From Streptomyces sp. ICBB 8177 (GTDB lineage Bacteria > Actinomycetota > Actinomycetes > Streptomycetales > Streptomycetaceae): a stretch of 64,000 nt of DNA. Under the pieces are notes generated by a model. The model was not told where the DNA came from and did no database searches. It saw only the letters and a list, made by a program, of their open reading frames with translations. Positions 1-64,000 of this stretch are shown here, in pieces (the first letter of the stretch is position 1; every line of letters begins with the position of its first letter). The DNA is taken from assembly GCF_003144095.1 (NCBI RefSeq), contig NZ_NSKH01000023.1, positions 717,611-781,610 of the forward strand. Direction: 5' to 3'. A program made the position numbers and the translations under genes.

Positions 1-1551
<1,551 letters not shown>

Positions 1552-1682
1552 AGTTGCTCGCGTCCACTATGTAGCTCCCAGATTGCGAACCATCGCACTG
1601 GTCGCAGCTGACTTACTCAACTAAAAAGTGTGCTTGTTCACGGCACCTTGCCAACTCCCGCTCAGCGGGATGGCCCGATGGT

Positions 1683-1801
1683 GTTTCGGTGGTCATAGCG
1701 TTAGGGAAACGCCCGGTCACATTCCGAACCCGGAAGCTAAGCCTTTCAGCGCCGATGGTACTGCAGGGGGGACCCTGTGGGAGAGTAGGACGCCGCCGAA
1801 C
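1683..1801 (+). rRNA. 5S ribosomal RNA
   Basis: A sequence of about 119 bases beginning GTTTCGGTGGTCATAGCG with the conserved CCGAACCCGGAAGCTAAG and GAGAGTAGGACGCCGCC segments. It follows 23S by about 130 bases, as expected for the 3' end of an rRNA operon. The two ends (GTTTCGG near the start, CGCCGCCGAAC at the end) can pair to form helix I. Confidence 0.96.
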
Positions 1802-1810
1802 AATTCTTAC

Positions 1811-1855
1811 GGACCCTCGGTCCTGGCCTGAGCGCTGGGACCGGGGGTCCTTTTT
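1811..1855 (+). terminator. rRNA operon terminator
   Basis: A 13-bp stem, GGACCCTCGGTCC (1811-1823) with GGACCGGGGGTCC (1838-1850), containing one G-T wobble and a 14-base loop, followed directly by TTTTT. It has classic intrinsic form and lies just downstream of 5S. It separates the rRNA operon from the following coding gene. Confidence 0.92.
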
Positions 1856-1936
1856 GTATTACCTGCCGGGACGCAGCCGTCCGGCGGGTACGAGACACTG
1901 GCACTACAGCAGTACGAACCGACAGGAGTCACGTCG

Positions 1937-3955
1937 ATGACCAACTCGTCCGAGGATCGCTCGGAGCGACCCGAACGCAGGGAGCGGAACGGGGGCGCCG
2001 GCGACCGGCGCGAGTTCCGCGGGGGCGGGGCGCGTCGCAGCGACGACCGTGGTGGTTACCGTCGTGACGACGACCGTCCGCGCGGCCCCCGTCGTGACGA
2101 CGATCGCGGTGGTTTCCGCCGTGACGATCGTCCGCGTTATGACCGTCCGCGGGACGATCGCCGCGACGACCGTTCCCGTGACGACCGTCCGCGGGGCCCG
2201 CGTCGTGAGGACGACCGCGGTGGCTTCCGTCGCGACGGTGAGCGTGGCGGTGACCGTGGTGGCTTCCGCCGGGACGATCGCCCGCGCTACGACCGCCCCC
2301 GTGACGACCGTCGCGATGACCGTCCCCGTGGCCCCCGTCGTGAGGACGACCGTGGCGGTTTCCGCCGTGACGATCGTCCGCGTTACGACCGTCCGCGCGA
2401 TGACCGCCGCGACGACCGTTCCCGTGACGACCGTCCGCGGGGCCCGCGTCGTGAGGACGACCGCGGTGGCTTCCGTCGCGACGGTGAGCGTGGCGGTGAC
2501 CGTGGTGGCTTCCGCCGTGATGACCGTCCGCGGTACGACCGTCCTCGTGATGACCGCCGTGACGACCGTTCCCGCGATGACCGTCCGCGCGGTCCTCGCC
2601 GGGACGACGACCGTGGCGGTTTCCGCCGTGACGACCGTCCGCGTTACGACCGCCCCCGCGACGACCGACCCCGTGGCCCCCGCCGTGAGGACGACCGTGG
2701 CGGCTTCCGCCGTGACGACCGGCCCCGTTACGACCGCCCCCGCGACGACCGTCCGCGCGATGACCGCCGTGACGACCGTTCCCGCGACGACCGTCCCCGT
2801 GGTCCCCGCCGGGACGACGACCGTGGCGGCTTCCGGCGTGATGACCGTCCCCGCGGCCCCCGTCGAGACGACGACCGCGGCGGGCGGTCCGGCGGCGACC
2901 GTGGGCATCGTCCGTACACGTCCGGGCGTGGCCGGTTCGAGAACCGGGACGACCGCCGCCGGGACGACTCGCGCGAGGAGCGGGAGCCGGTCAAGCGGCT
3001 GCCGATTCCCGAGGACGTCACCGGTCAGGAGATCGACAAGAGCGTCCGCCAGGAGCTCCAGAGCCTGCCCAAGACGCTCGCCGAGGACGTCGCCCGCAAC
3101 CTGGTGATGGTGGCCCGTCTGCTCGACTCCGAGCCGGAGCAGGCGTACGGGTACGCAAAGGTCGCGTTCCGGCTGGCGTCCCGGGTGGCCGCCGTCCGCG
3201 AGGCGCTCGGCTTCGCCGCGTACGCCAACGAGAAGTACTCGGAGGCGCTGGCGGAGTTCCGCGCCGCGCGCCGGATGACCGGGTCGGTCGAGCTGTGGCC
3301 GGTCATGGCGGACTGTGAGCGCGGTCTCGGCCGGCCGGAGCGCGCGCTCGCGATGGCCGGCGAGCCCGAGGTGCACAAGCTGGACAAGGCAGGCCAGGTC
3401 GAGATGCGGCTCGTGGCCGCCGGGGCCCGCCGCGACATGGGCCAGGCGGAAGCCGCCGTCGTCACGTTGCAGAGCCCCGAGCTGGCGTCCAACTCCCTCC
3501 AGCCGTGGACCGCGCGGCTGCGTTACGCCTACGCGGACGCGCTGCTCGCCGTGGGCCGCGAGGACGAGGCGCGGGAGTGGTTCGGGAAGGCGCTGGAGGC
3601 GGACCAGAGCGGCTCCACCGACGCGTCGGACCGGCTCGCCGAGCTGGACGGCGTGGAGTTCGTCGACGCCCTCGACCCCGAGGCCGACGAGGAGCCGATC
3701 GAGCCGGGTGAGCCGGAGGAGGCGCGGACCCCTGACGCTCGGGACGCGGACACCGAGGAGCCCGCGGTCCAGGAGCCGAAGGCCGGCGCCGAGGACGTGA
3801 AGGCCGACGAGCCGGGCGAGGCGTCCGGGGTACCGGAGACCGAGGCGGCCCCGCAGCCGTCCACCTTCCTCGACAACCCCTTCCGCGAGCCGCAGCCCGG
3901 CCCCGCCGCCGAGGACACCGCCGGCCAGGACGGCAGCCACGACCAGCGGGACTGA
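1937..3955 (+). CDS. Arg/Asp/Gly-repeat protein with C-terminal TPR-like domain
   Basis: 672 residues. Residues 1 to about 335 are almost entirely short repeats of the RDDRPRYDRPRDDR, GPRREDDRGGFRRD type. Residues about 350-575 are helical and TPR-like (segments such as YSEALAEFRAARR and AREWFGKALEADQ). The last 100 residues are acidic. The start is ATG 1937 behind AGGAG at 1922-1926. Actinobacterial proteins of this layout are usually annotated as tetratricopeptide-repeat proteins. RGG/RD-rich tails elsewhere bind RNA or drive condensation, so an RNA or ribosome-associated role is only an inference, helped by its place beside the rRNA operon. The repeat DNA also leaves the opposite strand open for a similar length; that antisense frame looks spurious. 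Confidence 0.85.
   Translation: MTNSSEDRSERPERRERNGGAGDRREFRGGGARRSDDRGGYRRDDDRPRGPRRDDDRGGFRRDDRPRYDRPRDDRRDDRSRDDRPRGPRREDDRGGFRRDGERGGDRGGFRRDDRPRYDRPRDDRRDDRPRGPRREDDRGGFRRDDRPRYDRPRDDRRDDRSRDDRPRGPRREDDRGGFRRDGERGGDRGGFRRDDRPRYDRPRDDRRDDRSRDDRPRGPRRDDDRGGFRRDDRPRYDRPRDDRPRGPRREDDRGGFRRDDRPRYDRPRDDRPRDDRRDDRSRDDRPRGPRRDDDRGGFRRDDRPRGPRRDDDRGGRSGGDRGHRPYTSGRGRFENRDDRRRDDSREEREPVKRLPIPEDVTGQEIDKSVRQELQSLPKTLAEDVARNLVMVARLLDSEPEQAYGYAKVAFRLASRVAAVREALGFAAYANEKYSEALAEFRAARRMTGSVELWPVMADCERGLGRPERALAMAGEPEVHKLDKAGQVEMRLVAAGARRDMGQAEAAVVTLQSPELASNSLQPWTARLRYAYADALLAVGREDEAREWFGKALEADQSGSTDASDRLAELDGVEFVDALDPEADEEPIEPGEPEEARTPDARDADTEEPAVQEPKAGAEDVKADEPGEASGVPETEAAPQPSTFLDNPFREPQPGPAAEDTAGQDGSHDQRD
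2040..2900 (+). repeat. internal tandem/direct repeats in the Arg/Asp/Gly gene
   Basis: Degenerate repeats of the codons for DDRPR, GGFRRDDRPRYDRPRDD and GPRREDD. The clearest case is a block identical over about 110 bp: 2161-2271 recurs at 2407-2517, an offset of 246 bp or 82 codons, inside a longer imperfect duplication. Every unit keeps the reading frame. Such near-identical blocks are expected to recombine and vary in copy number between strains. Confidence 0.9.
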
Positions 3956-3984
3956 TCGACCGGACTGACCGGCGACCATCCGCC

Positions 3985-4029
3985 CGAGGGCGGCACCCGT
4001 ACGCGACGACCGTACGAGTGCCGCCCTCG
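3985..4029. terminator. bidirectional hairpin between convergent genes
   Basis: A 19-bp stem with one mismatch: 3985-4003 pairs with 4011-4029 across a 7-base loop. It sits between the stop codons of two converging genes (3955 and 4073), so it can stop transcription from either side. There is no T-run, as is common in high-GC actinobacteria. Confidence 0.8.
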
Positions 4030-4072
4030 CGGCGTTTCCGGGCCCGCGAGGACGCCTGGCCCGCCGGACCGA

Positions 4073-5404
4073 TCAGTCCGCCTCGACGCTGCGCAACACC
4101 AGGCCTGAGGCCGGCTTGGGGCCGAAGGAGGTCGACTTGCGCGGCATCATCACGCCCTCGCGGGCCAGCTCCAGCACGGTATGCTCGGCGACGGGGTGCA
4201 TCAGGACCGCGGTGCCGCCCAGCCGTTCCGCCTGCCGCACGGCCGCGGGCGCGTCGTGGACGTAGCCGATGTGCTCGGGGGAGTCCGGTACCCGCCATAC
4301 GCGGTCGATGAGCAGGCTGTGCAGCACGGTCGCGTCCAGTTCGCGCCAGGCACGCGGCTGGTCCTGGGGCACGGCTTCCGCTACGAGGTGTTCGTCCGGC
4401 CTGGTCAGCAGGTGGAACCGCCCGTCGCCCGCGAGCAGGAAGGCGTTCCGCCCACTGCCGTCCCCGCCCTGGGCTGTCGCCGACGCCAGCGCCTCCAACG
4501 CGCCGTCCAGCGGACCCCGGACCTCCCGCACGCTGAAGGCGCCGCGTACCGCCGCCAGCGCGTCCGCGACCGGCAGTTCTCGCAACACTCGGTGGATGGC
4601 CCGTACGCGCAGCGGATAGCGGGCGGTGTCCACCAGCAGCACCAGCCCGTGGTCCCACGCGCCCGGGTCGTCGGCCGGGCGCTCGGCGAGCAGCCGCAGG
4701 TACGTCGCCCAGCGATGGTGGCCGTCAGCGATCAGTGCCTGGCGCGGCGCGAGGTCGGCGTCGACCGCGGCGATGTCATGGGGATCGGTGACCGCCCACA
4801 GGCGGTGCCGGGTGCCGTCCTCGGTGGTCGTGGCCAGCAGCGGCGGCAGCCCCGCGGTGCGCTCCACGAGGCGGGCCGCGGCGCCCGCCTCGTCGCCACG
4901 GTAGGCGAGCAGCAGCGGCTCCAGGTTGGCGGCCGTCGCGCGCATCAGGCCGGCGCGGTCGGCGACGGGCTCGGGCATGACGCTCTCGTGCGGCAGGACC
5001 ACCCGTTCCTCCGGCCCGGTCAGCCGCAGGGCGCCGATCAGGCCGCGCTGCACGCCGCCGTCGCGGGGGCGCTGCTCGTAGACGTAGAGCGCCGGTTCGG
5101 GGTCGGCGGCCAGCACGCCGTCGTCCAGCCAGCGGCGCAGGGTGCGGGCGGCCTGGGCGTGCCGGGTCGAGATGTCGCCGTCGCGCGGCAGGGTCAGCCG
5201 CACGATGTTGTACGGGTCGAGGGTCTCCAGGTGGTCCAGTCCGTCGGGCCTGACCACGACGTCGTACGGTGGCGAGGTGACCGCGGACAGGCTGCCGACC
5301 CGCTCGGGGACGTAGCGCAGCCCGCGGAACGGTGCCAGCCGCAGCCCGGGCGCGCGCCGGGGTACCCCTCGGTGAAGGCCGGGGGACGATCCTGGATTGC
5401 TCAT
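4073..5404 (-). CDS. DUF1015 family protein
   Basis: 443 residues. Family hallmarks are PFRGLRYVPERVGSL near residue 24, VTSPPYDVV near 43 and the conserved IADGHHRWATYLRL near residue 225. DUF1015 proteins are widespread and uncharacterised; some are annotated as HTH-containing, but no helix-turn-helix is visible here. The ATG at 5404 has no Shine-Dalgarno. On the minus strand a TAGCAT hexamer lies six bases before it, so the mRNA may be leaderless. It is transcribed divergently from the HAD phosphatase with about 110 bases between them. Confidence 0.88.
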   Translation of the reverse strand: MSNPGSSPGLHRGVPRRAPGLRLAPFRGLRYVPERVGSLSAVTSPPYDVVVRPDGLDHLETLDPYNIVRLTLPRDGDISTRHAQAARTLRRWLDDGVLAADPEPALYVYEQRPRDGGVQRGLIGALRLTGPEERVVLPHESVMPEPVADRAGLMRATAANLEPLLLAYRGDEAGAAARLVERTAGLPPLLATTTEDGTRHRLWAVTDPHDIAAVDADLAPRQALIADGHHRWATYLRLLAERPADDPGAWDHGLVLLVDTARYPLRVRAIHRVLRELPVADALAAVRGAFSVREVRGPLDGALEALASATAQGGDGSGRNAFLLAGDGRFHLLTRPDEHLVAEAVPQDQPRAWRELDATVLHSLLIDRVWRVPDSPEHIGYVHDAPAAVRQAERLGGTAVLMHPVAEHTVLELAREGVMMPRKSTSFGPKPASGLVLRSVEAD

Positions 5405-5514
5405 CAGAGCATGCTATGTGCCCGGCGGCTACGCGCGAAGACGGTACCTCCCGCGTGCGCCGGTGCGCGCCGGGGACGAGGACGCGAACCGTACGGGACC
5501 GTACGGAGGACGAC

Positions 5515-6555
5515 GTGAGGGAGACGCGACGGATGGATCCGCGGACCGCGCCGGGCGGCAGTGAGCGCCGGCTCGACGAGGCGTACGACACGGCGCTGCT
5601 GGACCTCGACGGGGTGGTGTACACCGGCCCGCACGCCATCGAGCACGCGCCCGAATCGCTGAAGACCGCGCGCGAGCGGGGCATGCGTCTCGCCTACGTG
5701 ACCAACAACGCCCTGCGCACTCCGGACGCGGTCGCCGCCCACCTGACGGAACTCGGCGTCCCGGCGCGCAGCCAGGACGTCATCACCTCCGCGCAGGCCG
5801 TCGCCCGGCTCATCGCGGACGAGGTGCCCGAGGGCGGGCGGGTGCTGGCGATCGGCGGCGAGGGGCTGCGCGCGGCGCTGCGGGAGCGCGGGCTGGAGCC
5901 GGTGGACTCGGCGGACGACGAACCGGTCGCCGTGGTTCAGGGCTACGGCGGCCCGGACCAGCCGTGGAGCAGGCTGGCGGAGGCCGGTTACGCGGTGGCG
6001 CGCGGCGTGCCGTGGTACGCGTCCAACACCGACCTGACCATTCCCAGCCCGCGCGGCATCGCCCCCGGCAACGGCGCCGCGGTCGAGGTGGTCAGGATCG
6101 TCACCGGCGCGGAGCCCAAGGTCGCCGGCAAACCGCGGCCGCCGATGCACCGCGAGACGATCCTGCGCACCGGGGCGAAGCGCCCGCTGGTCGTCGGCGA
6201 CCGGCTCGACACCGACATCGAGGGCGCCCACGCGGGCGGGGTGGACTCGCTGCTGGTGCTGACCGGGGTCACCACGCCGGCGGCACTGCTCGCGGCCGTC
6301 CCCGAGCACCGGCCCACGTACGTCGCCGCCGACCTGCGCGGGCTGCTCACCGCCCAGCCCGACGTGAGCCGGGACGGCGAGGCGTGGCGCTGCGGGGGCT
6401 GGACGGCCCGCGCCGACGGCGACGCGCTGGCGGTCGAGGGGGACGGCGACCCGTTCGACGGCCTGCGGGCGCTGTGCGCGGCGGCCTGGACGGCGAGCGG
6501 CTCGCAGGCGTGCGGGCTGGACGCGGGCAAGGCGCTGGGGCGGCTGGGGCTGTAG
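5515..6555 (+). CDS. HAD-superfamily class IIA hydrolase (NagD-like phosphatase)
   Basis: Predicted sugar- or nucleotide-phosphate phosphatase of the NagD/PGP branch. It carries the catalytic Asp motif LLDLDGVVYTG near residue 25, motif II T(N)N in YVTNNALRTP and the C-terminal KPRPPMH...VVGDRLDTDIEGA block that binds Mg2+. After the HAD core there is an extra region of about 70 residues with no recognised domain. GTG 5515 is chosen because GGAGGA (5505-5510) sits four bases upstream; ATG 5533 is an equally in-frame alternative giving 340 residues. Substrate is unknown. It converges with the SCP2 gene. Confidence 0.88.
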   Translation: MRETRRMDPRTAPGGSERRLDEAYDTALLDLDGVVYTGPHAIEHAPESLKTARERGMRLAYVTNNALRTPDAVAAHLTELGVPARSQDVITSAQAVARLIADEVPEGGRVLAIGGEGLRAALRERGLEPVDSADDEPVAVVQGYGGPDQPWSRLAEAGYAVARGVPWYASNTDLTIPSPRGIAPGNGAAVEVVRIVTGAEPKVAGKPRPPMHRETILRTGAKRPLVVGDRLDTDIEGAHAGGVDSLLVLTGVTTPAALLAAVPEHRPTYVAADLRGLLTAQPDVSRDGEAWRCGGWTARADGDALAVEGDGDPFDGLRALCAAAWTASGSQACGLDAGKALGRLGL

Positions 6556-6570
6556 GAGCCTGCGGAGGCG

Positions 6571-6598
6571 CACCGCCTGCCTGCGCAGGCAGGCGGTG
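6571..6598. terminator. perfect palindromic terminator
   Basis: A perfect 28-base palindrome (14 bp per arm, no designed loop) with arms CACCGCCTGCCTGC and GCAGGCAGGCGGTG, between convergent stop codons at 6555 and 6628. Expected to act in both directions. Confidence 0.85.
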
Positions 6599-6627
6599 GG
6601 ACTGCCTGCGGAGGGCCGGACGGGGGC

Positions 6628-6975
6628 TCAGAGCAGTGTGCGCAGCCGCAGCAGGTCGCGCAGGCCCGCTTCCAGCTTGACGCGGCCGGTGGCCCAGGAC
6701 ACGGCGAAGTTGAGCCGCCCGTCCACCAGGGCCACCAGGTCGTCGCCGGACATCGCGAGCCGGATGTCGGCGCGTTCGGCCGGCGTTCCCCGTACGGGCA
6801 CGATGTCGCGGATGGCTCCGTCCGACAGCCGGCCGGTGAAGGTCACCCCGAGATCGGTGATCGCGCAGCTCACCGAGCGGTCGACGGCTGCGGCGCGGGC
6901 CACCTTGCCGTCGGCCCCGGCGAGGTTGTGCGACAGCCGGTCGAGCGCGCTGCGGCACTCCTCGATGGTCGCCAT
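6628..6975 (-). CDS. SCP2 sterol-transfer-fold protein
   Basis: 115 residues from ATG 6975 (MATIEECRSALDRL). The segment from about residue 10 to the end resembles the SCP2 fold: a helix, then strand motifs AITDLGVTFTGRLSDG, ADIRLAMSGDDLVALVDGRLNFAVSWATGRVKLEAG. The DLVALVDGRLNF...GKVKVEG-type ending is typical of short actinobacterial SCP2 proteins, which are thought to hold hydrophobic ligands. An upstream TTG/ATG at 7014 would add 13 residues, but family members begin near the chosen start. Ligand unknown. Sits between the HAD gene (convergent) and the histone-like gene (divergent). Confidence 0.82.
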   Translation of the reverse strand: MATIEECRSALDRLSHNLAGADGKVARAAAVDRSVSCAITDLGVTFTGRLSDGAIRDIVPVRGTPAERADIRLAMSGDDLVALVDGRLNFAVSWATGRVKLEAGLRDLLRLRTLL

Positions 6976-7129
6976 CGGCGGTCTCGCTCCCCGGTGCGGC
7001 GGTACGTACCGCACGACCGTACACCGCCTGCCGGACGGCCCCGGCGGCTCGCGTCCGCTCAGCGGTACGACCGGCGCGCGGCGGCACGCGGTAGCGTCGT
7101 GACCATCGGCGTCCTAGGAGAGGCGAGGA

Positions 7130-8425
7130 GTGAGGGTATTGCGTGACGCGTTGCGCACCTGCCTACAGATCGCGGGCGGGCTGACCGAGGCCACCCGACG
7201 GCGGGCCGCCACCACCGCCCGGGAACTGCTCGACCAGGCCGGGGTGGACGTGGACACCCTCCAGCGGCAGATCGGTGAACGCATCCCGCCCGAGGTCCAG
7301 GCCCTCGCGGACGAGCTGATCGCCTCCGGACGGGCCAACCGCGACCTGCTGGTCGGACTGGTCAAGGAAGAGGTCGACAAGGCGATGGGCCGGGTCGGCC
7401 GGATCGCCGACGAGGTCACCAAGGTCGGCGTGATCCTGGAGGCGCTGGAGCGCCGGGTACGCAACCTGGAGGGCCCCGGCGAGCCGGAGACGCCGCGCGA
7501 GCGGGTGCGGCTGGAGGACGAGCCCCCGGCCGCGTCGCACCAGCACCCGAGGGTGAAGACCGCGGAGCCGCCGGTACGGCCGGGCGGCCGCCCGGGCCTT
7601 CGCCCGCAGGCGCCCACCGGGACCACCCGACCGGCCCCGGCCCGGGTGAAGACGGCCGAGCCGCCGGCGAAGCGCGCCGCCGCGGAGGGCAGGACGGCCG
7701 CCGAGAAGGCGTCCGAGGGCAGCGCCCCCGCGAAGAAGACGGCGGCCAAGAAGACCACGGCGAGGAAGGCGGTCGGCAAGAAGACGGCGGCCGAGAAGAC
7801 CGCCGCGACGACCGCTCCCGCGAAGAAGACGGCCGCGAAGAAGACCGCGGCGAAGAAGACGGCGGCCAAGAAGACGGCGGCGTCCGCCGGGACGGCCGCC
7901 GAGCAGATGGCCGCCGGGAAGACGGCCGCGAAGAAGACCGCCACCAAGAAGGCCGGCGCCAAGAAGACCGCCCCCAACAAGGCCGGCGCCAAGAAGGCCA
8001 CCGCCAAGAAGGCCGGCGCCAAGAAGGCCACCGCCAAGAAGGCCACCGCGCAGGCCAAGAAGCCCGCGACGGAGAGCGCGTTGACCAAGGCGGCGCTGAC
8101 CAGGGCCGCGGTCTCCGGCAGGACGGCGCCCGGGAAGGACGCCGCCGGTACGACGGCCCCGGGACGGAAGACCTTCGGCGCCCCCGGCAAGAAGGCGACG
8201 ACGGCGAAGGGCGCGCCCGCCGTGAAGACGGCGACCGCGCGGGCCGCGGCCGAGGCAGCCGCTGGGCAGGCCTCGCCGCGGCAGGTCGAGGCGACCAGGG
8301 CCGCCGCGAAGAAGGCCACCGCGCGGCAGACGGACGCGAAGAAGAGCGCCCCCGATCAAGGTGCCGCCGCCGACCAGCCGCCGACCCGGCCCACCGCCCC
8401 TGGTGAGCCGCGTTCCGATGGCTGA
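7130..8425 (+). CDS. coiled-coil protein with histone-H1-like Lys/Ala tail
   Basis: 431 residues from GTG 7130, with AGGAG at 7116-7120. Residues 1 to about 125 are helical and phasin-like (LLDQAGVDVDTLQRQIGERI, LVGLVKEEVDKAMGRVGRIA, heptad-like ILEALERRVRNLE). Residues about 195-320 are dominated by AKKTA and AKKAG repeats, as in bacterial H1-like and Hc1-type DNA-binding tails, and the remainder is Ala/Lys/Thr/Pro-rich. The Lys-rich tail probably binds DNA or polyphosphate-like polyanions; that is inference. The next gene starts 8 bases before its stop, suggesting an operon running into tlyA, nadK and recN. Confidence 0.85.
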   Translation: MRVLRDALRTCLQIAGGLTEATRRRAATTARELLDQAGVDVDTLQRQIGERIPPEVQALADELIASGRANRDLLVGLVKEEVDKAMGRVGRIADEVTKVGVILEALERRVRNLEGPGEPETPRERVRLEDEPPAASHQHPRVKTAEPPVRPGGRPGLRPQAPTGTTRPAPARVKTAEPPAKRAAAEGRTAAEKASEGSAPAKKTAAKKTTARKAVGKKTAAEKTAATTAPAKKTAAKKTAAKKTAAKKTAASAGTAAEQMAAGKTAAKKTATKKAGAKKTAPNKAGAKKATAKKAGAKKATAKKATAQAKKPATESALTKAALTRAAVSGRTAPGKDAAGTTAPGRKTFGAPGKKATTAKGAPAVKTATARAAAEAAAGQASPRQVEATRAAAKKATARQTDAKKSAPDQGAAADQPPTRPTAPGEPRSDG

Positions 8426-8714
8426 GGCGGAGCACTCCGGCGAGGAGATCCCCGTACCGCTGGAGCAGGACGCGCAGGTGCGGGACGCCACCGGGCCGGA
8501 GCCGCTGGGTGTCGTGCTCACGCCCACCGGCAGCCCGGAGGTGGACGCGGCGCTGGAGCGGCTGGCGGACGCGGACCACCTGCCCACCGACAGCCACGTC
8601 GAGGTGTACGAGGATGTACACGCCCGGCTGCGGGACGCGCTCACCGCGCTCGACGCCGCACCGGGCCCACCGGGGCCGCGGGAGAGCGCGGCCACGTACG
8701 ACGACAGGAGCTGA
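8418..8714 (+). CDS. small conserved hypothetical upstream of tlyA
   Basis: 98 residues from ATG 8418, overlapping the preceding stop. It is acidic, with a helical part (SPEVDAALERLADADHLP, YEDVHARLRDALTALDAAPG). Small acidic proteins at this place, just before tlyA, are common in actinobacteria. No domain is recognised and no function is proposed. GTG 8403 would add five residues, but neither start has a strong Shine-Dalgarno. It lies 7 bases before tlyA and is probably co-transcribed with it. Confidence 0.75.
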   Translation: MAEAEHSGEEIPVPLEQDAQVRDATGPEPLGVVLTPTGSPEVDAALERLADADHLPTDSHVEVYEDVHARLRDALTALDAAPGPPGPRESAATYDDRS

Positions 8715-8721
8715 ACCGAAG

Positions 8722-9537
8722 GTGGCAGGACCGGCAAGACGCCGTCTCGACGCGGAGCTGGTGCGGCGTGGGATGGCGCGTTCGCGCGAGCACGCCGCGC
8801 AGCTGATCGCGGCGGGGAGGGTCACGGTGGGCGGCGGGGTGGCCACCAAGTCGGCGACCCAGGTGGAGACCTCCGCCGCGCTCGTCGTCGCCGCGGACGA
8901 CTCCGACCCCGACTACGTCTCGCGCGGAGGCCACAAACTCGCCGGGGCGCTGGCCGCCTTCACCCCGCTGGGGCTGCGGGTCGAGGGGCGGCGCTGCCTG
9001 GACGCGGGGGCGTCGACCGGCGGGTTCACCGACGTGCTGCTGCGCGCGGGGGCCCGCCAGGTGGTCGCCGCGGACGTCGGATACGGGCAGCTGGCCTGGT
9101 CGCTGCGGAGCGACGAGCGGGTCGTGGTCAAGGACCGCACCAACGTGCGGGAGCTGACGCTGGACGACCTCGACGGCGAGCCGGTCGACGTGGTCGTCGG
9201 CGACCTGTCGTTCATCCCTCTGGGCCTGGTGCTGCCGGCGCTGGTGCGCTGCTCGGCGCCGGACGCGGACCTGGTGCTGATGGTCAAGCCGCAGTTCGAG
9301 GTGGGCAAGGAGCGGCTGGGCAGCGGCGGCGTGGTGCGGCGGCCCGAACTGCGGGCCGAGGCGGTCAAGGGCGTGGCGCAGCGTGCCGCCTCCCTCGGGC
9401 TCGGGGTGCTGGGCGTGACCGCCAGTCCGCTGCCCGGGCCGTCCGGCAACGTCGAGTACTTTCTGTGGCTGCGGGCCGGGGCGCCGGAACTCGACCCCGC
9501 CGATGTCGACCGTGCGGTAGCGGAGGGGCCCCGTTGA
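8722..9537 (+). CDS. tlyA: TlyA-family 2'-O-ribose rRNA methyltransferase
   Basis: 271 residues. An N-terminal S4 RNA-binding domain (RRLDAELVRRGMARSREHAAQ to about residue 60) is followed by an FtsJ/RrmJ-type SAM methyltransferase: SRGGHKLAGAL, LDAGASTGGFTDVLL as SAM-binding motif I, VVGDLSFIPL, and VKPQFEVGKE holding a catalytic Lys. In mycobacteria TlyA methylates 16S C1409 and 23S C1920, and its loss gives capreomycin resistance. GTG 8722 is chosen with AGGAG at 8706-8710; the family starts at this point. The TTG start of nadK overlaps its stop codon. Confidence 0.95.
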   Translation: MAGPARRRLDAELVRRGMARSREHAAQLIAAGRVTVGGGVATKSATQVETSAALVVAADDSDPDYVSRGGHKLAGALAAFTPLGLRVEGRRCLDAGASTGGFTDVLLRAGARQVVAADVGYGQLAWSLRSDERVVVKDRTNVRELTLDDLDGEPVDVVVGDLSFIPLGLVLPALVRCSAPDADLVLMVKPQFEVGKERLGSGGVVRRPELRAEAVKGVAQRAASLGLGVLGVTASPLPGPSGNVEYFLWLRAGAPELDPADVDRAVAEGPR

Positions 9538-10481
9538 GCGGATGGAGCACGTCAGACAGCACAGGTGGCGACGTCCCCGGTACGGCGGGGCGCACCGTCT
9601 TCCTGCTCGCGCACACCGGCCGCCCGGCCGCGGTGCGCAGCGCCCAGCGCGTCGTCCAGGGACTGCTGCGCAGCGGCATAGGGGTACGCATCCTGCGCGC
9701 CGAGGCGGCCGACCTGCCGGTGCCGCTTCCGGAGTCGGTCGAGGTGGTGGACAGCCGCCCGGGCGTGGTGGACGGCTGCGAGTTGCTGGTCGTGCTCGGG
9801 GGCGACGGCACGCTGCTGCGCGGCGCCGAGTTCGCCCGCGCCTCGGGCGTGCCCATGCTCGGCGTCAACCTGGGCCGGGTCGGCTTCCTCGCCGAGGCCG
9901 AACGCGACGACCTGGACAAGGTGGTCGACCGGGTGGTGACACGGGCGTACGAGGTCGAGGAACGCATGACGCTCGACGTGCTCGTGCGCGAGGACGGCCG
10001 CGTGGTGCACACCGACTGGGCGCTCAACGAGGCCTCGGTGGAGAAGGCGGCGCGCGAGCGGATGCTGGAGGTGGTCATCGAGGTGGACGGCCGCCCGGTG
10101 TCCGGGTTCGGTTGCGACGGCGTGGTGTGCGCGACGCCGACCGGCTCGACCGCGTACGCCTTCTCGGCGGGCGGTCCCGTGGTGTGGCCGGAGGTCGAGG
10201 CGCTGCTGATGGTGCCGATCAGCGCGCACGCGCTGTTCGCCAAGCCGCTGGTGGCCTCGCCCTCCTCGGTGCTGGCGGTGGAGGTGCAGCCCAAGACCCA
10301 GCATGGCGTGCTGTGGTGCGACGGGCGGCGCACCGTGCCGTTGCCGGCCGGGGCGCGGGTGGAGGTGCGCCGCGGCGGGGTGCCGGTGCGGCTCGCCCGG
10401 CTGCACCACGCCAACTTCACCGACCGCCTGGTGGCGAAGTTCGCGCTGCCGGTGGCGGGCTGGCGGGGCGCACCGCGCTGA
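9534..10481 (+). CDS. nadK: NAD kinase
   Basis: 315 residues. Phosphorylates NAD to NADP using ATP or polyphosphate. Motifs: VFLLAHTGRP near residue 21, the GGDGTLLRGAE nucleotide/diphosphate site with its catalytic Asp, NLGRVGFLAE, the WALNEASVE motif, and GCDGVVCATPTGSTAYAFSAGGPVV. TTG 9534 is supported by GGAGGGG at 9521-9527 and by overlap with the tlyA stop (TTGA), giving translational coupling. Length agrees with the family. Lies between tlyA and recN, a conserved actinobacterial order. Confidence 0.95.
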   Translation: MSGWSTSDSTGGDVPGTAGRTVFLLAHTGRPAAVRSAQRVVQGLLRSGIGVRILRAEAADLPVPLPESVEVVDSRPGVVDGCELLVVLGGDGTLLRGAEFARASGVPMLGVNLGRVGFLAEAERDDLDKVVDRVVTRAYEVEERMTLDVLVREDGRVVHTDWALNEASVEKAARERMLEVVIEVDGRPVSGFGCDGVVCATPTGSTAYAFSAGGPVVWPEVEALLMVPISAHALFAKPLVASPSSVLAVEVQPKTQHGVLWCDGRRTVPLPAGARVEVRRGGVPVRLARLHHANFTDRLVAKFALPVAGWRGAPR

Positions 10482-10579
10482 GCGAGCGCGGCCCCGGCCG
10501 CCGGGCCCGCCCCCCGGGAGCCGGGTTCGATGGGGGCGCGCGTCGCGTCGAGGGGGCCGGACCTCGTATCGTCTTGGGC

Positions 10580-12319
10580 GTGCTGGAGGAGATGCGGATA
10601 CGGTCCCTGGGCGTCATCGACGACGCCGTGGTCGAGCTGTCGCCCGGGTTCACGGCGGTGACCGGCGAGACGGGCGCGGGCAAGACCATGGTCGTCACCA
10701 GCCTCGGGCTGCTGCTGGGGGGCCGGGCGGACGCCGCGCTGGTGCGCATCGGCGCGAAGGCCGCGGTGGTCGAGGGCCGGATCACGGTGGACCCTGCGTC
10801 CCCGGCGGCGGCGCGTGCCGAGGAGGCGGGGGCGGAGTTGGACGACGGCGCGTTGCTGGTGAGCCGCACCATCTCCGCCGAGGGGCGCTCCCGGGCGCAC
10901 GTGGGCGGCCGTTCGGTGCCCGCCTCGCTGCTGGGCGAACTCGCCGACGACCTGGTGGCCGTCCACGGCCAGACCGACCAGCAGGGGCTGCTGCGCCCGG
11001 CCCGCCAGCGGCAGGCGCTCGACCGGTACGCGGGAGACGCGGTCGCCGAGCCGCTCGCCGCCTACCAGCGGACGTACAAGCGCCTGCGCGAGGTGACCGC
11101 CGAGCTGGACGAGCTGACCAGGCTCGCCAGGGAACGCGCCCAGGAGGCGGATCTGCTGCGGTTCGGCCTGGAGGAGGTGGCCGCCGCCGACCCGCGCCCC
11201 GGGGAGGACACGGAGCTGGCCGCCGAGGCCGAGCGGCTCGGGCACGCGGAGGCGCTGGCGTCGGCCGCGTCCGCCGGGCACGCGGCGCTCGCCGGCAACC
11301 CGGAGGACCCGGAGGGCGTGGACGCCGCGACCCTGGTGGCCGGGGCGCACCGCGCGCTGGAGGCGGTCCGGGGCCACGACCCCGCGCTGGCCGCGCTGGC
11401 CGACCGGCTCGGCGAGATCGCCATCCTGGTCGCCGACGTGGCAGGCGAACTCGCCGGTTACGCCGACAACCTGGACGCCGATCCGCTGCGCCTGGCCGCC
11501 GTCGAGGAACGGCGGTCCGTGCTGGGCCAGTTGACCCGCAAGTACGGCGAGGTCGAAGGGGGCGTCGCCGCCGTGCTGGCCTGGGCCGAACAGGGCGCGG
11601 CCCGCCTGGCCGAACTGGACGGCGACGACGAGCGGATCGACGCGCTGACCGCGGAACGCGACGGGTTGCGCGCCGAACTGGCGTCGCTGGCGGGCCGGTT
11701 GACGGACGCGCGGACCAAGGCCGCGGCGCGCTTCGCCGACGCGGTCACCGCGGAACTCGCCGAACTCGCCATGCCGCACGCCCGGATCACGGTCGAGATC
11801 GGGCAGACCGACGACGAGGACGGCATCGCGATCGACGGCCGCACGGTCGCCTTCGGCCCGTACGGCGCCGACGAGGTGGAGCTGCACCTCGCGCCGCACC
11901 CGGGGGCGCCGCCGCGGCCGATCGCCAAGGGCGCGTCGGGCGGTGAGCTGTCGCGGGTGATGCTCGCGGTCGAGGTGGTCTTCGCCGGATCCGACCCGGT
12001 GCCGACGTATCTGTTCGACGAGGTGGACGCGGGCGTCGGGGGCAAGGCGGCGGTCGAGGTCGGACGGCGGCTGGCCAGGCTGGCGAAGTCGGCGCAGGTC
12101 GTCGTCGTCACGCACCTGCCGCAGGTAGCGGCCTTCGCCGACCGGCAGTTGCTGGTGGAGAAGACCAACGACGGCTCGGTGACCAGCAGCGGGGTGAAGG
12201 TGCTGGACGGTGAGGAGCGGGTGCGGGAGCTGTCGCGGATGCTCGCGGGCCTGGAGGACTCCGACACCGCCCGGGCGCACGCGGAAGAGCTGCTGGAGAC
12301 GGCACGGTCGGCCCGCTGA
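10580..12319 (+). CDS. recN: DNA repair protein RecN
   Basis: 579 residues. SMC-like ATPase that tethers DNA ends in double-strand-break repair. It has an N-terminal Walker A GETGAGKTMV near residue 34, a central coiled coil with many Glu/Ala/Arg heptads (about 150-380), the ABC signature ASGGELSRVMLA and Walker B TYLFDEVDAGVGG near the C-terminus, then VVVTHLPQVAAFADRQ. The start at GTG 10580 (MLEEMRIRSLGVIDD) follows homologues; ATG 10592 is possible, with GGAGGAG almost touching it. No clear Shine-Dalgarno precedes GTG 10580. Confidence 0.95.
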   Translation: MLEEMRIRSLGVIDDAVVELSPGFTAVTGETGAGKTMVVTSLGLLLGGRADAALVRIGAKAAVVEGRITVDPASPAAARAEEAGAELDDGALLVSRTISAEGRSRAHVGGRSVPASLLGELADDLVAVHGQTDQQGLLRPARQRQALDRYAGDAVAEPLAAYQRTYKRLREVTAELDELTRLARERAQEADLLRFGLEEVAAADPRPGEDTELAAEAERLGHAEALASAASAGHAALAGNPEDPEGVDAATLVAGAHRALEAVRGHDPALAALADRLGEIAILVADVAGELAGYADNLDADPLRLAAVEERRSVLGQLTRKYGEVEGGVAAVLAWAEQGAARLAELDGDDERIDALTAERDGLRAELASLAGRLTDARTKAAARFADAVTAELAELAMPHARITVEIGQTDDEDGIAIDGRTVAFGPYGADEVELHLAPHPGAPPRPIAKGASGGELSRVMLAVEVVFAGSDPVPTYLFDEVDAGVGGKAAVEVGRRLARLAKSAQVVVVTHLPQVAAFADRQLLVEKTNDGSVTSSGVKVLDGEERVRELSRMLAGLEDSDTARAHAEELLETARSAR

Positions 12320-12455
12320 ACCTCCCCGGCTCACTCGTCCGGGTGATAGGGGGAGGGCTACGGGCCGGTAGGACGGGAGATCGACACCCGAACTGTCGCA
12401 CCCTGCTGGCATCCTGGACCCTGCCCGCCCCCGACCCAGGAGCCAGAGCCTTCCG

Positions 12456-13580
12456 GTGACCAGCACTCACATCCCGCGGCCGTCCGGCCCGTTGCGCGCC
12501 GTGCAGGTCTTCGGCGCGTGCGGCGGCGGGCACGTCAGCTCGCTGTCCGGGGGACTGGTCGCGCGGGGCGTCGAGGTGACGGTCTGCGCGCCCGCCACCT
12601 CCGCCGCGGCCTACGGCTTCGAGGGCACCGGCGCCCGGTTCGCGCCGGTGGAGATCGGCGGGCGGCCGGGACCGCTGGGCGAGGCCGCCGCGGTCGCCGC
12701 GCTGCGCGCCGCCTGCGCCGGCACCCACGTGGTGCACGCGCACGGCCTGCGCGCCGGGATGCTGGCCTCGCTCGCGCTCACCGGCGCGCGGGGCCCGGCC
12801 CTCGTGGTGACCTGGCACCCGCCCGCCCCGGCGACCGGCACCAGGGGCGGCCTGGCGCGGCTGCTGGAACGGAGGGTGGCTCGGGCCGCCACCGTGGTGC
12901 TGGGCGCCTCGACGGATCTGGTGGACCGGGTGCGCGGACTCGGGGCGCGTGACGCCCGGCTGGCGCCGGTGGCCTTCCCGGTGCCGCGACCGCGGCACGC
13001 GCCCGACCGCGACGCGCTGCGGGCCGAACTCGGCGCCGAGAAACGGCCGTTGGTCCTCGCCGTCGGCCGCCTCGAACCGTACAAGGGGCACGATCTGCTG
13101 CTGGACGCCGCGCGCTGCTGGCGGGCGCTGGACCCGGCGCCGCTGGTCGCCATCGCGGGCGAGGGCAGCCGCCGGGGCGAACTCGCCGCCCGGATCGGGA
13201 CGGAGGACCTGCCGGTGCGGCTGCTGGGCCGCCGCGATGACGTGGCGCACCTGCTCCAGGTGGCCGACCTGGTCGCGCTGCCCAGCCGCTGGGAGGCGCA
13301 TCCGCTGATCGTCCAGGAGACCCTGCGGGCCGGGGTGCCGCTGGTGGCGACCGCGGTCGGTGGCGTGCCGGACCTGGTGGGGGACGCGGCGGTGCTGGTG
13401 CCGCAGGGCGACGCGGCGGCGCTGGCCCGGGCCGTCGCCGACCTGCTGGCGGACCCGGCCCGCAGGACGGCCCTGACCGCCGAGGCCCGTGCCCAGGCGG
13501 CGACCTGGCCCACCGAGGACCACACGATCGCCCAGATCCTCAGCGTCTACGACGAGCTGACCGGCACCCCGGCCCGCTGA
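12456..13580 (+). CDS. GT4-type glycosyltransferase
   Basis: 374 residues, GT-B fold. The N-terminal half has the acceptor-side GACGGGHVSSLSGGLVARG glycine-rich loop and VVHAHGLRAGMLA. The C-terminal half has LAVGRLEPYKGHDLLLDAA, the LLGRRDDVAHLLQVADL nucleotide-sugar region and the E-x7-E pair in WEAHPLIVQETLRAGVPLV. Donor and acceptor cannot be told from sequence. GTG 12456 follows CAGGAG at 12439-12444. In mycobacteria two other genes separate recN from pyrG, so this gene and the next are a lineage-specific filling of that gap. Confidence 0.88.
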   Translation: MTSTHIPRPSGPLRAVQVFGACGGGHVSSLSGGLVARGVEVTVCAPATSAAAYGFEGTGARFAPVEIGGRPGPLGEAAAVAALRAACAGTHVVHAHGLRAGMLASLALTGARGPALVVTWHPPAPATGTRGGLARLLERRVARAATVVLGASTDLVDRVRGLGARDARLAPVAFPVPRPRHAPDRDALRAELGAEKRPLVLAVGRLEPYKGHDLLLDAARCWRALDPAPLVAIAGEGSRRGELAARIGTEDLPVRLLGRRDDVAHLLQVADLVALPSRWEAHPLIVQETLRAGVPLVATAVGGVPDLVGDAAVLVPQGDAAALARAVADLLADPARRTALTAEARAQAATWPTEDHTIAQILSVYDELTGTPAR

Positions 13581-13603
13581 CCGGAGCCCCGCGCCCCGCC
13601 CGG

Positions 13604-15424
13604 TCAGCCGCCGTACGCGCCGCTGGCGGTCAGGCGCAGGGCCGTGTCGATCAGGGGGACGTGGCTGAAGGCCTGGGGGAAGTTGCCCACCTGGCGTTGC
13701 AGGCGCGGGTCCCACTCCTCCGCCAGCAGGCCCAGGTCGTTGCGCAGCGACAGCAGCTTCTCGAACAGCTGGCGGGCCTCGTCGACCCGGCCGATCATCG
13801 CCAGGTCGTCCGCCAGCCAGAACGAGCAGGCCAGGAACGCGCCCTCGTCGCCGGGCAGGCCGTCGACGCCCTCGTCCGAGCCCTCGGTCGGGTACCGCAG
13901 CACGAAGCCGCCCTCGACCGTCAGCTCCTTCTGGATCGCCTCGATCGTGCCGATGACCCGCTTGTCGTCCGGCGGCAGGAAGCCGACCTGGGGAATCAGC
14001 AGCAGCGAGGCGTCCAGCTCCTTGGAGCCGTAGGACTGGGTGAAGGTGTTGCGCTCCTTGTCGTAGCCCTTCTCGCACACGTCGCGGTGGATCTCCTCGC
14101 GCAGCTCGCGCCACCGCTCCAGCGGGCCGTCGACCTCGCCGGACTCGATCAGCTTCACCGTGCGGTCGACCGCGACCCAGGCCATCACCTTGGAGTGCAC
14201 GAAGTGGCGGCGCGGGCCGCGCACCTCCCAGATGCCCTCGTCCGGCTCGGTCCAGTGCTGCTCCAGGTAGCGGATCAGCTTCAGCTGGAGCAGGCTCGCG
14301 TAGTCGTTGCGGGCCAGGCCGGTCATGTGGGCCAGGTGCAGCGCCTCGCTGACCTCACCGTAGACGTCCAGCTGGAGCTGGTGGGCGGCGCCGTTGCCGA
14401 CCCGCACCGGCTGCGAGCCCTCGTAGCCGGGCAGCCAGGTCAGCTCCGTCTCGCCCAGCTCGCGTTCGCCCGCGATGCCGTACATGATCTGGAGGTTCTC
14501 CGGGTCGCCCGCCACCGCGCGCAGCAGCCACTCGCGCCAGGCGCGGGCCTCCTCGCGGTAGCCGGTGCGCAGCAGCGACGACAGGGTGATCGCCGCGTCC
14601 CGCAGCCAGGTGAAGCGGTAGTCCCAGTTGCGCACGCCGCCGATGTCCTCGGGCAGCGAGGTGGTCGGCGCGGCGACGATGCCGCCGGTGGGGCCGTAGG
14701 TGAGCGCCTTCAGAGTGATCAGCGAGCGGACCACCGCGTCCCGGTACGGGCCGTGGTAGGTGCACTGCTCGACCCAGTCGCGCCAGAACTGCTCGGTCGC
14801 CTCCAGCGAACCGGCGGGGTCCGGCAGCGCCGGCGGCTCCTTGTGCGAGGGCTGCCAGCTGATGGTGAACACCACCCGGTCCCCCGGGGCGACCGTGAAG
14901 TCCGCGTAGGTCGTCAGGTCCTTGCCGTAGGTCGGACAGTCGGTGTCCAGCCACACGGAGTCGGGGCCGGCGACGGCCACCACCCGGCCCTCGGAGGCCT
15001 GCGGGTCCGCGACCTTGTGCACCCACGGCGTGACCCAGCCGTAGGAGAAGCGCATGACCAGCTCGGAACGCATCGGCACCCGGCCGGAGACGCCCTCGAC
15101 GACCCGGATCAGCTGCGGGGCGCCGTCGCGCGGCGGCATGAAGTCGGTCACCCGGACCGTGCCGCGCTTGGTGTCCCACTCCGATTCCAGGATCAGCGAG
15201 TCGCCCCGGTAGCGGCGGCGGGTCGCGGAGGGCGGCTCCTCGGACGCCGGGTGGGCCGGGCCCAGCCGCCAGTAGCCGTGTTCATCGGTGCCCAGCAGTC
15301 CGGCGAAGATCGACGGCGAGTCGAACCGGGGCAGGCACAGCCAGTCCACCGTCCCGTCCCGGCAGACGAGTGCGGCGGTCTGCATATCGCCGATGAGTGC
15401 GTAGTCCTCGATGCGCCCGGCCAC
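13604..15424 (-). CDS. glycoside hydrolase family 15 protein (glucoamylase/trehalase-like)
   Basis: 606 residues. The N-terminal beta domain has YALIGDMQTAALVCRDGTVDWLCLPRFDS. The catalytic (alpha/alpha) barrel has NWDYRFTWLRDAA, EPDEGIWEVRG with a probable catalytic Glu, and CSFWLADDLAMIGR near the second acid. Actinobacterial GH15 enzymes of this form include trehalases and glucoamylase-like enzymes. No signal peptide, so cytoplasmic. GTG 15424 has GGAG six bases upstream; ATG 15430 is two codons further out but abuts that GGAG. Converges with the glycosyltransferase 23 bases away. Confidence 0.9.
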   Translation of the reverse strand: MAGRIEDYALIGDMQTAALVCRDGTVDWLCLPRFDSPSIFAGLLGTDEHGYWRLGPAHPASEEPPSATRRRYRGDSLILESEWDTKRGTVRVTDFMPPRDGAPQLIRVVEGVSGRVPMRSELVMRFSYGWVTPWVHKVADPQASEGRVVAVAGPDSVWLDTDCPTYGKDLTTYADFTVAPGDRVVFTISWQPSHKEPPALPDPAGSLEATEQFWRDWVEQCTYHGPYRDAVVRSLITLKALTYGPTGGIVAAPTTSLPEDIGGVRNWDYRFTWLRDAAITLSSLLRTGYREEARAWREWLLRAVAGDPENLQIMYGIAGERELGETELTWLPGYEGSQPVRVGNGAAHQLQLDVYGEVSEALHLAHMTGLARNDYASLLQLKLIRYLEQHWTEPDEGIWEVRGPRRHFVHSKVMAWVAVDRTVKLIESGEVDGPLERWRELREEIHRDVCEKGYDKERNTFTQSYGSKELDASLLLIPQVGFLPPDDKRVIGTIEAIQKELTVEGGFVLRYPTEGSDEGVDGLPGDEGAFLACSFWLADDLAMIGRVDEARQLFEKLLSLRNDLGLLAEEWDPRLQRQVGNFPQAFSHVPLIDTALRLTASGAYGG

Positions 15425-16043
15425 GTGCATCTCCAGTCGAACAGTCGATCAGTTGAACGTCGAGCCGTCCCCCTCCTGCCCCTGCGCGAGGGCGGGCAGC
15501 AGAAAGCGTCCGAGCAGAATACGACGTGGAACAGGGGGACGCGCGAGTCTCGGTGGAGCCGGGCTCGGCCGGTCGGGTGAGGCGTCCCCGCACGGTGCCC
15601 TGTCGCGCCAACGCACCCATCCTACGGCCCCCGCCGGGCCCTGACCTTGTGGGCGGGACGTGCGGGAACGCGCGAGTGCGCGGCCCGCATCGTAGGGCCT
15701 GCGACCCCCTCGGCGCACATTCCGGAGCGCACGCCTGCGGCCGTTCGCCACGGGTGCGGGAGGGCGCCTCGCCGAGGGAGGGGGAGGGCGCCTCCCCACG
15801 GGCGCGGAAGGGCCCTCGCCACAGGCGCGGGAGTGCGGCGCGCCGGGCGCCGGAGCGTGCCGGGCGAGGCGCCGTGCCCCCGGACACCCCGGCCCCGGCG
15901 CCCCCGCGCCGCCGACGGGTGCGCCGGGGCGCTGATACCCTGGTAGCCCGTGGGCCGGTGGGCTGAACCACTGAACCGCCGCGACGGCACCCCATCTGAC
16001 CGGCGCCGTCCGACCCTCACCTCGCGACCACGGGAGCCCCCTC
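15425..16043. other. gene-free interval upstream of pyrG with degenerate GC repeats
   Basis: About 620 bases between divergent GH15 and pyrG genes. Frames here are short and lack both codon bias and ribosome sites. The part 15743-15840 holds degenerate repeats around CGCCACGGG and GGGAGGGCGCC, alternating with GGGCGCGGAAGGGC-like units. GTTCGCCACGG followed closely by GGGAGGGCGC also occurs at the far end of the window (63927). The promoters of both flanking genes should lie here, but none is distinct. Confidence 0.6.
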
Positions 16044-17768
16044 TTGGCACTGCCTCACGCCGGCAAGACCGCACTCGGCCGGAACTCCGGGACGACCAAG
16101 CACATCTTCGTGACCGGGGGTGTGGCGTCATCGCTCGGCAAGGGGCTCACCGCCTCGAGCCTCGGCGCCCTGCTCAAGGCCCGCGGCCTGCGGGTCACCA
16201 TGCAGAAGCTCGACCCGTACCTCAACGTCGACCCCGGCACGATGAACCCGTTCCAGCACGGTGAGGTCTTCGTCACCAACGACGGGGCCGAGACCGACCT
16301 GGACGTCGGCCACTACGAGCGCTTCCTCGACGTCGACCTGGACGGCTCGGCCAACGTCACCACCGGCCAGGTGTACTCCACGGTGATCGCCAAGGAGCGG
16401 CGCGGCGAGTACCTGGGCGACACCGTGCAGGTCATTCCGCACATCACCAACGAGATCAAGTCGCGCATCCGGCGGATGGCCACCGACGACGTGGACGTGG
16501 TGATCACCGAGGTCGGCGGCACGGTGGGCGACATCGAGTCGCTGCCGTTCCTGGAGTCGGTGCGGCAGGTGCGGCACGAGGTGGGCCGCGACAACGTCTT
16601 CTTCGTGCACGTCTCGCTGCTGCCCTACATCGGCCCCTCCGGCGAGCTGAAGACCAAGCCCACGCAGCACTCGGTCGCCGCGCTGCGCAACATCGGCATC
16701 CAGCCGGACGCCATCGTGCTGCGCGCCGACCGCGAGGTGCCCACCGCCATCAAGCGCAAGATCTCGCTGATGTGCGACGTGGACGAGGACGCGGTGGTCG
16801 CCGCGATCGACGCCAAGTCCATCTACGACATCCCCAAGGTGCTGCACGGCGAGGGCTTGGACGCCTACGTGGTGCGCCGCCTGGACCTGCCCTTCCGCGA
16901 CGTGGACTGGGCGCAGTGGGACGACCTGCTGGAGCGGGTGCACAACCCGGCGCACGAGGTCACCGTCGCCCTGGTCGGCAAGTACATCGACCTGCCCGAC
17001 GCCTATCTGTCGGTCACCGAGGCGCTGCGCGCGGGCGGTTTCGCCAACAACGCCCGGGTGAAGATCAAGTGGGTCACCTCCGACGACTGCGGCACCCCCG
17101 AGGGCGCCGCAGCGCAGCTGGCGGACGTGGATGCCATCTGCGTGCCCGGCGGCTTCGGCGACCGCGGGGTCGAGGGCAAGGTGGCCACCGTCACCTACGC
17201 CCGGGAGAACGGCGTGCCGCTGCTCGGCCTGTGCCTGGGCCTGCAGTGCGTCGTCATCGAGGCGGCCCGCAACCTCGCCGGGATCACGGACGCCAACTCC
17301 ACCGAGTTCGACGCGGTCACCGACCACCCGGTCATCTCCACCATGGCCGAGCAGATGGACATCGTGGAGGGCAAGGGCGACCTCGGCGGCACCATGCGGC
17401 TGGGCATCTACCCGGCCAAGCTCGCCGAGGGCTCCATCGTCCGCGAGGTCTACGGCGGCGAGCCCTACGTGGAGGAGCGGCACCGCCACCGCTACGAGGT
17501 CAACAACGCCTACCGCGGCGAGCTGGAGAAGAAGGCGGGCATCGTCTTCTCCGGCACCTCCCCGGACGGCAAGCTCGTGGAGTTCGTCGAGTACCCCCGC
17601 GAGACCCACCCCTACCTGGTCGCCACCCAGGCGCACCCGGAGCTGAAGTCGCGCCCGACCCGCCCGCACCCGCTCTTCGCCGGCCTGGTCAAGGCAGCCG
17701 TCGAGTGCCAGGCGCGCCAGGCCCGTCAGCCGCGTACGAGCGGCGACGCCGCGCCGACCGCGTCCTGA
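16044..17768 (+). CDS. pyrG: CTP synthase
   Basis: 574 residues. Makes CTP from UTP, ATP and glutamine. Synthetase domain: [20 protein letters not shown] (P-loop, about residue 20), [38 protein letters not shown]. The class I glutamine amidotransferase domain starts near residue 300, with the nucleophile Cys in [12 protein letters not shown], and ends with the His-Glu pair in [15 protein letters not shown]. The ribosome site is GGGAG at 16032-16036 and the start is TTG 16044; about 17 residues precede the conserved region, a usual amount in Streptomyces. Confidence 0.97.
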
Positions 17769-17802
17769 GCCGGTGCGGGCCGGTGCGCCCGCCTCGCGTT
17801 AC

Positions 17803-17850
17803 GGTGCCGGAGGGGGACTTCCCGATCATGGGCGGTCCCGCTCCGGCACC
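17803..17850 (+). terminator. pyrG terminator
   Basis: Stem GGTGCCGGAG (17803-17812) with CTCCGGCACC (17841-17850) closing a 28-base region that contains a further short GGG/CCC pairing, followed within six bases by TCTTTTCC and TTTTT further on. Located 34 bases after the pyrG stop. Confidence 0.7.
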
Positions 17851-17937
17851 GCCGTCTTTTCCCACGGCCTTTTTCCCACGGCCCGCCCCGGCCCGAGCGC
17901 GGTGCGGGCCGGTCAAGCCCTCGTCGCGGAGGACCGC

Positions 17938-18564
17938 ATGTTGCACGACATCCCCGAGCAGTGGCCGGTGACCGGCACCAGCACGCCGTTCACCGGCAAC
18001 GTCACCGGTGTGCGCACCGACGAGGTGACCATGCCGGACGGCGGCACGGTGCGCCGGGACTACCAGACGCACCCCGGCTCGGTCGCCGTCGTCGCGCTGG
18101 ACGACGCCGCCCGGGTCCTCGTCCTGCGCCAGTACCGGCACCCGGTGCGCCACCTGCTGTGGGAGGTGCCGGCCGGGCTGCTCGACGTCCCCGGGGAGCA
18201 CCCGTTGCGCGCCGCCCAGCGCGAGCTGTTCGAGGAGGCGCACGTCGAGGCCTCCGACTGGCGGGTGCTCGCCGACATCTACTCCACCCCCGGCGGCTCC
18301 GACGAGGCGATCCGGATCTTCCTCGCCCGCGGCGTCACCGAGGCCACCGGCGAGCGGTACGAGGCGTCGGAGGAGGAGGCCCAGTTCGAGCACGCCCGGG
18401 TGCCGCTGGAGGAACTGGTGCGCGGGGTTCTCCAGGGTGAACTCCACAACGCCTGCCTCGCGGTGGGCGTGCTGGCGCTCAACGCGGTGCTGGCGGGGGA
18501 CGGCGTGGAGTCGCTGCGCCCGGCGGACGCGCCCTGGCCCGCCCGGCCCTTCGACGCCTCGTAG
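17938..18564 (+). CDS. NUDIX hydrolase, ADP-ribose pyrophosphatase-like
   Basis: 208 residues from ATG 17938 (AGGA at 17930-17933). The beta strands VRRDYQTHPGSVAVVALDD and VLVLRQYRHPVRHLLWEVPAGLLD precede a NUDIX box in the stretch GEHPLRAAQRELFEEAHVEA; the REL.EE core that binds Mg2+ is intact. The VGQYRHP- and EVPAG-type motifs indicate the ADP-ribose/nucleoside-diphosphate-sugar subfamily. It occupies the same place after pyrG as the NUDIX gene Rv1700 in M. tuberculosis. Substrate assignment is by family only. Confidence 0.92.
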   Translation: MLHDIPEQWPVTGTSTPFTGNVTGVRTDEVTMPDGGTVRRDYQTHPGSVAVVALDDAARVLVLRQYRHPVRHLLWEVPAGLLDVPGEHPLRAAQRELFEEAHVEASDWRVLADIYSTPGGSDEAIRIFLARGVTEATGERYEASEEEAQFEHARVPLEELVRGVLQGELHNACLAVGVLALNAVLAGDGVESLRPADAPWPARPFDAS

Positions 18565-18727
18565 CGCCCACCGCGCCGACGCCTCCGGCCGGGTGACCGG
18601 GCGGCGCCGTCCACCCCTTCCCGGGCGCCCGGTGAACTAGGCTCAAGTCTCCCGCGCACCGGCGTCGAGGCCCCCGCGCACCGCCGGCCGGCGCGGTGTC
18701 GTAGGCGCGCAGGAACGGAGTGGGCCG

Positions 18728-20692
18728 GTGTCGGACGAGGTGACGTCGAGCGGCGACGCGCTGCCGCCGGACCCGGAGCGCTTCGTCGGCCGGGAGCGCG
18801 AACTGCGCGAGCTGCGCGCCGACATCGACACTCCGAGCCTGGACGCGCTGCGTGGCAGGCCCGCCGCCACCTGCCGGGTCCTGCTGATCGCGGGCCGCCC
18901 CGGGGCCGGCCGCACCGCGCTCGCCCTGCGCCTCGCCCGCGAGCAGGCCGCCCGCCACCCCGACGGGCTGCTGTACGCGGCACTCACCGACGCGCAGGGC
19001 GAGCCCCGTACGTCCGGGGAGGTCGCGGCGCAGCTGCTGCGCGGACTCGGCCGGGAGGCGGACGACGAACCCGAGGCCGCCCTGCGCGAGGCGTTGCGGG
19101 AGCGCCGCGTGCTGCTGGTGCTGGACGACGCGGCGAGCGGGGAGCAGGTCGCGCCGCTGCTGCCGCACGGCGACGCGGCCCTGGTGGTCGCCACCTCGCG
19201 GGGTCCGCTCGCCGGGGTGGCCGACGTACGGCCCTGCACCCTGGGCGGGCTGCAGAGCGCGGCGTGCGTGGAACTGCTGGCCCAGGCGATCGGCTCGACC
19301 CGGGTGACCTGCGACCCGCGCGCCGCCGAGACGCTGGCGGAGCGCTGCGGCGGGTCGCCCGCCGCGCTGCGCCTGATGGCCGGGTGGCTCGCCGACCGGC
19401 CCGGGACGTCGGTGGCCGACGCGGTCCGCGCGCTGCCCGACGACGACGCCGCGCCGCTGGAGCGGGCGTTCGGGATGGTCGCCGCCCAGCTGCCGGGGCC
19501 CGCCGCCCGGCTGATGCGGCTGCTGGCGCTGGCCCCCGGCGCGCTGGTGGACGCCCATCTCGCCTCGGCGCTCGCCGGGTGTGCCCTTCAGACCGCCCGC
19601 GACGCGCTGGAGGACTTCGCGCGCTACGGCCTGCTGCGCCGCGACCCCGGGCCCGGCGCGGGCACCGAGCAGGCCGCCTACCGGATCGCCGGGTGGGCGG
19701 CGCCGCTGCTGCGCGAGGCGCTGGAGGCGGGGGAGCGGACGCAGGAGGTTCGGCTCGCCCGGGCCCGGATGCTGGAGCGCACCGTCCGGCTGGTGCGGGC
19801 GTGCGCCGGGCGGGCCGCCGCACCGGGCGAGGACGCGGCCGACGAGGTGCCGCCCGCCCTGCGCTTCGCGGACCGCGAGGCCGCCGCGGCCTGGCTGCGG
19901 CGCAGGCTGCCGGAGCTGCTGGCGGCCGCCCGGGCCGCGGTGGCCGACGGAGAGCTGGACACCCTGGCCAGGCGGCTCGCCTCGGCGGCGGTGCTGGCCC
20001 TGGACGCGCACGGGCAGCCGGCGCCGGAGCGCTACGAGCTGCACGGGCTGCTGCTGGAGGTGGCCGAGCGGCGCGGTCCCGACCGCGAGCGGGCGGCGGC
20101 GCTGGTCAACCTCGGCGACCTGGACGCGGCGGCGGGCCGCACCAAGGACGCGGTGGCCCGCTACCGCGCGGCGCTGGACGCGGCCCGGGCCGGACGCGAC
20201 GCCTTCACACTCGGGCGGGCGCTGGAGGCGCTGGGCGACAGCCACCTGGAGCTGGGCGACCGGGAGCGCGCCGCCGACTGGTACGGCAGGGCGCTGGCCC
20301 AGCGCGGCGAACGCGGTGAGCTGGCCGACGCGGCCCGGCTGCACTCCCGGCTCGCGCTGCTGCACACCGACGACGGCCGCCGCCAGGCCGCGCTGCGCGA
20401 GTGGCGGGCGGCCGCGGCGGCGTACCGCAGGCTGCGCGATCACACCGGGTACGCGGCGACGCTGGCGGAGGTGGCACGGGCGCAGGAGGCGTCCGGGGCG
20501 GCGGAGGAGAGCCTGCGCACCGGACAGGAGGCGCTGCGGTGGGCCCGGCAGGCGGACGACGCACCGCTCCAGCGCGCGGTCCTGCTGGGCATGGCGCGGG
20601 TGCTCGAACGCCTGGGGGACACGGAGGGGGCCCGGCTGCAACGGGAGGCGGCGGACGGCCTGACGGACCCCGGAGACGCCAGCGACAGCTGA
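18728..20692 (+). CDS. NB-ARC-type STAND NTPase with TPR tail
   Basis: 654 residues from GTG 18728. It resembles the NTPase-TPR half of AfsR/SARP regulators but has no DNA-binding domain. N-terminal FVGRERELRELR (about residue 18), P-loop region IAGRPGAGRTALALRLA (residues about 54-70), Walker B VLLVLDDA (about 128-135), GLPLAL-like CGGSPAALRLMAGWLA, then TPR-like helices from about 440 to 640 (LVNLGDLDAAAGRTKDAVAR, LGDSHLELGDRERAADWYG). The P-loop lysine is replaced by arginine (GAGRT), so ATP hydrolysis may be weak or lost. STAND proteins act as signal-triggered scaffolds; its partner is unknown. Confidence 0.86.
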   Translation: MSDEVTSSGDALPPDPERFVGRERELRELRADIDTPSLDALRGRPAATCRVLLIAGRPGAGRTALALRLAREQAARHPDGLLYAALTDAQGEPRTSGEVAAQLLRGLGREADDEPEAALREALRERRVLLVLDDAASGEQVAPLLPHGDAALVVATSRGPLAGVADVRPCTLGGLQSAACVELLAQAIGSTRVTCDPRAAETLAERCGGSPAALRLMAGWLADRPGTSVADAVRALPDDDAAPLERAFGMVAAQLPGPAARLMRLLALAPGALVDAHLASALAGCALQTARDALEDFARYGLLRRDPGPGAGTEQAAYRIAGWAAPLLREALEAGERTQEVRLARARMLERTVRLVRACAGRAAAPGEDAADEVPPALRFADREAAAAWLRRRLPELLAAARAAVADGELDTLARRLASAAVLALDAHGQPAPERYELHGLLLEVAERRGPDRERAAALVNLGDLDAAAGRTKDAVARYRAALDAARAGRDAFTLGRALEALGDSHLELGDRERAADWYGRALAQRGERGELADAARLHSRLALLHTDDGRRQAALREWRAAAAAYRRLRDHTGYAATLAEVARAQEASGAAEESLRTGQEALRWARQADDAPLQRAVLLGMARVLERLGDTEGARLQREAADGLTDPGDASDS

Positions 20693-20777
20693 GCGGATCG
20701 TTGCTCATCGTTGCTCTCAGCGACCACAACCTACGAATCTGCCAATCGCTTCCGAAAAAATAGTCACTTTGTAAGGC

Positions 20778-20805
20778 TAGACAGCGCGTCCTCCTTCATT
20801 AGACT
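20778..20805 (+). promoter_or_regulatory. candidate promoter for ald
   Basis: TAGACA (20778-20783), a 16-base spacer and TAGACT (20800-20805), in an unusually AT-rich patch (20730-20810) between the NB-ARC gene and ald. The implied start near 20812 leaves a leader of about 140 bases before the ald start codon. Matches the housekeeping sigma consensus with one change in the -35 box; not tested. Confidence 0.5.
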
Positions 20806-20953
20806 TGGGTCAACCGCTGGCAACGCGGTCAGGTCCGACGTGTGCCCCCATCTGGGGAAATGTCCGGACGGCAGAGGTGCCCGTGCCGTGAGCGCGTGCG
20901 CGAGTGCCCTTGCGCCCCAAGTCAAGCCATCTCATCCAAGGACCGTGATCCAC

Positions 20954-22069
20954 GTGAAGGTCGGTATCCCCCGCGAGGTCAAGAACAACGAGTTCCGGGT
21001 CGCCATCACCCCCGCCGGCGTGCACGAGCTCGTGCGCAACGGGCACCAGGTCTACGTGGAGCAGGGCGCCGGCGACGGCTCCTCCATCACGGACGCCGAG
21101 TACACCGCGGCGGGGGCGGACATCCTCGGCACCGCCGACGAGGTGTGGGCCACCGCGGACCTGCTGCTGAAGGTCAAGGAGCCGATCGCGCAGGAGTACC
21201 ACCGCCTGCGCAAGGACCAGACCCTCTTCACCTACCTGCACCTGGCCGCCTCCCGCGAGTGCACCGACGCGCTGCTGGAGTCCGGCACCACGGCCATCGC
21301 CTACGAGACGGTGGAGACCGCGAACCGCGCGCTGCCGCTGCTCGCCCCCATGTCCGAGGTCGCGGGCCGGCTGGCCCCGCAGGTCGGCGCGTACCACCTG
21401 ATGCGCTCGGCCGGCGGCCGCGGCGTGCTGCCGGGCGGCGTGCCGGGCGTCCACGCGGGCAAGGCCGTCGTCATCGGCGCCGGCGTCTCCGGCTGGAATG
21501 CCACCCAGATCGCCGTCGGCATGGGCTTCCACGTCACCCTGCTCGACAAGGACATCAACAAGCTGCGCGAGGCCGACAAGGTCTTCGGCACCAAGGTGCA
21601 GACGATCGTCTCCAACGCCTACGAGCTGGAGCGGGCCGTCCTGGAGGCCGACCTGGTCGTCGGCGCCGTGCTGATCCCGGGCGCCAAGGCCCCGAAGCTG
21701 GTCACCAACGAGCTGGTCTCCCGCATGAAGCCGGGCTCCGTGCTCGTCGACATCGCGATCGACCAGGGCGGCTGCTTCGAGGACTCGCGTCCCACCACGC
21801 ACGCCGAGCCGACCTTCCAGGTGCACGACTCGGTCTTCTACTGCGTGGCCAACATGCCGGGTTCGGTGCCCAACACCTCCACCCACGCGCTGACCAACGC
21901 CACGCTGCCGTACATCGTCGAGCTGGCCAACCGCGGCTGGCGCGAGGCGCTGCGCCGTGACGCCGCGCTCGCCAAGGGCCTCAACACCCATGCCGGCCAG
22001 GTCGTTTACGCGTCCGTCGCCGAGGCGCACGGGCTGGAGCACGTCGAACTCGCCGCGCTGCTCGGCTGA
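20954..22069 (+). CDS. ald: alanine dehydrogenase
   Basis: 371 residues. NAD-dependent reversible oxidative deamination of L-alanine to pyruvate and ammonia. The N-terminus MKVGIPREVKNNEFRVAITP carries the substrate-binding Arg and its region; KVKEPIAQEY, YLHLAAS, and the catalytic His in TLFTYLHLA and Asp in the IDQGGCFEDS block are present. The Rossmann motif is VVIGAGVSGWNATQIA (about residue 168). GTG 20954 gives the family's usual length and leaves AAGGA at 20938-20942 eleven bases upstream; GTG 20945 (three residues longer) is possible but too near that site. Confidence 0.96.
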   Translation: MKVGIPREVKNNEFRVAITPAGVHELVRNGHQVYVEQGAGDGSSITDAEYTAAGADILGTADEVWATADLLLKVKEPIAQEYHRLRKDQTLFTYLHLAASRECTDALLESGTTAIAYETVETANRALPLLAPMSEVAGRLAPQVGAYHLMRSAGGRGVLPGGVPGVHAGKAVVIGAGVSGWNATQIAVGMGFHVTLLDKDINKLREADKVFGTKVQTIVSNAYELERAVLEADLVVGAVLIPGAKAPKLVTNELVSRMKPGSVLVDIAIDQGGCFEDSRPTTHAEPTFQVHDSVFYCVANMPGSVPNTSTHALTNATLPYIVELANRGWREALRRDAALAKGLNTHAGQVVYASVAEAHGLEHVELAALLG

Positions 22070-22096
22070 GTCGTACCGCACACCTGAACACCCCTT

Positions 22097-22133
22097 CACC
22101 GGCCGGGTCTTGTCCGTCAAGACCCGGCCGGTG
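22097..22133 (+). terminator. ald terminator
   Basis: Perfect 16-bp stem (22097-22112 with 22118-22133, arms beginning CACCGGCCGGGTCTTG) and a 5-base loop, 27 bases after the ald stop. No T-run follows. It insulates the parA operon promoter from ald. Confidence 0.88.
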
Positions 22134-22148
22134 GCGTTGTGCGACGTT

Positions 22149-22286
22149 GCGACACATTCGTGGTTACCGTCGATACGCCCTTGACAGCGGGGTGTTCCAT
22201 TGCCGACACATCGTGCCGTCTCCGGTGGATTGTGTTGCTGCGGACCGCCGACACGCCATAGAGTCGCAATTCGTCGGCATGGTGTC
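22149..22286. repeat. repeated GCCGACAC motifs upstream of the parA-like gene
   Basis: Three same-strand copies of a GC(C)GACACA-like word: 22149-22158 (GCGACACATT), 22202-22211 (GCCGACACAT) and 22247-22256 (GCCGACACGC). They are followed by inverse words GTCGGC (22273-22278) and GTGTC (22282-22286). Spacings are about 53 and 45 bases. The last direct copy lies inside the candidate promoter. This could be an operator or centromere-like site for the downstream pair, or simply chance in a short interval. Confidence 0.4.
22235..22264 (+). promoter_or_regulatory. candidate parA-operon promoter
   Basis: TTGCTG (22235-22240), 18 bases, TAGAGT (22259-22264), placing a start about 65 bases before GTG 22337. 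Another TTGACA at 22181-22186 lacks a good -10 partner. Confidence 0.45.
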
Positions 22287-22336
22287 ACGCTGACCTATTG
22301 AGAAGTTTCCTGGTCACCAAGGAGGTAAGACGACTT

Positions 22337-23452
22337 GTGAATGAGTCGACATTTGCTCCCGGGGGTGGTCAACCAGGAATGACCGTTCAGGGCCCGGACC
22401 CCGCCCGGTTCGAGGCCGTTGGATCCGTCGCGGTCCGCACCTTCGAGGCACGCAGGACCGAGACGAGCACGGAGACGCAAGCAACGCACCCCATGTCGAC
22501 ATACGAGGAAGACCTGCCGGACGGTCAGTTCTACGACCCCGACGCCGAGTACGAGCCGGACCCCGAGTACGCGGCGACCCTCGCCCCGGACGCCGCCCGG
22601 CAGCGCCGCGAGCGCGTCGGCCCGACCGGCCGCCCGCTGCCGTACTTCCCGATCCCCGGCCCGGTCTCCGAGCACGGACCGGCCCAGATCATCGCCATGT
22701 GCAACCAGAAGGGCGGGGTCGGCAAGACCACCTCGACCATCAACCTCGGCGCGGCGCTCGCCGAGTACGGCCGCCGCGTGCTGCTGGTCGACTTCGACCC
22801 GCAGGGCGCCCTGTCGGTCGGGCTGGGCGTCAACCCCATGGAGCTGGACCTGACGGTCTACAACCTGCTCATGGAGCGGGGGATGGCCGCGGACGAGGTG
22901 CTGCTCAAGACCGCGGTGCCCGGCATGGACCTGCTGCCGAGCAACATCGACCTGTCGGCCGCCGAGGTCCAGCTGGTCAGCGAGGTGGCCCGGGAGTCGA
23001 CGCTCCAGCGCGCCCTGAAGCCGCTGATGTCGGACTACGACTTCGTCATCATCGACTGCCAGCCCTCGCTCGGCCTGCTCACCGTCAACGCGCTCACCGC
23101 CGCGCACCGGGTGATCGTGCCGCTGGAGTGCGAGTTCTTCGCGCTGCGCGGTGTCGCGCTGCTCACCGAGACCATCGAGAAGGTCCGCGAGCGGCTCAAC
23201 CCCGACCTCGACCTCGACGGCATCCTCGCCACGATGTACGACTCGCGCACGGTGCACTCCCGCGAGGTCCTCGCCCGAGTCGTCGAGGCCTTCGACGACC
23301 ACGTCTTCCACACGGTCATCGGCCGCACCGTCCGCTTCCCGGAGACCACGGTGGCCGGTGAGCCGATCACCACCTACGCCTCCAACTCCGTGGGCGCGGC
23401 GGCGTACCGGCAGCTCGCCAGGGAGGTGCTCGCCCGTTGCCACGCCGAGTGA
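22337..23452 (+). CDS. ParA-family ATPase
   Basis: 371 residues. Deviant Walker A CNQKGGVGKTTSTINLG near residue 121, with the signature first lysine; Walker A' VLLVDFDPQGAL; Walker B FVIIDCQPSLGLLTVNAL. The first 110 residues are a variable, acidic extension. GTG 22337 is chosen for the near-perfect AAGGAGGT at 22319-22326 ten bases upstream. It is the orthologous position of Rv1708 of M. tuberculosis, next to scpA and scpB, and is distinct from the origin-proximal parAB. It likely acts with the SMC-ScpAB condensin in chromosome organisation (inference from synteny). Overlaps the next gene by 16 bases. Confidence 0.93.
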   Translation: MNESTFAPGGGQPGMTVQGPDPARFEAVGSVAVRTFEARRTETSTETQATHPMSTYEEDLPDGQFYDPDAEYEPDPEYAATLAPDAARQRRERVGPTGRPLPYFPIPGPVSEHGPAQIIAMCNQKGGVGKTTSTINLGAALAEYGRRVLLVDFDPQGALSVGLGVNPMELDLTVYNLLMERGMAADEVLLKTAVPGMDLLPSNIDLSAAEVQLVSEVARESTLQRALKPLMSDYDFVIIDCQPSLGLLTVNALTAAHRVIVPLECEFFALRGVALLTETIEKVRERLNPDLDLDGILATMYDSRTVHSREVLARVVEAFDDHVFHTVIGRTVRFPETTVAGEPITTYASNSVGAAAYRQLAREVLARCHAE

Positions 23453-24060
23453 GCCTGCCCGGAGCCGACGAACTGTTCCGCACCACCGGCGGCATGGCCC
23501 TCAGTGCGTCAACTCCCCGACAGCACGGCAACGGTGAGGCGGCGTCGCAGGCCGCCGAACGACTGCGCTCGGTCCCCGCTCCGGCGGCCGGCGACGACGA
23601 CGCCGTGCCCGGCACGGACGGCGCCGTCCACGACGCGGAACCGGACGAGGCGGGCGCCGACCCTAGGGACGGCCGCGAGCGCGCCGCCCGGCAGGCGGAC
23701 GCCGCGCAGCCGCCCGGCGCCGCCGAGCACACCCGTACCGCCGCCGACGACGCCCGTGTGGCGACCGCGCCCGCGCAGCGCCACGCCCCGCAGGAGCAGG
23801 GCGGCTCGCAGCGGCGACGCGGCCAGGGCTCGCCCGCCCGCCGCCCCTCGGGACGCGAGCGGCACGACGAGAAGATCACCGTCTACGTCTCCGCCGAGGA
23901 GCTGATGGACCTGGAACACGCGCGGCTGGTGCTGCGCGGGGAGCACGGCCTCGCCGTCGACCGGGGGCGCATCGTGCGGGAGGCGGTCGCGGTGGTCCTG
24001 GCCGACCTGGAGTCGCGCGGCGACGCGAGCATCCTCGTGCGGCGCCTGCGAGGCCGCTAG
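23437..24060 (+). CDS. ribbon-helix-helix-like protein, likely ParA partner
   Basis: 207 residues from TTG 23437, with GGGAGG at 23421-23426; GTG 23449 is an alternative. Residues 1 to about 140 are disordered, rich in Ala, Asp, Arg and Gln. The last 62 residues have a strand-helix-helix pattern: KITVYVSAEELMDLEHARLV, then DRGRIVREAVAVVLADLE. That order fits a ribbon-helix-helix DNA-binding fold, as in small ParB/ParG/omega-type centromere binders, and the gene overlaps parA by 16 bases. No ParB-Spo0J domain is present. The DNA-binding assignment is inference; no database match is claimed. Confidence 0.75.
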   Translation: MPRRVSLPGADELFRTTGGMALSASTPRQHGNGEAASQAAERLRSVPAPAAGDDDAVPGTDGAVHDAEPDEAGADPRDGRERAARQADAAQPPGAAEHTRTAADDARVATAPAQRHAPQEQGGSQRRRGQGSPARRPSGRERHDEKITVYVSAEELMDLEHARLVLRGEHGLAVDRGRIVREAVAVVLADLESRGDASILVRRLRGR

Positions 24061-24113
24061 CCACCGGGGCGATAGGCTGCCGGTCCCGCCCCGCACCCTG
24101 GACCCCGCCTTCC

Positions 24114-25208
24114 GTGATGAGCGCCACCGACGACCACGCCTCCCCCCGCCGCCGCAGGCTCGGCCGCGGGGCCGTGGCGACCGCGGAGGCGGAGCCGGCG
24201 CCGGCCGTCGCGCCGGAGCAGGGGACCGCGCCGGACGCCGCGCCGGAGCCGGGGGCGGCGACGGGCGCCGCGCCGCCGCCCGGCACGGAGTCAGGGCCCG
24301 CCGGCGCGCCGACCGGACCGGAGGCCGCGCCGGGAGCCGAACAGGCCGCCGACGACGGGCGGTTCACCGTCCGGCTGGCGAACTTCGAAGGCCCCTTCGA
24401 CCTGCTGCTGCAACTGATCTCCAAGCACAAGCTGGACGTCACCGAGGTCGCGCTCTCCCGCGTCACCGACGACTTCATCGCCCACATCCGCGCGATGGGC
24501 CAGGACTGGGACCTCGACCAGGCCACCGAGTTCCTGGTGGTCGCCGCGACCCTGCTGGACCTGAAGGCGGCCCGGCTGCTGCCCGCGGCCGAGGTGGAGG
24601 ACGAGGAGGACCTCGCGCTGCTGGAGGCCCGCGACCTGCTCTTCGCCCGCCTGCTGCAGTACCGCGCGTACAAGCGCATCGCCGAGATCTTCGCGGCACG
24701 CCTCGCCGCCGAGTCGAGCCGCCACCCGCGCACCGTGGGCCTGGAGCCGCACCACGCCGAACTCCTCCCGGACGTCGTCATCAGCATCGGCGCCGCGGGC
24801 TTCGCGAAACTGGCCGTCAAGGCCATGCAGCCCAAGCCGGCGCCCCGGGTGTACGTCGAGCACATCCACGCGCCCCTGGTCAGCGTGCGCGAGCAGGCGG
24901 AACGCGTGATCGCCCTGCTGCGCGAGCGGGGCGGCGCGACCTTCGCGGAACTGGCCGCCGACGCCCCCGACACGCTCACCGTGGTGGCCCGCTTCCTCGC
25001 GTTGCTGGAGCTGTACCGCGAGAAGGCGGTGGCACTCGACCAGCCCGAGGCGCTCGGCGCGCTCACGGTGCGCTGGACCGGCGGCGACTCGGACGGCGAA
25101 CGGGCCCTGGTCACCGACGAGTTCGACCGTGAGACGGCAGGCGGCAGGCCGGACGGGCCCGGGCAACGACGTCAGGAGGACGCCAGTGACGACGACCGCG
25201 ACGAATGA
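24114..25208 (+). CDS. scpA: segregation and condensation protein A
   Basis: 364 residues. Kleisin subunit that bridges the SMC dimer together with ScpB. The first about 80 residues are an Ala/Pro/Glu-rich extension unlike that of shorter ScpA proteins. The kleisin N-terminal motif is FTVRLANFEGPFDLLLQLIS near residue 83, followed by KLDVTEVALSRVTDDFIAHI and DLDQATEFLVVAATLLDLKA. The C-terminal winged-helix region includes VIALLRERGGATFAELAADA. Start is GTG 24114 or the adjacent ATG 24117. ScpB starts within its 3' end (23-base overlap). Confidence 0.94.
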   Translation: MMSATDDHASPRRRRLGRGAVATAEAEPAPAVAPEQGTAPDAAPEPGAATGAAPPPGTESGPAGAPTGPEAAPGAEQAADDGRFTVRLANFEGPFDLLLQLISKHKLDVTEVALSRVTDDFIAHIRAMGQDWDLDQATEFLVVAATLLDLKAARLLPAAEVEDEEDLALLEARDLLFARLLQYRAYKRIAEIFAARLAAESSRHPRTVGLEPHHAELLPDVVISIGAAGFAKLAVKAMQPKPAPRVYVEHIHAPLVSVREQAERVIALLRERGGATFAELAADAPDTLTVVARFLALLELYREKAVALDQPEALGALTVRWTGGDSDGERALVTDEFDRETAGGRPDGPGQRRQEDASDDDRDE

Positions 25209-25851
25209 CCGGCCCGCTCCGGACGAACCGCCGGCCGGCACGCTCGACGTCGGCGAGCTGGACCTGCGTCCCGCGCTCGAGGCGGTCCTGATGGTCGTGG
25301 ACGAGCCGGTCACCGAGGAGCACCTCGCCAAGGTGCTCCAGCGCCCCCGCCGCGCGATCGGCGACGCCCTGCGCGAGCTGTCCGACGAGTACGCCCGCCG
25401 GGGCAGCGGCTTCGAGCTGCGGCTGGTCGCCGGAGGCTGGCGCTACTACACCCGCCCCGAGTACGCGGCGGCCGTGGAGACCTTCGTGCTCGACGGCCAG
25501 CAGGCGCGGCTGACCCAGGCCGCCCTGGAGACGCTGGCGGTCGTCGCCTACCGGCAGCCGGTCAGCCGCTCGCGGGTCTCCGCGGTGCGCGGGGTGAACT
25601 GCGACGGCGTCATGCGCACCCTGCTCCAGCGCGGTCTGGTCGAGGAGAGTGGGACGGAACCCGAGACAGGTGCGATCCTGTACAGGACGACGAACTACTT
25701 CCTGGAGCGGATGGGCCTGCGGGGCCTGGACGAACTGCCCGAACTGGCACCGTTCCTCCCGGAGGCGGACGCGGTCGAGGCGGACTCCCTGGAGGGGGTG
25801 CCGTCGTTCGACCCGGACGCACCGGACCCGATCTCGACTACGGAAACTTGA
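25186..25851 (+). CDS. scpB: segregation and condensation protein B
   Basis: 221 residues. Two winged-helix domains: DLRPALEAVLMVVDEPVTEEHLAKVL (first) and QARLTQAALETLAVVAYRQP, SRSRVSAVRGVNCDGVMRTLLQRGLV (second), typical of ScpB. GTG 25186 has AGGAGG at 25174-25179, six bases off. It overlaps scpA by 23 bases, and its stop TGA overlaps the ATG of the pseudouridine synthase gene. Confidence 0.94.
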   Translation: MTTTATNDRPAPDEPPAGTLDVGELDLRPALEAVLMVVDEPVTEEHLAKVLQRPRRAIGDALRELSDEYARRGSGFELRLVAGGWRYYTRPEYAAAVETFVLDGQQARLTQAALETLAVVAYRQPVSRSRVSAVRGVNCDGVMRTLLQRGLVEESGTEPETGAILYRTTNYFLERMGLRGLDELPELAPFLPEADAVEADSLEGVPSFDPDAPDPISTTET

Positions 25852-26924
25852 TGCGAAGCAGTAGCGGCAGGAACAGCGGCAACCGGAACTACCGCGGGGC
25901 GGGCAACTCGCGCGACGACAAGACCAAGCGCGCCGGCCGCCCCCGCCCGGAGGAGCGCCGCTACGACGTGGGTGAGACCGGCCAGTCCGGCGGCGGCCGC
26001 GGCAAGCCCGGCGGTGCCAAGGGCGGCCCCGGGCCCAGGGGCGCGGCGGCCAAGGGCGGAGCGGCCAAGGGCGGCAAGGGGGCGCCGCGCAGGACCTCCC
26101 CGGCCCGCCCGCGCGAGCTGGACGCCCAGATCGAGGAGCGCAACCGCGCCCGGCACGGCAAGCCCCGGCTGAACCTGCCCAAGACCTTCCCCGGCGCCGA
26201 GGAGGAGGGCGAGCGCCTGCAGAAGGTGCTGGCCCGCGCCGGCCTCGGCTCGCGCCGCGCCTGCGAGGAGCTGATCGACCAGCGCCGCGTCGAGGTCAAC
26301 GGCAGGATCGTCACCGAGCAGGGCCTGCGCGTCGACCCGGACAAGGACGAGGTCAAGGTCGACGGCCTGACGGTGGCCACCCAGTCGTACCTGTTCTTCG
26401 CCCTCAACAAGCCGGCCGGCGTGGTCTCCACGATGGAGGACCCGGACGGCCGCCAGTGCCTCGGCGACTACGTCACCAACCGGGAGACCCGGCTGTTCCA
26501 CGTGGGCCGCCTGGACACCGAGACCGAGGGCATCATCCTGCTCACCAACCACGGCGAGCTGGCCCACCGCCTCACCCACCCGCGCTACGGCGTCAAGAAG
26601 ACCTACCTCGCCGCCGTCCAGGGCCCGCTGCCGCGCGACCTCGGCAAGCGGCTGAAGGACGGCATCGAGCTGGAGGACGGCTACGCGCGAGCCGACCACT
26701 TCCGGGTCGTGGAGAACACCGGCAAGAACTACCTGGTCGAGGTCACGCTGCACGAGGGCCGCAAGCACATCGTGCGCCGCATGCTCGCCGAGGCCGGCTT
26801 CCCCGTGGACCGCCTGGTGCGCACCTCCTTCGGGCCCATCCCGCTCGGCGACCAGAAGTCGGGCTGGCTGCGCCGGCTCACCAACACCGAGGTGGGCATG
26901 CTGATGCGCGAGGTCGACCTGTAG
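25851..26924 (+). CDS. pseudouridine synthase, RsuA/RluB family
   Basis: 357 residues. The first about 110 residues are a basic, Gly-rich tail (AAAKGG, GGKGAPRRTSP), followed by an S4 domain ERLQKVLARAGLGSRRACEE (about residue 121) and the catalytic domain with LNKPAGVVSTMEDPDGR, catalytic Asp in VGRLDTETEGIILLTN, and YLVEVTLHEGRKHIVRRMLA. Modifies uridines in 23S or 16S rRNA; RluB-like (23S U2605) is the likelier branch, but the site is not certain. Start ATG 25851 overlaps the scpB stop. Confidence 0.93.
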   Translation: MRSSSGRNSGNRNYRGAGNSRDDKTKRAGRPRPEERRYDVGETGQSGGGRGKPGGAKGGPGPRGAAAKGGAAKGGKGAPRRTSPARPRELDAQIEERNRARHGKPRLNLPKTFPGAEEEGERLQKVLARAGLGSRRACEELIDQRRVEVNGRIVTEQGLRVDPDKDEVKVDGLTVATQSYLFFALNKPAGVVSTMEDPDGRQCLGDYVTNRETRLFHVGRLDTETEGIILLTNHGELAHRLTHPRYGVKKTYLAAVQGPLPRDLGKRLKDGIELEDGYARADHFRVVENTGKNYLVEVTLHEGRKHIVRRMLAEAGFPVDRLVRTSFGPIPLGDQKSGWLRRLTNTEVGMLMREVDL

Positions 26925-26932
26925 GACGGCGC

Positions 26933-26959
26933 GGGCGCGGCCCTTCCCGGGCCGCGCCC
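26933..26959. terminator. terminator between convergent genes
   Basis: An 11-bp stem, GGGCGCGGCCC (26933-26943) and GGGCCGCGCCC (26949-26959), with a 5-base loop. Flanking GGACG and CGTCC can extend it. Lies between the stops at 26924 and 26978. Confidence 0.8.
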
Positions 26960-26977
26960 GGCGTCCTGCGGGCCGCG

Positions 26978-27340
26978 TCAGGACCACAGGCGCAACGAGA
27001 CCGCGTGGCCGTCCGCGTCCCGCTCCACCTCCAGCATCCCGGCGACCGCCGTGCGGTTGACGCGCCCGTAGACGTGCGGGAACAGGGTGCCGGGCGCGGT
27101 GCCCGGCGGCGGGGACGGCGTGGGCGGCTCCCAGCGCACCGGGGTGTCCAGCGCCGCCTCGTCGATGAGCAGCACCATCAGCGGCCCGACCGCCTCCCGG
27201 TAGAACGTGTCGGCCACCGTCAGCGCCGACTTCTCGTCCGGCGAGCAGTGCACGAAGCCGTCCGAGGCCAGCGTCGGCGGGGCGTAGGGGCGGTCGGGGT
27301 CGCGCAGCCAGTCGTCCAGCGGCACCACGTGGAAGATCAT
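26978..27340 (-). CDS. DUF952 domain protein
   Basis: 120 residues: MIFHVVPLDDWL, ASDGFVHCSPDEKSALTVADTFY and TLFPHVYGRVNRTAVAGMLEVERDADG. The GFVHCS and FPHVYG.L motifs are the hallmarks of DUF952, whose function is unknown though the fold is related to glutathione-S-transferase- or ADP-ribosyltransferase-like ligand-binding proteins in some annotations. ATG 27340 begins exactly at the family N-terminus; a TTG two codons upstream is possible. Divergent from tyrA with 80 bases between. Confidence 0.88.
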   Translation of the reverse strand: MIFHVVPLDDWLRDPDRPYAPPTLASDGFVHCSPDEKSALTVADTFYREAVGPLMVLLIDEAALDTPVRWEPPTPSPPPGTAPGTLFPHVYGRVNRTAVAGMLEVERDADGHAVSLRLWS

Positions 27341-27420
27341 GCGCAACGTTCTACCGGACGCCGGGCCCGCGACCGTATCCCCGTCGCGGCGTGGGCGCCG
27401 TCTGGGAGAGGATGACCTTC

Positions 27421-28506
27421 ATGCGTACCGCCGCCGTCATCGGCACCGGACTGATCGGCACCTCCGCCGCCCTCGCGCTCACCGGACGCGGGGTCACCGT
27501 CCACCTCCAGGACCACGACCCGGACGCCGCGCGCACCGCGGCGGCCCTCGGCGCGGGCACCACCGAGCCGCCCGCGGGGCCGGTGGACCTCGCGATCGTC
27601 GCCGTGCCGCCCGCCCACGTCGCCCGCACCCTCGCCGACGCCCAGCGCTCCGGGCTGGCCCGCGGCTACCTGGACGTGGCCAGCGTCAAGGGCGGGCCGC
27701 ACCGGGAGCTGGAGGCGCTCGGCGTCGACCTCACCCGCTGCATCGGCACCCATCCGATGGCGGGCCGCGAGCGCTCCGGGCCGCTGGCCGCGACCGCCGA
27801 ACTGTTCGAGGGGCGGCCCTGGGTGCTCACCCCGACCCCGGCCACCGACACCGAGGTGCTCAACCTCGCGCTGGAGCTGGTCGCCCTGTGCCACGCGGTG
27901 CCGGTGGTGATGGACGCCGACGCCCACGACCGGGCGGTCGCGCTCGTCTCGCACACCCCGCAGCTGGTCTCCAGCCTGGTCGCCGCCCGCCTGGAGCACG
28001 CGGAGGAGACCGCGGTGCGGCTGTGCGGCCAGGGCATAAGGGACGTGACCCGGATCGCGGCCTCCGAGCCCGGCATGTGGATCGACATCCTGTCCGCCAA
28101 CCCCGGCCCGGTCGCCGACGTGCTCGCCCGGGTCGCCGCCGACCTCGGCGAGACCGTCGAGGCGCTGCGGGCCCTCCAGTCCCGCGACGAGGACGAACGG
28201 CGCGAGGGTGCCGCCGGCATCGAGGACGTCCTGCGGCGCGGCAACGCCGGCCGGGTCCGCGTGCCCGGCAAGCACGGCGCCGCCCCCGCCGCGTACGAGA
28301 CCGTCGCCGTGCTCATCGGCGACCAGCCCGGCGAGCTGGCCCGGGTCTTCGCCGACGCGGGCGCGGTCGGTGTCAACATCGAGGACGTCCGCATCGAGCA
28401 CTCCACCGGCCAGCAGGCGGGCCTGGTGCAGCTCATGGTCGACCCGGCCGCCGTGCCGAAGCTCACCGCGGCGCTGCGCGAGCGGGGCTGGTCGATCCGG
28501 CAGTGA
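27421..28506 (+). CDS. tyrA: prephenate dehydrogenase
   Basis: 361 residues. NAD(P)-dependent conversion of prephenate to 4-hydroxyphenylpyruvate in tyrosine synthesis. Rossmann motif AVIGTGLIGTSAALAL at residue 5; substrate-binding histidines in CIGTHPMAGRERSGP and VSHTPQLVSS; GMWIDILSANP. A C-terminal ACT domain (about residues 285-361; VAVLIGDQPGELARVFADAG, VNIEDVRIEHSTG) suggests feedback control by an amino acid. ATG 27421 is ten bases after GAGAGG; ATG 27412 is in frame, three codons earlier. Starts a run leading into cmk and der. Confidence 0.94.
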   Translation: MRTAAVIGTGLIGTSAALALTGRGVTVHLQDHDPDAARTAAALGAGTTEPPAGPVDLAIVAVPPAHVARTLADAQRSGLARGYLDVASVKGGPHRELEALGVDLTRCIGTHPMAGRERSGPLAATAELFEGRPWVLTPTPATDTEVLNLALELVALCHAVPVVMDADAHDRAVALVSHTPQLVSSLVAARLEHAEETAVRLCGQGIRDVTRIAASEPGMWIDILSANPGPVADVLARVAADLGETVEALRALQSRDEDERREGAAGIEDVLRRGNAGRVRVPGKHGAAPAAYETVAVLIGDQPGELARVFADAGAVGVNIEDVRIEHSTGQQAGLVQLMVDPAAVPKLTAALRERGWSIRQ

Positions 28507-28657
28507 GGGCCGTGCCGTCCCGCGACATCTCGTGGCACAGCACCGCCCCCCGGCCGGTAACCTTGGGGGATGGCGTACGCCCGGCGGACGCCGCCCTCCC
28601 CCCCCAGGACACCGAACCCCGTACCCCGAACCCGTGCAACGAGGAAGGCCCCGCGCT

Positions 28658-29341
28658 GTGGAAACTCCGGTGATCGTCGCCATCGACGGCCCCTCCGGCA
28701 CGGGCAAGTCGAGTACGTCGAAGGCGGTCGCGGCCGAGCTGGGGCTGAGCTACCTCGACACCGGCGCCCAGTACCGGGCGATGACCTGGTGGATGCTGTC
28801 CAACGGCATCGACGTGGACGACCCGGCGCAGGTCGCGCTCGCCGCGGACAAGCCGGTGATCGTCTCCGGCTCCGACCCGTCCGCGCCCACCATCACCGTG
28901 GACGGCGCCGACGCGTCGCTGCCGATCCGCACCGCCGAGGTCACCGCGGCGGTCAGCGCGGTCAGCGCGGTCCCCGAGGTGCGGCGCAGGCTGGTGGAGC
29001 TCCAGCGCGCGGCGGCGGCCCAGGCCCCGGTCGGCATCGTGGTCGAGGGCCGCGACATCGGCACCACGGTGCTGCCCGACGCCGCCGTCAAGATCTTCCT
29101 CACCGCCTCCCCGGAGGCCCGGGCGGCCCGGCGCGGCGGCGAGATCGGCGCCAAGGCGGCGGCGGACCTCGCGGCCACCCGGGAGGCGCTGATCAAGCGG
29201 GACGCGGCCGACTCGGGCCGCAAGACCTCACCGCTGGCCAAGGCGGCCGACGCGGTCGAGGTGGACACCACCGAACTCACCCTCGACCAGGTCATCGAGT
29301 GCGTCGTCACCCTGATCGAGGAGAAGCGGGCGGCTCGGTGA
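28658..29341 (+). CDS. cmk: cytidylate kinase
   Basis: 227 residues. Phosphorylates CMP and dCMP. P-loop [18 protein letters not shown] at residue 8; [34 protein letters not shown] with the CMP-binding GRDIGT; RRGGEIG; and [23 protein letters not shown] 28658 has GAGGAAGG at 28641-28648. Its stop TGA overlaps the GTG of the next gene (GTGA), indicating coupling. Conserved order cmk-acyltransferase-der. Confidence 0.95.
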
Positions 29342-30000
29342 ACCGCCCGGACGGCGCGGTCCCCGGCCCGAAGGGAGCGGCGACCGGCCGCAGGATCGGC
29401 ATCGGCCTGATGCACGGGCTGTGGCGTCCCAGGGTGCTCGGCGCCTGGCGGATGCCGTCCGCCGGTCCGGTGATCCTGGCCGGCAACCACGCGCACAACG
29501 TGGACGGACCGATGCTGATCGGCACCTCACCGCGGCCGATCCACTTCCTGGTCAAGCGGGAGGCGTTCGTCGGGCCGCTCGGGTCGTTCCTGCGCGGCAT
29601 CGGGCAGCTCCCGGTGGACCGTACGGCGCCCGACCGCGTCGCGGTGACGTCCGCGCTGGGGGTGCTGGCCCGCGGGGGCGTGCTGGGGATCTTTCCCGAG
29701 GGCACCCGCGGTCACGGCGACTTCGCCGAACTGCGCTCGGGACTCGCGTACTTCGCGGTGCGCTCCGGCGCCCCGGTGGTGCCGGTCGCGGTGCTGGGCA
29801 GCGCCCGGCCGGGACGGCTGATAACGGCGCTGCCGCCGCTGCGCGGCCGGATCGACGTGGTGTTCGGCGATCCGTTCCTGGCGGCGGAGCCGTCCCAGCG
29901 GCGCACCCGCGCCACCCTGGACGCCGCCACCGAGCGGATCCAGAAGCACCTGGTGGCACACCTGGACGACGCCAGGCGCGCGACCGGGCGCGACGAGTAG
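29338..30000 (+). CDS. 1-acyl-glycerol-3-phosphate acyltransferase-like protein
   Basis: 220 residues of the PlsC fold. Motif [10 protein letters not shown], an NHx4D variant, near residue 50; motif [10 protein letters not shown] near 120; then [17 protein letters not shown]. Expected to acylate lysophosphatidic acid or a related acceptor at the membrane. GTG 29338 overlaps the cmk stop by 4 bases. Genes of this type commonly separate cmk and der in actinobacteria. The true acyl acceptor is not known. Confidence 0.9.
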
Positions 30001-30071
30001 GGCCGCACGGCCCGGGGCCGCGAGTGCACGGCCCGCACGGACTTCTCTTACGAGGCGACGAGGAAGACTTC

Positions 30072-31529
30072 ATGGACCACGAGAACGAGTACGGCGAGCA
30101 CGGCGCGCTCGGCGACGCCGAATACGCCGAGTTCATGGAGCTGGCGGCCGAGGAGGGCTTCGACCTCGAAGAGGTCGCGGGCGACCTGGCCGAGGCCGGG
30201 CACGGGCCGCTGCCGGTGCTGGCCGTCGTCGGCCGCCCGAACGTCGGCAAGTCGACCCTGGTCAACCGGATCATCGGCCGGCGCGAGGCGGTCGTGGAGG
30301 ACCGGCCGGGCGTCACCCGCGACCGCGTCACCTACGAGGCGCACTGGAACGGCCGCCGCTTCAAGATCGTCGACACCGGCGGCTGGGAGCAGGACGTCCT
30401 CGGCATCGACGCCTCGGTCGCCGCGCAGGCCGAGTTCGCCATCGAGGCGGCCGACGCGGTGGTCTTCGTCGTGGACGCGACCGTGGGGGCCACCGACACC
30501 GACGAGGCGGTCGTCAAGCTGCTGCGGCGGGCCGGCAAGCCGGTCGTGCTGTGTGCCAACAAGGTCGACGGCCCCAGCGGCGAGGCGGACGCGGCGGCGC
30601 TGTGGTCGCTGGGCCTGGGTGAGCCGTACGCGGTCTCCTCGCTGCACGGCCGCGGCACCGGTGACCTGCTGGACGCGATCCTCGAAGCGCTGCCCGAGGC
30701 CCCGGCGCAGACCTTCGGCGACGTGCTCGGCGGCCCGCGCCGGGTCGCGCTCATCGGCCGCCCCAACGTGGGCAAGTCCTCGCTGCTGAACAAGGTGGCG
30801 GGCGAGGAGCGCGTCGTCGTCAACGAACTGGCCGGCACCACCCGCGACCCGGTCGACGAGCTGATCCAACTCGGCGGCAGGACCTGGAAGTTCGTGGACA
30901 CCGCAGGCATCCGCCGCCGGGTCCACCTCGCCGAGGGCGCCGACTACTACGCCTCGCTGCGCACCGCCGCCGCGCTGGAGAAGGCGGAGGTCGCGGTCAT
31001 CCTGATCGACGCAAGCGAGACGCTGTCGGTGCAGGACACCCGCATCATCCAGATGGCGATCGACGCGGGCCGCGCCTGCGTCATCGCCTACAACAAGTGG
31101 GACCTGCTGGACGAGGAGCGCCGCTACTACCTGGAGCGCGAGATCGAGCAGGACCTCGTGCAGGTGCAGTGGGCGCCCCGGGTGAACGTCTCGGCGTCCA
31201 CCGGGCGGCACATGGAGAAGCTCGTCCCGGCGATCGAGACCGCCCTTGCGGGATGGGAGACCCGGGTGCCGACCGGGCGGCTCAACGCCTTCCTCGGTGA
31301 ACTGGTCGCCGCCCACCCGCACCCGATCCGCGGTGGCAAGCAGCCGCGGATCCTGTTCGGCACCCAGGCGGGCACCAAGCCGCCGCGCTTCGTGCTCTTC
31401 GCCTCCGGCTTCCTGGAGGCGGGCTACCGCCGGTTCATCGAGCGGCGGCTGCGCGAGGAGTTCGGCTTCGAGGGCACGCCGATCCAGGTCTCGGTGCGCG
31501 TGCGCGAGAAGCGCAGCCGCAAGAAGTGA
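30072..31529 (+). CDS. der: GTPase Der (EngA), ribosome assembly
   Basis: 485 residues. Two tandem GTPase domains: G1 [18 protein letters not shown] near residue 55 with DTGGWE and NKVD (residues about 100-165), and a second G1 [18 protein letters not shown] near 230 with DTAGIRRR and NKWDLL. The C-terminal KH-like domain follows ([20 protein letters not shown]). Needed for 50S maturation. The first 45 residues are an acidic extension. ATG 30072 has GAGGAAG at 30059-30065. Confidence 0.96.
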
Positions 31530-31560
31530 CCGGCTGACGGTACGAGCGGCCGTACGGCGG

Positions 31561-31580
31561 CCGGCCCTGGAGCGGGCCGG
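31561..31580. terminator. der terminator hairpin
   Basis: A 7-bp stem, CCGGCCC (31561-31567) with GGGCCGG (31574-31580), between the convergent stops of der and the next gene. Weak alone; GGC/GCC flanks extend it slightly. Confidence 0.5.
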
Positions 31581-31586
31581 GCGCCG

Positions 31587-31931
31587 TCACAGACCGTGCA
31601 TCCGGTTGGCGTGCGCGCCGCCGGACGGGGCACCGGGCGGCAGCGCGGCGGGCAGGACACCGCGCGGCCGCCCGGTGCCGTACGGGGAGTGCGCCACGGG
31701 GTGCCACTGCGCGGGGCGCGGGGCCACCGGCTGGAGCCGCAGCTGCTCCTCGCCGCTGCGGTCGAACGGCAGCGCCCGGAAGAGCCTGCGGTACTCCGAG
31801 TACAGCGCGTCGTAGATCGGCGTGTTGGACACCGTCACGGTGTCGTGCGGGGCGCGCATCGGCGGGATCTGGCTCTGGTACGGAGGCCGGGGCGAAGTGT
31901 CGTAGGTGTGCACGTATGGGGCAACGATCAT
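31587..31931 (-). CDS. conserved hypothetical protein
   Basis: 114 residues from ATG 31931. MIVAPYVHTYDTSPRPPYQS, then TVSNTPIYDALYSEYRRLFR and LPFDRSGEEQLRLQP, with a Pro/Gly-rich tail. The IYDALYSEYRRLFRALPFDRSGEE segment looks like a helical core and similar small proteins are widespread in Streptomyces. No known domain and no function proposed. Transcribed towards der. Confidence 0.7.
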   Translation of the reverse strand: MIVAPYVHTYDTSPRPPYQSQIPPMRAPHDTVTVSNTPIYDALYSEYRRLFRALPFDRSGEEQLRLQPVAPRPAQWHPVAHSPYGTGRPRGVLPAALPPGAPSGGAHANRMHGL

Positions 31932-32118
31932 CCTGCGCCCTGGATGCGGCCCGAAAGGACGAAATGGCCAGCTCCTTACCCGCGGGCCCGGCGTACGGAA
32001 GCGTGCCGGGGGCGCGGGGCACCGGGCGCGCGGGCCGCGTTGACGGGTGCGGGCAGCGCGAAGGCCGGGCGCGCGCTCGTGGCGGAGCGGTGCGCCCGGC
32101 CCCACGGCTCACCGGGGG

Positions 32119-32946
32119 TCAGGTCCCGGCGAGCGGCATCGTGCCGCCGACCAGCAGGCCCTTGGCGGCGGCGCGGTCGAGCGCCTCGCGCATCAGGTCC
32201 TCCCGGGGCTGCCGGCCGATGGTGCCGACCGGGGCGGCGTAGACGAAGACCTCGTTGGTGCGGTTGGCGGCGGCCCGCCAGCCGTCGCTGACCGGCAGCG
32301 GCTGGTGCGCCTGCCACCAGGCCGTGGAGTTCTGGCTGTTGGTGCCGCCCTGGAGCACGGCATGCAGCTTGCCCATGGCGAGCAGCACCGACCAGCCGCC
32401 CAGCGCGGGCGGCGGGGTCTCCAGGCTCGTGATCGGGTGGAAGCCCTCCTCGCTGAGCAGCAGCAGGAACTCGTCGTCCGCGGTGCTGCCCGGGCGGCCG
32501 ACCGGGCCGGTCGGTTCCACCACCAGTGCCGGGTGCAGGTTGTCCTGGCACAGCACCAGGCCGCAGGTGATGCCGAGGACCGCCTGCCGCGGCACCTGCG
32601 CCCCGGTGGAGGCGAGCGGGCTCGCGGGCGGGGGAACGGCGGCGGGGGCGGGCTGCTCGGAGATGGAGGTCTCGCCCTGGATGCTGCGGACGGCCACCTG
32701 GAGCTGTTCCTCGGAGACCGGGACCACCTGTGAGGGGATGCAGGCGGCGTGCGCGAAGGCGAGGACGGCCGTCTCCTCGCCCACGAAGAGCACCGTGCTG
32801 GTGCGCTCCTGTGTGGTGTCGCCGGGGGTGCGGCAGGAGGTGCAGTCGTACGGGCCGGGCGCGTTCTCGCCGGCGAGCAGGCGGTCGGCCTCCGCATCGC
32901 CGATCTCGGCGCGTACCTCGTCGCTGACATCGAGCAAGGGCGGCAC
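32119..32946 (-). CDS. conserved actinobacterial hypothetical with CxxC motif
   Basis: 275 residues from GTG 32946, with GAGGAG six bases upstream on the minus strand. CTSCRTPGDTTQ near residue 35 is a lone CxxC; LFVGEETAVLAFAHAACIPS, LGITCGLVLCQDNLHPALVV and GFHPITSLETP follow. A Pro/Ala linker sits near residues 95-125. It looks cytoplasmic and has no recognised catalytic motif. The CxxC with a later His-Ala-Ala-Cys could bind a metal (inference). Confidence 0.72.
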   Translation of the reverse strand: MPPLLDVSDEVRAEIGDAEADRLLAGENAPGPYDCTSCRTPGDTTQERTSTVLFVGEETAVLAFAHAACIPSQVVPVSEEQLQVAVRSIQGETSISEQPAPAAVPPPASPLASTGAQVPRQAVLGITCGLVLCQDNLHPALVVEPTGPVGRPGSTADDEFLLLLSEEGFHPITSLETPPPALGGWSVLLAMGKLHAVLQGGTNSQNSTAWWQAHQPLPVSDGWRAAANRTNEVFVYAAPVGTIGRQPREDLMREALDRAAAKGLLVGGTMPLAGT

Positions 32947-34178
<1,232 letters not shown>

Positions 34179-34196
34179 CGCCCACCGCCGGCCGGA

Positions 34197-34871
34197 TCAC
34201 CGCGCCGCAGGGCCCGCGGGGCCGTGGAGTTCGGCCGGTTCACCGGCGAACACCACGGCCCCGCGCCGCAGTTCGTACACCACGCGGGCGGCGTCGCGCA
34301 GCGCGGCGGGCAGCCGCTGCTCGGCGACGACCACGGTACGGCCGGACTCCGCCAGCCGCGCCAGGGCCCGGTGGGCGGTGTCCGCCACCGCACGGGCCAG
34401 GCCCTGGCCCGGCTCGTCGACCAGCACCAGGCCGGCCGGGGCCAGCAGCGCGCGGGAGACCGCGAGCATGCGCTGCTCCCCGCCGGACAGCGTGGCCGCC
34501 CGGTGCGCGAGCAGGCCGCGCAGGGCGGGGAAGGCGGCCAGCGCCGGATCCGGGTCGGGCCCGAACAGCGCGAGGTTCTCCGTGACCGTCAACGAGCCGA
34601 ACACCGCCCGCCGGTCGGGGACGAAGGCCAGACCACGGCGTGCCCTGCGGTGCGCGGGGAGCCCGGTCACGTCCTGCCCGCGCCACACCACCCGCCCGGC
34701 GGACAGCGGCACCGACCCGGCCAGCGCCCGCAACACGGTGGTGCACCCCGAGCCGTTGGGCCCGGACAGCACGGTCAGGCAGCCCGCGGGCACGGCCAGG
34801 TCGACACCGTGCAGCGCCTCCAGCGGCCCGTAGCGGACGCGGGCCCGGCGCAGCGCGATCTCGACGCTCAT
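34197..34871 (-). CDS. LivF-type ABC ATPase with Cys in place of the Walker A Lys
   Basis: 224 residues. ATPase of a branched-chain-amino-acid-type uptake system. The Walker A region at about residues 37-45 reads SGPNGSGCTT rather than GxGKST/T. The rest is intact: signature LSGGEQRML near 130, Walker B GLVLVDEP near 150 and a switch region VVVAEQR near 190, where H is replaced by Q. Without the lysine, phosphate binding should be poor, so this subunit may be degenerate or hold only one working site of a heterodimer. It overlaps the fused permease-ATPase gene by 4 bases (ATGA). Confidence 0.88.
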   Translation of the reverse strand: MSVEIALRRARVRYGPLEALHGVDLAVPAGCLTVLSGPNGSGCTTVLRALAGSVPLSAGRVVWRGQDVTGLPAHRRARRGLAFVPDRRAVFGSLTVTENLALFGPDPDPALAAFPALRGLLAHRAATLSGGEQRMLAVSRALLAPAGLVLVDEPGQGLARAVADTAHRALARLAESGRTVVVAEQRLPAALRDAARVVYELRRGAVVFAGEPAELHGPAGPAAR

Positions 34872-37639
34872 CCCGCCGCCTCGGCGAAGGCGCCGCGCAC
34901 CCGGGGGTCGGCCAGGACGGCGGCGGCCGGTCCCGAGGCCACGACGCGGCCCGAGGCCATCACGTGGACGACGTCCGCGAGATCCGCGACCAGATCGAGG
35001 TCGTGCTCGACCAGCAGCACCGCCGTGCCGTCCGCCGCAAGCGCCCGCAACACCCTCGCCAGCGAGGCCACTTCGGCCTCGTCCAAGCCCGCCGCCGGCT
35101 CGTCGAGCAGCAGGACGCGGGGGCGGGCGGCCAGCGCCCGGCCCAGTTCCACCCCGCGCAGAGCCCCGGTCGGCAGGTCGGCCGCGTCCCGGTCGCGCAC
35201 CGCGCCGAGTCCCAGCAGCCGCAGCGCCGCGTCGGTGACCGCCGCGCGCTTAGCCGGGCCGGTGGCGGGCCCGTGCTCGGCGCCGACCCGGACGTTGTCC
35301 GCCACCGTCAGCCCGGAGAAGACCGCCACCTGCTGGAAGGTGCGGCCCACGCCGAGCCGGGCGCGCGCGTCGGCGGGCAGCCGGGTGACGTCCCGCCCGT
35401 CCAGCAGCACCCGCCCGGCATCCGGCCGCGCGGCGCCGCACAGGCAGTCGAACAGAGTGGACTTCCCCGCCCCGTTGGGTCCGACCACGGCCGTGATCCG
35501 GCCCCCGGTGACGGCGAGGTCCACGCCGTCCACCACGGCCGGGCCGCCGTAGGAGCGGCGGATGCCGCGGGCCGTCAGCCGCGCGGGCGGCGCGCCGCCG
35601 GGCATCCTGACCGGCCGTCCCGAGCGCGGGGGAGAGGCCGCGGCGTGCGGCTGTCTCGCGGGAGCCGGGGCGTGCGGTTGCTCCGGGGGAGCAGCCGCGG
35701 CGTGCGGCTGTCCCGGTGAACCCGGGTGCGCCGTCACCGGAGCCATGCCCGTACCCGCCGCCCCCGGTCCAGCCACCGCCGCCCGCACCCGCAGCCCCAG
35801 CGGGCTGAGCCGGGGCGCCGGGCGGGGCGCGGCCAGACGGTGCCACAGCCCGGGCAGGCCGCCGGGCAGCCGGGCGAGCGCGATCGCCAGGACGCCCACC
35901 ACGGCGGCGGCGACGCCCTGCACGGTGCCCGCGTCCAGACCGACGAGCAGCGCGGCGGCGGCCAGGGCGCCCAGCGGGCTGTCGGCACCCGTCACGACCA
36001 CGGCGGCGAACCACAGCAGTCCCTGCACCGGGTCGAAGGCGTCGGCGTCGAATGCTTGCGTGCCCAGCGCGAGCATGCCACCGCCGAGTGCGGCCAGCGC
36101 GGCGCCGACGACGAACGTGGCCACCTTCAGCGCGGGCACCCGCACCCCGGCAGCCACCGCGCCGGGCTCGTGGTCCCGCATCGCCGCCAGCGCCCGCCCG
36201 GACCGGCCGCGGCGCAGCATGCGGACCGCGGCCAGCACGGCGCCCAGCAACCCGAGTTCGAGCGCGTAGTACGCGTGGTCGCCGGTGAACCCGGCGGGCC
36301 GGGCGGGCCCCGTACCCAGCGATGAGGTCGCGTACGGCTGGGTGAGCACGAAGCGGCTGATCGCCACCCCGACCGCGAACGTGGCCAGCGCCAGCGCCAG
36401 TCCGCGCCGCCAGATCGCGGGCGTCCCGGTGAGCAGGCCCAGCGGCGCCACCAGCACCACGGCGAGCGCGAGCGCGGCGAGTCCCGGCAGCGCGGGCAGC
36501 CCGGGAAAGGACCCGGTCGCCAGCAGTGCGGTGAACAGCGCGCCGAGCCCGGCCCAGCCCGCCTGGCCCAGCGAGATCTGCCCGCCGGAGCCGGTGACCA
36601 CCACCAGCGACAGCAGGATCACCGCCATCGCCGGGACCTGGACGGACGTCGTCAGGTCCGGCCCGGTCAGGCCCAGCGGCAGCAGGAACAGCAGTGCGCA
36701 GACCGCCCAGGCGCGGTACGAGGCGTGCGGACGGCCCCGCGCGCCGGAGGTCGCCCGGCGCACCGAGCCGGTCGCGCCGCCGATCGCGGGCCCGGCCACC
36801 GAGACGACCAGCAGGGCGACCACGAAGAGGTTGGCGCCGACCGCCTGGAGCAGCGGCTGCGGCCAGCCACCGGGGTGCAGGCGGGTCAGCTGGCTCTGCG
36901 CGATCCCGATCGCCAGGGCCACCGCGACCGCGGCCGGGATGCCGCGCCGCCCGGCCGCCACCGCGACCGCCATCGTCTCCATCACCAGCAGTGACAGCCC
37001 GTACGGGTCGAGCCGCAGGAAGGGCGCGAGCAGTACGCCGGCCAGCCCCGCGGTGAAGGCGCCGAACGCCCAGCCCGCCGCCGCGACCCGGTCGGCGTCG
37101 ACGCCGGTGAGCACGGCGAGCCGACGGTCGTCGACGACGGCGCGCAGCCGGGTGCCGAACGGCGTCCAGCGGGCGACCGCGCCCACCGCGCAGCCCACCA
37201 CGGCCACCGCCGCCAGCGTGGTGACCGCCTGCGCGACCGGTCCGGAAGGCACCAGGGACGGCGCGTCGGTGAGCGCGTTGCCACCCCACACCAGGTACAC
37301 CACGCCGACGAGGAGCACGAAGACACCGAGGGTGGCGACCAGCGTCTCACCGGTGTCCGCCTCCCGGGCGGCCAGTGGGCGGAACACGACGCGGTCCAGC
37401 GCCAGCCCCATCGCGGGGGCGAGCAGCAGCAGGCAGGCGGCGGCCGCGGGCCACAGCGGCCAGTGCCGGACGACGACCAGCTCGCGCAGGACGTACGCGG
37501 TGACGGTGGCGACGGCGCCGTGCGCGAGGTTGAACACACCGGTGGCGCGATAGGTCACCAGCAGGCCGATGCCGGTCAGCGCGGCGGCGCCGCCCACGGC
37601 GAGCCCGGCGAGGGTCAGGTCGACGGTGAGCGAGGCCAC
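34868..37639 (-). CDS. LivH-LivM-LivG fusion: branched-chain amino-acid-type ABC permease/ATPase
   Basis: 923 residues in one chain. Residues 1 to about 290 form a LivH-like permease (GLLVTYRATGVFNLAHGAVA; about 8 membrane segments). About 305-600 form a LivM-like permease (QISLGQAGWAGLGALFTALL; about 8-9 segments). A Pro/Ala/His/Gln-rich linker spans about 610-680. From about 690 there is a LivG-like ATPase with Walker A VVGPNGAGKSTLFD near residue 720, a PTGALRGVELGRALAARP signature region and Walker B VLLLDEPAAGLD. The signature reads LPTGALRGVELGRALA instead of LSGGQ. Operon with livF (4-base overlap) and the membrane/zinc-ribbon gene upstream. Confidence 0.9.
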   Translation of the reverse strand: MASLTVDLTLAGLAVGGAAALTGIGLLVTYRATGVFNLAHGAVATVTAYVLRELVVVRHWPLWPAAAACLLLLAPAMGLALDRVVFRPLAAREADTGETLVATLGVFVLLVGVVYLVWGGNALTDAPSLVPSGPVAQAVTTLAAVAVVGCAVGAVARWTPFGTRLRAVVDDRRLAVLTGVDADRVAAAGWAFGAFTAGLAGVLLAPFLRLDPYGLSLLVMETMAVAVAAGRRGIPAAVAVALAIGIAQSQLTRLHPGGWPQPLLQAVGANLFVVALLVVSVAGPAIGGATGSVRRATSGARGRPHASYRAWAVCALLFLLPLGLTGPDLTTSVQVPAMAVILLSLVVVTGSGGQISLGQAGWAGLGALFTALLATGSFPGLPALPGLAALALAVVLVAPLGLLTGTPAIWRRGLALALATFAVGVAISRFVLTQPYATSSLGTGPARPAGFTGDHAYYALELGLLGAVLAAVRMLRRGRSGRALAAMRDHEPGAVAAGVRVPALKVATFVVGAALAALGGGMLALGTQAFDADAFDPVQGLLWFAAVVVTGADSPLGALAAAALLVGLDAGTVQGVAAAVVGVLAIALARLPGGLPGLWHRLAAPRPAPRLSPLGLRVRAAVAGPGAAGTGMAPVTAHPGSPGQPHAAAAPPEQPHAPAPARQPHAAASPPRSGRPVRMPGGAPPARLTARGIRRSYGGPAVVDGVDLAVTGGRITAVVGPNGAGKSTLFDCLCGAARPDAGRVLLDGRDVTRLPADARARLGVGRTFQQVAVFSGLTVADNVRVGAEHGPATGPAKRAAVTDAALRLLGLGAVRDRDAADLPTGALRGVELGRALAARPRVLLLDEPAAGLDEAEVASLARVLRALAADGTAVLLVEHDLDLVADLADVVHVMASGRVVASGPAAAVLADPRVRGAFAEAAG

Positions 37640-37646
37640 GGGTCTC

Positions 37647-38141
37647 TCACCGGTCCGGTTCGCACACCGGACAGGGGTCCAACCGGCCCTCTCCGGGCGG
37701 CAGTTCGGTCGCGTCCCGGCGGTGGGCGACCAGCGGGCAGTCGGCGCGGTGGCGCATCGTGCCGCCGGGCACCGCGAGCAGCCGGGACGAGGAGGGCGCG
37801 TCGGGCGCGCCGGGTGGGCCTTCGCGGTCGTCCTCGGTGAGCAGCCGGTACAACTCCTCGACGCGGGCGGACGCCTCCGCGGAGCCCTCCTTGGCCAGCA
37901 GCACCGCGCCCGCCACGATCAGCGCCGCGCCGGGGACGGTCGCCGAGGCCAGGTAGGGGAGTTGACGCTGTGTCAGGCTCTGCCCGGACACGCCGTACCA
38001 GCCCAGCACGCACAACACCGCGCCCGCGACCACGGCCAGCCACCCGCCCCACTCGGCGAGCAGGCCGCGCAGCCGGGCGGCGGTCGCGGGGAGCGTCCGC
38101 GCCGACCGGGGCGGCGACGGCGGCCGGGGCTGTTCGGCCAT
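37647..38141 (-). CDS. two-TM membrane protein with C-terminal Cys/His metal-binding-like motif
   Basis: 164 residues from ATG 38141 with a G-rich site just before it. Two membrane segments (WLAVVAGAVLCVLGWYGVSG near 33, SATVPGAALIVAGAVLLAKE near 66), a charged helix (RVEELYRLLTEDD) and a C-terminal HRADCPLVAHRR...PCPVC pattern. H-x3-C...CxxC endings like this resemble the small zinc site of Ada-type domains. First gene of the liv-type operon, only 7 bases from the permease fusion. A regulatory or coupling role is a guess; no substrate can be named. Confidence 0.72.
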   Translation of the reverse strand: MAEQPRPPSPPRSARTLPATAARLRGLLAEWGGWLAVVAGAVLCVLGWYGVSGQSLTQRQLPYLASATVPGAALIVAGAVLLAKEGSAEASARVEELYRLLTEDDREGPPGAPDAPSSSRLLAVPGGTMRHRADCPLVAHRRDATELPPGEGRLDPCPVCEPDR

Positions 38142-38218
38142 CGGTCCCCCTCGCGGCCCGGGGCGTCCGCGAGGCCGTGGGGGCGACGGGGGCGCCGGGA
38201 TGTGAGCGTGCGTGTATG

Positions 38219-38246
38219 TTGCATGTCACCCGATTTGCCATAATAT
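38219..38246 (+). promoter_or_regulatory. strong candidate promoter upstream of the first lipoprotein
   Basis: TTGCAT (38219-38224), 16 bases, TAATAT (38241-38246). The -10 is close to ideal and unusually AT-rich for this genome. Predicted start near 38253, about 48 bases before ATG 38301. The divergent operon (first gene at 38141) shares this interval. Confidence 0.65.
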
Positions 38247-38254
38247 GTCACCCG
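38223..38254 (+). repeat. 10-bp direct repeat spanning the promoter
   Basis: ATGTCACCCG at 38223-38232 and again at 38245-38254, spaced 22 bases start to start, two helical turns. One copy overlaps the end of the -35 box and the other the end of the -10 box. The arrangement fits an operator bound by a regulator of the lipoproteins or of the divergent transporter. Confidence 0.6.
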
Positions 38255-38300
38255 TAGCGACAACCCAAACGTGTGCGGACCTCCCGGGACGGTGAGGAAG

Positions 38301-38819
38301 ATGGCTCGTACCCCGCGCACCGCGCTGGCCGCCGGAGCGACCGCGGTGGCGCTGGCGGCCGCCCTGACCGCGTGCGGCGGCGGGTCCTCCTCGCCGTCCA
38401 GCACCCCCGCGACCACGGCCACCACCTCGGCCGCGCCGTCCGCGAGCGGCACCGCCCCCGCCGACCCCTCGGCGGCGAAGGCGCAGGTCGTCAAGAACTG
38501 GGAGAAGTTCTTCGACCCGAGCACCTCGCTGGCGGACAAGACCAAGCTGCTGGAGAACGGGCAGAAGATGACCAAGGTCGTCGAGGGGTTCGCCGGCGAC
38601 CCCAGGGTCGGCCAGGTCAAGGCCACCGTGCAGAGCGTGCGGTTCACCTCGCCGTCCGGGGCCGACGTCACCTACTCGCTGGCCCTGAAGGGGACCACCG
38701 TGCTGCCCAGCGCCTCGGGCACCTCCGTGCTCCAGGACGGCGTGTGGAAGGTGTCCGACCAGACCCTGTGCGCGCTGATCTCCCTCGACAGCAGTGGTTC
38801 CGCGATCCCGGGCTGCTGA
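38301..38819 (+). CDS. small predicted lipoprotein
   Basis: 172 residues. Signal peptide MARTPRTALAAGATAVALAA with lipobox LTACG near residue 33, then a Ser/Thr/Ala linker and a small globular domain (VVKNWEKFFDPSTSLADKTK, VEGFAGDPRVGQVKATVQSV, TYSLALKGTTVLPSASG). Its pattern recalls DUF-type lipoproteins of mycobacteria, but no family can be named. ATG 38301 has GAGGAAG just before it. The following solute-binding gene starts inside its last codons (38794). Confidence 0.82.
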   Translation: MARTPRTALAAGATAVALAAALTACGGGSSSPSSTPATTATTSAAPSASGTAPADPSAAKAQVVKNWEKFFDPSTSLADKTKLLENGQKMTKVVEGFAGDPRVGQVKATVQSVRFTSPSGADVTYSLALKGTTVLPSASGTSVLQDGVWKVSDQTLCALISLDSSGSAIPGC

Positions 38820-40254
38820 GACCCGACGCCGGGCAGTTCGCGTTGAGACGCGACGCCGGACCGTCGAGACGCGACGCCGGGCAGTCCGCGCTGAACCGCG
38901 ACGCCGGGCCTTCCGCGCCGGGGCGGCCTGCCTCGCGGCGGCGGCCCTCGCGCTGACCGCCGCCTGCGGGACCCGACTGCCCTCCCGCGACTTCACCGCC
39001 CCGCCCACCGCCGCGCCGACGGGCACCGGCGGCGCCGCGCCGATCCGCGTGGGCGTCATCACCAGCGCCACCAGCCCGGTCGGCGGGGACACCTTCGTCG
39101 GCCCGCGCGACGGCGCCGAGGCCTACTTCGCCCGGCTCGACGCGCACGGCGGGATCAACGGCCACCCCGTCACCGTCGTCACCTGCGACGACGGCGGCAG
39201 CGGCGTCGGCGACACCTCCTGCGCGCACCGGCTCGTCGACCAGGACAAGGTCTTCGCCCTGGTCGCCACCACCGCACTGGACTACGCCGCCGCCCCCTAC
39301 GTGAGCGCCCACGACGTCCCCGACATCGGCGGCCAGCCCCTCGGCACCGCCTACGACACCTATCCGCACCTGTACGGGATCTACGGCAGCGACGCCCCCC
39401 GCGACGGGGCGACCGGCTGGCACGGCACCCTGGTCGCCGGCACCGAGGTCTACCGCTACTTCAAGCAGGAGCAGCACGCCCGCACCGCCGCCGTCGTCTA
39501 CTACAACCAGGCGGACTCCGCCCGCTACGCGAACCAGGTCGTGCGGGGACTGCGCACCGAGGGCTACCGCGTGGTACCGGAAGAGGCCGACTTCGCGCTG
39601 CCGGACTTCTCCGCGGTCGCCGCGGACCTGCGCGCCCACCACGTCGACATCCTCTTCGACGCCCTGGACACCGGCGGCAACTCCCAGCTGTGCAAGGCGA
39701 TGCAGGCCGCCCACGTCACCGTCGCCGCGAAGGTCACCAACGTCCAGAACTGGGACTCGAACGTGCCGAGCGCCTACGCCGGGGCGCCCGGCTGCCGGCG
39801 CGCGCTGTGGGTGACCGGTTCCAGCCGGGACTACGACGACACCGCCAACCCCCAGGTCGCCGCGTTCCGTTCCGGCATGGCGGCCTACCGGGCGGCGCAC
39901 GGCGGCTCGCCCTCGTACCTGTCGCAGTGGCAACTGGAGGGCTGGGCGGCGGGGATGTGGCTGCGTGACGCGCTCTCCGGGTGCCCGGCGCCCGGCACCA
40001 CGACGGGCTCGGTCGGCGCCGCGCGGGCCTGCGTCGAGCGTTTCATGAACCGCCCGCAGGGCTACGACGCGCACGGACTGCTGCTGCCCGCCACCTTCCA
40101 TTCGCTGCCCGCGCCGCCGAGGACCGCCCGCGACTGCCTGTCGGTGGCCCGCTGGGAGCCCGGCGCGGACGGCGGCCGCGGCGGCTGGGTCCCGCAGGGG
40201 CCCGACATGACCCGCAACTGCTTCACCGTCCCCCAACTTCCGTACAAACCCTGA
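38794..40254 (+). CDS. ABC transporter substrate-binding lipoprotein (periplasmic-binding type 6)
   Basis: 486 residues. It begins at GTG 38794, the only in-frame start, overlapping the previous stop by 26 bases. Residues 9-40 are a tandem 16-residue repeat (ETRRRAVRV..., ETRRRAVRA...). Next comes RRRAFRAGAACLAAAALAL with lipobox TAACG near residue 60; the RRAF pair resembles a twin-arginine signal. The mature part is a Leu/Ile/Val-binding-type domain (IRVGVITSATSPVGGDTFVG, VVYYNQADSARYANQVVRGL). It is the likely solute-binding partner of the liv-type fusion, encoded divergently. Ligand unknown. Confidence 0.85.
   Translation: MVPRSRAAETRRRAVRVETRRRTVETRRRAVRAEPRRRAFRAGAACLAAAALALTAACGTRLPSRDFTAPPTAAPTGTGGAAPIRVGVITSATSPVGGDTFVGPRDGAEAYFARLDAHGGINGHPVTVVTCDDGGSGVGDTSCAHRLVDQDKVFALVATTALDYAAAPYVSAHDVPDIGGQPLGTAYDTYPHLYGIYGSDAPRDGATGWHGTLVAGTEVYRYFKQEQHARTAAVVYYNQADSARYANQVVRGLRTEGYRVVPEEADFALPDFSAVAADLRAHHVDILFDALDTGGNSQLCKAMQAAHVTVAAKVTNVQNWDSNVPSAYAGAPGCRRALWVTGSSRDYDDTANPQVAAFRSGMAAYRAAHGGSPSYLSQWQLEGWAAGMWLRDALSGCPAPGTTTGSVGAARACVERFMNRPQGYDAHGLLLPATFHSLPAPPRTARDCLSVARWEPGADGGRGGWVPQGPDMTRNCFTVPQLPYKP
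38818..38913 (+). repeat. 48-bp tandem duplication encoding the Arg-rich N-terminus
   Basis: 38818-38865 and 38866-38913 are two copies with roughly seven differences. Each contains two smaller units around GACGCCGG (copies start near 38818, 38845, 38866 and 38893). In frame they give two 16-residue units, the first starting ETRRRAVRVE and the second ending RRRAF. The preceding gene's stop codon touches the start of the first copy. Confidence 0.9.
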
Positions 40255-41065
40255 CCGCCGGCCGCTTCTCGCGCCGCATTCCGTGGCGCTTTCGGTGCCG
40301 TAGCCGTGCCGGGCGGTGCGCGGTAGCGCGCGCGGCGTCCAGGAAAGTCCGGCGAACCCCCACGAGAAAGCCGTATGTCGCTTCATCAGGCACCTGACCC
40401 CCGCTCCACGGCCGCCGACGCCGACCCGGCCCCGGGCGCCGCGCCCGCCTGGGCCGCACCCCACCGGGCGAGCGCGCCGCCGTGCTGGGCTCACGGACGC
40501 GGCGGCCACCCTGCTGCGCGAGCCGGCGCGCGTTCACGGTCAGATGTTCCACCAGCCCGGCGCGGCTGCTGCGACGGCAGTTCGCGTACCGGGGTCACAC
40601 CTCTCCCGCCATCGATGTGGAGCCGGGACGCGGAAGCGGTTTCTCCCTTGAGCGACCACCGGAAACCGCTTCCTGATCCGGTCCCGGCTGCTGACCGACG
40701 AGGAGCTGACGGCGCTCGGGCGGGGGCCGGGGGGTGGTACGGGCCGGGAAGACGATCGGTCGATATTGTGAACACGTGAACAACGGGGAGGCTGTGTGGA
40801 GGAGTTGTGCGACGGCGTTCCGGGCTTCCGGATCGCCTTTCGCCGATTCCTCGGGGACGCTTTCCAGGGTTATCCGCATCGGCTCCGGAAAACCGTCGCG
40901 TGTAAGAGGAAGGCGAACTTGTCCGGGGAATTCGGCAAACTGGCGCGCTGGTCTTCCTGGCGGTCCGGAGCGCCACGTTCGAGTGAAGCCGGAATGTCAA
41001 ACTCCGCACCCCGCACTGTGACCGAAGCGTGACGCTGGCCCGGGAACCGGCCTACCGTGGACGGT
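40255..41065. other. gene-poor interval
   Basis: About 810 bases between the substrate-binding gene and the I78-type gene. No frame combines a good ribosome site with actinobacterial codon bias. The best is GTG 40796 (GGGGAGG at 40784-40790) to 41032, 78 residues (MEELCDGVPGFRIAFRRFLG...), but only about 70 percent of its third bases are G/C, so it is left unannotated. Contains a perfect 12-bp inverted repeat (40632-40673). Base composition from about 40740 to 41030 is lower in GC than the neighbours. Confidence 0.5.
40632..40673. repeat. 12-bp perfect inverted repeat
   Basis: GGAAGCGGTTTC (40632-40643) and GAAACCGCTTCC (40662-40673) with an 18-base centre. No T-run follows. Possible terminator for the substrate-binding transcript (378 bases upstream), regulator-binding site or transposon relic. 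Confidence 0.7.
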
Positions 41066-41281
41066 ATGGCACCCGTTCCGCACCCCGGCCCCACCCCCGA
41101 CGACAGCACCGACGCCTACGTCGGCCTTCCTGCGGAAGAGGCCGAGCGGCGGGCGGTGGAACACGGCTGGACGACGGTGCGGCCGCTGCCGCCCGACTCG
41201 GTGATCACGATGGAGTACGTGGCGGGGCGGCTGAACTTCACCGTCAGGGACGGCGTGGTCGCCCGCTGCTGGCAGGGCTGA
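41066..41281 (+). CDS. I78-family peptidase-inhibitor-like protein
   Basis: 71 residues. YVGLPAEEAERRAVEHGWTT, VRPLPPDSVITMEYVAGRLN and FTVRDGVVARCWQG match the short I78 inhibitor pattern (G-x-x-x-x-x-A..HGW-x-x-VR; D..T.DY..GRLN...D..G.V..C..G). No signal peptide, so it appears cytoplasmic. Such proteins bind serine proteases of the subtilisin class in other organisms, but target and role here are unknown. ATG 41066 lacks a clear ribosome site; GTG 41057 is in frame. Confidence 0.82.
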   Translation: MAPVPHPGPTPDDSTDAYVGLPAEEAERRAVEHGWTTVRPLPPDSVITMEYVAGRLNFTVRDGVVARCWQG

Positions 41282-41310
41282 CCGCCCTCCCGCGCCGCGA
41301 CCCGCGAAAA

Positions 41311-41360
41311 GGGCCGGCGGCCCGCGAGGACGTGCGTACCGTCCCGCGGACCGCCGGCCC
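41311..41360. terminator. bidirectional terminator
   Basis: GGGCCGGCGG (41311-41320) with CCGCCGGCCC (41351-41360), extended inward by CCGCG/CGCGG and GGACG/CGTCC around a short loop. AAAA precedes and a T-rich stretch follows. It separates the convergent I78 and PAP2 genes. Confidence 0.85.
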
Positions 41361-41376
41361 GTTCGTTCTCAGCGGT

Positions 41377-42390
41377 TCAGCCGGGGGTGCCCCGGCGGGC
41401 CGCCTGGACCGGCGGCGGGGTCTGGCGCACCGGACGCTCGCCGTGCGCCCGGCGGTTGGTGCCGGACGCGGTGACCGCCGCCCGGTCGTAGCGCTGCCCG
41501 TAGCTCCGCGCGCCGTGGTGCGCGCCGCCGCGCACCGGGGGCACCAGGGGCACGATCGACGGCGGCCGGACCGCGGTGGACGCCGGGGCGGTCGCGGGGG
41601 CAGCGGCGGTGGCCACCACCGCGGCCGGGACCGGCTCGCGGGCCCCGTCCGGGTCCTCGGACGCGCCGCGCGGCGGCACCAGGGCCCCGGGATCGCCGAC
41701 GGGCGCCCCGGCCGGTGCGACCGCGGCCCGGGGCCGCAGCCGCGCCAGCAGACCCAGCAGCCACTCCTCGGCGCGGGCCACCAGCGGCTCGAACCATGGC
41801 AGCGCCAGCAGCACCAGCAGCCCCGCGCACCAGCCGCTCAGTACGTCGCTCACCCAGTGGGTGCCGAGGTAGATCGTCGTCATGCCGACGCCCATCGCGA
41901 GCATCGCGCTGACCACCGAGCCGACCCGGCGGGCCAGCGGTGTGGTCGCCAGGTACGCCAGCACGCCCCAGGTCACGACCGCGTTCGCGGTGTGCCCGGA
42001 CGGGAATATGTCCCCACCGCGGAACAGCTCGGCCGATCCGATGGTGGTCGCGTAGTGCGGGCCGAGGCGTCCCAGCCCGTACTTCACCGAGCCCACCGTG
42101 ACGTTGAGGAGCAGCAGCGAGGTGCCGAGGATCAGCAGCGGACGCAGGGAGCGCTGCTTCCAGGTGCGCCAGCCGAGCCAGGCGGCCACCATCACCGCGG
42201 TCGGTCCGCGCTGCCCGAGGACCACGAAGTAGTCCAGGAAGGCGTGGTACTGGGGCCACTGCTTGTACGGCCGGAAGAGCATGACCTGCCAGTCCAGCGA
42301 CACGAGTGGCGTACTGGCCAGTACGGCCACGACGATTGCCGCGTAGGCCACCAGCGTGGTGCCGAACAGCACGCGGCGCGTTCGGCTCAT
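41377..42390 (-). CDS. PAP2-family membrane phosphatase
   Basis: 337 residues from ATG 42390, with GAGGT eight bases upstream; GTG 42468 would add 26 residues. Five or six membrane segments. Phosphatidic-acid-phosphatase signatures are VKYGLGRLGPHY (motif 1 variant), DIFPSGHTANAVV (motif 2) and YLGTHWVSDVLSG (motif 3 with catalytic His). The C-terminal about 120 residues are a Pro/Ala-rich cytoplasmic tail. Removes phosphate from lipid or undecaprenyl pyrophosphate carriers in related proteins; substrate here unproven. Confidence 0.9.
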   Translation of the reverse strand: MSRTRRVLFGTTLVAYAAIVVAVLASTPLVSLDWQVMLFRPYKQWPQYHAFLDYFVVLGQRGPTAVMVAAWLGWRTWKQRSLRPLLILGTSLLLLNVTVGSVKYGLGRLGPHYATTIGSAELFRGGDIFPSGHTANAVVTWGVLAYLATTPLARRVGSVVSAMLAMGVGMTTIYLGTHWVSDVLSGWCAGLLVLLALPWFEPLVARAEEWLLGLLARLRPRAAVAPAGAPVGDPGALVPPRGASEDPDGAREPVPAAVVATAAAPATAPASTAVRPPSIVPLVPPVRGGAHHGARSYGQRYDRAAVTASGTNRRAHGERPVRQTPPPVQAARRGTPG

Positions 42391-43011
42391 GCCCGGGACC
42401 TCGCGGTCGTTCGGTCGCTCCTGTCCTCGCTCCTGCTCCGAGTGGGCGACGATTCGGTCGGTACGCACTCAATCGACGTTACAGCGTGTGACGGGTGTGT
42501 TCGGCCGTAGAAGCCTCTTCGTGATGACGATGTGATGTGGCAACTGTCACGCCGTGTCGGCCTTCTCACATTTTCCACTTCCCCCGAACGTCGGCCGGTG
42601 AAGGGCCGGTCGAAGCCCCCGGCTTTCCTTCCCGGCTTTTCTCCGGAGAATCCTGTGAATTGCGCGGCCGGACATTCCCGGCGCCAACTCACTCTCTGAC
42701 GTCGCATCAGGTTACGGGGCCCCGGCGCCCTTCCGTTTCAAGATCGGTAACGGCGGCGAGTCGTCCCGGCGGCCGGCCGGTGACGCCCCGGTGACCGCTC
42801 CGGTGTGACGAACGCCACTGGCGCCGCACGCTCGGCGAACGCCGCGCCGGCCCCGTCGTACGCGGGCCGCGACCGCGGGAACCCCTGGCGCCGGCGCGGA
42901 CTCGCGTAACCTGGCGGCTCACTCGCCGATCCCCACCCGGGCCCGACGGGGCCGCCCGCTCGCCGCCCCCACGAGCCGCCCGGGGCGAGCGAACACAGCG
43001 GAGGTGCACGG
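42391..43011. other. intergenic region between divergent PAP2 and MFS genes
   Basis: About 620 bases (540 if PAP2 starts at 42468) with no gene. The section 42480-42720 is less GC-rich than the surroundings and probably holds both promoters. From 42720 on it is GC-rich, ending with GGAGGTG at 43000-43006 before ATG 43012. No clear operator was seen. Confidence 0.5.
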
Positions 43012-44733
43012 ATGACCGGGACGACCACGGCCGGCGGTCGGACCACGACCGCCGCCGCCCCGGAGGACGACCGGCGGCCGGGCCCGCCCGCAGGGCCCCG
43101 CGACACCGGACGGCGCGGACGGCACGCCAGACTCGGTCCGGCCGGCTCTCCCGCCAACCGCTGGACCGTCCTGGTCGTCCTCTGCGTGAGCCTGCTGTTC
43201 GTCGCCCTGGACGCGACCGTGCTGCACGTCGCGGTGCCCTCGCTCACCGAGAGCCTGCGGCCGGGCGCCGTCGAACTGCTGTGGATCGTCGACGTCTACC
43301 CGCTGGCCGCCGCCTCCCTGCTGATCCTCTTCGGCACCCTCGGCGACCGCGTCGGCCGCCGAAAGGTGCTGCTGCTCGGGTACGCGCTGTTCGCCGCCGC
43401 CTCCGGGATCGCCGCGCTCGCCGGGAGCCCCGCGGTGCTGATAGGCGCCCGGGCGCTGCTGGGCGTCGGCGGTGCCATGATCATGCCCGCGACGCTCTCG
43501 ATCGTCCGCCAGGTCTTCCCCGACCGCCGGGAGCGGGCCGTCGCCATCGGCGTGTGGTCCGCGGTGGCGGCGGTCGGCGCCGCGGTGGGCCCGGTGCTCG
43601 GCGGCTTCCTCGTCGAGCACTTCTGGTGGGGCTCGGTCTTCCTGGTCAACATTCCGCTGATGGCGGTCATCTGGCCGTTCGCCCGGCGCATGGTGCCGGA
43701 GTCCACCGGCGACCGGGACGGGCCGTGGGACGTGCTGGGCGCCCTCATGGCCGCGCTCGGCATCCTCGGCGCCGTGGTCGGCGTCAAGGAACTGGGCGCC
43801 GGACTCTCGCCGCTCTCCCCGGTCGCGCTGGTCCCGCTGCTCGCCGGGGTCGCCCTGCTGTGGCTCTTCGTGCGCCGCCAGCGCGGGCTGCGGCACCCGC
43901 TGGTGGACGTCACGATGTTCGCCAGGCCCGCGTTCGGCACCTCCGTCGGCTGCATCGTGCTGGCCATGCTGGCGCTCGTCGGGCTGGAACTGATCGCCGT
44001 GCAGTACCTCCAGCTGGTGCTGGACCTCGCGCCGGTCGACACCGGGCTGCGGCTGCTCCCGCTGACGTTCGCCGCCATGGCCGCCGGGCTCACCGGCTCG
44101 CGCACCCTGCGCCGCTTCGGGCCGCGCGCGATGGTCTGCGGCGGCTTCCTGCTGACCGCCGCCGCCGTGCTCGCGCTGACCGCGATGGGCGAGCACGACC
44201 GGCCGTGGCTGCTGACCGGAGCGTTCGTGGCGCTCGGGTTCGGTCTGGAGACCACACTGTTCGGTTCCTACGAGTCGATGCTCAGCGAGGCCCCGGCCGG
44301 CTGCTCGGGCGGCGCGGCGGCGGTCGGCGAGACCTCCTACCAGCTCGGCGCCGGCATCGGCATCGCGCTGCTCGGCTCGGTCATGAACGCGGTCTACACC
44401 CCCGGCCTGCGGCACCTGCCCGGAGTGCCCGCCGCCGACAGCGCGGGCGCCGGACGCTCGCTGGGCGAGGCGTACGACCTGGCCGACCGGCTCGGCGGCC
44501 GCACCGGCCAGACCCTGCGCGCCGCCGCCCGGCACGCGTTCGTCCACGGGCTGCACGTCACCCTGGTCGTCAGCGCGGTGCTGCTGCTGGCCGGCGCGGC
44601 GGCCGCGCTGCGGTTGCCGAAGACGTTCGACGGCACGGCGTGCGGGGAAGAAGCGGGCCGGGGCGCCGAGGACGCGGGGGCCGCCGAGGTGCCCTCGCCG
44701 CGCGAGCCGCAGACCGCGGGCCGGGCGGGGTGA
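43012..44733 (+). CDS. MFS multidrug exporter, DHA2 (14-TM) type
   Basis: 573 residues. A disordered N-terminal tail of about 50 residues is followed by 14 membrane segments. DHA2 motifs: LDATVLHVAVPSL (motif D1), GTLGDRVGRRKVLLLG (motif A), and a VGPVLGGFL motif C near residue 195. C-terminal tail acidic. Likely proton-driven efflux of cationic drugs or dyes, close to the LfrA/QacA group. A regulator gene does not lie beside it; the divergent neighbour is a phosphatase. Start ATG 43012 with GGAGGTG. Confidence 0.92.
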   Translation: MTGTTTAGGRTTTAAAPEDDRRPGPPAGPRDTGRRGRHARLGPAGSPANRWTVLVVLCVSLLFVALDATVLHVAVPSLTESLRPGAVELLWIVDVYPLAAASLLILFGTLGDRVGRRKVLLLGYALFAAASGIAALAGSPAVLIGARALLGVGGAMIMPATLSIVRQVFPDRRERAVAIGVWSAVAAVGAAVGPVLGGFLVEHFWWGSVFLVNIPLMAVIWPFARRMVPESTGDRDGPWDVLGALMAALGILGAVVGVKELGAGLSPLSPVALVPLLAGVALLWLFVRRQRGLRHPLVDVTMFARPAFGTSVGCIVLAMLALVGLELIAVQYLQLVLDLAPVDTGLRLLPLTFAAMAAGLTGSRTLRRFGPRAMVCGGFLLTAAAVLALTAMGEHDRPWLLTGAFVALGFGLETTLFGSYESMLSEAPAGCSGGAAAVGETSYQLGAGIGIALLGSVMNAVYTPGLRHLPGVPAADSAGAGRSLGEAYDLADRLGGRTGQTLRAAARHAFVHGLHVTLVVSAVLLLAGAAAALRLPKTFDGTACGEEAGRGAEDAGAAEVPSPREPQTAGRAG

Positions 44734-44920
44734 CGCGCGCGGGCTTGTCCGGCCGATGTCCGGCCGACGGGAGCCGTGCGGGCCCGTGTGACGCCCGCGA
44801 CCCGTGTCCCGAAGGGCTTTACGCCGCCAGGCCAGGCCCGTAGCGTCGGCCACGACCTGCGGTGATCGTCCGGCGGCGGGCGCCGGACGGCCGCGGCCCG
44901 ACCGAAAGCGGAGGCCCGTC

Positions 44921-46108
44921 ATGAGTGGCAGTGGACTGCCGTCCTTCGACCCGCGCGACCCGCTCGGCATCGACGACCTGCTGAGCGACGAGGACCTCGC
45001 GGTGCGCGACACCGTGCGCCGCTGGGCCGCCGACCGGGTGCTGCCGCACGTCGCCGACTGGTACGAGCGCGGCGAGCTGCCCGGCGTCCGCGAACTGGCC
45101 CGGGAACTCGGCTCGATCGGGGCGCTCGGGATGTCGTTGACCGGCTACGGCTGCGCCGGTGCCTCCGCCGTCCAGTACGGGCTGGCCTGCCTGGAGCTGG
45201 AGGCCGCCGACTCCGGCATCCGCTCGCTGGTGTCGGTGCAGGGCTCGCTGGCCATGTACGCGATCCACCGCTTCGGCTCCGCGGAGCAGAAGAACGCGTG
45301 GCTGCCGCGGATGGCCTCCGGCGAGGTCATCGGCTGCTTCGGCCTCACCGAGCCGGACCACGGCTCCGACCCGGCGGGCATGACCACCTACGCCAAGCGC
45401 GACGGCGGCGACTGGGTGATCAACGGCCGCAAGATGTGGATCACCAACGGCTCGGTGGCCGGCGTCGCCGTGGTCTGGGCCCGTACCGACGAGGGCATCA
45501 GGGGCTTCGTCGTCCCGGCCGGCGCGCCCGGCTTCTCCGCCCCGGAGATCAAGCACAAGTGGAGCCTGCGCGCCTCGGTCACCAGCGAACTGGTCCTGGA
45601 CGACGTACGGCTGCCCGCCGACGCCGTGCTGCCCGAGGTCGCCGGCCTGCGCGGACCCTTGAGCTGCCTGAGCCACGCGCGCTACGGGATCGTGTGGGGC
45701 GCGATGGGCGCCGCCCGCGCCAGCTTCGAGTCGGCGCTGGAGTACGCCACCACCCGCGAGCAGTTCGGCCGCCCGATCGGCGGCTTCCAGCTCACCCAGG
45801 CCAAGCTCGCCGACATGGCCGTGGAACTGCACAAGGGCGTCCTGCTCGCCCACCACCTCGGCCGCCGCATGGACGCCGGCCGGCTGCGCCCTGAGCAGGT
45901 CAGCTTCGGCAAGCTCAACAACGTGCGCGAGGCCATCGAGATCTGCCGCACCGCGCGCACCGTCCTCGGCGCCAACGGGATCTCGCTGGAGTACCCGGTG
46001 ATGCGGCACGCCACCAACCTGGAGTCGGTGCTCACCTACGAGGGCACGGTCGAGATGCACCAGCTGGTGCTGGGCAAGGCGCTGACCGGACTCGACGCCT
46101 TCCGCTGA
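44921..46108 (+). CDS. acyl-CoA dehydrogenase, glutaryl-CoA dehydrogenase-like
   Basis: 395 residues. FAD enzyme of beta-oxidation or glutarate breakdown. Motifs are GCFGLTEPDHGSDPAGM, WITNGSVAGVAVVWARTDE, YATTREQFGRPIGGFQL and the catalytic Glu in YEGTVEMHQLVLGKALTGL near the C-terminus. The YEGT placement, the overall length and the N-terminus all fit the glutaryl-CoA group, but the substrate needs proof. Start ATG 44921 with GGAGG at 44910-44914. Probably monocistronic; repeats of its own 3' end follow. Confidence 0.92.
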   Translation: MSGSGLPSFDPRDPLGIDDLLSDEDLAVRDTVRRWAADRVLPHVADWYERGELPGVRELARELGSIGALGMSLTGYGCAGASAVQYGLACLELEAADSGIRSLVSVQGSLAMYAIHRFGSAEQKNAWLPRMASGEVIGCFGLTEPDHGSDPAGMTTYAKRDGGDWVINGRKMWITNGSVAGVAVVWARTDEGIRGFVVPAGAPGFSAPEIKHKWSLRASVTSELVLDDVRLPADAVLPEVAGLRGPLSCLSHARYGIVWGAMGAARASFESALEYATTREQFGRPIGGFQLTQAKLADMAVELHKGVLLAHHLGRRMDAGRLRPEQVSFGKLNNVREAIEICRTARTVLGANGISLEYPVMRHATNLESVLTYEGTVEMHQLVLGKALTGLDAFR

Positions 46109-46163
46109 GCGGAGGCCTCCGCCGAGCGGTGCTGTTCGCCGGGCGGAGCCTTCCGCCGAGCGG
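46099..46163 (+). repeat. repeated copies of the acyl-CoA dehydrogenase 3' end
   Basis: CCTTCCGCTGAGCGG (46099-46113, containing the stop) is followed by CCTCCGCCGAGCGG (46116-46129) and CCTTCCGCCGAGCGG (46149-46163). A palindrome GCGGAGGCCTCCGC lies at 46109-46122 and may help terminate the transcript. Confidence 0.7.
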
Positions 46164-46228
46164 CGCCGGGGCGTTCCCGGCGGGTCCCTGCCCGGACGGG
46201 ACGGGGCCCGGCGGGGCGCGCGCCCCGG

Positions 46229-46675
46229 TCAGCTCTGGTTGAAGAAGCCGTCCGAGGCGCGGCCCGCGCTCTCCCCGCTGACCACGGTGTAGTCGGCCGG
46301 GGTGAGCAGGAAGACCCGGTTGGCGACGCGCTCGATGTCGCCGCGCAGCCCGAAGGTCAGCCCGGCGGCGAAGTCCACCACGCGCTTGGCGTCGGACGGC
46401 TCCATCGCGCTCAGGTTGACGATCACCGGGACGCCGTCGCGGAACAGCTCGCCGATGCCGCGCGCGTCCCGGAACCCGTCCGGGGTCACCGTGGCGATCC
46501 GGCGGCCGGTCTCCTGCGCCGCGTCGGCGGCCACCCGCACCCGCGGGTCGGTCACCCAGGCGTCACTGGGCACCGGCCCCTCGGCGTAGTCCGTGTACTC
46601 CTCGTCGTAGTACCGCTCGTCGCCGCTGTCGTCGACGAGTCCCAGCCACGCGCTGGCCTTACGCACCGAACCCAT
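46229..46675 (-). CDS. SepF-like division protein
   Basis: 148 residues. The SepF domain, roughly residues 60-140, includes [40 protein letters not shown] and [15 protein letters not shown]. SepF recruits FtsZ to the membrane; Streptomyces has the main SepF by ftsZ plus shorter SepF-like paralogues elsewhere. The N-terminus [19 protein letters not shown] keeps an amphipathic helix that can bind membrane. It is not beside ftsZ, so it is probably one of the paralogues. ATG 46675 has GGAGG upstream. Confidence 0.92.
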
Positions 46676-46963
46676 GGACGCCTCCTCTCACGTGCGGTCT
46701 GTACCGTCCGCCCTCCTATGGTCGTCCATGATGCTGATGATGCGCCAAGCGGAAACCCTTGACATCACGGTTTCGTGACGGTTCTGGTGCACAGGCTCGG
46801 ATGGCGACACGTCAGGTGGCAGGCGGCATACGGAAGGTGACGGACCATGGGAAAAAAATTCGGTCGGTGACGCACGGGAGAGTGAACGAGCGCCGCCGTC
46901 CGGCCCAGGGTCCGGACAGGTAATATGACCCGCCGATCGTGGCCGAAACGCCCTGGGGGAGAG

Positions 46964-48262
46964 TTGTTCGGGATCGTCAGGCCGTGCCGCCACCGGCTCT
47001 CCGAAGGACTCGCGACCTCGTGGACGGCCCATCTGTGCGGCCTGTGCCTGGCGCTGCGCGACGACCACGGCCACCTCGCGCGGGTCGCCACCAACTACGA
47101 CGGCCTGATCATCTCGGTCCTGACGGAGGCTCAGTCGGTCACCACCGGCGCCTGGCGCAGGACCGCGGGACCCTGCCCGCTGCGCGGGATGCGCGGTGCG
47201 CCGGTGGCCACCGGTGAGGGCGCCCGGCTCGCCGCCGCCGTCTCCCTGGTGCTTGCCTCGGCGAAGGTGCGCGACCGTGTCGCCGACCGCGACGGGCTGT
47301 TGGGCCGCAGACCGGTCGCCGCGGCGGCCCGCCGGGTGGCCGGACGCTGGGACCGGGCGGCCGCGCGGACCGCCTCCGCCGTCGGGTTCGACACCGCCGT
47401 GCTGCTCGACGCGGTGGACCGCCAGAGCGGCATCGAGGCGTCGGCCACCACCGGCACCTCGCTGCTGACGGTCACCGATCCCACCGAGACCGCGACCGCG
47501 GCCGCCTTCGCGCACACCGCCGTGCTCGCGGGCCGTCCCGGCAACGCCGCGCCGCTGCGCGAGGCGGGACGGCTCTTCGGCCGCCTCGCCCATCTGCTGG
47601 ACGCGGTCGAGGACCTGACCGCCGACACCGCCTCCGGCGCCTGGAACCCGCTGACGGCCACCGGCACGAGCCTCGCCGAGGCCCGGCGGCTGTGCGACGA
47701 CGCGGTGCACGGCGTACGGCTGGCGATGCGGGAGGTGGAGTTCACCGACGGGCGCCTCGCGCACGCGCTGCTGTGCAGGGAACTGCCGCGCTCGGTGGAC
47801 CGCGCGTTCGGCACCCACGCCTCCTGCGGCACGGCCGCGCCCCACGCCTCCTACCCGCCCCCGCCGCCGGGCGGCCCGTACGGCGACCCGCACGGCACGC
47901 CGGGGCCGAACCCGTACGCGCAGCCCGGCCCCGGTCCGTACGGCACGCCCGGCCCGAACCCGTACGGCGACCCGTACGCCAACCCGTACGCGGGCGGCCC
48001 GGGCGGTCCCGGCGGCGGGTTTCCGCCGCCTCAACCGCCGCGCGGGCGCGGGCCGTTGGCGGGATGCGCGCTGTGGCTGGGGCTGTGCTGCACCTGCCAG
48101 GTCTGCTGCCGAGACCCCTACCACGACCCGTGGACCGGGCAGCCCCGCAGCGGCTGGTGCCGCGGGTGCGACTGCGGCGACTCCTGCTGCGACGGCCTGG
48201 AGTGCTGCGAGTGCTGCGAGTGCCTCCAGTGCTGCGAGTGCCTGGACTGCGGAGGCTGCTGA
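46964..48262 (+). CDS. DUF5685 protein with Cys-rich C-terminus
   Basis: 432 residues from TTG 46964 (MFGIVRPCRHRLSEGLATSW), the usual family N-terminus; ATG 46925 upstream would add 13 residues. Residues 1 to about 285 are helical with Cys at 8, HLCGLCLALRDDHGHLA near 25 and GPCPLRG near 68. Pro/Gly/Tyr-rich residues about 295-360 resemble NPYG repeats. The last about 60 residues carry around 20 Cys (CCTCQVCC, CDCGDSCCDGLECCECCECL). Likely metal or FeS binding, inferred. The 288 bases before it also contain the SepF-like promoter. Confidence 0.8.
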   Translation: MFGIVRPCRHRLSEGLATSWTAHLCGLCLALRDDHGHLARVATNYDGLIISVLTEAQSVTTGAWRRTAGPCPLRGMRGAPVATGEGARLAAAVSLVLASAKVRDRVADRDGLLGRRPVAAAARRVAGRWDRAAARTASAVGFDTAVLLDAVDRQSGIEASATTGTSLLTVTDPTETATAAAFAHTAVLAGRPGNAAPLREAGRLFGRLAHLLDAVEDLTADTASGAWNPLTATGTSLAEARRLCDDAVHGVRLAMREVEFTDGRLAHALLCRELPRSVDRAFGTHASCGTAAPHASYPPPPPGGPYGDPHGTPGPNPYAQPGPGPYGTPGPNPYGDPYANPYAGGPGGPGGGFPPPQPPRGRGPLAGCALWLGLCCTCQVCCRDPYHDPWTGQPRSGWCRGCDCGDSCCDGLECCECCECLQCCECLDCGGC

Positions 48263-48402
48263 GACCCGCGCCGGACGTGGCCGGAGGGCGCCGGTGCGCC
48301 GCCTTTGCGGCCGCGCGCCCGACGGGGCGCCCTTGTACGACGCCCCCGGTGGTCTGAATACTCCAGCGGCAGTGACCCTCCGCACCGCCGAGGAGGCCCT
48401 GA

Positions 48403-49314
48403 GTGATCGCTCGCCACGCTCCGCGCACCGCGCCCCACGACCACCCCGCCCCGGCCGGGCGCCGCGTCGCCGCCGCCGCGACCGCCGCGCTGCTGGCCAC
48501 CGGAGCCGTCGTGGGGGTCCCTGCCGCCGGCGCCGTGCGGAACGCCACCGGTGGGCTCGGCGCGGTCGCGGACGCCGTACGGGCGCTGGGCATACCCGGC
48601 ACCGCCTGGAGCGGCGATCCCGCGACCGGCCAGCTCGTGGTGACCGCCGACGCCCGGGTACGCCCGGACCAGCTCGCCAGGCTGCGCGCCGGGACCGCCC
48701 GCTTCGGCGGCGCGGTCCGCATCGAGCGCGCCGCCGGAGTGCTCGCCCCCGTGCCCACCGGCGGCGGCGCGGTCTACGGCGCCGGGTACCGCTGCTCGTT
48801 CGGGTTCGGCGTGCGGCGCGGCGGCACCCGGTACTTCCTGACCGCCGGACACTGCGGCCGTGCCGCGCGCACCTGGTACGCGGACGCCGAGCGCACCGTC
48901 CGGATCGGCACCACCGCGGCATGGGCCTACCCGGGCCACGACTACGCGCTGGTGCGCGCCGAAGGGCCCGCGCGTCAGGCCCCGCGCACCACGGTCGACG
49001 GCCGGGTCGTCGACCGCGCGGGCGAGCCCCGCGTCGGCGAACGCGTCGCGCGGGCCGGCAGCAGCAGCGGGGTGCGCTACGGCACCGTCACCGCGCTGGA
49101 CGTCAGCGTGGACTACGGCGACGGCGAGGTGGTGACCGGGCTCATCCAGACCGACGTGTGCGCCGAGCCGGGCGACAGCGGCGGACCGCTCGTCGAGGGC
49201 GACACCGCGCTGGGCCTGACCTCCGGCGGCGACGGCGACTGCGCGACCGGCGGCACGACGTACTACCAGCCGGTCACCGCCGCCCTCGCGCGCTACGGCG
49301 TGAGCCTGGACTGA
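48403..49314 (+). CDS. secreted chymotrypsin-fold serine protease (streptogrisin-like)
   Basis: 303 residues, exported. Signal peptide about residues 20-45 (RRVAAAATAALLATGAVVG), then a pro-region of about 70 residues. The S1 protease domain starts near 125: catalytic His in FLTAGHCGRAA, Asp in YPGHDYALVRAE, Ser in EPGDSGGPLVEG. Cys pairs occur as in streptogrisins. It resembles alpha-lytic/streptogrisin proteases that mature by self-cleavage. GTG 48403 has AGGAGG at 48391-48396. Confidence 0.9.
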   Translation: MIARHAPRTAPHDHPAPAGRRVAAAATAALLATGAVVGVPAAGAVRNATGGLGAVADAVRALGIPGTAWSGDPATGQLVVTADARVRPDQLARLRAGTARFGGAVRIERAAGVLAPVPTGGGAVYGAGYRCSFGFGVRRGGTRYFLTAGHCGRAARTWYADAERTVRIGTTAAWAYPGHDYALVRAEGPARQAPRTTVDGRVVDRAGEPRVGERVARAGSSSGVRYGTVTALDVSVDYGDGEVVTGLIQTDVCAEPGDSGGPLVEGDTALGLTSGGDGDCATGGTTYYQPVTAALARYGVSLD

Positions 49315-49381
49315 GCGCCCGCCCACCGGTCGTCCCCCCTCGCGGACCGATGCTGTCCGCGGCGGGTGGCAGCATGGGCCC

Positions 49382-50356
49382 ATGCTGGAGACCTCCGCCC
49401 GACTGCTGCGTCTGCTCTCGCTGCTCCAGGCCCGCCGTGAGTGGTCCGGCGCGCAGCTCGCCGAACGCCTGGAGGTGACCACCCGCACGGTCCGGCGCGA
49501 CGTGGACCGGCTGCGCGGCCTCGGCTACCCGGTGCACGCCACCTCGGGCACCGCGGGCGGCTACCGGCTGGGCGCGGGCGCGGAGCTGCCCCCGCTGCTG
49601 CTGGACGACGAGGAGGCGGTGGCCGTCGCCCTGTGCCTGCGCACCGGCGCGAGCGGCGGGGTGGCCGGGATGGCGGAGACCGCGGCGCGGGCGCTGGCCA
49701 AGCTGGAGCAGGTGCTGCCGTCCCGGCTGCGGCACCGGGTGCAGGCCACCGAGGCGATCGCGGTCTCGGCGCAGGACGGGGCCCCGACCGTCGCGCAGGC
49801 CGTGCTCACCGCGATCGGCGCCGCCTGCCGGGACCACGAGCGCCTGCGGTTCGACTACACCGGCCACGACGGGCGGGTCGGCAGGCGGGAGGTGGAGCCG
49901 CACCGCCTCGTGCACCTCGCTCGCCGCTGGTACCTGCTGGCCTGGGACACCGAGCGCGGTGACTGGCGCACCTTCCGGGTCGACCGGATGGTGCCCGCGA
50001 CCCCGACGGGTCCGCGCTTCACCCCGCGCGAGCCCCCGCCGGACGCCGCCGCGTACGTGGCGCGCGGGGTGACCTCGGCCGTCTACCGGCACCGGGCCGT
50101 GGTGACGCTGCACGCGCCCGCCGAGCGGGTCGCGGAGTACACCACGCAGGGGACCGCCACCGTCGAGGCGGTCGACGACACCCGCTGCGTGCTGCGCACC
50201 GGCTTCGCCTCGCTCGACGCGCTCGCCGTCTACATCGCGCTCTTCGGCGTCGAGTTCGAGATCCACGAGCCGCCGGAACTGGCCGCCCGGATGCGCGAGG
50301 TGGGCGAGCGGCTGCTGCGGGCCGCTCCCGAGGGCCCGGACGCCACGACCACCTGA
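49382..50356 (+). CDS. WYL-domain transcriptional regulator
   Basis: 324 residues. N-terminal HTH (LLSLLQARREWSGAQLAERL, TTRTVRRDVDRLRGLGYPVH), then a central region with LLDDEEAVAVALCLRTGASG, and a WYL-like ligand domain near 135-215 (DHERLRFDYTGHDGRVGRRE, RWYLLAWDTERGDWRTFRVD). WYL domains are thought to sense nucleic-acid or nucleotide ligands. The target is unknown; no operator is evident in the 67-base gap before it. Likely monocistronic. Confidence 0.92.
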   Translation: MLETSARLLRLLSLLQARREWSGAQLAERLEVTTRTVRRDVDRLRGLGYPVHATSGTAGGYRLGAGAELPPLLLDDEEAVAVALCLRTGASGGVAGMAETAARALAKLEQVLPSRLRHRVQATEAIAVSAQDGAPTVAQAVLTAIGAACRDHERLRFDYTGHDGRVGRREVEPHRLVHLARRWYLLAWDTERGDWRTFRVDRMVPATPTGPRFTPREPPPDAAAYVARGVTSAVYRHRAVVTLHAPAERVAEYTTQGTATVEAVDDTRCVLRTGFASLDALAVYIALFGVEFEIHEPPELAARMREVGERLLRAAPEGPDATTT

Positions 50357-50456
50357 CGGCGACCGTACCGGGGCGTACGGTGAAAACAGGACACCCCGCG
50401 GGCGGTCCGCCGTCCGCGGTGCCCACGTGTGCAACTCCGCCCGGCAGGGGGCAGTG

Positions 50457-51602
50457 ATGATCGTTGACGTGGTGGCGGCCGTGCTGTCGTTCGGCGCCGT
50501 GTACCTCCTGGCGGGCGCCCGGGTGGTCAAGCAGTACGAACGCGGACTCGTCTTCCGGCTCGGCCGGCTGCGGTCCGACGTGCGTCCGCCCGGGTTCAAG
50601 ATGGTCGTCCCCGGGATCGACCGGCTGGTCAAGGTCAACATGCAGATCGTGACCCTGCCCATCCCGTCCCAGGAGGGCATCACCCGCGACAACGTCACCG
50701 TCCGGGTGGACGCGGTGGTCTACTTCAAGGTCATCCACCCCGTGGACGCCGTCATCAACGTCGAGGACTACCGCTTCGCGGTGCTCCAGGTCGCGCAGAC
50801 CTCGCTGCGGTCCATCATCGGCAAGAGCGACCTGGACGACCTGCTGTCCAACCGCGAGAAGCTCAACGAGGGCCTGGCGCTGATGATCGACAGCCCGGCG
50901 CTGGGCTGGGGCGTGCAGATCGACCGGGTCGAGATCAAGGACGTGTCGCTGCCGGAGAGCATGAAGCGCTCGATGGCCCGCCAGGCGGAGGCGGCCCGGG
51001 ACCGCCGCGCCCGGGTGATCAACGCCGACGCCGAGCTCCAGGCCTCCCGCAAGCTCGCCGAGGCGGCCGCCGCGATGGCCCACGAGCCGGCCGCGCTCCA
51101 ACTGCGGCTGCTCCAGACGGTGACCGCGGTCGCGGCCGAGAAGAACTCCACGCTGGTGCTGCCGTTCCCGGTGGAGCTGCTGCGCTTCCTGGAGCGGGCG
51201 GCGCAGAACCAGCCGCTCCAGGAGCAGGAGCCGCCCGCCCCGGTCCGGGGTCCGGCTGCGGAGGCCGCCGCTTCCGGCGCCGGGGGCCCCGACCCGGCCC
51301 TCGGCGCCGATCCGGCCCTCACCGCGGACCTCGGCCCCGGCCCCTTCCTCGATCCCGCGCTCGGGCCGGTCCCGGGGGAGGGTGAGGGGGACGGCGCCGG
51401 CCCGGAGGGGCGCGACGGCCTGGAGGACGTCCCCGAGCTGCGCGACCCCGTGGATCCGCTCAATCCCGTCAACCCCGTCGAGCCCCAGGAACCGCCGGGG
51501 ACCGGGCCGTCCGCGCCGCCGGTGCCGCCGCCCGATCCGCTGCCGCCGGTCGACCCGGCGGACCGCACGGATCCGGTCACCGGACGTCCGCCGGAGGCCT
51601 GA
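50457..51602 (+). CDS. SPFH/band-7 (slipin-type) membrane protein
   Basis: 381 residues. N-terminal membrane anchor (MIVDVVAAVLSFGAVYLLAG), then a band-7 domain at about residues 25-190: VVKQYERGLVFRLGRLRSDV, PIPSQEGITRDNVTVRVDAV and YRFAVLQVAQTSLRSIIGK, with a coiled-coil RQAEAARDRRARVINADAEL. The final about 130 residues are a Pro/Asp/Gly-rich acidic tail. Slipins scaffold membrane domains and sometimes pair with NfeD proteases; no NfeD gene is present here. ATG 50457 with a purine-rich site. Confidence 0.92.
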   Translation: MIVDVVAAVLSFGAVYLLAGARVVKQYERGLVFRLGRLRSDVRPPGFKMVVPGIDRLVKVNMQIVTLPIPSQEGITRDNVTVRVDAVVYFKVIHPVDAVINVEDYRFAVLQVAQTSLRSIIGKSDLDDLLSNREKLNEGLALMIDSPALGWGVQIDRVEIKDVSLPESMKRSMARQAEAARDRRARVINADAELQASRKLAEAAAAMAHEPAALQLRLLQTVTAVAAEKNSTLVLPFPVELLRFLERAAQNQPLQEQEPPAPVRGPAAEAAASGAGGPDPALGADPALTADLGPGPFLDPALGPVPGEGEGDGAGPEGRDGLEDVPELRDPVDPLNPVNPVEPQEPPGTGPSAPPVPPPDPLPPVDPADRTDPVTGRPPEA

Positions 51603-52126
51603 GCCGTGCGCGTCCGGTGTCCGGGCCGTGTGCGGGGCCGGGAGCCCTGCACCCGGCGTCCATCACAGCTTTTTCACAGGTTGTGTCTTGCGCCGCCTCG
51701 CGCCGGATTGGGAAACTCAGCCACGCCGATCGGCACGGCCGCGTGCGGGGCCTTACCGGCGGCGCATCCTCCGGGCCCGTTGTCATCGGGCGGGCCCAAC
51801 CCCCACAGGAGGTAACCGAGTTGAGCCCCCGGCGCACACTTCCCCGGCCCCCCGCCCGGACCGCCCCCGCTCCGTGACCCCGTCCGGCCGCCTCGACCGC
51901 GCGGCCGCCGGCACAGGTCCGTAACCCCTCGAACCATCGCGGATCCCCCCACCCGCCGAGGGCCGTACGCGCGAGCGCTCGCGTACGGCCCTCGGCGCGT
52001 TGGGCCCCGCGCGCCCGCCATCGACCGTCACCGGGCCCGCCCGTGCCCCGGCGGCAGGCCTTACGGAAGGCTGACGTCCGCCCGAGGAGGATGTCGAGAT
52101 GGGGGAGAGGGTGGTCGAATCGGGAC
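51603..52126. other. intergenic region with strong RBS-like site, mini-ORF and long hairpin
   Basis: About 520 bases with no annotated gene. AGGAGGT (51807-51813) is placed correctly eight bases before TTG 51821, which opens an 18-codon frame ending at 51877 (MSPRRTLPRPPARTAPAP). A 16-bp hairpin with 8-base loop follows (51956-51995). The layout resembles a leader-peptide attenuator but has no downstream T-run. Confidence 0.45.
51956..51995. terminator. long perfect hairpin upstream of the molybdenum oxidoreductase
   Basis: 16-bp perfect stem (51956-51971 with 51980-51995; left arm begins CCGAGGGCCGTACGCG) and 8-base loop CGAGCGCT. It may terminate the SPFH transcript, about 350 bases upstream. 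Confidence 0.75.
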
Positions 52127-52843
52127 ATGGTGAAGGACGGCGAGGGCGCCCCCGTCGGGCGGCGGGTGGTGCTCGGCATGCTCGGGCTCGGTGCGGCCGG
52201 GGTCGCCGCCGGCGGTTATCTGCAGAACGGCTTCGACAACCTCCTGGCCTCCATCGCCTCCAAGGACCCCACCGGGCTGAGCGGCCTGCTGCCCGGCGGC
52301 GGGGGCTTCCGCTTCTACTCGGTCTCCGACTCCGTGCCGCACCGCTCCGCCGCGGACTACCGCCTCACCGTCGACGGCCTGGTCGAGCACCCCGCCACCT
52401 ACACCCTGGCGCAGCTGCGGGCGATGCGCTCCACCCGGCTGGTGCGGGACGTGCAGTGCGTGACCGGCTGGCGCGTTCCGCACTACGCCTTCACCGGGGT
52501 TCGGCTGTCGGACCTGCTGGACGCGGCCGGGGTGAAGCCGGGCGCGAAGGCGCTGCGCTTCACCTGCTTCGACGGGGTCTACAGCGAGAGCCTCACGCTG
52601 GAGCAGGCCAGGCGCCCCGACATGCTGGTCGCCTACGGGATGGACGACAAGCCGGTGACCGCCGCGCACGGCGGCCCGGTGCGGCTGTACGCGGCGCCGA
52701 TGTACTTCTACAAGTCGGCCAAGTGGCTGTCCGGGATCACCGTGACCGACCAGGTGATCCCCGGCTACTGGGAGCACTACGGCTACGACGTCGACGCCTG
52801 GGTCGGCCGGTCGAACGGACGCGACGATGCCCCTACCTCGTGA
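52127..52843 (+). CDS. molybdopterin-dependent oxidoreductase (sulfite-oxidase fold)
   Basis: 238 residues from ATG 52127; ATG 52091 is in frame but its GAGGAGG touches it. N-terminal GRRVVLGMLGLGAAGVAAGG resembles a Tat signal. The MSRP/sulfite-oxidase fold follows: YRLTVDGLVEHPATYTLAQL, the molybdenum-ligand Cys in VRDVQCVTGWRVP, FTGVRLSDLLDAAG, and GMDDKPVTAAHGGPVRLYAA with KWLSGITV. It is encoded with a cytochrome b gene starting 17 bases before its stop. Substrate unknown; the pair could form a membrane electron-transfer unit. Confidence 0.88.
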   Translation: MVKDGEGAPVGRRVVLGMLGLGAAGVAAGGYLQNGFDNLLASIASKDPTGLSGLLPGGGGFRFYSVSDSVPHRSAADYRLTVDGLVEHPATYTLAQLRAMRSTRLVRDVQCVTGWRVPHYAFTGVRLSDLLDAAGVKPGAKALRFTCFDGVYSESLTLEQARRPDMLVAYGMDDKPVTAAHGGPVRLYAAPMYFYKSAKWLSGITVTDQVIPGYWEHYGYDVDAWVGRSNGRDDAPTS

Positions 52844-53510
52844 CCCGCGGCGGACGCCGGAAGAGCGTTCCGCGTCCGGTGAGCTGCGCCGCTTCACGCC
52901 CGCCGAGCGCTGGATCCACCGGGTCACCGCCGCGCTGATGGGCACCGCGATCGTCACCGCGGCCTTCCTCTACCTGCCCGCGCTGGCCGAACTGGTCGGC
53001 AGGCGCAGGCTGTTGGTGACCGTGCACGAGTGGTCCGGGGCGCTGCTGCCGGTGCCGCTGCTGGCCGGTCTCGTCTCCCGCGCCTACCGCGCCGACCTGG
53101 GACGGCTCAACCGCTTCGGCGTCCACGACCGGCGCTGGATCGGCCGTGTGCTGCGCCGGGTGCCGGGGCCGCGTCCGGCGGGCAAGTTCAACGCCGGGCA
53201 GAAGCTGTACGCGGCGTTCGTGGCGGGCGCGGTGCTGGTGATGCTGGGCACCGGGATCGTCATGTGGTTCCCTTCGTTGACCCCGCTGGTGTGGCGCACC
53301 GGCTCGACCTTCGTGCACGACTGGCTCGCGCTGGTCATCGGCGTGCTGGTGGCGGGCCACATCTGGATGGCGGTGCGCGACCCGGAGGCCCGGCGCGGCC
53401 TGCGCACCGGCTGGGTCTCCCGGGCCTGGGCCCGCGGGGAGCATCCGCTGTGGGAACGCGAGCAGCGCGCCCCTGACACGCGGCAGGCCCCGGGCGACGA
53501 CCCCCGTTGA
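52827..53510 (+). CDS. cytochrome b561/formate-dehydrogenase-gamma-type membrane protein
   Basis: 227 residues with four or five membrane segments. Helices are IHRVTAALMGTAIVTAAFLY with a haem-ligand-type His near 31 (ERWIHR), VTVHEWSGALLPVPLLAGLV, LYAAFVAGAVLVMLGTGIVM and FVHDWLALVIGVLVAGHIWM. The repeated His residues match a di-haem b-type cytochrome. It overlaps the preceding oxidoreductase gene by 17 bases and probably carries electrons between that enzyme and the quinone pool (inference). Confidence 0.88.
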   Translation: MPLPRDPRRTPEERSASGELRRFTPAERWIHRVTAALMGTAIVTAAFLYLPALAELVGRRRLLVTVHEWSGALLPVPLLAGLVSRAYRADLGRLNRFGVHDRRWIGRVLRRVPGPRPAGKFNAGQKLYAAFVAGAVLVMLGTGIVMWFPSLTPLVWRTGSTFVHDWLALVIGVLVAGHIWMAVRDPEARRGLRTGWVSRAWARGEHPLWEREQRAPDTRQAPGDDPR

Positions 53511-53536
53511 GGGGGACCGCCGCCCGGGGCCTGCCG
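53481..53536. terminator. bidirectional terminator between convergent cytochrome b and ldt genes
   Basis: Outer stem of 16 bp: CGGCAGGCCCCGGGCG (53481-53496) with CGCCCGGGGCCTGCCG (53521-53536). Inner stem CCCCC (53501-53505) with GGGGG (53511-53515). The cytochrome stop codon lies in the inner loop, so the hairpin overlaps the gene's last codons. Confidence 0.88.
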
Positions 53537-53571
53537 TGGGCCGGGGCGTCCGGACGTCCGCGAGGGGAGCG

Positions 53572-54582
53572 TCAGGAAGCGCTGGTGGTGAACTCGCCGG
53601 AGCCGCTGGCCGACAGCCAGTCGGTCCAGGAGACGTTGTAGTCCGCGTAGCCGTTGTCACCGGCGGCGTCACCGCGCGGGGAGCCGGTGATGGTGATCGG
53701 GACGCCCTGCTGCACGTAGTTGTAGAACCACTCGGCGTCCGAGTACGACAGGTGCACGCAGCCGTGCGAGCCGTAGCTGTGGCCCGGGGACGGGTCGCCC
53801 GTCGAGTAGTGGACGTAGGTGCCCGAGGTCGTCAGCTGGACGTCCCACGGCAGGGTGAGGTCGTAGAAGTTCGGGTTGCCCTTGTCGCAGGTGATGCCCA
53901 CGCTGCAGGAGGTCATCCGGACCTCACGGGCCTTGTCCATCACGGCCATGGTGCCGTCCCACGAGGGGAACTGCGGGCTGCCCGCGTCGATCGGCATGGT
54001 CCGCACGGTCTTGCCGCCGTTGGTGACCGTCATGCTGTGGCCCGGGACGGAGACCTTGGCCTCGATGTCCTGGCCGATGGTGAAGCTGTGCTTGTAGTCG
54101 TGCGTGCCGTAACGGCCGTTGCCGTCCGGCACGTTGGTCAGCTGGGCGTCCAGGCTGACCTTGGTGCCCGGGGTCCAGTACTGCTTCGGCCGGAAGTCGA
54201 CCCGGGTGCTGCTGAACCAGTGCCACGCGCCGGTGACCGGCGTCGAGGTGGTGATCTTCAGGTGCTTCTCGACGTTCGCCCGTGCCGAGGTGGCGACCGG
54301 CTTGCTGAAGTCCACGGATATGGGCATCGCCACACCCACCGTGGTCCCGTCCTCGGGTTCGATCGTGTCCAGCAGCATCGGCGGACCCGCCGGGCGCGTC
54401 GGCGACGGCTTGGCGCTGGGGCTGTGGCTCGCGCCACTACTCGCAGCCGCCTGCGCGTTCTTCCCGTCCGCTCCGGTCGCCGAGGCGTTGCCGCCACACG
54501 CACTAGCGGTTGCCAGCACGGCACCCGCCATCAGTGCGACCCCGATGCTGCGCTTGATCCGCCCCACTCTTGCTCCACTCAC
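53572..54582 (-). CDS. L,D-transpeptidase (YkuD) with Ig-like domains
   Basis: 336 residues from GTG 54582. N-terminal signal peptide with a lipobox-like SACGG near residue 29, a Ser/Thr/Pro linker to about 65, an Ig-like domain (LDTIEPEDGTTVGVAMPISV to about 170), and a YkuD domain with the catalytic block HSYGSHGCVHLSYSDAEWFY (Cys in HGC). It makes 3-3 cross-links in peptidoglycan, as LdtMt2-type enzymes do. Streptomyces has several such genes. Upstream region 54583-54890 carries the promoter for this gene and the SOS box of dnaE2. Confidence 0.94.
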   Translation of the reverse strand: MSGARVGRIKRSIGVALMAGAVLATASACGGNASATGADGKNAQAAASSGASHSPSAKPSPTRPAGPPMLLDTIEPEDGTTVGVAMPISVDFSKPVATSARANVEKHLKITTSTPVTGAWHWFSSTRVDFRPKQYWTPGTKVSLDAQLTNVPDGNGRYGTHDYKHSFTIGQDIEAKVSVPGHSMTVTNGGKTVRTMPIDAGSPQFPSWDGTMAVMDKAREVRMTSCSVGITCDKGNPNFYDLTLPWDVQLTTSGTYVHYSTGDPSPGHSYGSHGCVHLSYSDAEWFYNYVQQGVPITITGSPRGDAAGDNGYADYNVSWTDWLSASGSGEFTTSAS

Positions 54583-54795
54583 GTCACTTCGTCAGGTACA
54601 TCCGCCATACCTAGAGACACGGACTCTACGCAAGTGGTTGCAGGGGTCCTGTAAAGCGAAGGCCAAGATTAGGACTCGGCGGGATCACCATACGGAGACG
54701 TCTGTGTGCCGCCTGTGCATCCTGAACACGATCTGTCACGGCAGGTGTAACGGAGTGTGCGGACCGGTCTCCGTGTTCACCTCCGCCCACCTATG

Positions 54796-54811
54796 TCGAA
54801 CGCATATTCGA
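54796..54811. promoter_or_regulatory. LexA/SOS-box-like operator upstream of dnaE2
   Basis: TCGAACGCATATTCGA at 54796-54811. The actinobacterial LexA box is TCGAAC-N4-GTTCGA; this copy differs only at one base (A instead of G). It stands 80 bases before the dnaE2 start, which fits the known SOS induction of dnaE2-type genes. Confidence 0.78.
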
Positions 54812-54890
54812 AATCTGGTCTATGGTGGAAAACGCAAGGTCCGAGGGCCGGACCGGGGAGGGGCGCGATGGGGAGCGGGAGGTGCGCGGC

Positions 54891-57800
54891 ATGCCGGGCT
54901 TTACCCACCTGCACACCGCCTCCGGCTTCTCCGCGCGCTACGGCGCCTCCCTCCCGGAACACCTCGCGGAGCGCGCCGCCGAGCGCGGGATGGACGCCCT
55001 CGCGCTGACCGACCGGGCCACCGTGGCCGGCGCCGTCCGGTTCGCCACGGCCTGCCGCCGAGCGGGGGTGCGGCCGCTGTTCGGCGCCGTGCTCGCGGTC
55101 CCCGGCGCCCCCGGCGTCGAACGGCGGCGCGGTCCGGCCCCGGTGCGCGGCGGGGCCTTCGTGGACGAGTCGGCGCCGCGCGCCCTCTTCCTCGCCCGGG
55201 ACGGCGCGGCGGGCTGGGCGGCACTGTGCCGCCTGATCACGGCGGCGCACCGGGACCGGGAGCAACCCCGGCTGGAATGGCCGGATCTGGTCGGTGAAGG
55301 GTTGACGGTTGTGCTGGGACCCGACTCGGGGATCGGCGTGGAACTGGCGGCCGGCCGCCCCGACCGCGCCGAGCGGCTGCTCGCCCCCTGGCGCGAGCGG
55401 TACGGCGACGCGCTGCGCCTGGAGGTGGTCAGTCACGGCAGACCCGGCACCGGCCCCGGCTCACTGCGGCTGGCGGCCCGCACCCTCGGCTTCGCCGCGC
55501 GGCAGGGGGTGCGCCCGGTGCTCACCAACGCCGTGCGCTACGCCGACCCAGGTCAGGGCGAGGTCGCCGACGTGCTGGACGCGGCCCGGCTGCTGGTGCC
55601 CATCGACATCCTCAAGCCTCAGGCGCTGGACAGCGGTGAGGCGTGGCTGAAGGGCGCGGACGCGATGGCCAGGACCGCGGAACTGGTCGCCGAGGCCGCC
55701 GGGTTCCGCCGCACCGCCGCGTACAGCCTGCTGCGGATGACCGAGGAGACCGCCGCCGAGTGCGCCGTGGACCCCGGGGACGACCTGGGGATGGGCGGCA
55801 GGCACTTCCCCGAGCCGGAACTGGTCGGGGTGGGCGGGCGCACCGCGGACCGGGTGCTGCGCTCGCGCTGCGCGGCGGCCATGGTGACGCGCCGACACGA
55901 CCGGGACCGGGAACGCTGGGACCGGCTCGACGCCGAACTGCGGGTGATCGCCCGGCTGGGGCTCGCCGGGTACTTCCTCACCGTCGCGGCGGTCGTCGAC
56001 GACGCCCGGACGCTGGGCATCCGGGTCGCCGCCCGCGGTTCCGGCGCGTCCTCCTTCGTCAACCACCTGCTGGGCATCGCCACCGCGGACCCGGTCGAGC
56101 ACGGGCTCCTGATGGAACGTTTCCTCTCAGAGCGCCGCGTCGCGCTGCCCGACATCGACATCGACGTGGAGTCCGCCCGCCGCCTGGAGGTCTACCGCGC
56201 GATCCTCGACCGCTTCGGCGAGCGCCGGGTGGCCGCCGTCGCCATGCCGGAGACCTACCGGGTCCGGCACGCGGTGCGCGACGTGGGCGCCGCCCTCGGC
56301 ATGGACCCGCTGGAGACCGACCGGCTGGCCAAGGCGTTCCCGCACATCAGGGCCCGCGACGCCCGCGCCGCGCTGGCCGAGCTGCCGGAGTTGCGGGCGA
56401 TCGACGCGCAGGGCTACGCGGACCGCTACGGCACCCGGATGTGGGACCTGGTCGAGGCGCTGGACGGCCTGCCGCGCGGGGTCGCCATGCACCCGTGCGG
56501 GGTGCTGCTGTCCGACGCGGCCCTGCCGGCGCGCACCCCGGTCGTGCCGACCTCCGGCGAGGGCTTCCCGATGTCGCAGTTCGACAAGGACGACGTGGAG
56601 GAGATGGGGCTGCTCAAGCTCGACGTGCTCGGGGTGCGGATGCAGTCGGCGATGGCGCACGCCGTCGCCGAGGTGGAACGCGCCACCGGCGAGCGGATCG
56701 ACCTGGACGACCGGACCCGGGTGCGGCCGGACGACCCGGCCACGTACGAACTGGTCCGCTCCACCGAGACACTGGGCTGCTTCCAGATCGAGTCGCCCGG
56801 CCAGCGCGACCTGGTCGGCAGACTGCAACCCCGGACCTTTCACGACCTCGTGGTCGACATATCGCTTTTCCGGCCAGGCCCGGTCGCCGCCGACATGGTC
56901 CGGCCGTTCGTCGAGGCCCGGCACGGCCGCCGCGCGCCCGAGTACCCGGACCCGGCGCTGGAGGACGTGCTCGGCGAGACCCACGGCGTGGTGGTCTTCC
57001 ACGAACAGGTCATCCGGATCATCCACGTGATGACCGGGTGCGGTCTCGACGAGGCCGACGAGAGGCGCCGGGCGCTCTCCGATCCCGAGGCGCAGGGCCG
57101 GGTACACGCCTGGTTCGTCGAACGCGCCCGCGCCCGCGGCCACTCCACCGAGGCGGTCCGGCGCACCTGGACGATCCTGGCGGCCTTCGGCGCCTACGGC
57201 TTCTGCAAGGCGCACGCCGTCGCGTTCGCGGTCCCCACCTACCAGTCCGCCTGGCTCAAGGCGCACCGCCCGGCCGCCTTCTACGCGGGACTGCTCACCC
57301 ACGACCCCGGCATGTACCCCAAGCGGCTGCTGCTCGCGGACGCCCGGCGGCGCGGGGTCCCGGTGCTGCCGCTGGACGTCAACCGGTCCGCGGCCGACTA
57401 TCGGATCGAACTGGTGTCCGGTAAATGGGGGTTGCGGCTCGCGCTGTCCGACGTGCGCGGCATCAGCGAGCAGGAGACCGCGCGGCTGGTCGCGGGGCAG
57501 CCCTACTCCTCGCTGCCCGACCTGTGGCGACGGGCCCGCCCCAGCCGCCCGGTGGCCGAACGGCTGGTCCAGGTCGGCGCGGCGGACGCCTTCGCGGCAC
57601 CCGGGGCCACCCGGCGCGACCTGCTGCTCCAGGTCGCCGAACTGCACCGGCAGGGCAAGGCCGCCCCGGCACCGGACCAACTGCCGCTCCCGGTGGGCGA
57701 TTCCGGGCGGCCCACCGCGCCGGCCGGGCTGCCCGACATGGACGACGGCGAACGGCTCGGCGCCGAACTCGGCGTCCTGGGCATCGACGCCTCCCGGCAC

Positions 57801-58355
57801 CTGATGGACGACCAGCGGGCGTTCCTCGCCGAACTCGGGGCCCTGCCCGCCAAGGCGCTGCGGGACGCCAGGCACGGCGAGACGGTGCTGGTCGCCGGGG
57901 CGAAGGCGGCCACCCAGACGCCGCCGATCCGCTCCGGCCGCCGGGTCATCTTCCTCACCCTGGACGACGGCACGGGCCTCGCCGACTGCGCGTTCTTCGA
58001 CGACAGCCACGAGGCGTGCGCGCACACCGTCTTCCACTCCTGGCTGCTGCTGGTGCGCGGAGTGGTGCAACGGCGCGGCGCGCGGGGCCTGAGCGTGGTG
58101 GGCGCGGCCGCCTGGGACCTCGCGGAACTCGCCGAACTGCGCCGCGAGGGCGGGCTTGACGCGGTCGCGGCCCGGCTGGCGGCGCCGCCCGAGCGGGAGC
58201 CGTCGGGCCGGGCGCCGGACGACCCCACCGGGGGCCGCCGCATCCACCTGCCCACCGGCTACGAACTCCACCCCTGGGCCGACCTCAGGCCGGCGGGCGA
58301 ACCGGCGTCCGCGGGACGGAAGTTGTGGCACTCCAGCCCGGGGAGCGCGGGATGA
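54891..58355 (+). CDS. dnaE2: error-prone DNA polymerase III alpha-type subunit
   Basis: 1154 residues from ATG 54891, with GGGAGG upstream. C-family polymerase for translesion synthesis. PHP domain at the N-terminus (GFTHLHTASGFSARYGASLP); palm motif PDIDIDVES near residue 420 with metal-binding Asp; DLVVDISLFRPGP near 650; FGAYGFCKAHAVAFAVPTYQ near 770; a C-terminal OB-fold like region (VLVAGAKAATQTPPIRSGRR). DnaE2/ImuC normally works with ImuB. Downstream overlap ATGA with the ImuB-like gene shows coupling. It contains alternative ATG starts upstream but family N-terminus begins here. Confidence 0.95.
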   Translation: MPGFTHLHTASGFSARYGASLPEHLAERAAERGMDALALTDRATVAGAVRFATACRRAGVRPLFGAVLAVPGAPGVERRRGPAPVRGGAFVDESAPRALFLARDGAAGWAALCRLITAAHRDREQPRLEWPDLVGEGLTVVLGPDSGIGVELAAGRPDRAERLLAPWRERYGDALRLEVVSHGRPGTGPGSLRLAARTLGFAARQGVRPVLTNAVRYADPGQGEVADVLDAARLLVPIDILKPQALDSGEAWLKGADAMARTAELVAEAAGFRRTAAYSLLRMTEETAAECAVDPGDDLGMGGRHFPEPELVGVGGRTADRVLRSRCAAAMVTRRHDRDRERWDRLDAELRVIARLGLAGYFLTVAAVVDDARTLGIRVAARGSGASSFVNHLLGIATADPVEHGLLMERFLSERRVALPDIDIDVESARRLEVYRAILDRFGERRVAAVAMPETYRVRHAVRDVGAALGMDPLETDRLAKAFPHIRARDARAALAELPELRAIDAQGYADRYGTRMWDLVEALDGLPRGVAMHPCGVLLSDAALPARTPVVPTSGEGFPMSQFDKDDVEEMGLLKLDVLGVRMQSAMAHAVAEVERATGERIDLDDRTRVRPDDPATYELVRSTETLGCFQIESPGQRDLVGRLQPRTFHDLVVDISLFRPGPVAADMVRPFVEARHGRRAPEYPDPALEDVLGETHGVVVFHEQVIRIIHVMTGCGLDEADERRRALSDPEAQGRVHAWFVERARARGHSTEAVRRTWTILAAFGAYGFCKAHAVAFAVPTYQSAWLKAHRPAAFYAGLLTHDPGMYPKRLLLADARRRGVPVLPLDVNRSAADYRIELVSGKWGLRLALSDVRGISEQETARLVAGQPYSSLPDLWRRARPSRPVAERLVQVGAADAFAAPGATRRDLLLQVAELHRQGKAAPAPDQLPLPVGDSGRPTAPAGLPDMDDGERLGAELGVLGIDASRHLMDDQRAFLAELGALPAKALRDARHGETVLVAGAKAATQTPPIRSGRRVIFLTLDDGTGLADCAFFDDSHEACAHTVFHSWLLLVRGVVQRRGARGLSVVGAAAWDLAELAELRREGGLDAVAARLAAPPEREPSGRAPDDPTGGRRIHLPTGYELHPWADLRPAGEPASAGRKLWHSSPGSAG

Positions 58356-59431
58356 CACGAGCCTCCACCTCCGGCACGGTACCTGCCTCCGGCGCGGTCC
58401 CTCCCCCCGGCACGGCCACCGCCCCCGGTGCGGACGCCGCCCGCGTGCTCCACCTGCGCTTCCACCCGCCCGCCGGCGCGCCCGCACTCGGGGAGGACGT
58501 CTACGCGGGCCTGCTCGCGCTGCTCGGCGAGGTCACCCCGGTCGTGCAGGCGCTCCCTCCGGACGCCGCGCTCGCCGACGTGCGCGGCAGCCTGCGCTAC
58601 TTCGGGCGCACCGCCGCCGAGTTGGCCGCCCTGATCAGGGTGCGGGCGCTGGCCCGGCACGGCACCGACTGCACGGTCGGCGTCGCGGCCAACCCGCTGC
58701 TCGCCCGTATGGCGGGGCAGAGCGGTCCGCCCGGCGCGGTCCGCGTGCTGCCCGACGCGCCGGAGGCGGTCGCGGCCTTCCTGGCCGGGCAGCCCGCTCA
58801 GGCGCTCGACGGGGTCGGGTCCGCCACGGCGGAACTGCTGGCGCGGTACGGGCTCGACACCGTCGGCCGGATCGCCGACGCGCCGCTCGGCACCCTGCAA
58901 CGGCTGCTGGGGGCGGCGGCCGGGCGCAGGCTGCGCGAGCGGGCCCGCGGCATCGACCCGGCACCGGTCACGCCGAACGCGCCGGCCCGGTCGATCGGCA
59001 CCGAGCGGCGGTTCGACCGCGACGAGCTGGACCCGGAACGGCAGCGGCGGGCGCTGCTGTCGCTCACCGACGAGCTGGGGGCCCGGCTGCGCGGGGACCG
59101 GCTGGCGGCGCGGTCGCTGACGCTGGTGGTGCGGTACGCCGACCGCTCCACGACCACCAGGACCCGCGCCCTGCCCGAGGCGACCGCGCACACCGCCGCG
59201 CTCACCGACGCCGCGTACCGCATGCACGCCGCGCTGGGTCTGCAACGCGCCCGGGTCCGCGCGGTCTCGTTGCGTGCCGAAGGGCTGATCGGCGCCGAAC
59301 TCGCCTCCCATCAGCTCGCGTTGGACCCGGCGGACGAGCGGGCGCGGCGCCTGGAGGAGGTCACCGACCGCGCCCGGGCCCTCTTCGGACCGGCCGCGGC
59401 CGGCCCGGCGGGGCTGCTCGGGGCGGCGTGA
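58352..59431 (+). CDS. imuB: ImuB-like Y-family polymerase homologue, catalytic residues apparently lost
   Basis: 359 residues from ATG 58352. It aligns by layout to the Y-family polymerase fold: little-finger-like C-terminal domain (GTERRFDRDELDPERQRRAL, DRLAARSLTLVVRYADRSTT), a helix-hairpin-helix-like LDGVGSATAELLARYGLDTV, and the GVAANPLLARMAG block. The expected DxD near the N-terminus and the SxDE pair are not present: the corresponding segments read LRFHPPAG and PPDAALADVRGS. That agrees with ImuB, an inactive adaptor that links DnaE2 to the beta clamp. A clamp-binding peptide is not evident by eye. No ImuA gene is beside it. Confidence 0.83.
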   Translation: MTRASTSGTVPASGAVPPPGTATAPGADAARVLHLRFHPPAGAPALGEDVYAGLLALLGEVTPVVQALPPDAALADVRGSLRYFGRTAAELAALIRVRALARHGTDCTVGVAANPLLARMAGQSGPPGAVRVLPDAPEAVAAFLAGQPAQALDGVGSATAELLARYGLDTVGRIADAPLGTLQRLLGAAAGRRLRERARGIDPAPVTPNAPARSIGTERRFDRDELDPERQRRALLSLTDELGARLRGDRLAARSLTLVVRYADRSTTTRTRALPEATAHTAALTDAAYRMHAALGLQRARVRAVSLRAEGLIGAELASHQLALDPADERARRLEEVTDRARALFGPAAAGPAGLLGAA

Positions 59432-59560
59432 AGCACGGCAGTGGCCGGAAGGCGGCCGTGCTCACGTCGGACTGTATGTCCGCTGGATGACGAAGACTTT
59501 ACCGACACGTAACTAGGCAGCGGCGCTACCCGACCGTAACTTTCCAGCAAGTAGCAATCT

Positions 59561-59576
59561 TGTGATCCGGATCACA
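59561..59576. promoter_or_regulatory. CRP-type palindrome upstream of the lipase gene
   Basis: TGTGATCCGGATCACA (59561-59576) is a perfect 16-base palindrome and an exact TGTGA-N6-TCACA half-site pair. Lies 41 bases before ATG 59618. Streptomyces Crp binds GTG-N8-CAC-like sites, which this also satisfies. Confidence 0.72.
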
Positions 59577-59617
59577 GGCCCCCTCTGTTCGCATGCCCTG
59601 ACCTGCGAGGAGATCAC

Positions 59618-60490
59618 ATGAAGCTGCCCGCACCCGCGCGCAGACACCGTCGCCGCGCGGCGGCGCTCCTGCCCGCGTTCGCACTCGCCCTCGCCGCACT
59701 GGTCGCCGCCCCCACCCCGGCCAGTGCAGCGACGACCAGCGGCTGGAACGACTACGGCTGCAAACCGTCCTCGGCGCACCCGCGTCCCGTCGTGCTCGTT
59801 CCCGGCACCCTCGGCAACGAGACCGACAACTTCCTTGCGCTGGCGCCCTATCTGGTGGACCGCGGCTACTGCGTCTTCTCGTTCGACTACGGGCAACTGC
59901 CCGGCGAGACGCTGTTCGACGGGCTCGGGCCCATCGCCGACTCCGCGCAGCAACTGTCCGACGAGGTCGACAAGGTGCTCGCGGCCACCGGCGCGAGCAA
60001 GGTGGACATCGTCGGGCACTCGCAGGGCGGCATGATGCCCCGCTACTACCTGAAGTTCCTCGGCGGCGCCGCCAAGACCGACGCCCTCATCGGGCTCGCT
60101 CCCGACAACCACGGCACCACACTCGACGGACTGACCGCGCTGCTGCCCTACTTCCCCGGCGCCGCCTCCTTCCTCCAGTCCGGCGCCCCCGGACTCACCG
60201 ACCAGGTCGCCGGATCGCCGTTCATCACCCGGCTCAACGCGGGCGGTGACACCGTGCCCGGCGTCCACTACACCGTCATCGCCACCCAGTACGACGAGGT
60301 GGTCACGCCCTACACCTCCGAGTACCTGTCAGGACCCGACGTGCACAACGTGCTGCTCCAGGAGCTGTGCCCGGTCGACCTGTCCGAGCACGTCGCCATC
60401 GGGCTGACCGACCGCGTCGCCTACCACGAGGTCGCCGACGCCCTCGACCCCGCGCACGCCACCCCGACCACCTGCGCCTCGGCGCTCTGA
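59618..60490 (+). CDS. secreted lipase/esterase (alpha/beta hydrolase)
   Basis: 290 residues. Signal peptide with basic start (RRHRRRAAALLPAFALALAA) cut near APTPASA/ATTSG at residue 37. HPRPVVLVPGTLGNETDN holds the oxyanion-type loop; nucleophile Ser in VDIVGHSQGGMMPRYYLKFL; Asp and His are probably in TQYDEVVTPYTSEYL and the C-terminal region. Two Cys pairs (YGCKP..., ELCPVD..., TTCASAL) suggest disulfides. Resembles Streptomyces secreted triacylglycerol lipases of class 2 type. GAGGAG at 59609-59614 is the ribosome site. Confidence 0.92.
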   Translation: MKLPAPARRHRRRAAALLPAFALALAALVAAPTPASAATTSGWNDYGCKPSSAHPRPVVLVPGTLGNETDNFLALAPYLVDRGYCVFSFDYGQLPGETLFDGLGPIADSAQQLSDEVDKVLAATGASKVDIVGHSQGGMMPRYYLKFLGGAAKTDALIGLAPDNHGTTLDGLTALLPYFPGAASFLQSGAPGLTDQVAGSPFITRLNAGGDTVPGVHYTVIATQYDEVVTPYTSEYLSGPDVHNVLLQELCPVDLSEHVAIGLTDRVAYHEVADALDPAHATPTTCASAL

Positions 60491-60509
60491 GACGCCGCGC
60501 GCCCCAGGC

Positions 60510-60539
60510 CCCGCCGCCACCCGGCCCGGTGGCGGCGGG
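60510..60539 (+). terminator. lipase terminator
   Basis: A 12-bp perfect stem CCCGCCGCCACC (60510-60521) with GGTGGCGGCGGG (60528-60539) and a 6-base loop, 19 bases after the lipase stop. Confidence 0.85.
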
Positions 60540-60622
60540 ACTTCGGCACGGCCCGCACGTGCGACGGGAGCGACCGGAGGCGGTCAGCGGCGGCCCCAGG
60601 TGATCGTGACAGGGTTGACCGC

Positions 60623-62209
60623 ATGACCGCACTCGATCTGCTGCAGACCGTGGTGGACCCCGGAACCTGGCACCGCTGGGACGAGCCGGTGACGACCCTG
60701 CCGCGCGACCCCGGCTACCGCGCCGACGTCGAACGCGCCCGCGCCCGCACCGGACTCGACGAGTCCGTGGTCACCGGCGAGGGCCGGATCAGGGGCCGCC
60801 GGGTCGCCCTGATCGCCTGCGAGTTCGCGTTCCTGGCCGGGTCGATCGGCGTGGACGCGGGGGAGCGGCTGGTCCGCGCGGTCGAACGCGCCACCCGCGA
60901 ACGCCTGCCGCTGCTCGCCTCACCCGCCTCCGGCGGAACCCGCATGCAGGAGGGCACGATCGCCTTTCTCCAGATGGTCAAGGTCGCCGCCGCCGTCACC
61001 GACCACAAGGCGGCGGGCCTGCCGTACCTGGTCTACCTGCGCCACCCCACCACCGGCGGGGTCCTCGCCTCCTGGGGCTCGCTCGGCCACCTCACCGCCG
61101 CCGAACCGGGCGCCCTGATCGGCTTCCTCGGCCCCCGGGTCCACCAGGCGTTGTACGGCGAGGAGTTCCCCCAGGGCGTCCAGCTCGCGGAGAACCTGCT
61201 GGCGCACGGCCTGGTCGACGCGGTCCTGCCGCCCGACGCCCTCGCCCCGGCCGCGGCCCGCGCCCTGGCGGTGCTGTGCGGGGAGGACGGCGAGCGGCTC
61301 GGGGCTCCGCATGGGGCTACTGCCAAGGAGGTTGACGGGACGGGTCGCGCCGACGCGGGTGCCGGGGCGGACGCGGGGGCGGGCCGGACGGACGGCGGCG
61401 CGGACACCGCCGAATCGCTGCGGCGGTCCCGGCGGCCCGAACGCCCGGGCCTGCGCGCCCTGTTGCGCACCGCAGGCACGGACGTCACCCCGCTCAGCGG
61501 GACCGGCGCGGGGGAGCGCGATCCCGGACTGCTGCTGGCGCTGGCGCGGTTCGGCGGCGCGCCCTGCGTCGTCCTCGGGCACGACCGGCCGGACGGCGAC
61601 GCCGACGGCGGTGCAGCCGCCGACAGCGGGCCGGGCGCCTCCCGGCCGCCCGCGCTGGGTCCGGCGGGACTGCGTGAGGCCCGTCGGGGCATGCGCGTCG
61701 CCGCCGAACTCGGCCTGCCGCTGCTGACGGTCATCGACACGGCCGGGGCCGCGCTCTCCCGCGAGGCCGAGGAAGGCGGCCTCGCCGGGGAGATCGCCCG
61801 CTGCCTGGCCGACCTGGTCACGCTGCCGGCGCCCACGCTCTGCCTGCTGCTCGGGCAGGGCGCGGGCGGCGGCGCGCTCGCCCTGCTCCCCGCCGACCGG
61901 GTGCTCGCCGCCCGGCACGCCTGGCTCTCGCCGCTGCCCCCGGAGGGCGCCTCGGCGATCCTGTACCGGACGACCGAGCGCGCGTACGAGGTCGCCGAAC
62001 GCCAAGGGGTGCGCTCCGCCGACCTGCTGGCCCACCGCGTGGTGGACCGGATCGTGGAGGAGACCCCGGACGCGGCCGACGATCCCCGGCCCTTCCTCGC
62101 CCTGCTCGGCGAGACCCTCGGCGCCGAACTGACCGCCCTGCGCGCCCGCGACCGCGACGAGCGCCTGGCCGCCCGCCGCGCCCGCTACCGCGCGCTCGGC
62201 CTGGGCTGA
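60623..62209 (+). CDS. fused acyl-CoA carboxyltransferase (AccD-AccA-like)
   Basis: 528 residues. N-terminal half (to about 240) is beta-like: LIACEFAFLAGSIGVDAGER, LLASPASGGTRMQEGTIAFL, GGVLASWGSLGHLTAAEPGA, LAENLLAHGLVDAVLPPD. C-terminal half (about 335-528) is alpha-like: RVAAELGLPLLTVIDTAGAA, LLGQGAGGGALALLPADRVL, SPLPPEGASAILYR and LLAHRVVDRIVEETPD. The linker between is Ala/Gly/Asp-rich. No CxxC zinc ribbon as in E. coli AccD. Moves CO2 from biotin to an acyl-CoA; no biotin-carrier gene is nearby. Substrate not determined. Confidence 0.88.
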   Translation: MTALDLLQTVVDPGTWHRWDEPVTTLPRDPGYRADVERARARTGLDESVVTGEGRIRGRRVALIACEFAFLAGSIGVDAGERLVRAVERATRERLPLLASPASGGTRMQEGTIAFLQMVKVAAAVTDHKAAGLPYLVYLRHPTTGGVLASWGSLGHLTAAEPGALIGFLGPRVHQALYGEEFPQGVQLAENLLAHGLVDAVLPPDALAPAAARALAVLCGEDGERLGAPHGATAKEVDGTGRADAGAGADAGAGRTDGGADTAESLRRSRRPERPGLRALLRTAGTDVTPLSGTGAGERDPGLLLALARFGGAPCVVLGHDRPDGDADGGAAADSGPGASRPPALGPAGLREARRGMRVAAELGLPLLTVIDTAGAALSREAEEGGLAGEIARCLADLVTLPAPTLCLLLGQGAGGGALALLPADRVLAARHAWLSPLPPEGASAILYRTTERAYEVAERQGVRSADLLAHRVVDRIVEETPDAADDPRPFLALLGETLGAELTALRARDRDERLAARRARYRALGLG

Positions 62210-62298
62210 ACCGACCGCCGTGCGGGCCACCGTCACCGTCGCGGCGGTCCGCGAACGGTCGCGGCGCGATTGTCAGTGGTGGGTGCGAGGATCGGATC

Positions 62299-63477
62299 AT
62301 GACTGAGGACAGCGGTGACCCGCCCGCCGCGGACGCCTCCTTCTGGGACGCGGCGGCGGACGCCTTCGACGACGAGCCGGATCACGGACTGCGCGACCCG
62401 GCGGTGCGGGACGCCTGGGCCCGGCGACTGAGACGCTGGCTGCCCGAGGCGCCCTCCGCCGTGCTCGACCTGGGCTGCGGCACCGGCAGCCTCGCCCTGC
62501 TCGCCACGCGCGACGGGCACCGGGTCGTCGCGGTCGACCGCTCGCCGCGCATGACCGCCCGGGCCGCCGCCAAGCTGGCCGGCACCGGCGCCCGGGTCCT
62601 GCTCGGCGACGCCGCCCGGCCGCCGCTGGCCGAGGGCGCGTTCGACGTGGTGCTGGTGCGGCACGTGCTGTGGGCGCTGCCCGATCCGGCGGCGGTGCTG
62701 CGCCGCTGGGCCCGGCTGCTGCGCCGGGGCGGCCGGCTGGTGCTGGTCGAGGGACGCTGGGGCGAGAGCGCACCGGTGGGCCTGACCGCCGACGACCTCG
62801 CCGCCCTGACCGCCCCGCTCGGCGGCCGTACCCACGTCGAACAGCTCGGCCACGACAGCGCGTTGTGGGGCCGCCCGGTCCGCGACGAGCGGTACGTCGC
62901 CGTCGTGCACCCGCCGCCGCCGCGCCGCCACACCGAGATCGTCGACGTCCACCTGATCCTGCGGCGGGGCGACGAGGTGCTGCTCGCCCGCAGATCGGGC
63001 ACCGGTTACGCGGACGGACTGCTCAACGCGCCCAGCGGACATGTCGAGGACGGCGAGGACGTCCGGGAGGCGGTGATCCGCGAGGCGTACGAGGAGGTGG
63101 GCGTCGTCATCGACCCGGCGGCGGTCCGGGCCGCCCTGGTCATGCAGCACAAGGCACCCGACGGCGCGCCGCGCACCGGCTGGTTCTTCGAGGCGCGCGA
63201 CTGGCGGGGCGAGCCGGTCAACCGCGAACCGGACAAGTGCTCCGGCATCGGCTGGCACCGGCTCGACGCCCTGCCCGACGACATGGTGGCGTACTGCAGG
63301 GCGGGCCTGGACGCGTACCGCGCCGGTGACCGCTTCGTCCTGCACTGGCACCGGCCGGGCGACGCGATCGCCCACGACCCCGTAGGCCCCGGCCGGGCGG
63401 TCGTCCTGCCGCACAATGATCACGGCATACCGTCCGCCGAGCCACCGTCCGCCGAGCCAGCGGGAGACCGTACGTGA
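62299..63477 (+). CDS. SAM methyltransferase-NUDIX hydrolase fusion
   Basis: 392 residues in two domains. Residues about 15-205 form a class I methyltransferase: VLDLGCGTGSLALLATRDGH (motif I, from about residue 55), DVVLVRHVLWALPDPAAVLR, LLRRGGRLVLVEGRW. Residues about 215-375 form a NUDIX hydrolase: VDVHLILRRGDEVLLARRSG and NUDIX box GHVEDGED...REAYEEVG at about 247-269 with the REx2EExG core intact. Both active sites look complete. The stop overlaps the GntR start by 4 bases. The link between methyl transfer and nucleotide hydrolysis is unexplained. Confidence 0.92.
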   Translation: MTEDSGDPPAADASFWDAAADAFDDEPDHGLRDPAVRDAWARRLRRWLPEAPSAVLDLGCGTGSLALLATRDGHRVVAVDRSPRMTARAAAKLAGTGARVLLGDAARPPLAEGAFDVVLVRHVLWALPDPAAVLRRWARLLRRGGRLVLVEGRWGESAPVGLTADDLAALTAPLGGRTHVEQLGHDSALWGRPVRDERYVAVVHPPPPRRHTEIVDVHLILRRGDEVLLARRSGTGYADGLLNAPSGHVEDGEDVREAVIREAYEEVGVVIDPAAVRAALVMQHKAPDGAPRTGWFFEARDWRGEPVNREPDKCSGIGWHRLDALPDDMVAYCRAGLDAYRAGDRFVLHWHRPGDAIAHDPVGPGRAVVLPHNDHGIPSAEPPSAEPAGDRT

Positions 63478-63860
63478 GCCTGCGCATCACCATCGATCCG
63501 GAGTCGTCCGTCGCCCCCTTCGAGCAGCTGCGGCGCCAGGTCGCCGAGGGCGCCCGGGCGGGCGAGCTGCCGGTGGGCCACCGGATGCCGACGGTACGCG
63601 GCCTCGCCGCCGAACTCGGCCTCGCCGCCAACACCGTGGCCAAGGCCTACCGCGCGCTGGAGGCGGACGGCGTGATCGAGACCCGCGGCAGACACGGCAC
63701 GTTCGTGGCCGCCGCGGGCGACGCAGCCCACCGGCACGCGGCGCAGGCCGCCGAGGCCTACGCCACGCAGGCGCACCGCCTCGGCCTGAGCCGCGCGGAC
63801 GCGCTCGCCGCGATCGAGGAGGCGCTGCGCGCGCGGTACGAGCGGGACGGGGAGGGCTGA
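63474..63860 (+). CDS. GntR-family regulator, YtrA-like
   Basis: 128 residues. A winged-helix HTH occupies about residues 10-75: VAPFEQLRRQVAEGARAGEL, LPVGHRMPTVRGLAAELGLA, ANTVAKAYRALEADGVIETR, GRHGTFVA. A short helical tail (about 50 residues) follows, without a large ligand domain, which places it in the YtrA branch, often linked to ABC transporters. GTG 63474 overlaps the preceding stop (GTGA), so it is translated with the methyltransferase-NUDIX protein and may autoregulate it (inference). Confidence 0.93.
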   Translation: MSLRITIDPESSVAPFEQLRRQVAEGARAGELPVGHRMPTVRGLAAELGLAANTVAKAYRALEADGVIETRGRHGTFVAAAGDAAHRHAAQAAEAYATQAHRLGLSRADALAAIEEALRARYERDGEG

Positions 63861-63959
63861 CGCTCACCACGAGGAGAGGCAGGCACGGGCTGACGCTCAC
63901 CACGAGGGGGGAGGGCGCGGGCTGACGTTCGCCACGGCCGGGAGGGCGCGGGCTGGCGG
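63855..63959 (+). repeat. approximately 32-bp tandem repeats after the GntR gene
   Basis: GGCTGACGCTCACCACGAG at 63855-63873 and 63888-63906, GGCTGACGTTCGCCACG at 63920-63936, and a fourth truncated GGCTGGCGG at 63951. The period falls from 33 to 31 bases and the first copy contains the GntR stop codon. The rest of each unit is GGAGGGCGCG-like. Nothing else is recognisable between 63860 and 64000. Confidence 0.82.
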
Positions 63960-64000
63960 CACGCCGACGGCGCGCGCCCGGCGTGCCCCCGGCCCTTCCT

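Follow-up and report, generated by a model that had tools for sequence, protein, structure and literature searches.

How does an ABC importer operate if one of its two ATPases lacks the Walker A lysine? The question is raised by an operon within a stretch of 64,000 nucleotides of Streptomyces sp. ICBB 8177 DNA (the window, to which all positions refer), which pairs a LivF-like ATPase reading GPNGSGCTT at its Walker A motif with a single-chain fusion of two permeases and a LivG-like ATPase. We found LivF to be without this lysine in all close relatives examined, so that the importer probably runs on one working and one crippled ATPase half.

Organization of the operon

As originally predicted, LivH, LivM and LivG form a single chain of 923 residues; the open reading frame (34868..37639, minus strand, read from 37639 to 34868 with a GTG start) and the Pfam domains, two BPD_transp_2 stretches (PF02653, E 3.4e-42) and one ABC_tran, agree on this. 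The permeases occupy residues ~1–290 and ~310–605, followed by a linker (~606–685) and the LivG ATPase (686–923). The second ATPase, LivF (34197..34871, minus strand; 224 residues, ATG start, one ABC_tran domain), overlaps the reading frame of the fusion by 4 bases. The fusion was matched by the LivG and UrtD models, and LivF by the LivF and UrtE models, all under their equivalog cutoffs. The fold model of LivF has a pLDDT of 95.2, and its best fold match is 1ji0 (Z 28.8, rmsd 2.9, 223 aligned residues, 36% identity). The mean pLDDT of the fusion model is 59.5; its ATPase part is mostly at ~90, residues 623–682 of the linker are below 50, and the permease parts are helical, of low confidence and unusable.

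The interval 34197–38141 also covers the first gene of the operon, unnamed in the original prediction, which encodes a small membrane protein of 164 residues (37647..38141, minus strand) matching no Pfam family above cutoff. Its tail has the form HRxxC...CxxC, and His131, Arg132, Cys135, Cys157 and Cys160 are invariant in 114 of 114 sequences. On the plus strand, the conserved neighbourhood continues with a WKL-type lipoprotein (38271..38819; NF053527, E 1.3e-19, under its cutoff), a homologue of which is present in 115 of 125 orthologous loci, and with a divergently transcribed substrate-binding protein of the Peripla_BP_6 family (38794..40254; PF13458, E 5.3e-40). Homologues of the latter, presumably the binding protein of the importer, are present in 113 of the 125 loci and adjoin all 11 sister operons. 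By its two BPD_transp_2 stretches, its LivG- and LivF-like ATPases and its Peripla_BP_6 neighbour, the operon is a LivFGHM-type (HAAT) ABC importer, which would import an amino-acid-like substrate. The permease and ATPase families and the gene content are those of E. coli LivFGHM. E. coli, however, keeps the Walker A Lys of LivF and encodes the subunits as separate genes, whereas the window has no such Lys and joins H, M and G in one chain.

Absence of the Walker A lysine from LivF

The Walker A motif of LivF lies at 34737..34763 (minus strand), with Cys43 at the Lys position. The Cys codon is indeed TGC, although it is found at 34745–34743 (minus strand) and not near 34751, as had been proposed; the signature (LSGGE) and Walker B (VDEP) of LivF are intact, as had also been noted. 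We collected 130 operons (43 + 86 + the window), which gave 125 after merging those identical in the first 150 LivF residues; these 125 are distinct in DNA too. The set comprises matches at cutoff within the family, lower-scoring LivF paralogues of the family being outside it, and 17 of 60 loci (L081, L083, L085–L099) with no LivF match above 45% identity were left out.

Among the 125 LivF, the window included, the Lys position is occupied by Arg in 124 and by Cys in one, the window; Lys does not occur in any of the other 124. In contrast, the 65 distinct LivF-like genes sampled from other families of Actinomycetes all have Lys (26 + 40 with one in both, being the best place of each of 26 genomes and 40 picked from more than 150 places). 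The lysine is thus absent, as the original prediction held, but Cys is private to the window: the state of the clade is Arg, encoded by CGC in 49, CGT in 43, CGG in 31 and AGA in one orthologue. A sequencing error, proposed as what might explain the Lys-less LivF away, can be ruled out as the source of the loss, since TGC has no position in common with either Lys codon (AAA, AAG) and could not hide a Lys.

Cys at this position occurred in a single genome. A search for a nearer relative that shares it gave no match at cutoff in the other genome of the genus; genus g7 matched in 3 of 35 genomes and genus g8 in 1 of 2, each with Arg and none with a second Cys. The importer is patchy: of 249 genomes of the family, 85 gave a match at cutoff. 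The neighbouring Pro (GPN, where the clade has GRN; CCC instead of CGC) is likewise private to the window among the 125. In the genome of the window itself, the 28 next-best-scoring places after the two ATPases of the operon, of 87 places, all have Lys; outside those 28, Arg recurs in at least one other Walker A motif: an RbsA-type protein (L038) reads GLVGAGRTE in its second half.

A quick tree, built with the Walker A columns omitted from 54 clade rows (20 chosen and 34 random, after removing 7 that were short, frameshifted or incomplete) and 15 of 26 outgroup rows, separated the Arg/Cys clade from the outgroup by a branch with an SH-aLRT of 99 (starred). The window sits within a starred set of 28 clade rows, with L040 as the nearest row. 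As to the number and direction of the changes at this position, we infer that a single replacement of Lys by Arg took place at the base of the Streptomycetaceae clade of the importer, which the tree fits, and that Arg (CGC) would have become Cys (TGC) by one base change in an ancestor of the window. Judged by these orthologues, the Cys is peculiar to the window and was superimposed on an older Arg shared by the clade.

Distribution of the changes between the two ATP sites

The Walker A motif of LivG is canonical (GPNGAGKST with Lys726; 35456..35482, minus strand), and Lys is found in 122 of the 123 clade rows lettered there; the exception, L182, shows Gln there, yet its LivG Walker A motif cannot be read and its match may simply begin at that column. 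The H-loop His of LivG is present in 123 of 123 clade rows and its catalytic Glu in 123 of 125, the two misses (L152 and L162) being due to out-of-frame reading. The signature of LivG, LPTGA (residues 822–826; 35162..35176, minus strand), is degenerate, the first Gly of LSGG being replaced in 123 of 124 lettered clade rows. In LivF, the signature LSGGE (residues 128–132; 34476..34490, minus strand) has L, S, G and G each in 125 of 125, while the H-loop is Gln in 113, Arg in 11 and Gly in one, and the Q-loop is Glu in 56, Ala in 39, Asp in 25 and Ser in 5. The original prediction was right that the LivG signature is divergent, but this is not unusual: the signature is LPTG or LSTG in all 11 of the nearest sister operons with a Lys-containing LivF, and LAYG in E. 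coli.

Walker A pairs in trans with the signature of the partner as part of the general ABC architecture, according to PMC7756269. If LivG and LivF form such a head-to-tail dimer, the LivG signature should face the LivF Walker A, so both defects would fall in one composite site and leave the other whole. With this pairing, the deviating residues in the 125 orthologues are restricted to one composite site and the other is canonical. This rules out the LivG signature, common as it is in LivG, as a second, independent defect, and it fits the original prediction that a competent site is paired with a crippled one. The complete site, made of the LivG Walker A, Walker B Glu847 and H-loop His879 with the LivF LSGGE, should hydrolyse ATP and drive import. 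The other, made of the LivF Walker A with Arg or Cys and the LivF H-loop Gln with the LivG LPTG, is likely to act as a hinge that binds nucleotide weakly or does not hydrolyse what it binds. We give a probability of roughly three in four to a HAAT-type importer that is permanently asymmetric, in which a catalytic ATP site is paired with a degenerate one; hydrolysis would then take place at one site only.

The Cys comes from a single genome, and TGC is one base from CGC, the commonest Arg codon there. A sequencing or assembly error at this codon, which would turn the importer into a typical Arg representative of the clade, is nevertheless highly improbable, as it would leave the missing Lys unexplained, and the second off-clade codon of the motif makes a real change at Walker A plausible. 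Both private residues, together with the missing match in the other genome of the genus, could also mean that the window LivF is decaying or non-functional, the Cys marking a lineage in which the importer has become dispensable. This too is very unlikely: the reading frames are intact, the remaining LivF motifs are kept, and third codon positions account for 89 of 151 LivF and 94 of 175 LivG differences between the window and L040. The low dN relative to dS in the five close LivF pairs printed (YN00; 0.022/0.392, 0.048/0.421, 0.014/0.178, 0.039/0.542 and 0.044/0.55) shows purifying selection and indicates that LivF is not decaying in those relatives. The values for the window and L040, obtained with NG86 only, are above those of the close pairs (0.169/0.652 for LivF and 0.233/0.733 for LivG), and constraint may thus have been relaxed in the lineage of the window.

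We also considered that Arg (and Cys) may still be catalytic, in which case both sites would hydrolyse ATP and the change would be near-neutral. The Walker B Asp and the catalytic Glu of LivF are invariant (125 of 125), which is more than a dead site needs and counts against a degenerate site. However, the opposing LivG signature is degenerate too, and the LivF H-loop and Q-loop deviate, making hydrolysis at both sites unlikely.

Asymmetry and fusion in related transporters

The E. coli pair shows a lesser asymmetry, with Gln in the LivF H-loop, Glu in its Q-loop (both also seen in the clade) and LAYGD as the LivG signature; the Streptomycetaceae clade may thus have completed an ancestral trend. 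Since the same composite site holds the deviations of the LivG signature and of the LivF H- and Q-loops in both the E. coli and the actinobacterial pairs examined, LivFG importers as a whole might be asymmetric, with one hydrolytic site, and the Lys loss would be the natural end point that exposes this. We regard this extension as tentative, at a little under even odds. Beyond Actinomycetota, the usable pairs were those of E. coli and one Phaeobacter (L081), the other 16 non-orthologous loci showing no LivFG pair.

Similar layouts are known elsewhere. RbsA of E. coli, a CUT2 importer, has an Arg Walker A (GLMGAGRTE) in one half and an LSIGD signature in the other, but carries both ATPases on one chain without permease, whereas in the window LivG is fused to permeases and LivF is separate. 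CUT2 importers belong to a permease and substrate family other than HAAT. The Lys losses of RbsA-type proteins and of LivF would be of independent origin. PMC11466899 reports that B. subtilis RbsA and NupO lack Lys in the second of their Walker A motifs. Human ABCG5/ABCG8 has Lys replaced by Arg and a changed signature at one site, and works so (PMC7756269 and PMC8403869); it differs in being a sterol exporter of another subfamily made of two half-transporters. Pdr5 and fungal PDR transporters have Cys for Lys in the degenerate site and work so (PMC7756269), but in Pdr5, a single-chain exporter, this site has also lost the catalytic Glu and the H-loop His. In the literature examined, exporters account for most of the discussion of degenerate ATP sites. 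A search that left out bioRxiv and most subscription journals returned no account of a LivF lacking this Lys, nor of asymmetry in LivFG; as far as it shows, the Lys-less form would be new for this importer family. Sister groups with Lys, a family with Arg and a single species with Cys, all keeping the partner site whole, would make a natural importer series for testing what the second site is for, and whether LivFG importers use one or two ATP per cycle.

The fused chain reverses the PDR/ABCG order of ATPase before permease, its ATPase being C-terminal to the permeases. It was asked whether such fusions always sit beside a Lys-less LivF. They do, in that of 117 operons readable at the LivM–LivG junction the 68 with LivG in unbroken frame with LivM all have Arg or Cys, but this is no tie to the fusion, as the 49 without an unbroken frame have them likewise. 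Kitasatospora and other genera with a separate LivG carry Arg, which rules out fusion as the cause of the Lys loss. In all 11 sister operons outside the family, LivH and LivM share one frame, LivG is in another and LivF has Lys. As far as these operons tell, the LivG fusion and the LivF Lys loss are unlinked, LivG having joined LivHM separately.

The importer operon and its LivF

The genome carrying the window (6.33 Mb, 27 contigs) encodes here, on the minus strand, a small membrane protein (37647-38141), LivH, LivM and LivG fused in one chain of 923 residues (34868-37639), and LivF (34197-34871). Pfam recognizes two stretches of permease plus one ABC ATPase in the fusion and an ABC ATPase in LivF. 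On the plus strand, the genes for a WKL-type lipoprotein (38271-38819) and a Peripla_BP_6 binding protein (mechanical ORF start at 38794) are divergent to the importer operon, and that for a resuscitation-promoting-factor-like protein with a LysM domain (33468-34178) is convergent to LivF. The true start of the binding protein is probably further in, because the end of the lipoprotein gene overlaps the mechanical start. Walker A of LivF reads GPNGSGCTT, with Cys43 encoded by TGC (34743-34745, minus strand); the Lys-less LivF beside a three-part fusion, as claimed in the original prediction, is thus real. LivF was modelled with confidence (pLDDT 95.2), and the best fold match of this model is 1ji0 (Z 28.8, rmsd 2.9, 223 aligned, 36% identity); the model of the fusion is good in the ATPase part only.

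The Walker A lysine position in Streptomycetaceae

Scanning part of the fusion against genome contigs gave 60 loci, with an orthologous LivF in 43, and a family search of 249 genomes found LivF in 85 at E <= 1e-45, counting the genome of the window. The family search contributed 86 further places; pooling all of these and dropping 5 duplicates gave 125 distinct operons, including that of the window. Alignment of their LivF Walker A placed Arg at the Lys position in 124, Cys in one and Lys in none (codons CGC 49, CGT 43, CGG 31, AGA 1, TGC 1), so no close orthologue has Lys. As judged from these sequences, the core finding is the loss of Lys across the whole clade, not one odd Cys.

LivF-like genes of other Actinomycetes families had Lys in 26/26 and 40/40 cases (65 distinct, as one place is common to both, and a subset of the LivF-like places found there). 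Within the window genome, Lys is present in all 28 ABC ATPases scoring best against LivF after the operon's own two. Arg at this position is not unique to LivF, as this genome also encodes an RbsA-type protein whose second half reads GLVGAGRTE. The closest LivF-like operons outside the family (sister operons; 11 with flanks) all keep the LivF Lys, have LivH and LivM in the same frame with LivG in another, and are accompanied by homologues of the binding protein and the small protein; they look like this transporter prior to Lys loss.

A quick tree, built from the concatenated alignments of LivF and LivG after removal of the Walker A columns, has the 54 clade rows on one side of a branch (SH-aLRT 99, starred). 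The window falls within a starred set of 28 clade rows of loose internal order, nearest to Streptomyces humicola (L040). We infer that a single Lys to Arg change, followed later by Arg to Cys, would fit this tree; direct Lys to Cys takes three base changes. LivF dN/dS was low in the five close pairs listed (YN00: 0.022/0.392, 0.048/0.421, 0.014/0.178, 0.039/0.542 and 0.044/0.55); LivG in the first four gave 0.027/0.133, 0.038/0.649, 0.024/0.199 and 0.032/1.475. For the window versus L040 the values, from the cruder NG86 only, were 0.169/0.652 (LivF) and 0.233/0.733 (LivG).

Two composite ATP sites

Each site of an ABC dimer combines Walker A, Walker B and H-loop of one half with the signature of the other, as an excerpt of PMC7756269 describes. 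Clade LivG has the Walker A Lys (122/123), H-loop His (123/123) and catalytic Glu (123/125), which with the LivF signature LSGG (125/125) would form a canonical site. A degenerate one would join the Arg or Cys of LivF and its H-loop residue (Gln 113, Arg 11, Gly 1) to the LivG signature, in which the first Gly is replaced in 123/124, by Thr in 105. One competent and one crippled site, as originally proposed, was roughly right; the focus on a lone Cys was misplaced, Lys being lost clade-wide (0/125). The degenerate site has not just been abandoned, because Walker B Asp and Glu of LivF are both kept in 125/125. A lesser form of the same asymmetry appears in other Actinomycetes (LivF Lys 26/26, H-loop Gln 25, Glu 1; first LivG signature Gly replaced 23/23), in E. 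coli (LivF Lys, Q-loop Glu, H-loop Gln; LivG LAYGD) and in one Phaeobacter pair (VPEGR, VEQN, LPYG). The mechanism of the two sites past this level is what we infer.

ABCG5/G8 shows the same pattern, with Walker A and signature both changed at one site; excerpts of PMC8403869 and PMC7756269 describe Lys to Arg, markedly lower ATP binding and unimpaired export when the site is scrambled. Pdr5 has Cys at the Lys position (PMC7756269, excerpt), the same residue as Cys43. E. coli RbsA, of a bacterial importer, likewise combines GLMGAGRTE with LSIGD, and part of PMC11466899 notes the pattern for B. subtilis RbsA and NupO too. On this comparison the pattern is already known elsewhere, and what seems new is its occurrence in the LivFGHM-type family, for which no report of it was found in the literature searched.

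The fusion and neighbouring genes

The original prediction counted the fusion as part of the oddity. Of 117 readable operons, 114 have LivH and LivM in one frame and 68 have LivM and LivG in one unbroken frame; by these reading frames the LivG fusion is incidental to the finding. The window has LivG fused, as do 31 of the 34 readable Streptomyces-named loci and 26/28, 3/3 and 7/13 loci of genera g10, g7 and g3; no fusion is seen in the loci named Kitasatospora (5) or in those of genera g15 (25), g2 (3), g5 (3), g4 (1) and g9 (1). The three unfused Streptomyces loci (L064, L065, L068) look frameshifted. Apparent frameshifts in LivG or LivHM genes of these and two further single relatives (L152, L162) may reflect either error or decay.

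Across the 125 loci, homologues of the small membrane protein, lipoprotein and binding protein occur in 114, 115 and 113, many loci without them starting at a contig end; the resuscitation-promoting-factor-like protein has one in 80. The small membrane protein, whose gene comes first in the operon and which is possibly an uncharacterised accessory subunit, has an HRxxC...CxxC tail, invariant in 114/114 homologues and found upstream of LivH in 7/11 sister operons; this tail is suggestive of metal binding. Among five such proteins scanned, likeness to DUF6233 was weak and under its cutoff (best E 6e-4, in L041). At L084 (4470-5950), a Streptomyces locus on a complete chromosome, the match to the binding protein sits immediately beside the final part of LivG, and LivHM has no match; here the permeases seem to have been lost and LivF with Arg retained.
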